NCBI GenBank assembly: GCA_020055655.1
Contig: JAIPUR010000026.1
Coordinates: 1 to 37,316, forward strand
Reading direction: 5' to 3'
DNA: 37,316 nucleotides
DNA from: Methanosarcinaceae archaeon
GTDB taxonomy: Archaea > Halobacteriota > Methanosarcinia > Methanosarcinales > Methanosarcinaceae
The translations under genes were made by a program, and so were the position numbers. The notes under the pieces are model-generated. The model made no database searches and had not been told where the DNA came from. It saw only the letters and a list, made by a program, of their open reading frames with translations. This document shows, one piece after another, positions 1 through 37,316 of this stretch; within the stretch, counting starts at the first letter, position 1, and the number at the start of each line of letters is the position of its first letter.

Positions 1-1
1 T

Positions 2-658
2 CGCCGTTATCATCAATGCTTGGATTATGGCTATGGTGATCTTGAGGCAAAGGCTGTCATTATTGCCACTGGTGCCGACCCTAAACATCTTGGAGTTCCC
101 GGTGAAGAAGAACTGATCGCAAAAGGGGTTTCTTACTGTGCTACTTGCGATGGTCCGTTTTTCTCAGGTGAGGAGGTTGTTGTAATTGGTGGAGGAGAAT
201 CTGCTATTACTGATGCCCTGATCCTTTCGAACATTGCCAGCAAAGTACATGTTGTTCACAGAAGGGATGAATTACGCTCATCAAAGATACTCCAGGAAAG
301 GATTTTCGCAAAAGAGAATGTTGATTTCATCTGGGATACTGTACTTGAAAAAGTGATTGGTACGGATGAAGTGGAACAGGTGGTCCTTAAGAATGTAAAG
401 ACCGGCGAAACTACAGATCTGAAGACCAGTGGTGTGTTCATTTACATTGGCATAGTACCGAACACACGGATGGTCGATGTTGATAAGGATAAATATGGAT
501 TCATTATATCCAATGAGAAAATGGAAACATCTTCCAAAGGTATATTTGTTGCAGGAGATTGTCGCGATACTGTTCTGTGGCAGGTTGTAACTGCTGTGGC
601 AGATGGTGCAATTGCAGCGGTTTCGGCCTATGAATATATCACGGGCCTGGAAAAATGA
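2..658 (+). CDS. trxB: Thioredoxin reductase, 5'-truncated by the window edge
   Basis: A flavoprotein that passes electrons from a reduced nicotinamide cofactor to thioredoxin, in the cytoplasm. The frame is open from base 2, so the true start and the N-terminal FAD-binding glycine motif lie outside the window. Visible landmarks are the redox-active CATCDG disulfide motif, the GGGESA dinucleotide-binding loop, an intact HRRDELR motif (which in this family contacts the 2'-phosphate of NADPH) and the C-terminal FVAGDCRD segment that contacts FAD. The HRR motif argues for NADPH use rather than the F420-dependent variant known from some methanogens; this is inference. It ends 47 bases before the DUF2111 gene on the same strand. 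Family identity is secure; the physiological partner is not visible. Confidence 0.95.
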   Translation, partial: RRYHQCLDYGYGDLEAKAVIIATGADPKHLGVPGEEELIAKGVSYCATCDGPFFSGEEVVVIGGGESAITDALILSNIASKVHVVHRRDELRSSKILQERIFAKENVDFIWDTVLEKVIGTDEVEQVVLKNVKTGETTDLKTSGVFIYIGIVPNTRMVDVDKDKYGFIISNEKMETSSKGIFVAGDCRDTVLWQVVTAVADGAIAAVSAYEYITGLEK

Positions 659-705
659 TATGTTAGAAAAAGTATAATTGTAATTACAATACGGGGTGAT
701 TTAAA

Positions 706-1137
706 ATGGCATGCTTGAATAAATGTGATAGACAATGTGAGGGTTCACTTTGCCTCAATATCTGTGCAGATTCCAGTCCATCTGATCTTGAACCGATAGC
801 TCATATGGTCCACACACTGATTGGGCTTCCAATAACGATTCGCAGTCTAAACAGTAACGGTCTTCGCCTGGAAGCGGGTGAAGTACTTAACCGTGACTAT
901 ACTGGTCCTTTCTTGGAAGAGGCTATTAAGACCAACCAGATCGTAAAAGGTGTACCATCCGAAGGTGTATACAAAGGAAAATCCGTAATAGTCACTCCTA
1001 TAAGGACCCTGGATGGAAATGTAATTGGTGCAATTGGTGTCGTTGATATTCTCGCAGCTCTTGATATTCTTTCAATGTTCAGGGAATATCCAGGGGTTGT
1101 CGATGAAGTAGAAGAGGCACGAAAAAAATCAAAGTGA
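706..1137 (+). CDS. DUF2111-type conserved methanogen protein with Cys-rich N-terminus
   Basis: A 143-residue soluble protein that I place, from memory of the family, in DUF2111, an uncharacterised archaeal family found mainly in methanogens. Five cysteines crowd the N-terminus (C3, C7, C11, C16, C20), a spacing that could bind a metal or Fe-S cluster. The rest (about residues 30-125) looks like a GAF/PAS-like alpha-beta sensor fold, ending in a glycine-rich strand (NVIGAIGVVDI). The ATG at 706 is supported by GGGGTGAT at 693-700. It follows thioredoxin reductase on the same strand, so a redox link is possible but unproven. It is convergent with the small membrane gene, five bases away. Function unknown; family assignment moderate. 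Confidence 0.8.
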   Translation: MACLNKCDRQCEGSLCLNICADSSPSDLEPIAHMVHTLIGLPITIRSLNSNGLRLEAGEVLNRDYTGPFLEEAIKTNQIVKGVPSEGVYKGKSVIVTPIRTLDGNVIGAIGVVDILAALDILSMFREYPGVVDEVEEARKKSK

Positions 1138-1141
1138 TCGT

Positions 1142-1354
1142 TTAAATAAGGGATTTCATGTAGTATGTCTTGATCACTTTTGATATGAGGATGGAAACAA
1201 TGGATATGGCTATAGCGAGCAGGATGACCATGAGAACATTTCCATTCTCTGCTGCTTTCATCATGCTATAGAATAAGAATACACTCAATGCAAGACCTAC
1301 TATCATTATTAGTACAATTGGCGCATTGTTCAATTTTTCAAGTAACGTTTTCAT
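1142..1354 (-). CDS. Small two-helix membrane protein, hypothetical
   Basis: A 70-residue protein with two hydrophobic segments (about residues 12-32 and 40-60) separated by a short polar loop (KAAENGN) and ending in a basic tail. This is the pattern of a small integral membrane protein. No enzymatic motif is present. No convincing ribosome-binding site precedes the ATG, which is not unusual for a leaderless archaeal transcript. It is convergent with the DUF2111 gene. I do not recognise the family. It is called as real because the frame is clean, the composition is membrane-like and no other gene occupies this stretch. Confidence 0.6.
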   Translation of the reverse strand: MKTLLEKLNNAPIVLIMIVGLALSVFLFYSMMKAAENGNVLMVILLAIAISIVSILISKVIKTYYMKSLI

Positions 1355-1402
1355 AATCTGAACAACATTTTATTTCTCTTATAGTTTTCTATTGATCTAC
1401 TA

Positions 1403-1441
1403 ATATTGAGACTATATAGTAAATATTCAGACTATATTGTA
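1403..1441. repeat. Tandem 19-bp near-repeat with 20-bp period
   Basis: Two direct copies, 1403-1421 and 1423-1441, share 17 of 19 bases around the core AGACTATAT. The period of 20 bases is about two helical turns, so both copies face the same side of the DNA. The first copy contains the perfect 10-bp palindrome ACTATATAGT (1411-1420). It lies about 100 bases upstream of the probable TATA box of the gene at 1684, so an activator or repressor site is plausible. Confidence 0.6.
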
Positions 1442-1527
1442 TTTGTATTCATCTCTTTTTTTTATTTGTGTAAGTTTCTTTCAGTGATACTTTTAAAATA
1501 TTCTCCAATCATGTGTAAATAAATAAG

Positions 1528-1547
1528 TTTATATTAGGTATGTCTAA
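1528..1547 (+). promoter_or_regulatory. Probable TATA box overlapped by a dyad operator
   Basis: TTTATATTA (1528-1536) resembles an archaeal TATA box and is preceded by an A-rich BRE-like stretch. Overlapping it is TTAGGTATGTCTAA (1534-1547), an imperfect dyad with TTAG and CTAA arms. The ends resemble the TTAGGT...CTAA ends of DtxR-family metal-regulator boxes. A protein bound here would block TBP. The 17 bases 1531-1547 recur exactly at 27516-27532. A start of transcription about 25 bases downstream would give a leader of roughly 125 bases. Confidence 0.5.
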
Positions 1548-1566
1548 ACATTAATTTAAGCATTCT

Positions 1567-1652
1567 TAAGTCAATTTAACTTGGCTTATGTGCTCGTTCG
1601 AAAAAGTGAAGTTAGTGAATATTTTATTTTGCCTGCTTTAGGCCGCACTAAC
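1567..1652 (+). promoter_or_regulatory. Structured 5' leader of the gene at 1684
   Basis: Two clear foldable elements lie between the probable promoter and the start codon. The first is an 8-bp hairpin, TAAGTCAA (1567-1574) with TTGGCTTA (1581-1588), containing one G-U pair and a six-base loop. The second is a closing helix of GTTAGTG (1611-1617) with CACTAAC (1646-1652) that encloses a small hairpin, GCCT (1631-1634) with AGGC (1640-1643). The Shine-Dalgarno GGAG follows at 1672-1675. This could be an RNA control element, but no known riboswitch class is recognised. Confidence 0.45.
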
Positions 1653-1683
1653 AAGCTAATAAGCTCATAATGGAGTGACATAT

Positions 1684-3465
1684 ATGGAAAAAGAAGTATA
1701 CGCCGGAGCAATGGCTGTTATTTCAAATATTGAAAATATAACCAATGACAGGATAGAGGCTTTAACCAAAGGACATGGCATGACTAATATTGCAGCAATG
1801 TGTGCTGCAAATGCGATTGCAACAGAAGTTTTCCGTGGGGTCAATATGATGCTCACTGATGAGGATGCAGGTAGTATTCAAGTAGATGATGTCCTGAGAA
1901 AAGGAATAGATGCTGCAAAAGAAGGGGGTGCAGATTCTGTTAATGCTGCATTGTTTGCAGCAACAATATGTTACTTTGCAGGTACAAACGCACAAGCTGG
2001 TGTTCCTGCAGGTAACAGGAAATTAGGGGCACTTGCCAGAATGATAGCTGGTGTTCCTCGCTCAGGTGTTCTTGCAGTTCCAACTCCAAAATCCAATAAT
2101 AAAGTATCTGGTTTTGCTGCTGTGCAGGCTCTTTATGAGGCATTAAAAGATGCTAAGCTTACAAAAGTCCAGGGGAAGCAGCTTCCTCTTGGTGTTGCAG
2201 GAGGGCCCCTTTATGGCCATAATACTTTAGGTGAAGATATTGGATTTGTGGAAGTTGCTACAAACGGTGCAAAAATAGCTACCCAAGCAATGATGGATGC
2301 TTACAGTGGAGCTGGAGTTTCTCCGAGTCCGGTTATTAGTGCTATAATGGGCGTTGCAGCCACTCTTGAAATAGTTCACCCTGATTCTTTTGTAGGTGAA
2401 GAACACGGTGGTTTCTTTGATGTGAACAGTGCTTCTTTAGCAGGAAAAGCTGCATGTGAAGTTGCTGGTATCCCTGAAAAACTACACATGCGGGGAACAA
2501 ATGAGGAGTATGACTCTGCTCATTTGATCGGTGATCTTGGAGTAATCATTAAGGATATAGGAGCTCCCACTGTAGTGGGTATGATGTCTTTTGGCGAGAT
2601 GCTTTGTTCATTCCAGGAATCAGTTGAGATAGGTGCAGGTTTTTCAGGTGGTCCTATAATGCCTCCGCTTGGGCATATGTCTGCTGATGCTATAATTGCT
2701 CTTAGATGCTTAATTCATACGAAAAATGATCAAGAACAATCTGCTGAAATGATCGCTGAGATCAAAAAGAACCAGTGGCTTGATCCAACCATGGCAGCAG
2801 TTGGTGCCAATACTATTTGCAGAAAAGTAGAGCAAGTAAGGCGTGGTCCTATCACAAAACTAGTAATCGATGCTACTGAGCCTGTAAGGTCTGCTGCAAT
2901 CTATAAAAGGGCAGAAAGATCATTTGAAGCACTCAAAGCTGGAAAATCAGTGGATGACATTGTTAAAGAATTCGATCTTGAAAGGAAAGAAACAGTTGAA
3001 GCAAATTCTTCTGCAATGCTTGGTGCTATGACAGGACATGAAGTTAGTGTAAAGATCAAGAAAATGGTGGGAGGTGCGAGAAGGAACCATCCGTTCACAA
3101 ATTCTTACTATGGCTTTGATACGGATGCCGATGTGGATGTTACCCTGGATGGAAAATTGTACGAACTTAAAGGATTAGCACAAACAGTGATTCCCAATGC
3201 CGTCTTTAATGAAGATACTGAAATACTTGGAGTCGTACCGTTTGCTTCAATTCCTGTATCTGAACTTCAGCTTTCAGGTCATTCTATTATAAATATGACT
3301 GTACCTGCTGCTGTTGCTGCTGCTATGGGTGTGGAGGATCCTGAAGAATCTGCAAAGAAATGTGAAGTTGGCGGGAAATATTGCAGTGCTGCAATTCCAG
3401 GTGCAAGAGCAAAAGCAAAAGCTGTATCAAAACTTGCAGTGCGGATTATGGATGCAATGAATTGA
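1684..3465 (+). CDS. Unrecognised 593-residue protein upstream of nickel-cofactor genes
   Basis: A long soluble protein that I cannot assign to a family. The ATG at 1684 is chosen because GGAG at 1672-1675 sits at the right distance; a GTG at 1675 in the same frame overlaps that site and is unlikely. The sequence is Ala/Gly-rich with glycine motifs of the kind that form active-site loops: a GGPLYGHN stretch, an EEHGGFFD stretch with His and acidic residues, a GGPIMPPLGHMSAD stretch, and several cysteines, two of them near the C-terminus (KKCEVGGKYCS). There are no membrane segments and no signal peptide. It is followed 49 bases later by a free-standing LarC C-terminal-like domain, then LarB and LarC. 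The context suggests a nickel- or cofactor-dependent enzyme or assembly factor; this is inference only. Confidence 0.93.
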   Translation: MEKEVYAGAMAVISNIENITNDRIEALTKGHGMTNIAAMCAANAIATEVFRGVNMMLTDEDAGSIQVDDVLRKGIDAAKEGGADSVNAALFAATICYFAGTNAQAGVPAGNRKLGALARMIAGVPRSGVLAVPTPKSNNKVSGFAAVQALYEALKDAKLTKVQGKQLPLGVAGGPLYGHNTLGEDIGFVEVATNGAKIATQAMMDAYSGAGVSPSPVISAIMGVAATLEIVHPDSFVGEEHGGFFDVNSASLAGKAACEVAGIPEKLHMRGTNEEYDSAHLIGDLGVIIKDIGAPTVVGMMSFGEMLCSFQESVEIGAGFSGGPIMPPLGHMSADAIIALRCLIHTKNDQEQSAEMIAEIKKNQWLDPTMAAVGANTICRKVEQVRRGPITKLVIDATEPVRSAAIYKRAERSFEALKAGKSVDDIVKEFDLERKETVEANSSAMLGAMTGHEVSVKIKKMVGGARRNHPFTNSYYGFDTDADVDVTLDGKLYELKGLAQTVIPNAVFNEDTEILGVVPFASIPVSELQLSGHSIINMTVPAAVAAAMGVEDPEESAKKCEVGGKYCSAAIPGARAKAKAVSKLAVRIMDAMN

Positions 3466-3477
3466 AAGTATAGAATG

Positions 3478-3492
3478 TGGGTTTTAAACCCA
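3478..3492 (+). promoter_or_regulatory. Intercistronic palindrome between the unknown gene and the LarC-like gene
   Basis: TGGGTTTTAAACCCA is a 15-base palindrome around one central base, located 13 bases after the stop of the 593-residue gene and just before the GGAGG (3503-3507) of the next. It could be an mRNA processing or stability hairpin, or a weak terminator that sets different levels for the two proteins. It is followed by ATTTTCTATTT rather than a long T-run, so a strong terminator is doubtful. Confidence 0.4.
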
Positions 3493-3514
3493 TTTTCTAT
3501 TTGGAGGTTTTGTT

Positions 3515-4078
3515 ATGCTGCTTATGACCAATGTTGATAACATAAATTGCGATCATGTTCCCTATGTTATTGAGGAGCTCATGAAAAAAGGTGCTCGCAA
3601 TGTTCATGTGATACCATCTATTACGAAAAAAGGCCGCAATGAGTATATCTTTTTCATTGATTGTACAAAAGATCAAGTTGAAGATCTCGCAGAGTTTCTG
3701 GTTGTGGAAACTGGAACTCTTGGTGTTCGCATAATTGAGAATGAACATTATGAATTTGAACATGAAATCAAAAAACTGGAAGTTACTTTTGAAAGAGGAA
3801 ACAATGATGCATTATGGCACGGTTCGATAAATTTTAAGATCGTTCGTAACAGGTCCGGAGAAATTCTTTCTGTACGAGCTGAATATGAAGAAATAAAAGC
3901 ACTTGCAAAGCATCTTCGGGACATGGGTTTGAATACTTCTCTGTATGAAGTTAAAGAGATGGTTGAGCGCTGCGCTGTTAAAAAATTCAAGGATATTGAA
4001 CTCAAGCATGAGGAATCAGAAAAAGATAATATTGTGCCCATTATCAACTTTTCAATTGAAGAATTACTATGTATGTAA
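3515..4078 (+). CDS. Stand-alone LarC C-terminal-domain paralogue (LarC2-like)
   Basis: A 187-residue protein that aligns with the C-terminal part of the LarC encoded 1 kb downstream. Shared blocks in order: TNVDNI against TNVDDV; KKGARNVHVIP against SIGARDVVIIP; KKGRNEYI against KKGRTGHI; ETGTLGVRII against ETGTLGIRII; SGEILSVRAEYE against SGEILHISAEYE; and VKEMVERC against LKEVIRRV. It lacks the N-terminal LarC domain (the FSGASGDM motif). In LarC proteins the C-terminal domain takes part in CTP-dependent nickel insertion into the pincer nucleotide, so this copy may have a related or partner-specific role (inference). GGAGG at 3503-3507 supports the start. It sits between the unknown gene and larB, probably co-transcribed with the former. 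Confidence 0.88.
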   Translation: MLLMTNVDNINCDHVPYVIEELMKKGARNVHVIPSITKKGRNEYIFFIDCTKDQVEDLAEFLVVETGTLGVRIIENEHYEFEHEIKKLEVTFERGNNDALWHGSINFKIVRNRSGEILSVRAEYEEIKALAKHLRDMGLNTSLYEVKEMVERCAVKKFKDIELKHEESEKDNIVPIINFSIEELLCM

Positions 4079-4176
4079 TTAAAGCTATTACATATAGGCC
4101 AATTATTAAACCATATTTAGAAACGTCTTCCACTCAGGTTAAATAATATCTTGGTCTAAATAGGGATGGGTAAATC

Positions 4177-4953
4177 ATGGAACTTAAGAGCATATTGAAT
4201 AAGGTCAGAGATGAAGAAATTGATTTTCATGCTGCTGAAGCGCAGATTCGTTCTATGGGATACGTTCCCGTATCAGATATTGCCAAGATCGATATTTTCA
4301 GGAAACATCGTACTGGTATCATGGAAGCTATACTTGCAGAAGGTAAGGATCCTGCTGACGTTGTAAAAATAGCAAAGGCACAGATAGATGCCAGTGGCAG
4401 AGTATTGATCACCCGTTTGAATGATGACCATATTAGTTCATTGGAGGCACATTTCAAATCGGAGTTCATAGAATGGAGTCTCCATCGCAGTTCTGCTGTT
4501 GTTCATGATGGTACTCCCATATCTCTTACCGGTGGAGTAGTTGCCATAATTACAGCTGGCACTGCTGATATTGATGTTGCAGAAGAGGCTCGTATGGTTG
4601 CCCATGAAATGGGCTGTGAGACAATTGCTATTTATGACGTCGGTGTCGCAGGCTTCCATCGTCTTGTCGGTGAGATGAACAAGCTCCAGGAAAAGAAACC
4701 TGATTCAATTATCGTTGCAGCAGGCAGGGAAGGCACTTTACCGACGGTTGTATCTGGTCTTGTTGATATTCCTGTGATCGGACTTCCTGTATCCACAGGC
4801 TATGGTGCAGGTGGAAAGGGTGAGGCTTCACTGCTTTCCATGCTACAATCATGTTCTGTGATCTCTGTTGTGAATATAGATGCCGGATTTGTAGCAGGAT
4901 CATTTGCTGCACGTATCGCAAATACTGTTGCAGATGCCAGGAATAAGAAGTAG
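4177..4953 (+). CDS. larB: Nickel-pincer cofactor biosynthesis protein LarB
   Basis: LarB carboxylates the pyridinium ring of nicotinic acid adenine dinucleotide and hydrolyses it to the biscarboxylated mononucleotide, the first step of nickel-pincer nucleotide synthesis. The C-terminal two thirds carries the PurE/AIR-carboxylase-like fold, with the GREGTLPTVVSGL and VIGLPVSTGYG segments and a C-terminal VVNIDAGFVAG stretch typical of LarB rather than purine PurE. The length of 258 residues is normal. LarC lies 96 bases downstream. LarE, the sulfur-inserting enzyme, and a LarA racemase are not in this window. Methanogens often carry lar homologues without a known lactate racemase, so the final user of the cofactor is open. 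Confidence 0.92.
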   Translation: MELKSILNKVRDEEIDFHAAEAQIRSMGYVPVSDIAKIDIFRKHRTGIMEAILAEGKDPADVVKIAKAQIDASGRVLITRLNDDHISSLEAHFKSEFIEWSLHRSSAVVHDGTPISLTGGVVAIITAGTADIDVAEEARMVAHEMGCETIAIYDVGVAGFHRLVGEMNKLQEKKPDSIIVAAGREGTLPTVVSGLVDIPVIGLPVSTGYGAGGKGEASLLSMLQSCSVISVVNIDAGFVAGSFAARIANTVADARNKK

Positions 4954-4980
4954 TTTGTAATTTCAAATTATAAATATCAA

Positions 4981-5000
4981 ACCATATATATATTTTTAAT
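4981..5000 (+). promoter_or_regulatory. TATA-rich stretch upstream of larC
   Basis: CCATATATATATTTTTAAT lies about 55-70 bases before the larC ATG and is the best TATA-like sequence in the larB-larC gap. It could give larC its own promoter in addition to read-through from larB. It rests on composition only. Confidence 0.35.
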
Positions 5001-5049
5001 TTTGAACATTTGATTATTTTATAATAGTAACAAATTGGCGGCAGTAATA

Positions 5050-6234
5050 ATGAGATCACTTGTATTTGAAGCATTTTCTGGTGCATCCGGGGATATGATG
5101 CTCGGGACCTTAATAGGCCTTGGTGCAGACAGACAAAAAATATCAGATGTAGTAGAATCTGCTGCTGATGTGAAAATGTATGTGGGCTCTGCCAATAAAT
5201 CTGGTATTGAAGCAGTTGATGTTCATATTGGTGTAGAATGCGAATCACATTCAAGAACCTACTTTGAAATAGTTGAGATCATAAAAGCTGCAGGTCTCTC
5301 AGCTCAAGTCGAAAAAAGTGCCCTTGGAGTTTTCTCCATAATGGCAGATGCAGAATCAAAGGTACATGGTAAGCCCCTGGATGAGTTGCACTTTCATGAA
5401 GTAGGGCAGAAGGATGCTCTTGCTGATGTGATAGGCTCATGTGCAGCTATACATGATATTGGTGCAGATTCCATATTCTGCACTCCTGTCAATGTTGGTG
5501 GTGGTATGGTCAAGGCTGCCCATGGTATGATGCCTGTACCGGCACCTGCAACCCTTGAGATCATGAAAGAGAGCATTTTATCATTATATGGCTCAGGCAA
5601 TCGGGAAATGCTGACACCAACAGGTGCTGCAATTCTGGCTTACTTTGCAGAACCCATAGAATCAATTCCAAAAGGACAGGTGCTTTCCATTGGCTACGGT
5701 GCTGGAAATGCGGACCTGGAGAATCCCAATGTTCTTCGTAGTACTTTGATGGAAACCAATGATGTATTGTCAAAAGATATAATAGAGGTTCTTGAAACCA
5801 ACGTGGATGATGTTACAGGCGAGGTTTTGGGAAATCTCTTTGATAAACTCCTTTCCATCGGTGCCCGGGATGTTGTAATAATACCCGTTACTATGAAAAA
5901 AGGACGTACTGGTCACATTATCAAAGTGATAACAAAACCTGAGCATAGTGCAAAAATTGCCCGCGTGATCATGAAGGAAACAGGAACACTTGGCATCCGT
6001 ATCATTCCAACAAGGCATCTCTTTGTTGCAGACAGACGCATGGATTCTGTGAATATTATGTTCTCAGATGAGGTCTTTGATATTGCCGTTAAGATCGCAC
6101 AGGATCAAAGCGGTGAAATCCTGCATATTTCTGCAGAATATGAAGATTGCCGTAAAGTTGCTGATAAAGTAGGCATTCCTTTAAAAGAAGTAATACGCCG
6201 GGTGGAAGGAGAAGCCTGGGGTAGGTTCTTGTAA
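5050..6234 (+). CDS. larC: Nickel-pincer cofactor biosynthesis protein LarC (nickel insertion)
   Basis: LarC is the CTP-dependent cyclometallase that inserts nickel into the dithio-pyridinium mononucleotide to complete the nickel-pincer cofactor. The N-terminal domain begins with the diagnostic FSGASGDM motif and includes LHFHEVG. The C-terminal ferredoxin-like domain starts near residue 248 at ETNVDDVTGE and continues through KKGRTGHI, ETGTLGIRII and SGEILHISAEYED. The protein is one uninterrupted chain, unlike lactobacilli where LarC1 and LarC2 are joined by programmed frameshifting. The ATG at 5050 is preferred because the family usually starts just before this motif; an in-frame TTG at 5035 would add five residues. 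A C-terminal-domain paralogue lies upstream at 3515. Confidence 0.93.
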   Translation: MRSLVFEAFSGASGDMMLGTLIGLGADRQKISDVVESAADVKMYVGSANKSGIEAVDVHIGVECESHSRTYFEIVEIIKAAGLSAQVEKSALGVFSIMADAESKVHGKPLDELHFHEVGQKDALADVIGSCAAIHDIGADSIFCTPVNVGGGMVKAAHGMMPVPAPATLEIMKESILSLYGSGNREMLTPTGAAILAYFAEPIESIPKGQVLSIGYGAGNADLENPNVLRSTLMETNDVLSKDIIEVLETNVDDVTGEVLGNLFDKLLSIGARDVVIIPVTMKKGRTGHIIKVITKPEHSAKIARVIMKETGTLGIRIIPTRHLFVADRRMDSVNIMFSDEVFDIAVKIAQDQSGEILHISAEYEDCRKVADKVGIPLKEVIRRVEGEAWGRFL

Positions 6235-6254
6235 ATTTCAAATTCTTTGCGAAT

Positions 6255-6289
6255 TCCTTTCAGTTCCTTTTCTTTTTCTTCTCTTTTAC
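6255..6289 (+). terminator. Pyrimidine-rich tract after larC
   Basis: About 35 bases almost entirely C and T, with repeated runs of four or five T, follow the larC stop and precede the RIO2 kinase gene. Archaeal transcription commonly ends at T-rich tracts without a hairpin. No stable stem is seen here. It is a plausible end for the lar transcript. Confidence 0.45.
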
Positions 6290-6327
6290 CACAAAGCATC
6301 TAAAGCATTGCATCAGTTAGTGAACAA

Positions 6328-7224
6328 ATGATAGATGACGTCATAAAGAGATTCAAGGAACTTGACAAAAAGGAATTGCGTATAATCACAGGCATTGAAA
6401 TAGGGATGAAGCACCATGAGTGGGTCCCTATTGAAGAGGTGGCAAAGTTTACCAAACTTCCATATTCAACGCTTGAGTACAAAATAAGAGAGCTTGTTAA
6501 GCAGAATATGGTTCTTGCGACCCATGTTCCATATGATGGATATCAGATCTACTTTGATGCTTACGATGCTCTTGCGCTGAATACTTTTGTGAAAAGGGGA
6601 ACCATTAGTGGCATCGGTGATGAGATCGGTGTTGGCAAGGAATCTGTTGTTCTTGAGGCGGTAAAAGATCCCGAACTTTCAATTGGTGAACAACAGGGTG
6701 TAATTCTGAAATTCCACAGGGAGGGAAGGACCAGTTTCAAACAGGTAAAAAGGCTGCGCTCCCACCTTGCGGACAGGGAACATTTCTCATGGATATATGC
6801 TGCAAGGCTTGCTGCAAAAAGAGAAGCCGATATCATGAAAAAACTCTGTGATGATGTTCCAATGCCAAGAGTTATTGACAATAACCGTCATGCTCTGGTT
6901 ATGGAGCTTGCCAAAGGCAGTATTCTCTACAAAACAAAGCTAGAAGATCCCCAATGGTTCTTTGACGAGATAATGCGTCTGATAAAGCTCACTTACAGTA
7001 AAGGCATAATACATTGCGATCTGAGTGAGTACAACATCTTTGTTTTTGAGGGTGGAGTGCAATTCATTGACTGGCCACAATATGTTGAGACTACGCATCC
7101 GCATGCTGATGAATTACTTGAAAGGGATATTTCGAACCTGCTCAAGTACTTTAAGCGCAAATACAACATCAAAAAAGATCTAAGAGAGCTTGCCGAGTAT
7201 GTCAAAAGCAGTGAAGAGTCATAG
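6328..7224 (+). CDS. rio2: RIO2-type serine/threonine kinase
   Basis: An atypical protein kinase/ATPase that acts in late maturation of the small ribosomal subunit. The first ~90 residues form the winged-helix domain that distinguishes RIO2 from RIO1 (PYSTLEYKIRELVKQ region). The nucleotide loop follows at 95-106 (GIGDEIGVGKES), with the ATP-contacting Lys at K128. The catalytic loop HCDLSEYN places the catalytic Asp at D231, and the metal-binding IDWPQ motif, the RIO form of DFG, has D248. The length of 298 residues is normal for archaeal RIO2. The start has no clear Shine-Dalgarno site. The DUF460 gene follows 30 bases downstream on the same strand. Confidence 0.96.
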   Translation: MIDDVIKRFKELDKKELRIITGIEIGMKHHEWVPIEEVAKFTKLPYSTLEYKIRELVKQNMVLATHVPYDGYQIYFDAYDALALNTFVKRGTISGIGDEIGVGKESVVLEAVKDPELSIGEQQGVILKFHREGRTSFKQVKRLRSHLADREHFSWIYAARLAAKREADIMKKLCDDVPMPRVIDNNRHALVMELAKGSILYKTKLEDPQWFFDEIMRLIKLTYSKGIIHCDLSEYNIFVFEGGVQFIDWPQYVETTHPHADELLERDISNLLKYFKRKYNIKKDLRELAEYVKSSEES

Positions 7225-7254
7225 ATATATTCTATTGTCGCTATAATTTATTAT

Positions 7255-9240
7255 ATGGAAAACGGAGTAATATTTGGCATTGACATTGCAAAGGGTTCTT
7301 CCAGAGCCCGCGAGCTGCCAAAATATGCTCTTTCTATTTTACGTGATGGTCAAATAACGCATCACAGTATGCTTCGAAGGCATAAGATACTGAGAATGGT
7401 GAAAAGGGAACACCCTGTATACATTGCTGTGGACAATATCTTTGAACTCGCTGCAAACAAAAAAGAGCTAATTCAATTTCTTGAAAAACTTCCTGCTGAT
7501 ACTAAACTGGTGCAGGTCACCGGAGGTGTCCGTCAGAGGCCGCTTCTTCGTCTTGCACAGGAACATGGCCTGAGCATGGATCCTTTAGATCCAAATGAAG
7601 AGGCCGAAGCATGTGCCATACTTGCAAGCTTTGGAGTTGGTTGTGAGGTCTCGCTCTTTGAGGATGTTACACGCATAAAGGCAAGTAGGGCACGTTCTCT
7701 TGGAAGGGGTGGCTGGAGTCAGAATCGCTATCGTAGAAAAGTACATGGTGCTGTCAGGGAAAAAAGCAGAGAAATAGAACATTTACTGCGTGATTTTTCA
7801 AAGGAAACTGGTTTTAGTTTTGATAGTAAAGTCACTGAAGGTTTTGGTGGTTATGTTCGGGCTGAATACACCGTTTATGCCAGAAGAGGTCTTGTTCCCA
7901 TAAAGCCATCTGCAAATGCTGATGTGCAGGTTACTGTGAAGAGTGTTCAAAGAGATAAAATAAAATACATACCCTTGAAGAAAACAGGTCGTAGGTACAC
8001 AATTGTGGGTATTGACCCCGGTACTACAGTGGGAATTGCAATTCTTTCACTTGATGGGGATCTGTTATTATCAAAAAGTTCTCGGGGAATATCTCATGAT
8101 GAAGTTGTACGGCTCATCGCAGAATATGGTAAACCGGCTGTTGTGGCAACTGATGTTCATCCCACACCTGCTGCCGTTGAAAAGATACGCCGAAGCTTTA
8201 ATGCTGTAATAGGTACTCCGGGTGGGGAGATAAGGTCGGAGGATAAGATCGCGCTGGCACGTCGGTTTGGTTATTCCAATGACCATGAGCGTGATTCACT
8301 GGCAGCTGCGCTGACAACTTATCGATATTATGGCAACATATTCACAAGAGTGGAGAAAAAGGCTCCAAAATATCTTGACATTGATAAAATAAAGTTTTAT
8401 GTTATCAATGGTGATTCCATCGATGAGGCCATAGGCAAGGTATCCTCAGCTTCACACATGAAAAAACATATCAAGAAAACTGTTAAGAAAGAAGTGAATA
8501 CTGGGGATGATGTGGACTTTGGTGGGCAGCTAAACAAACTCAGAAATGAATTGCAGTTCAAAAATTCCCAGATAAAAAAACTTCAGGAATATGTTTCTGA
8601 ACTAAAATCCGAATCCCGGAAAAAAGATGATAGCATAGGAAAACTCGAAGCTAAAATAAAGAAAATAAAGTCATCTGTTTTTGGAGACATTAAAAAGGAC
8701 AAAGAGATACATATAAGGGATAAGGAAATTGAAAGATTGCGCAAGGAGCTTCGAAGGTCCAGAAAATCCCTTCAGAAACAACGCTCACAAAATAAACGTC
8801 TTAAACAGATCCATAAGAAGGAATTGAAAGGCGAAGGCCTGCCTGTGAAGATAATTTCCTCATTTGCAAGAAGTGCTATCCAGCATACGAATGATATATA
8901 TGGAATTAAAAAAGGTGATGTGATCTATCTCGAGGATTCCAGTGGTGGTGGTCCAATTACAGCTTCCATGCTTGTAGATTTTGGCACAAGAGCTGTAATC
9001 ATTCGTGATGAAATGCCCCATGCTGCTCTGGAATCATTTAACGATGCCAAAATTCCGGTTCTCAGATTCTTAGAGATCCAGAGGCAAGGAGATTTTGCTA
9101 TTGTTTCACCTGAACGACTGGATGAGGAAATAGCAAAATGGAATACTGAAAATGAAAAACGCCTCAAAGAAAAAGAACATGATCAATTCAAGAATATCCT
9201 TGATGAATATAGAAGTGAACGCAGAAGAGGACTGGTATGA
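7255..9240 (+). CDS. DUF460 / COG2433 RNase H-fold protein
   Basis: A 661-residue archaeal protein predicted to be a nuclease or nucleic-acid binder of the RuvC/YqgF superfamily; its role is not established. An N-terminal part (residues ~1-130) opens with a GIDIAKGS motif resembling RNase H-fold proteins. A second RuvC-like core begins near residue 247 with VGIDPGTTVGIA, where D254 is the expected first acidic residue, and HERDSLAAAL supplies a later one. A charged Lys/Glu-rich coiled coil spans about 425-530, and a compact C-terminal domain follows. Its stop overlaps the next start in an ATGA arrangement, implying translational coupling with the MobA-like gene. Confidence 0.9.
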   Translation: MENGVIFGIDIAKGSSRARELPKYALSILRDGQITHHSMLRRHKILRMVKREHPVYIAVDNIFELAANKKELIQFLEKLPADTKLVQVTGGVRQRPLLRLAQEHGLSMDPLDPNEEAEACAILASFGVGCEVSLFEDVTRIKASRARSLGRGGWSQNRYRRKVHGAVREKSREIEHLLRDFSKETGFSFDSKVTEGFGGYVRAEYTVYARRGLVPIKPSANADVQVTVKSVQRDKIKYIPLKKTGRRYTIVGIDPGTTVGIAILSLDGDLLLSKSSRGISHDEVVRLIAEYGKPAVVATDVHPTPAAVEKIRRSFNAVIGTPGGEIRSEDKIALARRFGYSNDHERDSLAAALTTYRYYGNIFTRVEKKAPKYLDIDKIKFYVINGDSIDEAIGKVSSASHMKKHIKKTVKKEVNTGDDVDFGGQLNKLRNELQFKNSQIKKLQEYVSELKSESRKKDDSIGKLEAKIKKIKSSVFGDIKKDKEIHIRDKEIERLRKELRRSRKSLQKQRSQNKRLKQIHKKELKGEGLPVKIISSFARSAIQHTNDIYGIKKGDVIYLEDSSGGGPITASMLVDFGTRAVIIRDEMPHAALESFNDAKIPVLRFLEIQRQGDFAIVSPERLDEEIAKWNTENEKRLKEKEHDQFKNILDEYRSERRRGLV

Positions 9241-9899
9241 TATGCATCAAGAAGACATCTAATTCCAGCGGGATGTATTCTATGACAAGGTCAACGTTAT
9301 TACTGGCAGGTGGTCTTGGTACAAGGCTAAATGGAAAAGAGAAAGCTTTGCTTCCATTTGGTGATGGTGTCCTCATTGAAAATAGCCTGCGAGTTCTCGA
9401 TGATGTATCGGATGAAGTGATCATATCTCTAAGGGATGAATCTCAAATCCAGCATTTATCATCTTATATCAAGGGTCGAAAAGTAGTGTTTGATAGTATA
9501 AGAAATGCTGGTCCACTTGCAGGCATACTCGAAGGTTTCGGGGAAGCCAAGGGTGAATATGTTTTTGTTGTTGCTTGTGATATGCCATTTCTTAATACTG
9601 ATTTTATTAACAGTTTGTTTGAAATGGCAGAGGGTCATGATGCAGTGATCCCGATTGGTCCAAATGGAAAAAAAGAACCTCTACACTCTGTTTATCACCG
9701 CAGATTCCTGCTTCCGTTGATAAAAGAATGCATTGATGCCGGAGATAGATTTGTATTGGCGCCTGTCTTAAAACTTAATGATGTTGTTTATCTAGATAAG
9801 AATGAGAATAAAAGTGAAAGTGGTGAATCGAGGTATTTCACCAATATCAATTACCCGGAAGATATGGATATGCTTAATAATTCTAGAGATGTTCAATAA
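9237..9899 (+). CDS. mobA: MobA-like molybdenum cofactor guanylyltransferase
   Basis: A nucleotidyltransferase that attaches GMP to molybdopterin, giving the guanine dinucleotide cofactor used in methanogens by formylmethanofuran dehydrogenase. The signature LLAGGLGTRLNGKEKALLPFG near the N-terminus is the nucleotide-binding loop, and the VVACDMPFL segment holds the metal-binding Asp. The ORF start overlaps the DUF460 stop (ATGA), with GAGG at 9227-9230. This adds about 15 residues before the conserved core; an internal ATG at 9282 gives the usual MobA N-terminus and may be the real start. MobA versus another NTP-transferase of the same fold (for example CofC-like) cannot be fully settled by eye, but the loop favours MobA. 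Confidence 0.85.
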   Translation: MICIKKTSNSSGMYSMTRSTLLLAGGLGTRLNGKEKALLPFGDGVLIENSLRVLDDVSDEVIISLRDESQIQHLSSYIKGRKVVFDSIRNAGPLAGILEGFGEAKGEYVFVVACDMPFLNTDFINSLFEMAEGHDAVIPIGPNGKKEPLHSVYHRRFLLPLIKECIDAGDRFVLAPVLKLNDVVYLDKNENKSESGESRYFTNINYPEDMDMLNNSRDVQ

Positions 9900-9973
9900 C
9901 TTAAATTATCGTATCATTTGCAGCAAGTATAATAATTGTAACAATTATGTTACTAGTATTAGGAGGGATTAGG

Positions 9974-10492
9974 GTGGATCAAAATATTGTGATAGACGGA
10001 GCAATTGAATCAATTGCAGAGGAATATGATTTTGATATAAGAACTGTAAAAGATGCGATTTCTAATTCGGAGCCGCCTCTGGATCTTATAAAAATGGTCG
10101 ATGAGGGGATATATTGCTTCCGTGGACCAAATGATGACATTCGTTATTGCAATGCATCTATTTGTCTTTCAAACAAAATACTCAGAAATCCCGGGGTTGC
10201 TAGATCACTTCTCCCAATAATATGTGATCGTGTGGATAAATGGGATCATGAGAATATTGAAGTTCTTCTGTCATTGCTAAAGAAAAGCATTTCCATAATG
10301 GAATTGAATCCTGATACATACCCGGGCTTCGATTCATGTGGTATCGATCCTGAGAACTTTCCTACAGAACCAATTCCTGGTGGCTTAGATAAAAATTATA
10401 GAGTATGGGCTATGGACAAAAAAGGAATGTGTTTGGTGGGTGATGAAGCAGACAAGATCATTCATATAAACCAATTAAGAAAAAATTCTTAA
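9974..10492 (+). CDS. Hypothetical protein, soluble, unrecognised
   Basis: A 172-residue acidic protein with no family I recognise. The GTG at 9974 is chosen over the ATG at 9947 because a strong AGGAGGG (9961-9967) lies six bases before it; the upstream ATG would place this site inside the gene. Cysteines occur at a CNASICLS stretch, in a later PIICDRV segment, near FDSCGID and in KKGMCLVG. There is no membrane helix or signal peptide. The segment around LLPIICDRVDKWDHENIEV looks helical. It lies between the MobA-like gene and a TPR gene on the same strand. Confidence 0.75.
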   Translation: MDQNIVIDGAIESIAEEYDFDIRTVKDAISNSEPPLDLIKMVDEGIYCFRGPNDDIRYCNASICLSNKILRNPGVARSLLPIICDRVDKWDHENIEVLLSLLKKSISIMELNPDTYPGFDSCGIDPENFPTEPIPGGLDKNYRVWAMDKKGMCLVGDEADKIIHINQLRKNS

Positions 10493-10637
10493 TGATATAC
10501 TTTGTATGGCTTGCAAACTCTCGATAAGTTAATAAGAGGTTAACAGCATTACATGAAGTTTAATAGATTATGCTAAAATTTGATTTCCCTATAACTTGTT
10601 GATATTTCTTGTCTAAGTCTCGGAGGTAGTAGGCGAG

Positions 10638-11255
10638 GTGGAAAACGGAACTCCTGAATACTGGTTTAAAATGGCATTTGATGCTGAGGATCCGGAAGAT
10701 AAATTAGAGTACTTTACACTAATATTGGAATCTGAATCCATGGACTCCGAGCTTTGGAATGATGATGCTATTGCACTTGTTTGGAACAACAAAGGGATAG
10801 CTTATACTTTTTTAGGTATGTATCAGGAATCCATATTTTGTTTTGAGAGATCATTGAGCCTGAATGCCAATGATCAGGATGTTCTTCACAATTTAGGTAC
10901 CGTGCTTCATATTGTGGGCAGAGATGCAGAGGCGATTGGTTACTATGATAATATACTTACCAAAGATCCTGATAATGATAATGCATGGATCAACAAAGGC
11001 GATCTACTTGAGCTTATGGGTAATCACAATGAAGCAATAGCATGTTACAGCAAGGCTCATAAAGATATTGAACTCGATAATAAATTTGCGATCTTATGGA
11101 ACAAAAAAGGAATGTCCTATTTTAAACTTGGGCGTTATAATGAAGCTATAAACTGTTTTTCACGTGTTCTGAATATAGATCCTGAACATAATGATGCTAT
11201 CGAGAATATGAAAGAAGCATTATCTCATACTAAAAAACTGAATGGAAGTATTTAA
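10638..11255 (+). CDS. Tetratricopeptide-repeat protein
   Basis: A 205-residue protein composed almost entirely of TPR units, the 34-residue helix-turn-helix repeats used as protein-binding scaffolds. Repeats are visible at about residues 48-81 (WNNKGIAYTFLGMYQESI), 82-115 (LHNLGTVLHIVGRDAEAI), 116-150 (WINKGDLLELMGNHNEAI) and 155-188 (WNKKGMSYFKLGRYNEAI), each with the typical W/G/Y/A pattern. The GTG start at 10638 is preceded by GGAGGT at 10622-10627. No catalytic domain and no membrane segment are present. Such genes are numerous in Methanosarcinales and the partner is not predictable from sequence. Confidence 0.92.
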   Translation: MENGTPEYWFKMAFDAEDPEDKLEYFTLILESESMDSELWNDDAIALVWNNKGIAYTFLGMYQESIFCFERSLSLNANDQDVLHNLGTVLHIVGRDAEAIGYYDNILTKDPDNDNAWINKGDLLELMGNHNEAIACYSKAHKDIELDNKFAILWNKKGMSYFKLGRYNEAINCFSRVLNIDPEHNDAIENMKEALSHTKKLNGSI

Positions 11256-11289
11256 TCAGATTCTATTTATGGCTATTTCTAAATAATTA

Positions 11290-12528
11290 TCAAACAGTTA
11301 TTCTTTCTCCAAGCTTTGGTGCATGTGCATTAACACCGATCTCATCACTGATCCATTGTGCAAAGCTTTCCGAGTCCTCTCCGTGCATGGTAAACACGTT
11401 CTCTGTTCCATTGTCACAGAACTCTTTTACAATGGATTTCAGTTCTCTGTCACCACAATGGGCTGAAAAATCATATTGTTCGACTTTTATGTTAAGGTGC
11501 TGTAGCATTCCATCATTCTCAATAACGCCTGTATCAAGAGCCATTCTTCCATTTGTTCCCTCAACCTGATATCCGGTAATCATTATTTTTGATTTTGCAT
11601 CTTTGTAGAGCTTTTTAAGGTAATACATTACAGGTCCGCCGTTAAGCATTCCTGCTGTTGTTATTATTACTGAAGATTCGAGTCTTATTTTATCACGCTT
11701 TCTTCCATTTACCATTCTTGCATTATCAAAAGCTTTTTTCAGGTGTGTTGGGTTTCGAAGATAATTTGGATGCTTATCCATTATTTTGTATGCAGCAACT
11801 CCCATCCCATCGACATGTGCGCTGATGCCATGTGCATCCAGAAGCATAAGCATTTCCTGCGTTCTTCCAATTGCAAATGCAGGGATAATGACGTTGCCAC
11901 CAATGTTGAGTGTATCTTCTAAAGAATCGATAAACGCTGATTCCATTTCTTTCCGGGGAAGATGGTCCTCGTTGAAATAAGTGCTTTCAATAATAAGCGT
12001 ATCAGCTTTAGGAAATTTGCTAGCACCAGATACCAATCGGGTGTCAATGGTATTGATGTCACCTGTATAGAATAAGCTCTTTCCATCTTTCCCTTCAACA
12101 TGAATACCGGAGGCACCTGGTATGTGTCCTGCATCAAAGAACTCAACGTTATAACCATGGGTTTTGAATTTAACCCCGGTATCTATAAGTTTTGTATTTT
12201 CCATGAACCTTGTAAGGTCCGTGCTGTCGTAGGCAGCTGCCTCACCTTTTATCTTCGCGATCTTGAGTGTGTCTTTTGCAAGCATTGATACAAGATCGAA
12301 AGTTGGCGCTGTCATGAATATATCAGGCTCAAGGTCCATGAGGCTTGGAACTGCGCCGGAGTGATCCAGATGGGCATGGGATACAAGTACAACTTCAGGT
12401 CTCGCACCATTTACAGGATACTCAAAAACCTCTCCAGGTTTCATGCCGTAATCCATCATGATCTTCTCATCGATCAGGACGGCTGAGCGTCCTACTTCCC
12501 TGCATGCTCCATTGAATTTCAGATCCAT
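11290..12528 (-). CDS. Beta-CASP metallo-beta-lactamase ribonuclease, aCPSF2-type
   Basis: An archaeal RNA-processing nuclease of the CPSF73-like beta-CASP family without N-terminal KH domains, which points to aCPSF2 rather than aCPSF1. Zinc ligands are visible: HAHLDH at residues 51-56, the AGHIPGAS histidine, GDI with the bridging Asp, and the beta-CASP motifs ending in YDFSAHCGD plus a C-terminal MHGE histidine. The length of 412 residues is typical. It begins 25 bases after the stop of topoisomerase I on the same strand, so the two are probably co-transcribed. Its substrate, RNA end processing or decay, is family knowledge and not shown here. Confidence 0.93.
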   Translation of the reverse strand: MDLKFNGACREVGRSAVLIDEKIMMDYGMKPGEVFEYPVNGARPEVVLVSHAHLDHSGAVPSLMDLEPDIFMTAPTFDLVSMLAKDTLKIAKIKGEAAAYDSTDLTRFMENTKLIDTGVKFKTHGYNVEFFDAGHIPGASGIHVEGKDGKSLFYTGDINTIDTRLVSGASKFPKADTLIIESTYFNEDHLPRKEMESAFIDSLEDTLNIGGNVIIPAFAIGRTQEMLMLLDAHGISAHVDGMGVAAYKIMDKHPNYLRNPTHLKKAFDNARMVNGRKRDKIRLESSVIITTAGMLNGGPVMYYLKKLYKDAKSKIMITGYQVEGTNGRMALDTGVIENDGMLQHLNIKVEQYDFSAHCGDRELKSIVKEFCDNGTENVFTMHGEDSESFAQWISDEIGVNAHAPKLGERITV

Positions 12529-12553
12529 TGACTACACCCCAAAAAATCACTAT

Positions 12554-14776
12554 CTAAGCAATAGTATCCTGCCAACCTTTGATTTTCTTTACAGAAATAC
12601 TTGTGGTCTTTGAAAGTTCAAATGCATCAACCTCTATCAATTCATCCACAGTTTTGATTCCAGCTTCAACAAGTTTTTCAGCAGTTACTTTTCCTATGCC
12701 GGCAATATCAGTAATATGTTTTGGTTTGACCTTATCAATGTTTTTCTTTTCTTCTTCCTGGGTCTTTTTCCACTCTTCAAAATTACATTGTGGGCATCCA
12801 AGGTTCCAGGGACGTTTTCCTGAGTTTATAATGCGTATGTGATAAAGTCCGTGATCTTCACATACTTTGTCGGTAACTATTATTTGTCCACTTCTAGGTA
12901 AAGGTAAGGCAAAATTACAATCCGGATATCCGTCGCAACCAATGAATCGTGAACCTCTTTTTGATCTCATTACCATCAATTTAGATCGGCAGCTTGAACA
13001 AGTTCCTATTATCTTATCCTCTCTTAGACCAGCACGTAATGATTCTGTAATATGCTCTCTGTTCTTCTCAAGGTCTGCAAACATAGAGTCAAGCATTTCT
13101 CTTGATTCATTCAGGACTTCCTCTTCAGGTATCTCACCCTCTGCTATTCTGTCCATATCAGCTTCAAGCTTGCTGGTCATTTCAGGCCTGGATATCGTGG
13201 GTGCAAACTTTTCAAGTGCTTCTACAACAGCATAGGATGTCTTGGTAGGCTGCAATGGGTTTCCATAAACATATGCCCTTGAGTATAGTTTACTGATGAT
13301 CTCATGTCTGGTAGCCTTTGTACCAAGTCCCATCTCTTCCATAATGCGGATAAGTCTTCCCTGTCCATATCTTCCAGGAGGTTGTGTTTCTTTTGCACGT
13401 ACTTCTTTTTCAATAATGTTGAGGACATCTTCTTCCTCTAGCTTAGGTAACAATCTGTCTTCAGGAGCATTGTATGGATAATACCATCTCCATCCTGGCT
13501 CAATAAGCCTTGCACCATTTGCCTTGAACTCTTCTTCACTAATGTCAAATTTTGCACGTATTGTTTCCCATTCTGCAGGGTCAGCAAACGTTGCAAAGAA
13601 ACGCCTGACAACAAGCTCGTAGAGTTTCCATTCCTGTTCGTTAAGCTCTGATTTCTTTGCAAGTGATGCAGGGAAAATAGGTGGGTGATCGGTTGTTTCT
13701 TTTTTACCTTTTGTTGGTATAAGCTCTTTTTTGGCTAACAACTTTTCAGCATATTGTTTGAAAGTCCCTGTCTTGAATATCTCGATCTGGGCTCGAAGAT
13801 CAATGCTATCAGGATAAACTGTATTATCGGTCCTTGGGTATGAAATAAAACCGTTGGTATAAAGTGATTCAGCAATTCTCATTGCATTTGCAGCAGTAAA
13901 ACCAATTGAACTGGCTGCACCAATAAATTCAGTTGTATTGAATGGAGTTGGTGTTTTATCTGTCTTGGTTGATGTTTTAATGCTGGATACTATGGCAGTA
14001 TCTCCCATCTTTGCAAGAATTGCATCAATTTCATCCTTGTCCCAGAATCTCTTTGTTTTGTGGTCTACCTGGAACTCTTCATTAGCTTTTGTTTTGAGAA
14101 TAGCTGAAAGTTCCCAGTAAGGTTCCGGCACAAATGCGTCTCTTTCCTTTTCACGCTCTACAATGAGTGCAAGGGTTGGAGATTGTACTCTTCCTACGGA
14201 AAGGAACATCTTCCCAAGCCTTCCGGCTGAAGTTGAGATAAAACGTGTGAGTGATGCACCCCATACAAGATCGATAACCTGTCTTGAATGTCCTGCATCA
14301 GCAAGGTTAAAATCTATATTGGTTGGATCTGAGAATGCTTCATTAATAGCTTTTGGAGTAATTGCACTGTAATGTACTCGCTCAAACTCTATATTTGGAT
14401 TCAACTCTTTTAGTATATCGAGGGCTTCAACACCAATGAGTTCTCCTTCCCTGTCGTAGTCAGTGGCAATTGTTACTTTTGTAGCCTGCTTCCCTAATTT
14501 TTTAAGTGCTGCCACAATTTTTACCTGAGTGGAAGCAGTTATTATTTCAGCATCCACAAGTTCTCTAGCTTCCACTTTTTGCCAGTTGTTGTATGCTTTT
14601 GGAAAATCAAGCTTAACAATGTGTCCACTAAGTCCAATGAATATCTGCTTATCATCATCAGCCCCTATCTCGTAGGTGTCAACTCCACTAACCCTTACCT
14701 GTTTTGGTTTATTTGGAGCCAGAATATGTGCTATCCTTTTTGCTGCAATGTGTTTCTCTGCTATGATGAGATGCAT
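12554..14776 (-). CDS. topA: DNA topoisomerase I (type IA)
   Basis: Relaxes negative supercoils by single-strand passage through a transient 5'-phosphotyrosine link. The Toprim domain starts at the N-terminus (LIIAEKHIAAKRIA) and holds the acidic DYDREGE motif. The active-site tyrosine is Y313 in FISYPRTDN. The C-terminus carries two zinc-ribbon segments (CSSC...CDGYPDC and CEDH...CPQC) followed by a helix-hairpin-helix domain (AGIGKVTAEKLVEAGI), a common archaeal arrangement. The ATG at 14776 is preferred because GGAGAT lies three bases upstream; an in-frame TTG at 14797 would overlap it. The aCPSF2-type nuclease gene follows on the same strand. Confidence 0.95.
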   Translation of the reverse strand: MHLIIAEKHIAAKRIAHILAPNKPKQVRVSGVDTYEIGADDDKQIFIGLSGHIVKLDFPKAYNNWQKVEARELVDAEIITASTQVKIVAALKKLGKQATKVTIATDYDREGELIGVEALDILKELNPNIEFERVHYSAITPKAINEAFSDPTNIDFNLADAGHSRQVIDLVWGASLTRFISTSAGRLGKMFLSVGRVQSPTLALIVEREKERDAFVPEPYWELSAILKTKANEEFQVDHKTKRFWDKDEIDAILAKMGDTAIVSSIKTSTKTDKTPTPFNTTEFIGAASSIGFTAANAMRIAESLYTNGFISYPRTDNTVYPDSIDLRAQIEIFKTGTFKQYAEKLLAKKELIPTKGKKETTDHPPIFPASLAKKSELNEQEWKLYELVVRRFFATFADPAEWETIRAKFDISEEEFKANGARLIEPGWRWYYPYNAPEDRLLPKLEEEDVLNIIEKEVRAKETQPPGRYGQGRLIRIMEEMGLGTKATRHEIISKLYSRAYVYGNPLQPTKTSYAVVEALEKFAPTISRPEMTSKLEADMDRIAEGEIPEEEVLNESREMLDSMFADLEKNREHITESLRAGLREDKIIGTCSSCRSKLMVMRSKRGSRFIGCDGYPDCNFALPLPRSGQIIVTDKVCEDHGLYHIRIINSGKRPWNLGCPQCNFEEWKKTQEEEKKNIDKVKPKHITDIAGIGKVTAEKLVEAGIKTVDELIEVDAFELSKTTSISVKKIKGWQDTIA

Positions 14777-15147
14777 ATTATCTCCGTATTCCCTCAAATG
14801 AATGATAATTGAAAACCTTATGATATGTAAAATATGATATCCGTAAAAAAATATTTATTTTGATACGATTTACCAGCGTTTTTACCTTAGATGCATTCTG
14901 CTAAATATACCTATCGCAAATGCAAATTTCAAAAATAATGCATATATTAAGTATTAGTGAGGCTGCAGATACGTAAAAAAAGACATGATGTAAATCAGTC
15001 ATTGAAAATAAATATAGTAGATCAAGGTCAAGGTGAATATGATGCATCCTCCTGGCCAGTACCACTTGGCATGGAGGATACATTTCTTCCTTAGCGACTA
15101 ACTCCTCTTTCTATAATTTGATTAAAGCTCATGCATGTACTGTCTGT
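14777..15147. other. Gene-free 370-bp spacer between topA and peroxiredoxin
   Basis: The left part, next to topA, is AT-rich with TATA-like stretches on the minus strand and probably holds the topA promoter. The right part contains one strong inverted repeat (15042-15083). No convincing reading frame is present: a 60-residue minus-strand frame at 14901-15083 has no ribosome-binding site and runs through the inverted repeat. Confidence 0.5.
15042..15083. repeat. Long inverted repeat / candidate RNA hairpin
   Basis: The outer arms ATGCATCCTCC (15042-15052) and GGAGGATACAT (15073-15083) pair over 10 of 11 positions. After a 2x2 internal loop, GCCA (15055-15058) pairs with TGGC (15067-15070) around an eight-base loop. 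It lies 65 bases past the peroxiredoxin stop on the minus strand and is not followed by a T-run, so it is not a standard terminator. It could end or stabilise the peroxiredoxin mRNA, form a small RNA, or be a mobile-element remnant. Confidence 0.5.
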
Positions 15148-15822
15148 TTATGATTGTTTTTTCAGACACATGAACCAGTCGAGACAATACTTCCCTTCTT
15201 CTTCTGTTTCTACTCTTTCCTTTGCGGTTCCACAGGATCCTGGTGGTGGAATGATTACATCGTCTCCAGGTTGCCAGTTTGCTGGAGTTGCAATTTCTTC
15301 AGCATCAGATTTTTGCATGGCAAGAACAATTCTCTTTATTTCATCCATGTTTCTGCCGTTTGAGAGTGGATAGTAGAGTATAGCTCTGACCTTTGCCTTT
15401 GTGTCCATGATGAAAACAGCTCTTACTGCTTGGGTATCAGATGCATTTGGTTGCACCATGCCAAATTTCTTTGCGACATCCATTTTAAGATCGGCAATAA
15501 CAGGAAAATCAATCTCTACATCCTTCATGCCTTTGTACTGGATCTTCTCTTTGATGGTTCGAAGCCATGCAATGTGTGCATAGATACTGTCAATGGAAAG
15601 CCCAATAAGCTCGGTGTTCAATTCCCTGAATTCTTCCTGCATACTTGCAAAGGTCATGAATTCAGTAGTACATACAGGTGTAAAGTCAGCTGGGTGGCTG
15701 AAGAGAACTACCCATTTACCTTTGTAATCCTTTGGGAAATTGATAGGTCCCATTGTAGTCTCTGCTTTGAATGATGGTGCATCATCGCCTATAAGCGGCA
15801 TTGTTACGATTTCTTCTTCCAT
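15148..15822 (-). CDS. Peroxiredoxin, Prx6/archaeal type
   Basis: A thiol peroxidase that reduces hydrogen peroxide and organic peroxides. The peroxidatic cysteine is C51 in the PADFTPVCTTE motif. Further cysteines sit in the C-terminal extension (GSCGTAKE and KYCLDWFMC), as in archaeal Prx6-type enzymes that form an additional disulfide. The ATG at 15822 is chosen because GGAGGAG lies five bases upstream, inside the end of the regulator gene; the longer ORF start would put six extra residues in that overlap. The gene begins two bases after the stop of the Fur/PerR-type regulator, a tight operon implying peroxide- or metal-controlled expression. Confidence 0.95.
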   Translation of the reverse strand: MEEEIVTMPLIGDDAPSFKAETTMGPINFPKDYKGKWVVLFSHPADFTPVCTTEFMTFASMQEEFRELNTELIGLSIDSIYAHIAWLRTIKEKIQYKGMKDVEIDFPVIADLKMDVAKKFGMVQPNASDTQAVRAVFIMDTKAKVRAILYYPLSNGRNMDEIKRIVLAMQKSDAEEIATPANWQPGDDVIIPPPGSCGTAKERVETEEEGKYCLDWFMCLKKQS

Positions 15823-15824
15823 AT

Positions 15825-16217
15825 TTACTCCTCCAGACATTTTCCACAGAATCCATAGAAATTGGTGTCTGTGGCTTCCACTTTAAAATTCTCAATATCT
15901 TCTGCTACTTTTAGTGAATAATCTGTTAGTTCTTCAGATTCATAGTCAGTGATATCTCCACATTCAACACAGATTATGTGGTGGTGTGGTACCAGGTTAC
16001 CTTCAAATCTGGAAACTCCTTTACTATTCACTTCTCTGATCAACCCCTTGTCAGTAAGGAATCTCAGATTCTTGTAAACAGTTGCTTTGCTGATCCTTGT
16101 CAGCTTTACTTTAACTCCTTCATAGACTTCATCAACAGTAGGGTGTCCATCAAAATCCTTGAGGAAATTCAATATCTCTATCCTCTGATTGGTGTATTTG
16201 ATATTTTTAGATTCCAT
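15825..16217 (-). CDS. Fur-family metalloregulator, PerR-like
   Basis: A 130-residue transcriptional repressor of the Fur/PerR family. The N-terminal winged helix contains the recognition region SKATVYKNLRFL. The dimerisation/metal domain carries HHHIICVECG and a C-terminal CGKC pair, which together form the structural zinc site of the family (two CxxC motifs). PerR rather than Fur is inferred from co-transcription with a peroxiredoxin. The start at 16217 is preferred because AAGGAAGGGG precedes it; an ATG at 16242-16244 has no such site. A perfect 15-bp palindrome about 75 bases upstream is the likely autoregulatory operator. Confidence 0.92.
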   Translation of the reverse strand: MESKNIKYTNQRIEILNFLKDFDGHPTVDEVYEGVKVKLTRISKATVYKNLRFLTDKGLIREVNSKGVSRFEGNLVPHHHIICVECGDITDYESEELTDYSLKVAEDIENFKVEATDTNFYGFCGKCLEE

Positions 16218-16293
16218 TTTTCCCCTTCCTTTTTGATGCGTCATTGTTTATTCAACATTATCGAGCATAAAGTATATGAGAATCACTACTAGT

Positions 16294-16308
16294 TAATAAT
16301 CATTATTA
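16294..16308. promoter_or_regulatory. Perfect 7-1-7 palindrome, candidate PerR/Fur box
   Basis: TAATAATCATTATTA is a perfect inverted repeat of two seven-base arms around one base, the same architecture and similar sequence as known Per and Fur boxes. It lies in the divergent region between the regulator/peroxiredoxin operon and the rhodanese genes, close to TATA-like sequence for the minus-strand promoter. The 11-base core GTTAATAATCA (16292-16302) is repeated at 16354-16364, nearer the rhodanese promoter. Confidence 0.65.
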
Positions 16309-16353
16309 TTTAAGGTTTATTATTTGTTGATATTTCCCGTCAATTTAATTAGG

Positions 16354-16364
16354 GTTAATAATCA
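16354..16364 (+). repeat. Second copy of the GTTAATAATCA half-operator
   Basis: The 11 bases GTTAATAATCA repeat the left arm of the palindrome at 16292-16302, 62 bases away. This copy precedes the probable TATA sequence GGCTTATAAC (about 16377-16386) of the rhodanese genes. It may be a weaker site that links both divergent promoters to one regulator. Confidence 0.4.
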
Positions 16365-16431
16365 GATGACTAGTTTGGCTTATAACCGATTCAAATAATA
16401 ACTATTTTATTAAATAAAGGAAAATGGTAGC

Positions 16432-16788
16432 ATGGGAGCAGATGAATACAAAGAGTATATCCGTGAAGATGAGTTCGGGTTCTATGAGATTTCAGTAGAA
16501 GGAGCAAAAAAAATGGTGGATGATGGTAACACTTTTATTCTTGATGTCAGGGACCAGGCTTTCTTTGATCTTTCCCATGTGGTAGATGCACATCGTATGG
16601 ATGTTCTTGATATTGGGAATCGAAAAGATGAGGTTCCACAAGACAAAAATATTCTTGTTTATTGTGAAGTTGGTATTATGAGCATGGCAGCCAGCAAAAA
16701 ACTTATTGACTTTGGTTTCAAGGATGTATACAACATAGAAGGTGGCTTTCAGGGATGGAAAAAAGCCGGATATCCTATTACGGAATAA
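16432..16788 (+). CDS. Single-domain rhodanese (sulfurtransferase)
   Basis: A 118-residue rhodanese-fold protein that would carry a persulfide on its active-site cysteine and hand sulfur to an acceptor. The active loop is YCEVGIMS with C78 as the catalytic residue. The FILDVRD strand and the C-terminal YNIEGGFQGWKKAGYPI segment are characteristic. It is followed 19 bases later by a close paralogue that lacks this cysteine. It is divergent from the PerR-peroxiredoxin operon, so a role in thiol or Fe-S repair under oxidative stress is a reasonable inference. Confidence 0.93.
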   Translation: MGADEYKEYIREDEFGFYEISVEGAKKMVDDGNTFILDVRDQAFFDLSHVVDAHRMDVLDIGNRKDEVPQDKNILVYCEVGIMSMAASKKLIDFGFKDVYNIEGGFQGWKKAGYPITE

Positions 16789-16807
16789 TTTACCAGGAGA
16801 ATACGAC

Positions 16808-17170
16808 ATGGAAGAAAGCAATTATGATGAATATGTAACTAAAAATGTTCTTGGTTTTTATAATGTAAAACTGCCCGGCGCTAAAATGATGCTGGAAAGT
16901 GGTGATTTCTTTATTCTGGATGTAAGACCTGTCAGTATGTTCGGAGCTTCTCATCTTGAGGGTGCTGTTAATATAAACAACCCCACTCTTAGTGACAGAA
17001 TGGGTGAGATACCCCAGGGCAAGAAAATATTACTCTACGATACCATTGATCTTGGTAGTAGAAATTCCGGAAAGAAGCTTGTTGCTGCAGGATTTACAGA
17101 TGTGTATAATATTGTAGGCGGATTTAAGGCCTGGCTTGCTGCGGAATATCCTGTTGTAAGTGATATTTGA
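16808..17170 (+). CDS. Rhodanese-like paralogue lacking the catalytic cysteine
   Basis: A 120-residue rhodanese-fold protein, clearly a tandem duplicate of the gene before it: GFYNVKLPGAKMMLESG, FFILDVR and VYNIVGGFKAWLAAEYPV match the neighbour in order. The active-site position C78 of the neighbour is D78 here (LLYDTIDLGS), and the loop glycine is also displaced, so sulfur transfer by the usual mechanism is not expected. The ATG at 16808 is preceded by AGGAGA; the upstream in-frame ATG at 16742 lies inside the first rhodanese and is rejected. It may be a regulatory or scaffolding subunit of its active partner. Confidence 0.9.
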   Translation: MEESNYDEYVTKNVLGFYNVKLPGAKMMLESGDFFILDVRPVSMFGASHLEGAVNINNPTLSDRMGEIPQGKKILLYDTIDLGSRNSGKKLVAAGFTDVYNIVGGFKAWLAAEYPVVSDI

Positions 17171-17208
17171 TATAGGATTGCTTGTTTAACAGTTTTGAGG
17201 TTCATAAC

Positions 17209-17982
17209 ATGGACAAGATCAGACTAATTTCCTGGAATGTCAATGGCATCAGGGCAGCACAAAAAAAAGGTTTTCTTGATTGGTTACATGAAGAAAGTCC
17301 TGATATAGTATGTATTCAGGAAACGAAAGCTCATAAAGAGCAACTTGACCCTGAACTTGCAGATCCGGAAGCTTATCATAGCTACTTCTCTTCTGCTTTC
17401 AAAAAAGGTTACAGTGGAGTTGCAATATACTCAAAAAGAGAACCATCAAACGTCAAATGTGGTTTCGGCATTGAAAAATTTGATTCTGAGGGCCGGACTT
17501 TGATAGCAGATTATGGGGATTTTGTTCTTTTCAATATTTATTTCCCTAATGGAAAAGCGTCCAAAGAGCGACTTGAGTACAAAATGGAATTCTATGATGC
17601 TTTTCTGGAATACGCTGATGCTCTTAAAGGAAGGGGAAAAAAGCTAGTCGTCTGCGGAGACGTAAATACTGCTCACAAAGAGATAGACCTTGCTCGTCCG
17701 AAAGAAAATGAAAAAACATCTGGATTCCTGCCTGAAGAAAGAGCATGGATCGACAAGCTACTGGATCACGGCTATGTAGACACTTTCCGCAGATTCAATC
17801 AGGAACCTGACAATTATAGCTGGTGGAGTATGCGAACCAGAGCTCGTGAAAGAAATGTGGGCTGGAGGATTGATTATTTTTATGCAAGTGAAAATATCAT
17901 GGATAACATTACCAATTCTTTCATAATGCCTGAAGTGATGGGTTCAGATCATTGTCCCATAGGAATTGATATGGAAATATAA
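17209..17982 (+). CDS. xthA: Exodeoxyribonuclease III / AP endonuclease
   Basis: A DNA-repair enzyme that cleaves at abasic sites and removes blocked 3' ends. It carries the exonuclease-endonuclease-phosphatase fold: [11 protein letters not shown] at the N-terminus, the metal-binding Glu in CIQETK, the catalytic [11 protein letters not shown] segment and the C-terminal GSDHCPIG with the active His. The 257-residue length is normal for ExoIII. The ATG at 17209 has TTGAGGTT upstream; the longer ORF start at 17182 would add nine unconserved residues. It follows the rhodanese pair on the same strand, next to an oxidative-stress module. Confidence 0.95.
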
Positions 17983-18018
17983 GCAGAAATGCTTATGGTT
18001 TCATATTTTCCTAACATT

Positions 18019-18474
18019 CTATTTTTTAATATCATCCATTGCTAGTTGGACTGCATGTTTGGGACTATCAGCTTTGACTGTTCCTTCTATGTTCCATTTC
18101 GATTCAAGGCATATTACCGTTTTTCCCATTGTCAGGGACAATGCAATTTCTGAAAGTGTTCCGTACTCACCATCAATGGCTATTAGTACATCACAGGATT
18201 GTGCAATGATAGCATTTCTTGCATGTCCCATGTTGCTGATTATTTCAATATCAATGTATGGATTAGACTGATTTCTATAGTTACCTGGTAGGATTCCAAT
18301 TGTAGTTCCGCCTGCTGATTTTGCTCCCTTTGAAGCTGCTTCCATAACTCCACCCAATCCTCCACATATCATTACTGCATTGTTCTTTGCAATTTTCTTA
18401 CCGACCTCTTCTGCAATACTTGAAACAGTATTTCCACAAGAGCCAGCACCTATCACTCCAATTTGTACGCTCAT
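18019..18474 (-). CDS. LOG/MoCo-carrier-like Rossmann protein (TIGR00725 type)
   Basis: A 151-residue nucleotide-binding protein of the SLOG superfamily, related to LOG phosphoribohydrolases and molybdenum-cofactor carrier proteins. Visible motifs are the N-terminal IGVIGAGSCG loop, ICGGLGGVMEAASKGA, and GEYGTLSEIA, the variant of the PGGxGTxxE motif that binds the nucleotide phosphate. The length fits the short TIGR00725 group rather than full LOG enzymes. GAGGTTG precedes the ATG. It lies 20 bases downstream of the Tsr3 gene on the same strand and is probably co-transcribed with it. The substrate is not predictable from sequence. Confidence 0.85.
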   Translation of the reverse strand: MSVQIGVIGAGSCGNTVSSIAEEVGKKIAKNNAVMICGGLGGVMEAASKGAKSAGGTTIGILPGNYRNQSNPYIDIEIISNMGHARNAIIAQSCDVLIAIDGEYGTLSEIALSLTMGKTVICLESKWNIEGTVKADSPKHAVQLAMDDIKK

Positions 18475-18494
18475 TTCAACCTCTGATCAAATTA

Positions 18495-19016
18495 TCACAT
18501 GTATCGACTCTGTATCTGTAGTATCTCTTTGCTGTTCTTAGCAGTGGAATAATCTTCCAGAGGTTCTTGATTCAGCTCCAGGAAAGTATGTCCCCAGTTG
18601 AATTTACTCATGACCTTTTCAGCTTGCTCCTTGTATCCAAGGATGTAGAGGGATGCAGCAAAGGCTTCTGATGATGTTAGTTTAAAAGGTCTCCCAAAAT
18701 TGACTGGGTTTGCTGCGACAAGGTATGGTAAAGCTCTATGTTGTAAGTGCATCCTCATGATCTGTGGAAATACTTCTTCTAAGTGTTCCCAGGAACAATC
18801 AAGGACAGTTATGCCTTTTTTAACATCGTCTGCAGGCGATATGGCTTTTTCAGCCATGGGGTCCAATAAAATAGAGCCTCTGGGTATTTTATTCACTTTG
18901 TCTGATATTCTTGCAAGATCAAAGCGTGCCAATTTTTTCCCCGTACATTTTTTAGGGTCGCATTGTTTTGCGTGATAAATAAAGAGCTTAAGGTCCTTGT
19001 CATACATTTTATTCAT
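18495..19016 (-). CDS. tsr3: Tsr3-type rRNA aminocarboxypropyltransferase (DUF367)
   Basis: A SPOUT-like enzyme that transfers the aminocarboxypropyl group of S-adenosylmethionine to a hypermodified base near the decoding site of small-subunit rRNA, a late ribosome-maturation step shared by archaea and eukaryotes. Family landmarks are the N-terminal [16 protein letters not shown] segment, the [16 protein letters not shown] stretch, VLDCSWEH and the [17 protein letters not shown] region, with a C-terminal helical part containing [11 protein letters not shown]. The length of 173 residues is typical. An ATG three codons later (MYDKD) is an equally possible start; neither has a clear ribosome-binding site. 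Confidence 0.92.
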
Positions 19017-19209
19017 GGCTATCTGTTCGTGTAATCCTATATATTGATTGTTTCTCCTTTTATCGAATTATTCTATGGCTATTATTATAGTTACCTTTTT
19101 ATATTTACAATACATTTTCTAATAAAATATATTTCATTGTGACTTTAATAAATATGACAATGCTGTTGAATCAATTCTTCGGCTATCGATACAATTATCG
19201 GGGTGTTCT

Positions 19210-20007
19210 ATGACCGCAAAAATATATGCAATCGTATCTGGAAAGGGTGGTACTGGTTCTACAACCGCCACAATAAACCTTGGGGCCTCACTCGCAGGTT
19301 TTGCTAAAAAGACTCTTATTATAGACGCTGACATTGGCGTACCTACTATTGGATTAATGCTTGGGATCGAGACAGCAAAAGCAACATTGCATGATGTTCT
19401 AACAGGGGTGGACAGTGTTAAAGAAGCTATTTATGATGGTCCCAATAATCTAAAAATAATTCCTGGTAGTATCTCCTTGCAGAGTTTTCTCAAAGTAGAT
19501 CCAGATAATATATCTGATGTCATTGAGCAGGTTAAAGATGATTATGAATTCATTTTGATCGATTCTCCAACAGGTATTGGCAAAGCATCTCTGTCCATTT
19601 TATCAATTGCAGATGAGGTTATACAGGTCACTAATCCTGACATTGCATCCCTTGCAGGTGCTATGAAGCTAAAATCAATATCAGAAAGCATGCACAATCA
19701 ATTCAAGGGAGTTATAGTTAACAGAACTGGTGTGATAGTTAACGAATTAAGTAGTGAGAGAATTGAAAACACACTTGGTCTAAAAACACTTGAAACTCTG
19801 CCTGAAGATGTAAATGTGAAAAATTCAGTCGCATTTAAAGCTCCAATAGTTACCAAGTATCCTGGTTCTCCATTTTCGATAGGTATCAACAGGCTTTCAG
19901 CAGAAATGGCAGGTATTAAAGTTCCTGCAGTTGAAACATTTGTTGAGGAAAATAGATCAAAATCTAAAATAGGTAAAAAATTCTCATTCTCAAAGAAGAA
20001 TAAATGA
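19210..20007 (+). CDS. MinD/ParA-like ATPase homologue with altered P-loop (TadZ/CpaE-like)
   Basis: A 265-residue SIMIBI-class protein. The deviant Walker A is SGKGGTGSTT at residues 10-19: the signature Lys (K12) is kept but the usual invariant second Lys is S17. The Asp loop IIDADIGVP and the Walker B-like FILIDSPTGIG remain. Loss of that lysine normally weakens or abolishes ATP hydrolysis, as reported for some TadZ/CpaE pilus-localising proteins. It has a basic C-terminal tail (SKIGKKFSFSKKNK) that might bind membrane or DNA. It is 76 bases upstream of a TadA-like ATPase and two TadB/C-like membrane genes, so it is probably the positioning component of that machine. Confidence 0.9.
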   Translation: MTAKIYAIVSGKGGTGSTTATINLGASLAGFAKKTLIIDADIGVPTIGLMLGIETAKATLHDVLTGVDSVKEAIYDGPNNLKIIPGSISLQSFLKVDPDNISDVIEQVKDDYEFILIDSPTGIGKASLSILSIADEVIQVTNPDIASLAGAMKLKSISESMHNQFKGVIVNRTGVIVNELSSERIENTLGLKTLETLPEDVNVKNSVAFKAPIVTKYPGSPFSIGINRLSAEMAGIKVPAVETFVEENRSKSKIGKKFSFSKKNK

Positions 20008-20083
20008 GTCGATTGTTTCTAAGGACCAAAGCTAGATCGTACATCTAATAATTTGAAAATGACACTTAAATGGGGCCGTATTA

Positions 20084-22102
20084 ATGGATGAGAAATTGGA
20101 AAAAGAAACCGATGAAATAAAAGAACATCCTCTTCATATTGATGAATTAAAGGCTGCTGGTACAGTATCTGTTCCTGAAACTGAGTCGGTCGCTATTCCT
20201 GAACAGGAAGAATCAGATACATCAGAACCCATGGACCTATCAGAAGATCTTGCAGATAATAATACAAATGAAATTCATCCGCTCGTTGATGATGATTCAT
20301 CAGTTGATGAACTGGCAGATCTTATATTACCAGCAGATGAGGTCGTCAGTATCGAGGAATTGAAAAATAGAATTAGTTCTTTTGTTTCAGAATATGAATA
20401 TGAAGATAATGTTTCTGAAGCTGATCAGAGTTCCTGGGAAAAGGCAATTAAAGATATTTTTGATGAAGAACTAATTGAAGAAGAGATCATTGATGATGAC
20501 GAAGATGAATCCGAATCTCTGATCGATAAAGTGAACAAGCTCTTCTCAAGAAAAAAGATCAATCTGGAAGCGTACAATATAATTGAACATGGTCCTATGG
20601 TTGATTTCACTATCTCCTCAGATAATCCGTTCAAGGAAGTTGAACTATATGAGGTCAATGCTCCTTATGCTTATGTAAGAATTGCATATAATCCTGAATC
20701 TCATGAATTCCAATATCAGGCAATTGAGCCTATTCTTTCTCATAAGGAAGAAGAACTTCTTGAGAGCATCAAGATAAAATTCATAGAAACGCTCAATGTT
20801 AATTTAAATAATGTTTCCAGGGGGAATGCAGAATCTTATCTTCGAGAAAATGTAATGAGGTATCTGGAAGAGTTCCAGATCGATATCTCTCCTAGAAAAC
20901 GTGAACGTATCATGTATCATATTGTCAGGAACTATGTAGGCTATGGTGATATTGATATATTGATGAGGGATTCGAATATCGAGGATATTTCATGTGATGG
21001 TCCTGACACTCCGATCTATATTTACCATAGGGAATACAATTCCATTCCTTCTAATATAGTGTTCCCTGATGATGATATACTTGATTCATTTTCAATACGC
21101 ATAGCACAAATATGTGGAAGGCACGTATCCATTGCCAGACCTTTGCTGGATGCAACTATGCCGGATGGCTCTCGTATTCAGCTAACTCTTGGAAGAGAGA
21201 TCACAACCCGCGGTAGTACCTTTACCATAAGGCGTTTCAGGGATGATCCAATCACTCCAACGAACCTTGTAAACTTCCACACCTTCTCAACTGCAATGAT
21301 GGCCTATCTGTGGCTTTCAGTTGATTCCAGTAAGAGTTTGATATTTGCAGGAGGTACTGCATCTGGAAAAACCACTGCTATGAATGCAGTTTCTCTTTTC
21401 ATTCAGCCTGAAATGAAGATCGTTTCAATTGAAGATACCAGAGAACTGAACCTCACTCATCCTAACTGGATCCCTGGAGTAACTCGTGCGTCCTTTGCTG
21501 GTGATGAAAAGGGTTCTATTGAAATGTACGAACTTCTTAAAGCTTCACTTCGTCAAAGGCCTGAATATATATTGGTGGGTGAAGTCAGAGGTGCAGAAGC
21601 ATATGTTCTATTTCAGGCAATGTCTACCGGACACACCACATTCTCAACAATGCATGCTGATTCCGTACAATCTGTAGTTCACAGGCTGGAAAATCCTCCG
21701 ATAAATGTTCCAAGGATAATGATACAGGCTCTAGACCTTGTTGCAATCCAGGTCCAGGTAAAGGTAAATGGTGAGCGTGTAAGGCGATGTAAAACGCTAA
21801 CTGAAATAGTTGGTGTAGATCCACGAACGGGTGAACTTCTTACCAATGATGTATTTACATGGGATGCTGCAAGAGATATGTTCCAGTATTCCGGTAGGTC
21901 CTATATTATTGAAAGTGTCATGGAGAATAGGGGTTGGACCGAAGAAAGGGTTCGGGATGAATTAAAGCGTAGACAGGACATACTTGAATGGTTACGCAAG
22001 GAGAAGATCGCAAAATATGACTCCTTTGCTAAGATCGTAGTTGCATATAATCGTGAACCTGAGACAATAATGAAAATGGTGAGGCAGGGGTTAGATGGCT
22101 AG
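20084..22102 (+). CDS. Type II/IV secretion (TadA/GspE-like) ATPase
   Basis: The hexameric motor that drives assembly or secretion in type IV pilus-like systems. The first ~160 residues are very acidic (long Glu/Asp stretches) and probably disordered. The conserved core follows, with the subfamily motif RRFRDDPITP, Walker A GGTASGKTT at residues 423-431, the Asp-box region IVSIEDTRELNL, Walker B YILVGEVRGAEA and the His box MSTGHTTFSTMHADS. The length of 672 residues exceeds typical TadA because of the acidic extension. The next gene starts inside its last codons. No pilin, prepilin peptidase or archaellum gene is next to the cluster in this window. Confidence 0.95.
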   Translation: MDEKLEKETDEIKEHPLHIDELKAAGTVSVPETESVAIPEQEESDTSEPMDLSEDLADNNTNEIHPLVDDDSSVDELADLILPADEVVSIEELKNRISSFVSEYEYEDNVSEADQSSWEKAIKDIFDEELIEEEIIDDDEDESESLIDKVNKLFSRKKINLEAYNIIEHGPMVDFTISSDNPFKEVELYEVNAPYAYVRIAYNPESHEFQYQAIEPILSHKEEELLESIKIKFIETLNVNLNNVSRGNAESYLRENVMRYLEEFQIDISPRKRERIMYHIVRNYVGYGDIDILMRDSNIEDISCDGPDTPIYIYHREYNSIPSNIVFPDDDILDSFSIRIAQICGRHVSIARPLLDATMPDGSRIQLTLGREITTRGSTFTIRRFRDDPITPTNLVNFHTFSTAMMAYLWLSVDSSKSLIFAGGTASGKTTAMNAVSLFIQPEMKIVSIEDTRELNLTHPNWIPGVTRASFAGDEKGSIEMYELLKASLRQRPEYILVGEVRGAEAYVLFQAMSTGHTTFSTMHADSVQSVVHRLENPPINVPRIMIQALDLVAIQVQVKVNGERVRRCKTLTEIVGVDPRTGELLTNDVFTWDAARDMFQYSGRSYIIESVMENRGWTEERVRDELKRRQDILEWLRKEKIAKYDSFAKIVVAYNREPETIMKMVRQGLDG

Positions 22103-23018
22103 TCTGTATTTCCTATTTGCGTACAACCTTTTTGGTAAATATTTTGAGAATAAGAGGCTTGAGTACTTTGGTCTTCGGCATAATCTGCTAAAGAACAGGC
22201 AGGATATGAGATACGATATGTATCTATCCGGTGCATTGCTAAGTGGTATTCTATCTTCCATAGCTGCTCTGGTATTTTTCACTCTGGTAGTTGCAATATT
22301 TGGAGTACCTGAGTTTCGGGCAACCAGACTTACTTTTCCTATGTGGTTCGCACCTTATCTTGAGTACAAATCAATTGTATTCGGAATGTTCGGTGCTATA
22401 TTTATTTCAGTTCTTGTATTCGCAATCGTTTATAAGCTCTTCATGACCTATCCTCTTGTGATTGCAGGCGATAGGAAGAGAAAAATCGATGCTATACTGC
22501 CGTATGCTATAAACTATATGTCTGCAATGTCCGGAGCAGGTGTACTACCAGTTGACCTTTTCCGATCACTTGCAAAAAACCCGATATATGGTGAGGTTGC
22601 GATTGAATGTGAGTACCTTGTACGGGATATTGAGATACTGGGTCATGATCTGGTAGGAGCTATGAAAAATCTTATAGCCAGTACTCCTTCAACAGCTCTC
22701 CAGGATTTCCTTCAGGGTGCAATTACTGTGATTACCTCTGGTGGAGAGCTTGAAACTTATTTTCAGCTAAAGACGGAACAGTATCTTGTAGAAAACCGCC
22801 AAAACCAGAAAGAGTTCCTGGAAACACTTGGCCTTCTGGGTGAAACCTACGTGACAGCTTTTGTCGCTGGTCCATTGTTTCTCATTGTGGTAATCTCTAT
22901 TATGTCGATCATGGGTAATGTGCAGATGATCTTCCTTTACCTGATCATATATGCCATGATACCTTTTGGAAACACAATGTACGTGATCCTGATAAGTGCT
23001 ATGACTCCGGAGGTATAA
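22095..23018 (+). CDS. TadB/GspF-like membrane platform protein (T2SSF family)
   Basis: A 307-residue inner-membrane protein of the type II secretion F family. Hydrophobic segments appear at about residues 45-70, 95-118 and, as a pair, 250-300, with a cytoplasmic T2SSF domain between them (ILPYAINYMSAMSGAGVLPVDLFRSL). It starts in overlap with the ATPase stop, indicating translational coupling. It ends one base before the second T2SSF gene. The pair of F-family proteins matches the TadB-TadC pair of Tad pili. Which one is TadB and which TadC is not assigned with certainty. Confidence 0.93.
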   Translation: MASLYFLFAYNLFGKYFENKRLEYFGLRHNLLKNRQDMRYDMYLSGALLSGILSSIAALVFFTLVVAIFGVPEFRATRLTFPMWFAPYLEYKSIVFGMFGAIFISVLVFAIVYKLFMTYPLVIAGDRKRKIDAILPYAINYMSAMSGAGVLPVDLFRSLAKNPIYGEVAIECEYLVRDIEILGHDLVGAMKNLIASTPSTALQDFLQGAITVITSGGELETYFQLKTEQYLVENRQNQKEFLETLGLLGETYVTAFVAGPLFLIVVISIMSIMGNVQMIFLYLIIYAMIPFGNTMYVILISAMTPEV

Positions 23019-23019
23019 G

Positions 23020-24021
23020 ATGAATTTCAAAGATTTGTTATTGTCGGTAGGATCATTATCTCCGGCTCAAGATAATACACTTTCAGAAGATGAATTGCGT
23101 GAACTTGAGGATGCACTTATTGATTCAAGGATAGAAGAATCCAAGAAAAATATACTTGTAAAGGAATTTTTCAAAAAACCAGCTAAAACAATTTATAAAC
23201 ATCCTCAATATGCTTTCCTCATAAGTATTCCTGTGGCTTTAATGGCTTTTACGGTCGGTATGATCTTCGCATGGGGTACGGTTCTCATAGATGATGTGAT
23301 AATATTCACAATACTTATTTCTATAACTCCGCCTGCAATTGCATATCATAAAAAGTACAAGAACACTGATAATGTGGAGGAATATCTTCCCGTATTCCTT
23401 AGAGATGTGTCTGAGATGAGTAAGGCAGGTCTAACTTTACCAAGAGCTGTTAACACAGTTGCAAAAGGTGAATATGGGGCGCTAACTAAAGAAGTTCAAC
23501 ACATGGATTCTTCTATGTCATGGGGTGTTTCTTTCGAGCACACGCTCCTCAACTTTGCCAGGCGTGTAAATACGCCTATTATCGAAAGATCTGTGGCTCT
23601 CATTACTCAGGCAAGCAGAGCCGGTGGTAAAGTGTCATCCGTTCTGGAAGCTGCTGCCCGTGATGCAAGAGAAGTTAAGGTCCTGGAACGTGAAAGAAAC
23701 GGGAACATGATGGTGTATGTGGTTATAAGCTACATGTCATTCTTTGTGTTCATTTTCGTGATCGCAATGCTAACATCATCATTTGTACCCGCAATGGCAG
23801 AAGCTGGTAAAGCTGCTTCTGCTGCAGGGGCAGGCTCACAGTTCATAGGTGCTTTTGATCCATCTGTATATAGCAGACTGATGATGCACACAGCTGTACT
23901 TCAAGGCTTTATGAGTGGTCTTGTTGCCGGACAGATGGGTGAAGGTTCTGTATATCAGGGTCTCAAACACTCGATAGTTCTAACACTTATAGCCTGGACA
24001 GTATTTACTTTCCTGATATAA
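23020..24021 (+). CDS. TadC/GspF-like membrane platform protein (T2SSF family)
   Basis: The second F-family platform protein, 333 residues. A polar N-terminus of about 65 residues precedes two hydrophobic segments (near 66-88 and 92-110). The T2SSF domain follows (LPVFLRDVSEMSKAGLTLPRAV), then transmembrane stretches near 240-255, 285-305 and at the extreme C-terminus. The ATG at 23020 is supported by GGAGGT in the end of the preceding gene. It is the last gene of the MinD-like, ATPase, platform, platform cluster and is convergent with the fumarase genes. Confidence 0.93.
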   Translation: MNFKDLLLSVGSLSPAQDNTLSEDELRELEDALIDSRIEESKKNILVKEFFKKPAKTIYKHPQYAFLISIPVALMAFTVGMIFAWGTVLIDDVIIFTILISITPPAIAYHKKYKNTDNVEEYLPVFLRDVSEMSKAGLTLPRAVNTVAKGEYGALTKEVQHMDSSMSWGVSFEHTLLNFARRVNTPIIERSVALITQASRAGGKVSSVLEAAARDAREVKVLERERNGNMMVYVVISYMSFFVFIFVIAMLTSSFVPAMAEAGKAASAAGAGSQFIGAFDPSVYSRLMMHTAVLQGFMSGLVAGQMGEGSVYQGLKHSIVLTLIAWTVFTFLI

Positions 24022-24053
24022 GTGAAAATTGAAACTCAAATAAAAAAGTAAGA

Positions 24054-24626
24054 TCAAAGGCCAGAATATATTTTTCTGGCTTTTTCATCTATTTTTGAAA
24101 AAAGATCATTGCCTTTTGCGTCAATGCCGACTACCAGAGGTCCAAAATTCTCGACCTCAAGAACCCATACCGCTTCAGGCATTCCAAGTTCCAGCCAATG
24201 TACTTCCTTTACGTTTATTATGTTCTCCGAAGCAAGTGCAGCACATCCACCAGTAAATGCCAGGTAGACACATTTATCCTGCATTGCTTCGGTAACATTT
24301 GTCATTCCACCTTTTCCAATAAGGGCAAAAACATTATATTTGTCAAGTAGTTCCGGTGTCATTTTAGACATTCGGGCACTTGTTGTTGGTCCGGCAGCAA
24401 CGATTTCCCATTTATCTTCTATTTTTCTCATCAATGGTCCGCAATGGTAGATAACTGATTCATCAAGTCCAAATGGAATCTCTTTTCCATTTTCTGTTTT
24501 TTCAAGAATATGAGCATGAGCCTCATCTCTGGCAGTGAGGATAGTTCCGTTAAGGTGTACAATATCGCCTGCTGAAAGCTTTGTAATATCCTCCTTTTTC
24601 AGTGGCATTGTCAGGTTATATTCCAT
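24054..24626 (-). CDS. Fumarate hydratase class I, beta subunit
   Basis: The C-terminal-domain subunit of the two-subunit, [4Fe-4S]-dependent fumarase, which interconverts fumarate and malate. Recognisable segments are the N-terminal LSAGDIVHLNGTILTARDEAH, YHCGPLM, AAGPTTSARM, ALIGKGGMT, TGGCAALA and the terminal GIDAKGNDLF. The length of 190 residues is normal. It overlaps the alpha subunit stop in a TAATG arrangement, ensuring balanced synthesis. In methanogens the enzyme belongs to the partial tricarboxylic acid cycle. The tartrate dehydratase of the same family is the alternative, but fumarase is more likely in a methanogen. Confidence 0.93.
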   Translation of the reverse strand: MEYNLTMPLKKEDITKLSAGDIVHLNGTILTARDEAHAHILEKTENGKEIPFGLDESVIYHCGPLMRKIEDKWEIVAAGPTTSARMSKMTPELLDKYNVFALIGKGGMTNVTEAMQDKCVYLAFTGGCAALASENIINVKEVHWLELGMPEAVWVLEVENFGPLVVGIDAKGNDLFSKIDEKARKIYSGL

Positions 24627-25465
24627 TACTCTTCACCTCCAAGTATTATGGATGCATGGCGATTGGCCCAACATTGAATGTTCACAGCTACAGGAAGGGA
24701 TGCTGTATGGCAATGCGCTTTTTTCATGTGCACTGCCAGAGCAGTAGTGTCGCCACCAAGCCCCATTGGTCCTATACCAAGGGAATTAACATCTTTGAGT
24801 ATGGATAGTTCTAATTCATTCATATCTGTCATGTTCTCAAGCAAGGATGCTTTGGCAAGCCTTGCTGCTTTATCGAAAGATCCACCAATACCAATACCAA
24901 TTACAATTGGCGGGCAGGGTTTCCCTCCGGCATTAAGGACTGTCTCAAGAACAAAGTTCCGTATCTGATCAGTTTCTGTTGGATTTAGCATTTTTACCGC
25001 GCTCATATTTTCAGAGCCGGCACCTTTTGGAGCCACAGTTATCTTCAGCTTGTTTCCGTCGCAGAAGTTATATTTGATATCAGGGATCCCATCACCTGTG
25101 TTGTCCTTACTGTTATTTCGTGTAAGGGGATCTACAGAATTTGGTCTTAGGGGGATGGATATTGTTGCCTTCCTAACTCCTTCTTCAATTGCTGCATCAA
25201 GATTGAAATCAATGGCTAAGTCTCTCCCGATCTCTACAAAAAATATCAATATTCCTGTGTCCTGGCAAATAGGTACTTTGTTGCGACTGGCAATATCGAT
25301 ATTCTTTAGTATAGCATTCAATTGTTCTCTGGCAACAGTGGATGATTCACCATCTTTAGCTTTTTGAATAGTTTCTATAACATCTTCTGATAGGGTTGTC
25401 TCAGCCTTTCTTAGAATGCTTACCGTTGCTTCTACTACGTTATTGTAAGAAACTTCATTTGACAA
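24626..25465 (-). CDS. Fumarate hydratase class I, alpha subunit
   Basis: The [4Fe-4S] cluster-bearing subunit of fumarase. The three cluster cysteines are recognisable in [14 protein letters not shown] and AHCHTAS. The [15 protein letters not shown] segment and the [15 protein letters not shown] stretch are family signatures. The length of 279 residues is normal for the separate alpha subunit. It is the first gene of a two-gene operon with the beta subunit. The region upstream toward the tRNA gene has no other frame. Confidence 0.95.
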
Positions 25466-25648
25466 TAAAAGTCACCTTCATTTGTATTTTAGCTCAGAAA
25501 TGAATATTTCGTTCCTGGATACTGATGTAATGGTTGTACTCTGACAGTTTCAGAATAGTAGGTCTTTATTGTATTTACTATGCGTGTTAACTATAGAACG
25601 AAACGGGAAGTAATAACTGCTTCAGAATGGTATTGTAATTGAAAATGA

Positions 25649-25731
25649 TGCGAGAGGAGGGAATCGAACCCACGAATTCCTGCGAAAATGGATCTTGAGT
25701 CCATCGCCGTTGACCGCTTGGCTACTCTCGC
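25649..25731 (-). tRNA. tRNA-Leu, anticodon CAA
   Basis: On the minus strand the acceptor arms are GCGAGAG and CTCTCGC with discriminator A. The D-arm is GCC AAGCGGTCAAC GGC. The anticodon stem ATGGA/TCCAT encloses the loop CTCAAGA, giving anticodon CAA (complement of 25695-25697). A long variable arm with a short TTC/GAA stem marks a class II tRNA, as expected for leucine. The T-loop TTCGATT is intact. The T-stem GTGGG/CCCTC has one T-T mismatch at the second pair. The 3' CCA is not encoded and must be added enzymatically. Confidence 0.93.
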
Positions 25732-25739
25732 ACATTGTA

Positions 25740-25760
25740 TTTAGTGGATATATCACTAAA
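25740..25760 (-). promoter_or_regulatory. Inverted repeat over the tRNA-Leu promoter
   Basis: TTTAGTG (25740-25746) and CACTAAA (25754-25760) are perfect seven-base arms around GATATAT, located 9-29 bases upstream of the tRNA 5' end. On the minus strand this includes a GATATATC box that is the best TATA-like candidate. The symmetry could be incidental to the promoter. Confidence 0.4.
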
Positions 25761-25873
25761 TTATAATGATTTGCCTGAATACTTTGCTGACATTATACTT
25801 ATCTCATATTCAAAATATCCGACTCTTGTATAGCATTATTTGTTATATATCTATTGGCATGAGGCACTTTAAA

Positions 25874-27367
25874 TTAATCATTGACTTGTTCTATTGGCAC
25901 TTTTAATTTAAAAGTAGACCCTTTTTCTACTTCACTCTCTACTTCAATAGTACCATTATGAAGTTCAATAAATTGTTTGACAAGTGCAAGCCCAAGCCCT
26001 GTGCCCTGATATTTTCTCGACTCTGCTGAATCTACCTGTCTAAAAGGATGGAATATTATTTCTTGCTCATGTTCGTCTATGCCTATTCCTGTGTCGGTAA
26101 CTTCAATTAGCATGTATCCGTCATCATTCTTTGTAGAAATGTGAATGCTTCCATTTTCCGGGGTAAATTTGACTGCATTGTTTAAAAGATTATACATCAT
26201 TTGCTTGAATTTAGTTCTGTCAGCATATATTTCAACATTATTTTCCGGAGCATCTATTTTTATAGTTATATTTTTCTTATTTGCTATTGGGTAAATAAGT
26301 GCTTCAACATCATCAAATATCTCTTTTAGATTGAAATGCTCGCAATTGAGTTCCATTTTTCCAGCTTCGATCTTTGAAATATCCAGAATATTATTGATCA
26401 GGCCTAGTAGGTGTATTCCACTGTTCGTTATATGGGACGAATATCTTTTCTGTTCATCATTTAAATCACCGTATATCTCATCGGCCATTATTTGTGAAAA
26501 ACCAATTATGGAATTTAGAGGTGTTCTAAGTTCATGGCTCATTGTTGCCAGAAAATCAGATTTTGTACGGCTTGCTTCCTCCGCAGTCATCCTTGCAGCA
26601 GTCAGATCATCTTGTGTTTGTTTAAGCTCTGAAATATCCTGGAAATTCTCAAGTATATATTCTTCACCATCTATTGTGACAACTTTTGCATTCTTTATAA
26701 TGGGCTTTTTTTCTGAACTAATGCACTTTATTGCGGTATCCATTCCCTGGAATCCACTGTTTCCTTCTTCCCATATTGGACATTTTTTCGAAGCTGAACC
26801 CTTTGGACATAGTTTATCGCATAACTGGCCAATTAGTTCTTCCCTCTTAAAGCCTGTGATCTCACATGTCCTGTAGTTTACATCTTTTATGATGTAATCT
26901 CTGCCTATGATCAATGTTGCACCAGGCATATTCTCATACAATGTCTGAAGGCGCTCTTCACTTTCCTTGAGTTTATTTTTAATATTTCTCTGCTCGCTGA
27001 TATCACTGTATAATCCAAAATATCCATATATGTTGCCCTTTTCGTCAAGCATTGGTGTAATATTATATTTGCAGAAAAGAAAGGTTCCATTCTTTCGCTG
27101 AAACATAGTTTCACCGACGCATCTACCTTTTGAATCTATTGAATCACAAAAATTCTTTCGTGCTTCTTCTGGTAACTGTTCGGAACTAAAAACTTCAAAG
27201 AGAGTTTTTCCTAAAAGTTCCTTAAGGCTCCAGCCATAAAGCTCTTCAAATGCTTTATTGATGTATTGAATTCTGTGCTTTTCATCAGTGCAGATTATGT
27301 TGTTTGAAGATTGGTTCACAATACTTTTAATATTGAATATTTCTTTTTTTTTTGCATGGCTGACCAT
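25874..27367 (-). CDS. Cytoplasmic PAS-PAS sensor histidine kinase
   Basis: A 497-residue two-component sensor without membrane helices. Domains in order: PAS 1 (about 15-125), PAS 2 (about 145-255), HisKA with phospho-acceptor H278 in MSHELRTPLN, and a HATPase with the N box NLLNNAVKFTP, G1 DTGIGI, the PFRQVD segment and G2 GTGLGLALVKQ. PAS 2 is cysteine-rich: C168, C183, C187, C196 and C215, with CPKG and CPIW motifs that could hold a metal or act as a redox switch. A run of ten A follows the start codon closely (complement of 27344-27353). No response regulator is adjacent. The small winged-helix gene is divergent from it, 204 bases away. Confidence 0.93.
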   Translation of the reverse strand: MVSHAKKKEIFNIKSIVNQSSNNIICTDEKHRIQYINKAFEELYGWSLKELLGKTLFEVFSSEQLPEEARKNFCDSIDSKGRCVGETMFQRKNGTFLFCKYNITPMLDEKGNIYGYFGLYSDISEQRNIKNKLKESEERLQTLYENMPGATLIIGRDYIIKDVNYRTCEITGFKREELIGQLCDKLCPKGSASKKCPIWEEGNSGFQGMDTAIKCISSEKKPIIKNAKVVTIDGEEYILENFQDISELKQTQDDLTAARMTAEEASRTKSDFLATMSHELRTPLNSIIGFSQIMADEIYGDLNDEQKRYSSHITNSGIHLLGLINNILDISKIEAGKMELNCEHFNLKEIFDDVEALIYPIANKKNITIKIDAPENNVEIYADRTKFKQMMYNLLNNAVKFTPENGSIHISTKNDDGYMLIEVTDTGIGIDEHEQEIIFHPFRQVDSAESRKYQGTGLGLALVKQFIELHNGTIEVESEVEKGSTFKLKVPIEQVND

Positions 27368-27471
27368 CCGTTCTCTTCAAATTAATGTATCTTTATGCTT
27401 TTAATAAGAAATAAGTTTTATTTATCATGATCATATTTGTATATTTATTTTTCTGGATGTCCTCTAATTAA

Positions 27472-27532
27472 TTATATAAATATATAGATATGCACATTCA
27501 TAGCGAAAACAATTAATATTAGGTATGTCTAA
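27472..27532 (+). promoter_or_regulatory. TATA box and duplicated 17-bp operator-like site before the winged-helix gene
   Basis: TTATATAAATATATAG (27472-27487) is a strong TATA-like element. ATATTAGGTATGTCTAA (27516-27532), downstream of it, is identical over 17 bases to 1531-1547. At this promoter the site would lie near or just after the transcription start, where a bound repressor would also block initiation. Confidence 0.5.
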
Positions 27533-27571
27533 TTTAAATGGTAGTCATTGTCAAAATGGCTATGGTGGTAT

Positions 27572-27826
27572 ATGAATTTCAATGCTGGGGGCATTATTAT
27601 TAGGCGGAGTAGACTTGACATTACACTTGAAATACTAAAGATTGCTGCTGATGGTGCAAAAAAGACACAGATTGTTTATGGAGCAAACCTGAATTCAACA
27701 ATAGCAAATAAATATCTTATGAGATTGGAAAATAAAGATCTAATTACTCAAAATGGTGATATCTTCTTAACGACTGACAAAGGCCGGGTATATAAGGAAA
27801 TGGCAAGTGAGTTAGATATTAGCTGA
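27572..27826 (+). CDS. Small winged-helix DNA-binding protein
   Basis: An 84-residue archaeal winged-helix protein resembling the HTH_45 group. It runs DITLEILKIAADGAKKTQIVYGANLN, then the recognition region STIANKYLMRLENKDLI, then a beta wing with DIFLTTDKGRVY. The ATG at 27572 is preferred because the frame before it (from a TTG at 27548) is Trp-rich and unconserved-looking; GGTGG lies just upstream. Probably a transcription regulator. Its own promoter carries the same 17-bp site as the promoter of the gene at 1684, which makes autoregulation and a link to that gene a testable idea. Confidence 0.8.
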   Translation: MNFNAGGIIIRRSRLDITLEILKIAADGAKKTQIVYGANLNSTIANKYLMRLENKDLITQNGDIFLTTDKGRVYKEMASELDIS

Positions 27827-27879
27827 ATTTTGTGTATTTGAGCTTTTAATACTAGTTTTTAAAATTAATATGATACTGG

Positions 27880-28347
27880 TTAAATAAAACCCAGTATCTT
27901 TGACACTTTTAGCATCACGTTTGCAATTGTAAAAGTTACTGTATTTGAAAAACCTATTGGCTCTACTACTATATTTCCGGTATCCATTGCATCTACAAAA
28001 GTTTTCAGTGGTTCTTCCGATCCAAGTACAGCATAAACTGTATCTTCATTAGTTCCGACTAAGACGGTTGCTCCGATATCGTCTTCTTCATCCATTTTTT
28101 CAAAAGTGGTAACCTTTGAATCTTCAGTGATAGCTTTTATTTGAGTTTCGTTCCCATCGTTCATTTCAATAACAAGCTGTATGACCTCGTTTCCCAGCAG
28201 GCTGTTAAGAAATGATGGGACCTGGTCAGAAAGTTCATTATATTCGTTGACCTTTAGGTCCAGATCATTGAATATATCTGCGCTCGCAGGCTGTACAAGT
28301 ATTAATAGTAGTATTGCAACAATAAATATTCCTGGTATTTTGTTCAT
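27880..28347 (-). CDS. Exported protein of unknown function
   Basis: A 155-residue protein with a clear signal peptide: a basic N-terminus (MNKIPG), a hydrophobic core of about 15 residues and a QPASA cleavage site before DIFND. The ATG at 28347 has AGGAGGAG four bases upstream; the longer ORF start is rejected. The mature part is acidic, with a charged region of alternating strands and helices and a hydrophobic C-terminus (NVMLKVSKILGFI). The EDDIGATVLVG...LKTFVDAM pattern is faintly reminiscent of the SCP2 sterol-carrier fold, but I would not assign it. It is convergent with the winged-helix gene. Confidence 0.8.
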   Translation of the reverse strand: MNKIPGIFIVAILLLILVQPASADIFNDLDLKVNEYNELSDQVPSFLNSLLGNEVIQLVIEMNDGNETQIKAITEDSKVTTFEKMDEEDDIGATVLVGTNEDTVYAVLGSEEPLKTFVDAMDTGNIVVEPIGFSNTVTFTIANVMLKVSKILGFI

Positions 28348-28504
28348 TTTACTCCTCCTGTATATCAACATTTTATCCGTAAGTATACAATTTATATTTA
28401 TGACTTCGATTCTATAAAGTATAATCTTATCTTTATGATGTTTGCATTTACAATAGACTTTAAACCCTGAATGCCATATAGATGCTTCATAGAGGGCTAT
28501 TCCA

Positions 28505-31500
28505 ATGGGTGAGATAATATTAAGTGATTCAATGAGAGATTATTTTGATGATCTTGAATCACGACTGCATAATGAAATTAAAATTGCAAACAGTGCACGT
28601 TCCAGGGGTAGGGACCCTAAACCCCGTATGGAAATTCCTCTTGCCAAAGACCTTGCTGACAGGGTGGAAAATCTAATTGGTGTCAAAGGTGTAGCTGAAC
28701 AGATACGCATATTCGAGGAGACGATGTCTCGTGAAGAAGGTGCACTTGCCATTGGCAAGGCTGTAGCAGAAGGTGCTGTTGAGACATTTGATTCTAAGTC
28801 TGATGCAATTGAAGCTGCTATTCGTGTGTCTGTTGCCATGTTGACAGAAGGTGTTGTTGCTGCTCCTATCGAAGGTATCGACAAGGTGACTGTGGACAAA
28901 AATGATGATGGCAGTGAATTTGTTAGGATATTTTACTCTGGTCCGATTCGTAGTGCGGGAGGTACTGCGCAGGCTCTATCTGTTCTTGTAGGTGATTATG
29001 TCCGAAGGGCCGTGGGCATTGGTCGGTATAAACCTCGAAAGGAAGAGGTTGAAAGATACGTTGAGGAGATCCTGCTTTACAGAAGAGTAGCTACATTGCA
29101 ATATACTCCCAGTGAAGATGAGATCAGACTTATTGTTGAAAATTGTCCAATTTGTATAGATGGAGAGCCTACTGAAGCTGAAGAAGTTGAAGGATATCGT
29201 AATCTGGAGCGTTTCGCATCGAACAGGGTGCGAGGTGGTATGGCTCTTGTTCTGGCTGAAGGTCTTGCGCTAAAGGCACCAAAGGTTCAGAAGCATGTAC
29301 GAAATCTTAAGATGGGTGGTTGGGAATGGCTTGACAAACTTATCTCCGGTACCAAAACCAGCGATGACGACGATGGTGATAAAAGTATAGGTGTAAAACC
29401 TAAAGATAAATACCTGCGTGATCTAATTGCCGGAAGGCCTGTTTTCTCACACCCCATGCGACCTGGTGGTTTCAGGCTGAGATATGGAAGATCACGAAAC
29501 ACCTCGTTTGCTGCAGCGGGAATAAGTCCTGCAAGTATGGTTATAATGGACGACTTCATAGTTGCTGGTACTCAGCTTAAGGTGGAACGGCCAGGTAAGG
29601 CTGCCGGCATGGCTCCTGTAGATTCGATCGAAGGGCCAACTGTCAAATTGTTTTCGGGTGATGTTGTACGGGTCGATGACCATGGATCTGCTCTTCTTTT
29701 ACATTCTGAAGTTGAATCCATTATAGATATAGGTGAGATCCTGATCAATTACGGTGATTTTCTTGAGAATAATCATCCGCTTATTCCTGCATCTTATTGT
29801 TTTGAATGGTGGATACAGGAGTATGAAAAACTGGGCGGGGATATTTCAAATGTTGCAGAGTTGAAGGATCCATCACAGAAATATGTACTTGAACTGTGTG
29901 AAAATTATAATGTTCCTCTTCATCCCAAGTTCACATATTTATGGCATGACATTGAAGCAGGAAATTTTGTATTGCTTTCTTCTTTCATATCTGATCACGC
30001 TTCACTTTCTGATGATCGGATGAGTCTTGAACTTCCATTTGATCAGGCTGTGAAATCAGGTGTGAAGACTATTCTTGAACATTTGCTTGTACTTCATAAG
30101 GTGAGAAATGGTTCTATTTATATTAGTGAACCCTTGCCTTTGCTAAAATGCCTTGGTCTTGATAATGATCTGAATAAAGGCTGGATCTCGTTCGATTCGG
30201 ACAATACTCTTGGTGCTGTCAATGAACTTAGCGGCCTAGTAGTTCGTGCCCGTGCTCCTATGAGAATTGGTGCAAGGATGGGGCGACCTGAAAAGTCCAA
30301 TAAGCGAAAAATGACTCCTGCTCCACATTCTCTTTTCCCAATAGGGGAAACCGGCGGCAATACTAGAAAAATGGAAGCATCTGCTGCTTACAAATTCTCA
30401 ATGAACAGCAAGGTGGGGGAAATACGTGTTGAGCTTGGCAACCGGATATGTCCTGCATGTGGTATGGACAGTTTCCAGCATCGTTGTGAATGCGGGGAAT
30501 TCACTACTCCAAAACTTTTCTGTCCGCGTTGTGGTATATCTGTTCAGAAGGAAGAATGTCCGAAATGCAATTCGAGTACAACATGTGTTCGCATGCAGAA
30601 TATTGATTTCAAACGCATTTATCAAAATGCCTTTGCAAAAATTGGCGAAAGGGAAAATGTTGAAGTAAAAGGTGTTAAGCGCATGATGTCCCGGCATATG
30701 ACACCCGAACCACTTGAAAAAGGGATACTCCGGGCAAAGCATGATCTTTTTACATTCAAGGATGGTACTATCAGATACGATATGTCTGATATTCCTCTTA
30801 CTCATATCAGGCCAGATGAGATCGATGTTTCTTTTGAGAAGCTAAAAGAATTTGGTTATACTGAAGATATCTATGGTAATGAACTTGAACGGGATGATCA
30901 GGTAATTTGCCTGAAAGTACAGGATCTTGTTGTATCTTATGACTGCGCTGAATATCTTTTGCGCACTACTCAGTATATTGATGACCTTCTCGTGAAATAC
31001 TATGGAGAAGAGCCTTTTTACAAAGCACAAACCATTGATGATATTGTTGGAATTCTTTTGATGGGACTTGCGCCGCACACTTCTGCTGGTGTACTTGGCA
31101 GACTTTTGGGCTTCACCAAAGCTTCTGTTGGCTATGCGCATCCGTTCTTCCATGCGGCAAAGCGCCGTAACTGCGATGGGGATGAGGATTGTGTTATGCT
31201 ACTAATGGATGGCCTGATCAATTTCTCACGTGATTATCTTCCCGATAGGAGGGGTGGGCAAATGGATGCACCACTTGTTCTCTCTACTCGTATTGACCCC
31301 AGTGAAGTTGATAAAGAGGCGCATAATATTGATGTGTGTGCCCACTATCCTCTTGAATTCTATGAGGCTACTCTTAATTATACCAATCCAAAAGAGTTTG
31401 AGAAAACGATCGACCTTATTAGTGGCAGGCTGGGTACTCCTGAACAATATGATCACTTCATGTTCACACATGGGACAACTGATATTGCCGCAGGCCCGCT

Positions 31501-31924
31501 GAACAGTGCATACAAGACACTTGGAAGTATGGTGGAAAAAATGGATGCGCAACTGGCACTTGCTGACAAGATCCGTGCAGTTGATTCTTCAGATGTTGCA
31601 GAAAGGGTTCTTACTTCACATTTCCTTCCTGATATGTTCGGTAACCTTAGGGCTTTTTCAAGACAAAGTACCAGGTGCTTGAAATGTAGTGCAAAATTCC
31701 GTCGTCCACCATTGACAGGACTTTGCCCTAAATGCGGTGGCACTGTTATTTTGACAGTCCATGAAGGCTCTGTCAAGAAGTATCTGGAAGTATCAAAAAA
31801 GGTTGCTAAAGAATACAATGTTTCCAATTATACCAAACAGAGAATTGAAATAATTGGTTTGGACATGAAATCATTGTTTGAAAATGACAGATCCAAACAG
31901 ATGGGCCTGTCTGAATTCATGTGA
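28505..31924 (+). CDS. polC: DNA polymerase D large subunit DP2
   Basis: The catalytic subunit of the replicative family D polymerase, specific to archaea. It is 1139 residues, full length and without an intein. The catalytic acidic motif is CDGDED at residues 890-895, in the double-psi beta-barrel core. A cluster of zinc-binding CxxC pairs occurs at about 649-694, and a further zinc ribbon (CLKCSAKF...CPKCGG) at about 1058-1076 near the C-terminus, where DP2 contacts DP1 and PCNA. The N-terminal [11 protein letters not shown] start and the [20 protein letters not shown] segment are typical. It meets mmp10 tail to tail with one base between stops. Confidence 0.98.
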
Positions 31925-31925
31925 T

Positions 31926-33176
31926 TTATTTTATGTTTAATCCAATTGTGTTAATTTCCCCGATGAGCTCGGTCAATTGTTTGATCTCAAAGCTGAGTAC
32001 TTCTTCTTTTGTCATTCCAATTGACATTTCTCCATCATATGTGAGCATGTCAGGTCCTCTGCGTATGAATCTCTCAACACCATCTTTGGAAAGTACTGTT
32101 TTTACTTCAGGGTCGTGAACAAAAGCTCTTCCTGGGACAATTACTGTTTCTTTTATATTTCCAAGATCAAGTGATTGCAGATCTTCTATAGTTATAAGGC
32201 ACCCGATGTCTTTTTCAAGGGCAACTATATTGACTGCACTTCCAAGCTTTTCAAATATTTCTTTGAGGCGTTCTAAAGATGCCCTGCTTGTCAGTATCGT
32301 TGCATCTTTTGTTACGGCAGGAACTTTTGCGAGTGCTTCTGCATCATTCCTGATGGCAAACGGTGAGCCAATGAGTGGATCTTCAAGTGGTGTTCCTGTG
32401 ATTCTCATGCTGCTGAATTTTTTGGCTGCGCTGCGAACTATGTTAGTAAATTCTTCTATGCTATGTGATTTGATATTTTCCATAACTGGTGAATTTCCAA
32501 GTATTAGACCCTCTTCGCGCGTATTTGCAAAACGCATAAGTATTGCTCCTTTTGCACCCATTTTTTCAAGGTCACTGAGTGTTTTATCAAGAACTTCTCC
32601 GTCGTTAATTCCTGGAATTAGTACTATGGCTGCGTATACCTCACAATGTTTGGAGAGTTTTTCAAGTGCCTGCAGTGATATTTCCGGATCATGATCGTTC
32701 ATGTATTTGTTTCTTAGCTCAGGGTCTGTGGCAAACACTGTGAATGATACTTCTGTTACTCCGTACTGGATAAGGAAATCAGCTTCGTCTCCCTGGGTGA
32801 ATCCTTTTCCGCTTGTATATCCAAGGTGGATAGGCAGCTCAAATTTAGCCAGGTTAGCCACGAGGTTTAAAAGCTCAGGGTAGCAACTAACGTCTCCGCC
32901 ACCACTGATCGTTATTTTGTCAATATCCGTTTGACACTCTCTCAGCTTATGATATGTATCCTGGAATACGTATTCTGCAGACTTGAAACTAGAATATGCC
33001 TCTCTTACGCCCCGGGTACAATAATTACAACCTTTAGTAAATGGAAGGCAGTATTTGCATCCGAAAGGTTCTGTGTCTTTTACTTTTTTGAAGTAACAGT
33101 ATGTGCAGAACCCATCACAGTCTATTCCAGGGCTACCTCCAACATCAGCAGTGATTTCCATATTGACTTTGTACAT
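31926..33176 (-). CDS. mmp10: Methanogenesis marker 10, radical SAM methyltransferase for McrA
   Basis: Mmp10 is a cobalamin-dependent radical SAM enzyme that C-methylates a conserved arginine of the McrA subunit of methyl-coenzyme M reductase. The radical SAM cysteines are C20, C24 and C27 in CDGFCTYC (CX3CX2C). A second cysteine set follows at C40, C43, C50 and C53 (GCKYC...GCNYC). The [10 protein letters not shown] segment and the C-terminal half complete the family pattern. The ATG at 33176 is taken as start; MEITADVGG at 33161 is an alternative that matches the usual family beginning, and the longer frame from 33233 is unlikely. It is divergent from the mcr cluster, whose product it modifies. 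Confidence 0.93.
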
Positions 33177-33305
33177 AATATGTATATAATAAACTTTTGT
33201 AGTTTTGATGCAATCCGGTGATTTATCGCGCACAACAGTTATGCTTATATATCTGTATTTTTTGGTTTTTTTGTGAGAGCCACTTACCTATATATTTTTT
33301 TATAG

Positions 33306-33318
33306 TTCACTGTGTGAA
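33306..33318. promoter_or_regulatory. Palindrome TTCACTGTGTGAA between mmp10 and mcrB
   Basis: The five-base arms TTCAC and GTGAA surround TGT. It sits in the middle of the divergent promoter region, upstream of the probable mcr TATA box, and is a reasonable operator candidate for a factor controlling mcr, mmp10 or both. No regulator is recognised for it. Confidence 0.4.
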
Positions 33319-33493
33319 TTAATATGTATAAGTGATCTATCGCACACATTGAAAATTATATTTTTTTAAATATTTATTATGTCCTCGATGTATGCGGAAT
33401 TTGGTCGAATCAATCCAAAAGGTTTAAACGTCATAGTATCTTAATTAATCCGAGCATCCTTATGGAATCGATTTGTACGGGTATAATCATGTG

Positions 33494-33529
33494 GTACAGA
33501 GGAACTGAAAATCAGCTACTCAACTGTAC
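33494..33529 (+). promoter_or_regulatory. Nested hairpin in the mcr leader
   Basis: GTACAG (33494-33499) pairs with CTGTAC (33524-33529). Inside, CTGA (33505-33508) pairs with TCAG (33512-33515). The element ends about 32 bases before the mcrB Shine-Dalgarno. It may stabilise the highly expressed mcr mRNA or tune translation. Confidence 0.35.
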
Positions 33530-33575
33530 ATTTCCCATAATGTGCGATTTTTGAAAACATAGGAGGAAAATATAC

Positions 33576-34880
33576 GTGTCTGATAAAATAGACATTTACG
33601 ACGACAGAGGTAAACTGTTGGAAAGTGGCGTTGATCTTCTTAGCATTGCGCCAACTAGAAATGCAGCAATACAGAATATCATAAAAGACACCAAGAGGAC
33701 CGTTGCAGTCAATCTCTCAGGTATTGAGAGTGCACTCAAGAACGGTACAATGGGTGGAAAGAAGAAACAGATTCTCGGAAGAGGTCTTGACTATGATATT
33801 GTTGACAACGCAGGTGCAATCCAGGACGCAGTCGCAAAGCTCGTCATGGTAGACGAAGGCGACGACACCAATGTAAAGGAACTTGGTGGCGGAAAGCAGA
33901 TGATAGTTCAGGTACCTGGCGTAAGAGCACAGGTTGGTGCTGACTACGTATCCGCAAGTACCGTAACCGGTGCAGCAGTTGTACAGACAATCATAGACAT
34001 GTTCGACACTGACATGTTCGATGCACCTATCGTAAAGTCCGCTGTATGGGGAAGCTACCCACAGACAATGGACATGTCCGGTGGAAACGTCCAGTCCATT
34101 CTTAATATCCCACAGCAGAATGAAGGTCTCGGATACTCCATGAGGAATATTACAACAAACCACATTGCAGCTATCACAGGCAGAAAAGCACTGAATGCAT
34201 CAGCACTCTCATCCATCTTTGAACAGGTAGGTATGTACGAAATGGGTAATGCTGTAGGTCCTTTCGAGAGACACCAGTTACTTGGTCTCGCTTACCAGGG
34301 TCTTAACGCAAACAACGTCGCTTATGACATTGTGAAAGAGAACGGTAAGGACGGTACAGTCGGTACTGTGATCCAGTCCGTTGTAGACAGAGCTCTTGAG
34401 CTTGGTGTAATTTCAGTCGACAAGACCGCACCATCCGGATACAACTTCTACAAGGCAAACGATGTTTCCATGTGGAATGCATGTGCAGCAGTAGGTCAGC
34501 TTGCAGCAACACTTGTAAACTGTGGTGCTGGTAGGGCAGCTCAGAATGTATCCTCAACAATCCTCTACTTCAATGATATGCTTGAGAAGGAAACAGGTCT
34601 TCCAGGTACTGACATGGGTAGAGCACAGGGTACTGCAGTAGGTTTCTCATTCTTCAGTCACTCCATCTATGGTGGCGGTGGACCAGGTATCTTCAACGGT
34701 AACCACGTTGTAACCAGGCACTCCAGAGGTTTCGCAATTCCTTGTGTATGTGCAGCTTGCTCACTTGATGCAGGAACACAGATGTTCTCAATAGACAAGA
34801 CCTCAGCACTTGTAGGTAACGTATTCGGATCTATTCCAGAGTTTAAGGAGCCAATTAAAGCAGTGGCAGGAGCTCTCTAA
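33576..34880 (+). CDS. mcrB: Methyl-coenzyme M reductase, beta subunit
   Basis: The beta subunit of the nickel-F430 enzyme that releases methane from methyl-coenzyme M and coenzyme B, first gene of the mcr operon. It is 434 residues, full length, and opens with the family's [13 protein letters not shown]. The C-terminal [28 protein letters not shown] region contributes to the coenzyme B channel and F430 pocket. The start is GTG, supported by AGGAGG nine bases upstream. Codon choice is visibly biased to C-ending and GTA/GCA codons compared with neighbours, as expected for one of the most highly expressed genes of a methanogen. Confidence 0.98.
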
Positions 34881-34918
34881 GACGCAACCCTCTCCTAAAA
34901 TATCAAAGGATAATAAAT

Positions 34919-35410
34919 ATGGCAGAAACTTTCCCCGAAAACGATTATGTGCAGCTTGAAATTTATCCTTCAAGATTGCTCAAACCAGAAACCGCTCAGA
35001 AATTACTGGGTGAGATTGCTGAGATAGATGGTATTATAAGACTGTTTATTCACGGTCCTCGTATTCCTCAAACAGTTCCATATGGTCCGGCTTCAGGAGA
35101 AGTTGTGAATCATCGTGGAAGTAAAGTTATTGAGGTTGCAGGTCAGGCGATCGAACTTGTGGTATCTGTTGGAAGCATCCGTTTAGAGGTTGTAAATGCA
35201 GATGTGAAAGAGCAGGTAAGGGAAGTTTGCGATAAAGTACTTCCGTTCACATTTGAATTCAGAGAAGGACTCTTCATTCCTAGAAAACAAACAGTCAGTG
35301 ACTATGCAAAGCGTGGTCCAGGTGCTGATCCATTGATGACAGGTATGACAGATCCAAAAGGAAAACTGAAACATCAATCAGTATGTATCTTGAAATCTGA
35401 GGACGAATGA
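34919..35410 (+). CDS. mcrD: Methyl-coenzyme M reductase operon protein D
   Basis: A 163-residue accessory protein encoded inside the mcr operon and not part of the mature enzyme. It is thought to bind unassembled or apo reductase and assist F430 loading or assembly. Family landmarks are the QLEIYPSRLLKPETAQKLL start, the FIHGPRIPQTVPYGPASGE segment, and the basic C-terminal DPKGKLKHQ part. It starts 38 bases after mcrB, and its stop overlaps the mcrC start in an ATGA arrangement. Order and size match other Methanosarcinales. Confidence 0.95.
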   Translation: MAETFPENDYVQLEIYPSRLLKPETAQKLLGEIAEIDGIIRLFIHGPRIPQTVPYGPASGEVVNHRGSKVIEVAGQAIELVVSVGSIRLEVVNADVKEQVREVCDKVLPFTFEFREGLFIPRKQTVSDYAKRGPGADPLMTGMTDPKGKLKHQSVCILKSEDE

Positions 35411-36015
35411 TCATGTTTGGTCGGGAAACACAGGTTGTTGATTGCAGACATGGTATGGGTCTTGGCAAAGGTGGAGGACTTGCACAGCGAGGAACTCTTT
35501 CTGAAACCGGTAGGCCTGATGTTATTGCAGTTGCAATGAGTCCCGGCAGAAGACATATCACAAAACCTGTTTGTGAACTCACATATGGAATGCGTCGCGA
35601 AGAGATCCAGGTAAGTGTGTTAGTGCTTAACACCGGTTCAGGTGTACCGGATAACAATATGGGCTCCGGCTCTTTCGGGATCGATCCTGAAGAGATAGCA
35701 CAGATCAACAGACACAAAGTTGCTGTTATCCACACTGGTAACATAAGAGATCATGTGGTACGGAAAGTAAAAGCAATTCTTGAGGAAGCAAATGTTCCTG
35801 CAGTAGTTGTTTGTCAAACCCTCGTTGATTTCGAGGATTTTGCAATGGCAGGGGTAAAGACAAGACTTGTGAAGCCAAAAGATAATGATATTTTAGCAAA
35901 AGGAAGGGTGATGGAAATTGTGACCGGTATCACACGAGGAGAATCATGTTCAAGGGAAAAGCTGAACGAACTCGTCAAAGCCGTGAAATCCACAATGAGA
36001 TCATTAGAGAATTAG
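35407..36015 (+). CDS. mcrC: Methyl-coenzyme M reductase operon protein C
   Basis: A 202-residue accessory protein of the mcr operon, a component of the ATP-dependent activation complex that reduces the nickel of F430. Motifs include VDCRHGMGLGKGGGLAQRGT, AMSPGRRHITKPVCELTYGMRR, VLNTGSGVP and AVIHTGNIRDHVVRKV. The start overlaps the mcrD stop; a second ATG two codons later (35413) is equally possible. The C-terminus appears complete. The expected next genes, mcrG and mcrA, are missing: a bacterial bL20 gene starts 12 bases downstream. Confidence 0.95.
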   Translation: MIMFGRETQVVDCRHGMGLGKGGGLAQRGTLSETGRPDVIAVAMSPGRRHITKPVCELTYGMRREEIQVSVLVLNTGSGVPDNNMGSGSFGIDPEEIAQINRHKVAVIHTGNIRDHVVRKVKAILEEANVPAVVVCQTLVDFEDFAMAGVKTRLVKPKDNDILAKGRVMEIVTGITRGESCSREKLNELVKAVKSTMRSLEN

Positions 36016-36037
36016 GAGTGAATAATTATGGCATATG
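36016..36037. other. Probable archaeal-bacterial join point
   Basis: Between the mcrC stop and the bL20 start lie a short ribosome-binding stretch (TAGGAGTG) and the bases ATGGCATATG. Methanosarcinal mcrG proteins begin Met-Ala-Tyr, so ATGGCATAT(G) fits the start of mcrG as well as bL20, which begins MAYVKRG. The switch of lineage, gene content and base composition happens here within about 25 bases. Confidence 0.7.
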
Positions 36038-36381
36038 TTAAGAGAGGTTCAAAAGCACGTAGAAGAAGAAAGAAAGTTTTAAAGTCTGCCAAAGGTTTTA
36101 TAGGTTCGCGTAGTACACTTTTTCGTCCTGCCAAACAGGCAGTCATTAAATCATTACAGTATGCTTATCGAGATAGAAGGGCTAAAAAACGGGAATTCCG
36201 CCGCCTTTGGATTACCAGAATAAATGCAGCTGCCAGACAAGATGGTCTTTCTTATTCTAGGTTTATCAACGGTTTGAAAAAAGCTGATATTCAAATTGAT
36301 AGAAAAATGTTGGCTGATTTAGCAGTTAATGATAAAGATGCCTTTAGCGAATTAGTTAATGTCGCCAAGGGAGAATTATAA
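36028..36381 (+). CDS. rplT: Bacterial ribosomal protein bL20
   Basis: A large-subunit protein found in bacteria and organelles, not in archaea, that binds 23S rRNA early in assembly. The 117-residue length is normal. The basic N-terminal tail ([19 protein letters not shown]) and the [11 protein letters not shown] and LADLAVND motifs are diagnostic. The sequence style suggests a Firmicute, perhaps Halanaerobiales; this is an impression and not a search result. Its presence right after mcrC makes no sense in a methanogen operon. In bacteria it normally follows infC and rpmI, neither of which is here. Confidence 0.97.
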
Positions 36382-36390
36382 ATTTCTGAT

Positions 36391-36413
36391 AAAACCCGGT
36401 TTAACCGGGTTTT
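36391..36413 (+). terminator. Intrinsic (Rho-independent) terminator after rplT
   Basis: AAAACCCGG and CCGGGTTTT form a strong stem around a TTTAA loop; the whole 23 bases are a perfect palindrome about one central T. TTTTATATATTT follows. This is a bacterial-type terminator unlike anything in the archaeal part of the window, where genes end at plain T-rich tracts. Confidence 0.85.
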
Positions 36414-36433
36414 ATATATTTAGGTGATCATTT

Positions 36434-37216
36434 ATGGATGATATTAAAAGTATAAAGAATTCAAAAGTAAAAGAACTGCGCAAACTATATAAAAAAAAAT
36501 ATAGAAAAGAAAAAGGCCAATTCATCCTGGAAGGACTGAGATTAATTAGAGGTGCTTATCAGGCTGGGGCTGATATTAATAATATTTTTTTAAGCAGTCA
36601 ATTTTATCAGAGCAACAAGACAGAATCATTTTTAATAAATAATGAAGACAAACTAATTTTTGTAACTGAACAGCTAATTGAACGGGTGGCAGATACCAAA
36701 AATCCTCAATCAGTTATCGCTGTGGTCAATCAAATTAAGTTCACACAAGATGAGGTTGTTGCTAAGGATTATATTTTAATTTTAGATCAAATTCAAGACC
36801 CCGGGAACATGGGTACTATCATCAGAACGGCTGTAGCGGCCGGTTTTCAATCCATTGTAATTTCTAAGGGTTCTGTGGATATATTTAATCTTAAGGTTTT
36901 GAGAGCCTCTATGGGGGCAGTTTTTTGTCTCCCGATGATCAAAGATGTTAAAATAGATGAACTAACCAAACTATTAAAAGCCAAAGAGCAGACTATATAT
37001 GCAGCTGATTTAGAAACAGACAGCTATTATAATGATCTTAAATATAAAAAGCCCCTTTCTTTGATTATAGGTAATGAGGCACACGGAATTAGAAAAAAAA
37101 TTCTTGATAGGGCTGACCAAAGAACCAAAATACAGCTTAGAGGAAATATAGAATCTTTAAATGCGGGAGTTGCTGCAGGGATTTTGATGTTTAAAATATT
37201 AGAAGATTCTTTTTAA
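36434..37216 (+). CDS. SpoU/TrmH-family RNA 2'-O-methyltransferase (bacterial)
   Basis: A 260-residue SPOUT methyltransferase that methylates a ribose 2'-OH in rRNA or tRNA. The N-terminal substrate-binding domain (SKVKELRKLYKKKYR, FILEGLRLI) precedes the knot domain with ILDQIQDPGNMGTIIRTA, LIIGNEAHGI and the final LNAGVAAGILMFKIL. It is AT-rich and Lys/Ile-rich compared with the methanogen genes. AGGTGAT (36422-36428) precedes the ATG. In many Firmicutes this gene lies between rplT and pheST, so gene order supports a genuine bacterial segment. Confidence 0.94.
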   Translation: MDDIKSIKNSKVKELRKLYKKKYRKEKGQFILEGLRLIRGAYQAGADINNIFLSSQFYQSNKTESFLINNEDKLIFVTEQLIERVADTKNPQSVIAVVNQIKFTQDEVVAKDYILILDQIQDPGNMGTIIRTAVAAGFQSIVISKGSVDIFNLKVLRASMGAVFCLPMIKDVKIDELTKLLKAKEQTIYAADLETDSYYNDLKYKKPLSLIIGNEAHGIRKKILDRADQRTKIQLRGNIESLNAGVAAGILMFKILEDSF

Positions 37217-37316
37217 ATAGATTAATATCCTTGTCAAAACAAGGAAGTTATGATATAATGAAAAAAAATTAAAGGCAACTATCTCTGTGAAAGGATGTGG
37301 TCCTGGTTGGGAATAA
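37217..37316 (+). promoter_or_regulatory. Sigma-A type promoter at the window end
   Basis: TTGTCA (37231-37236) and TATAAT (37254-37259) are separated by 17 bases, the ideal bacterial -35/-10 layout. Transcription would begin near 37266. By gene order in Firmicutes the next gene would be pheS, sometimes preceded by a T-box leader, but the window ends before that can be seen. No coding start is assigned in these last 100 bases. Confidence 0.75.

Follow-up and report, generated by a model that had tools for sequence, protein, structure and literature searches.

Why should the same 17 bases stand at two distant promoters of one archaeal contig, and what might recognize them there? The DNA analysed here (the window, 37,316 nucleotides in length) is contig C18 in the 2.48-Mb genome of a Methanolobus-like methanogen. 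A search of the window placed ATATTAGGTATGTCTAA exactly at 1531-1547 and at 27516-27532, on the plus strand in both cases, and detected no third copy within the window even when up to three mismatches were allowed. Each copy lies at a TATA-like element, so that the description of the sequence in the first-pass annotation, as one common to two promoters, is borne out. The core of the sequence is a dyad of the form TTAG-N6-CTAA, in which 10 of 14 positions (5 of 7 position pairs) are symmetric at the window sites. The 14-base core, TTAGGTATGTCTAA, has only two exact occurrences genome-wide, and these are the two window sites; the 12-base core, TAGGTATGTCTA, has one extra copy at C11:165166 (ATAGGTATGTCTAT), which is within a coding frame and at which the 14-base core has one mismatch. 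The features of the window that bear on the question are as follows.

1528-1534, plus strand: TATA-like TTTATAT immediately 5' of box 1, recognized by eye, with a presumptive transcription start
1531-1547, plus strand: copy 1 of the 17-mer, with the dyad core TTAGGTATGTCTAA at 1534-1547; proposed DtxR-type operator
1684-3465, plus strand: 593-residue protein that leads the LarB/LarC block and matches no Pfam or NCBIfam profile
3515-4078, plus strand: LarC2-like protein, from profile matches
4177-4953, plus strand: LarB (nickel-pincer cofactor synthesis), from a profile match
5056-6234, plus strand: LarC, from profile matches, start provisional
27513-27519, plus strand: putative TATA-like TTAATAT immediately 5' of box 2
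27516-27532, plus strand: copy 2 of the 17-mer, with the dyad core at 27519-27532; proposed DtxR-type operator
27572-27826, plus strand: 84-residue winged-helix protein of the Sso10a family / HTH_45, from profile and structure-chain matches
27587-27591, plus strand: GGGGG ribosome-binding stretch
27599-27601, plus strand: AUU codon homologous to the apparent start of relatives, from sequence comparison

The distance between TTAATAT (27513-27519) and the start at the second promoter is approximately that of TTAAATA in related loci, and TTATATAAATATA, which lies ~30 nt 5' of site 2, is probably the TATA box that the first-pass annotation had in mind. Downstream of the first promoter, the 593-residue gene is the leader of a recurrent group of genes: it has relatives in 6 of the 60 genomes searched, and is followed by the LarC2-like, LarB and LarC genes in all 10 of the named loci (L045-L054), two of which carry an insert of ~2.5 kb. 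Genes of the LarA and LarE types are located elsewhere in the genome. The 593-residue protein, for which the predicted structure has a mean pLDDT of 42.5, is a candidate nickel-pincer-dependent enzyme. In the neighborhood of the second promoter, the winged-helix gene is preceded by a gene for a PAS-domain histidine kinase (25874-27367), on the far side of which are a fumarase-like gene and tRNA-Leu; at the related locus L036, a frame that by eye is named as fumarase-like stands directly upstream of the winged-helix gene.

The first-pass annotation considered an exact chance repeat of 17 bases at two promoters of a 37-kb stretch to be unlikely. At least one exact 17-mer repeat appeared in 66 of 200 whole-window shuffles and in 58 of 200 segment-wise shuffles of these 37 kb (61% AT), and the window itself contains a second 17-bp repeat, inverted, at 6617 and 11332 inside genes. 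When only the 3,258 bases of the non-coding segments were shuffled, a same-strand pair of 17-mers arose in 8 of 1000 trials and a pair on either strand in 55 of 1000, figures that slightly underestimate repeats, as can be seen from the 12-mer pairs (9 direct plus 4.5 inverted observed, versus a mean of 6.1 in all). Elsewhere in the same genome, 6 of 10 other 37-kb stretches have an exact repeat of at least 17 bases with copies more than 100 bp apart, and in 3 of the 10, mostly repeat-rich or tRNA stretches, both copies are non-coding. Taken alone, the pair of 17-mers is unusual, and the evidence that it provides is weak and indecisive.

Further evidence comes from outside the window. A search of the genome for DtxR-family and NikR proteins returned three DtxR proteins above the cut-off, two weaker ones and one NikR. 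One of the three matches both PF01325 and PF02742, with DNA-binding and metal-binding domains in one chain, and the next two genes after it match FeoA and FeoB, the whole forming a ferrous iron uptake cluster.

L058, C47:37191-37364: DtxR-family gene, feo-linked, from PF01325/PF02742 profile matches
Locus L169 (dtxR-feo) of contig C47, minus strand: repressor at 2389-2871, box at 2922-2935

Upstream of the ATG of this gene is CTTTATAAAATAGGTATGCCTATGATTT, within which ATAGGTATGCCTAT lies immediately 3' of TTTATAAA and 50 nt ahead of the start codon, with 12 of its 14 positions (6 of 7 pairs) symmetric. Its core, TAGGTATGCCTA, is identical to the window core TAGGTATGTCTA at 11 of 12 bases; over all 14 positions there are three differences, and the window sites are less symmetric than the dtxR box. 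The box follows directly after the TATA element at dtxR, in the same arrangement as TTTATATTAGGTATGTCTAA at 1528-1547. Two copies of TAGGTATGNCTA lie in the window and one at dtxR-feo, and a scan of 400 kb taken from elsewhere in this genome gave none. A core with at most one mismatch occurred upstream of any of the three DtxR genes in 87 of 20,000 shuffles of the 160 nt upstream, a count to be read as partly post hoc, given that several other upstream regions and dyads had been viewed earlier, even though the DtxR hypothesis itself predates the test. When all six of the regulators scanned are included, the count is 128 of 20,000, and among ordinary ORFs such a core was present upstream of 1 in 319. 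The upstream regions of the other two DtxR-family genes and of nikR are without the box. The resemblance of the TTAG...CTAA dyad to a DtxR-type box, as originally proposed, is thus strengthened by the near-identical dyad at the dtxR-feoA-feoB promoter.

The closest known systems are the bacterial operators of the DtxR/IdeR/MntR type and, among archaea, MDR1, a repressor of the DtxR family in Archaeoglobus fulgidus. The boxes described here share with the DtxR/IdeR/MntR operators the TTAGG-like arms of the dyad, the adjoining dtxR-family and feo genes (in the case of the dtxR-feo box) and a placement just downstream of TATA, at which transcription would be blocked; the inverted repeat with arms of the TTAGG/CCTAA kind extends over 5 of 7 pairs at the window sites and 6 of 7 at dtxR-feo. 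The consensus of the bacterial DtxR box is 19 bp long, whereas the core in the window is 14 bp and imperfect. An alignment by eye to the 19-bp consensus, which is bacterial and might not be that of the archaeal host, reaches only as far as these inner 14 bp. The prospective targets, a LarB/LarC-linked block and a gene for a chromatin-type protein, are unlike the classical targets in iron uptake, and the window boxes, in contrast to known DtxR operators, are not conserved in relatives.

The absence of conservation extends to everything that was compared. The 14-mer core is absent from all 59 of the other genomes, four of which contain the reversed control, and near-matches with up to two mismatches are not enriched across the genome (24, versus 35 for the reversed pattern). 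Upstream of the relatives of the 593-residue gene (11 in number, the 10 named loci plus L014), the best match has at least four mismatches, and no box with one mismatch or fewer is found upstream of the 29 related winged-helix loci, of which only L040 comes within two. The first-pass annotation had specified beforehand that a lack of conservation in close relatives would count against its proposal, and for both genes such a lack is what we observed. Since the box is absent at relatives of both genes, any wiring through it would have to be lineage-specific. The comparison had the power to see conservation, because other conserved elements are visible in the same upstream regions. One of these, CGATN4TTAAATA, is upstream of the winged-helix gene in 20 of 30 loci and is absent at the window copy. 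Another, a TAACNNNGTTA-type dyad (ACNNNGTTA preceded by TA or TC), occurs at 8 of the 10 named loci of the 593-residue gene and is also absent from the window; it lies 79-95 bases upstream of the relatives of this gene (L045-L054), followed by ATAACTATTTA in seven loci, and the loci that have it are those of the Methanosarcina type and of M. vulcani. The TAACNNNGTTA-type dyad is probably the ancestral operator of the 593-residue gene. As the window copies have neither of these elements, both promoters have apparently been rebuilt in this lineage.

A separate candidate for the same operator emerged from matches to TTAGNTATNTCTAA across the genus, which are dominated by one promoter, that of geranylgeranyl reductase. 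A block of ~45 bases at this promoter, which starts with TAGTTAGATATATCTAATAGAATGTG and includes TTAGATATATCTAA, a sequence that differs from the window dyad at two bases, is nearly invariant in all 25 of the Methanolobus loci taken without preselection (L142-L166; a 26th, L167, was omitted as it is cut off at its start), and is separated from the start codon by 27 to 158 bases in the 18 loci measured. We rejected this block as an instance of the operator, in that conservation over its ~45 bases is asymmetric and 4 of the 25 loci have an altered CTAA arm; it looks like a core promoter. Outside the genus, the TTAGNTATNTCTAA pattern has no obvious excess over the control.

The product of the gene at the second promoter is itself a DNA-binding protein by family. 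The 84-residue protein matches NF053610 with 79.8 bits against a cut-off of 60, which places the Sso10a-family domain in it, and also matches the solved Sso10a chain 1r7j (84 residues versus 95). The Sso10a chromatin proteins of Sulfolobus possess a long C-terminal helix that forms the rod of the antiparallel dimer, and the corresponding helix of the window protein is shorter, as judged by length only. In one report, DNA was bent, bridged or coated by Sso10a1 and Sso10a2 with no apparent preference for particular sequences, although the authors add that specific sites could not be detected by their experiments (PMC4941522). Given its membership in this family, the winged-helix protein is probably regulated through the box and is not likely to be the common regulator itself. 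In two related genomes (L040 and L084), a near-identical stretch carries TTAGTTATATCTAA 75 bases ahead of the AUU of another winged-helix copy.

The manner in which translation of this family begins is unusual in its own right. The copies examined were L016-L044, L083-L101 and L063 (paralogues of this genome's own). In 17 of 33 copies the stretch from the nearest in-frame stop to the conserved RRSR contains no ATG, GTG or TTG, and in 32 of 33 a run of at least five G residues is followed, after a few bases, by the codon that precedes RRSR. In L016 and L018 the stop in frame is only seven codons ahead of the AUU. This codon, in 50 copies obtained from 52 sequences (three without the anchor and one that gave two), is ATT in 24, ATC in 12, ATA in 10, ATG in 3 and TTG in 1, and is never a valine codon or CTN in these 50. 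ATG is located at exactly this codon in L017 and in a second copy in this genome. On the simplest reading of these comparisons, members of the family would appear to initiate translation at AUU, AUC or AUA, a type of initiation that is known for the bacterial infC gene. The GTC start reported for sigR is similar in spirit (PMC5472188). Alternatives are that the isoleucine is conserved and the start is an unseen one, or that ribosomes slip on the G run; slippage from an out-of-frame ATG fails for copies that do not have that ATG (e.g., L020 and L022-L026). The window copy has an extra in-frame ATG at 27572 and so may have escaped the AUU/AUC/AUA start. At the winged-helix start RNAalifold returned no consensus hairpin, although for one named hairpin, whose loop would hold the G run, 79.6% of cells pair, versus at most 58.4% when it is slid; such a hairpin is no more than suggestive.

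Taken together, we consider it probable that the 17-mer is a lineage-specific operator of the DtxR type over the LarB/LarC-linked block and the winged-helix gene. What is directly observed is that the 17-mer is shared exactly, that a near-identical box stands at the dtxR promoter, that the layout relative to TATA is the same and that the proteins belong to the families named. The regulator would be the genome's own DtxR-family repressor, encoded beside feoA and feoB; it would act on the feo cluster to which it belongs, on the 593-residue gene with the LarC2-like/LarB/LarC block behind it and on the winged-helix gene of the Sso10a type. On the model of other DtxR-family repressors, a dimer loaded with metal would cover the box between TATA and the start site, sitting on TAGGTATGYCTA immediately downstream of the TATA box, and would block the assembly or the escape of the transcription complex; it would leave TAGGTATGYCTA when the metal became short. 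Fe2+ would be the most likely metal because of the feo linkage. The binding, the metal, the repression and the choice of this one among three DtxR-family proteins are inferred from sequence only.

Three other explanations deserve to be weighed against this regulatory reading. Two AT-rich promoters might share 17 bases by chance, with the likeness to the dtxR box as a second coincidence; the shuffled windows, a third of which (66 of 200) have a repeat of this length, the absence of the 17-mer from all relatives and the lack of enrichment of near-matches in the genome are all compatible with such an origin. This explanation requires two separate rare events, one at 8 in 1000 (the non-coding pair) and the other at ~4 in 1000 (the dtxR match), and leaves the shared layout after the TATA box to be explained as well, and we judge it to be rather unlikely. 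It is also conceivable that the dyad serves another regulator, such as one resembling NikR, a further member of the DtxR family with another metal as its signal, or a different winged-helix-turn-helix protein. The genome does encode a NikR and two more DtxR-family proteins above the cut-off, and the first target adjoins LarB and LarC of a nickel-cofactor pathway, but the genes for these other regulators have no similar box upstream, which makes this alternative improbable.

The last explanation is that of the first-pass annotation, in which the 17-mer is the binding site of the 84-residue winged-helix protein, which would control its own gene and the LarB/LarC block through it. The location of a 17-mer in the gene's own promoter would suit such autoregulation, as would the similar dyad TTAGTTATATCTAA at a nearly equal distance in the distant paralogous loci L040 and L084. 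Against it are the affiliation of the protein with the Sso10a family, the different element, CGATN4TTAAATA, in the promoters of its relatives, the absence of the box from the 29 related loci and from the upstream regions of the two other winged-helix copies in this genome, and a mismatch in distribution, in that relatives of the winged-helix gene were present in 47 of the 60 genomes searched and those of its supposed partner in 6. We consider this version very improbable.

To our knowledge, the DtxR-family regulons of methanogens seem poorly mapped; a search of the literature yielded no operator map for them, and nothing on the present operator or on Sso10a genes with an AUU start. The operator proposed here, under the feo-linked DtxR protein, belongs to a known kind of system with unexpected targets and not to a new kind. 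If the LarB/LarC block is a target, its control might, as a speculation, amount to an iron-sparing switch. A broader scheme is possible, although on balance we doubt it: an iron-sensing DtxR protein might have captured both a nickel-pincer-linked block led by a conserved, enzyme-like protein, as an iron-sparing nickel substitute for times of iron shortage, and a chromatin-type gene of a family with an AUU/AUC/AUA start behind GGGGG, possibly in a hairpin. This would give two layers of control, one exerted by metal on transcription and the other on translation through discrimination of the start codon. If the operator reading is true, it would provide a concrete operator sequence, WTAGGTATGYCTAW, together with its repressor and two unexpected targets, one linked to nickel-pincer cofactor synthesis and the other to chromatin, and it would represent a recent rewiring in this lineage, in which the relatives retain the genes and use other promoter elements.
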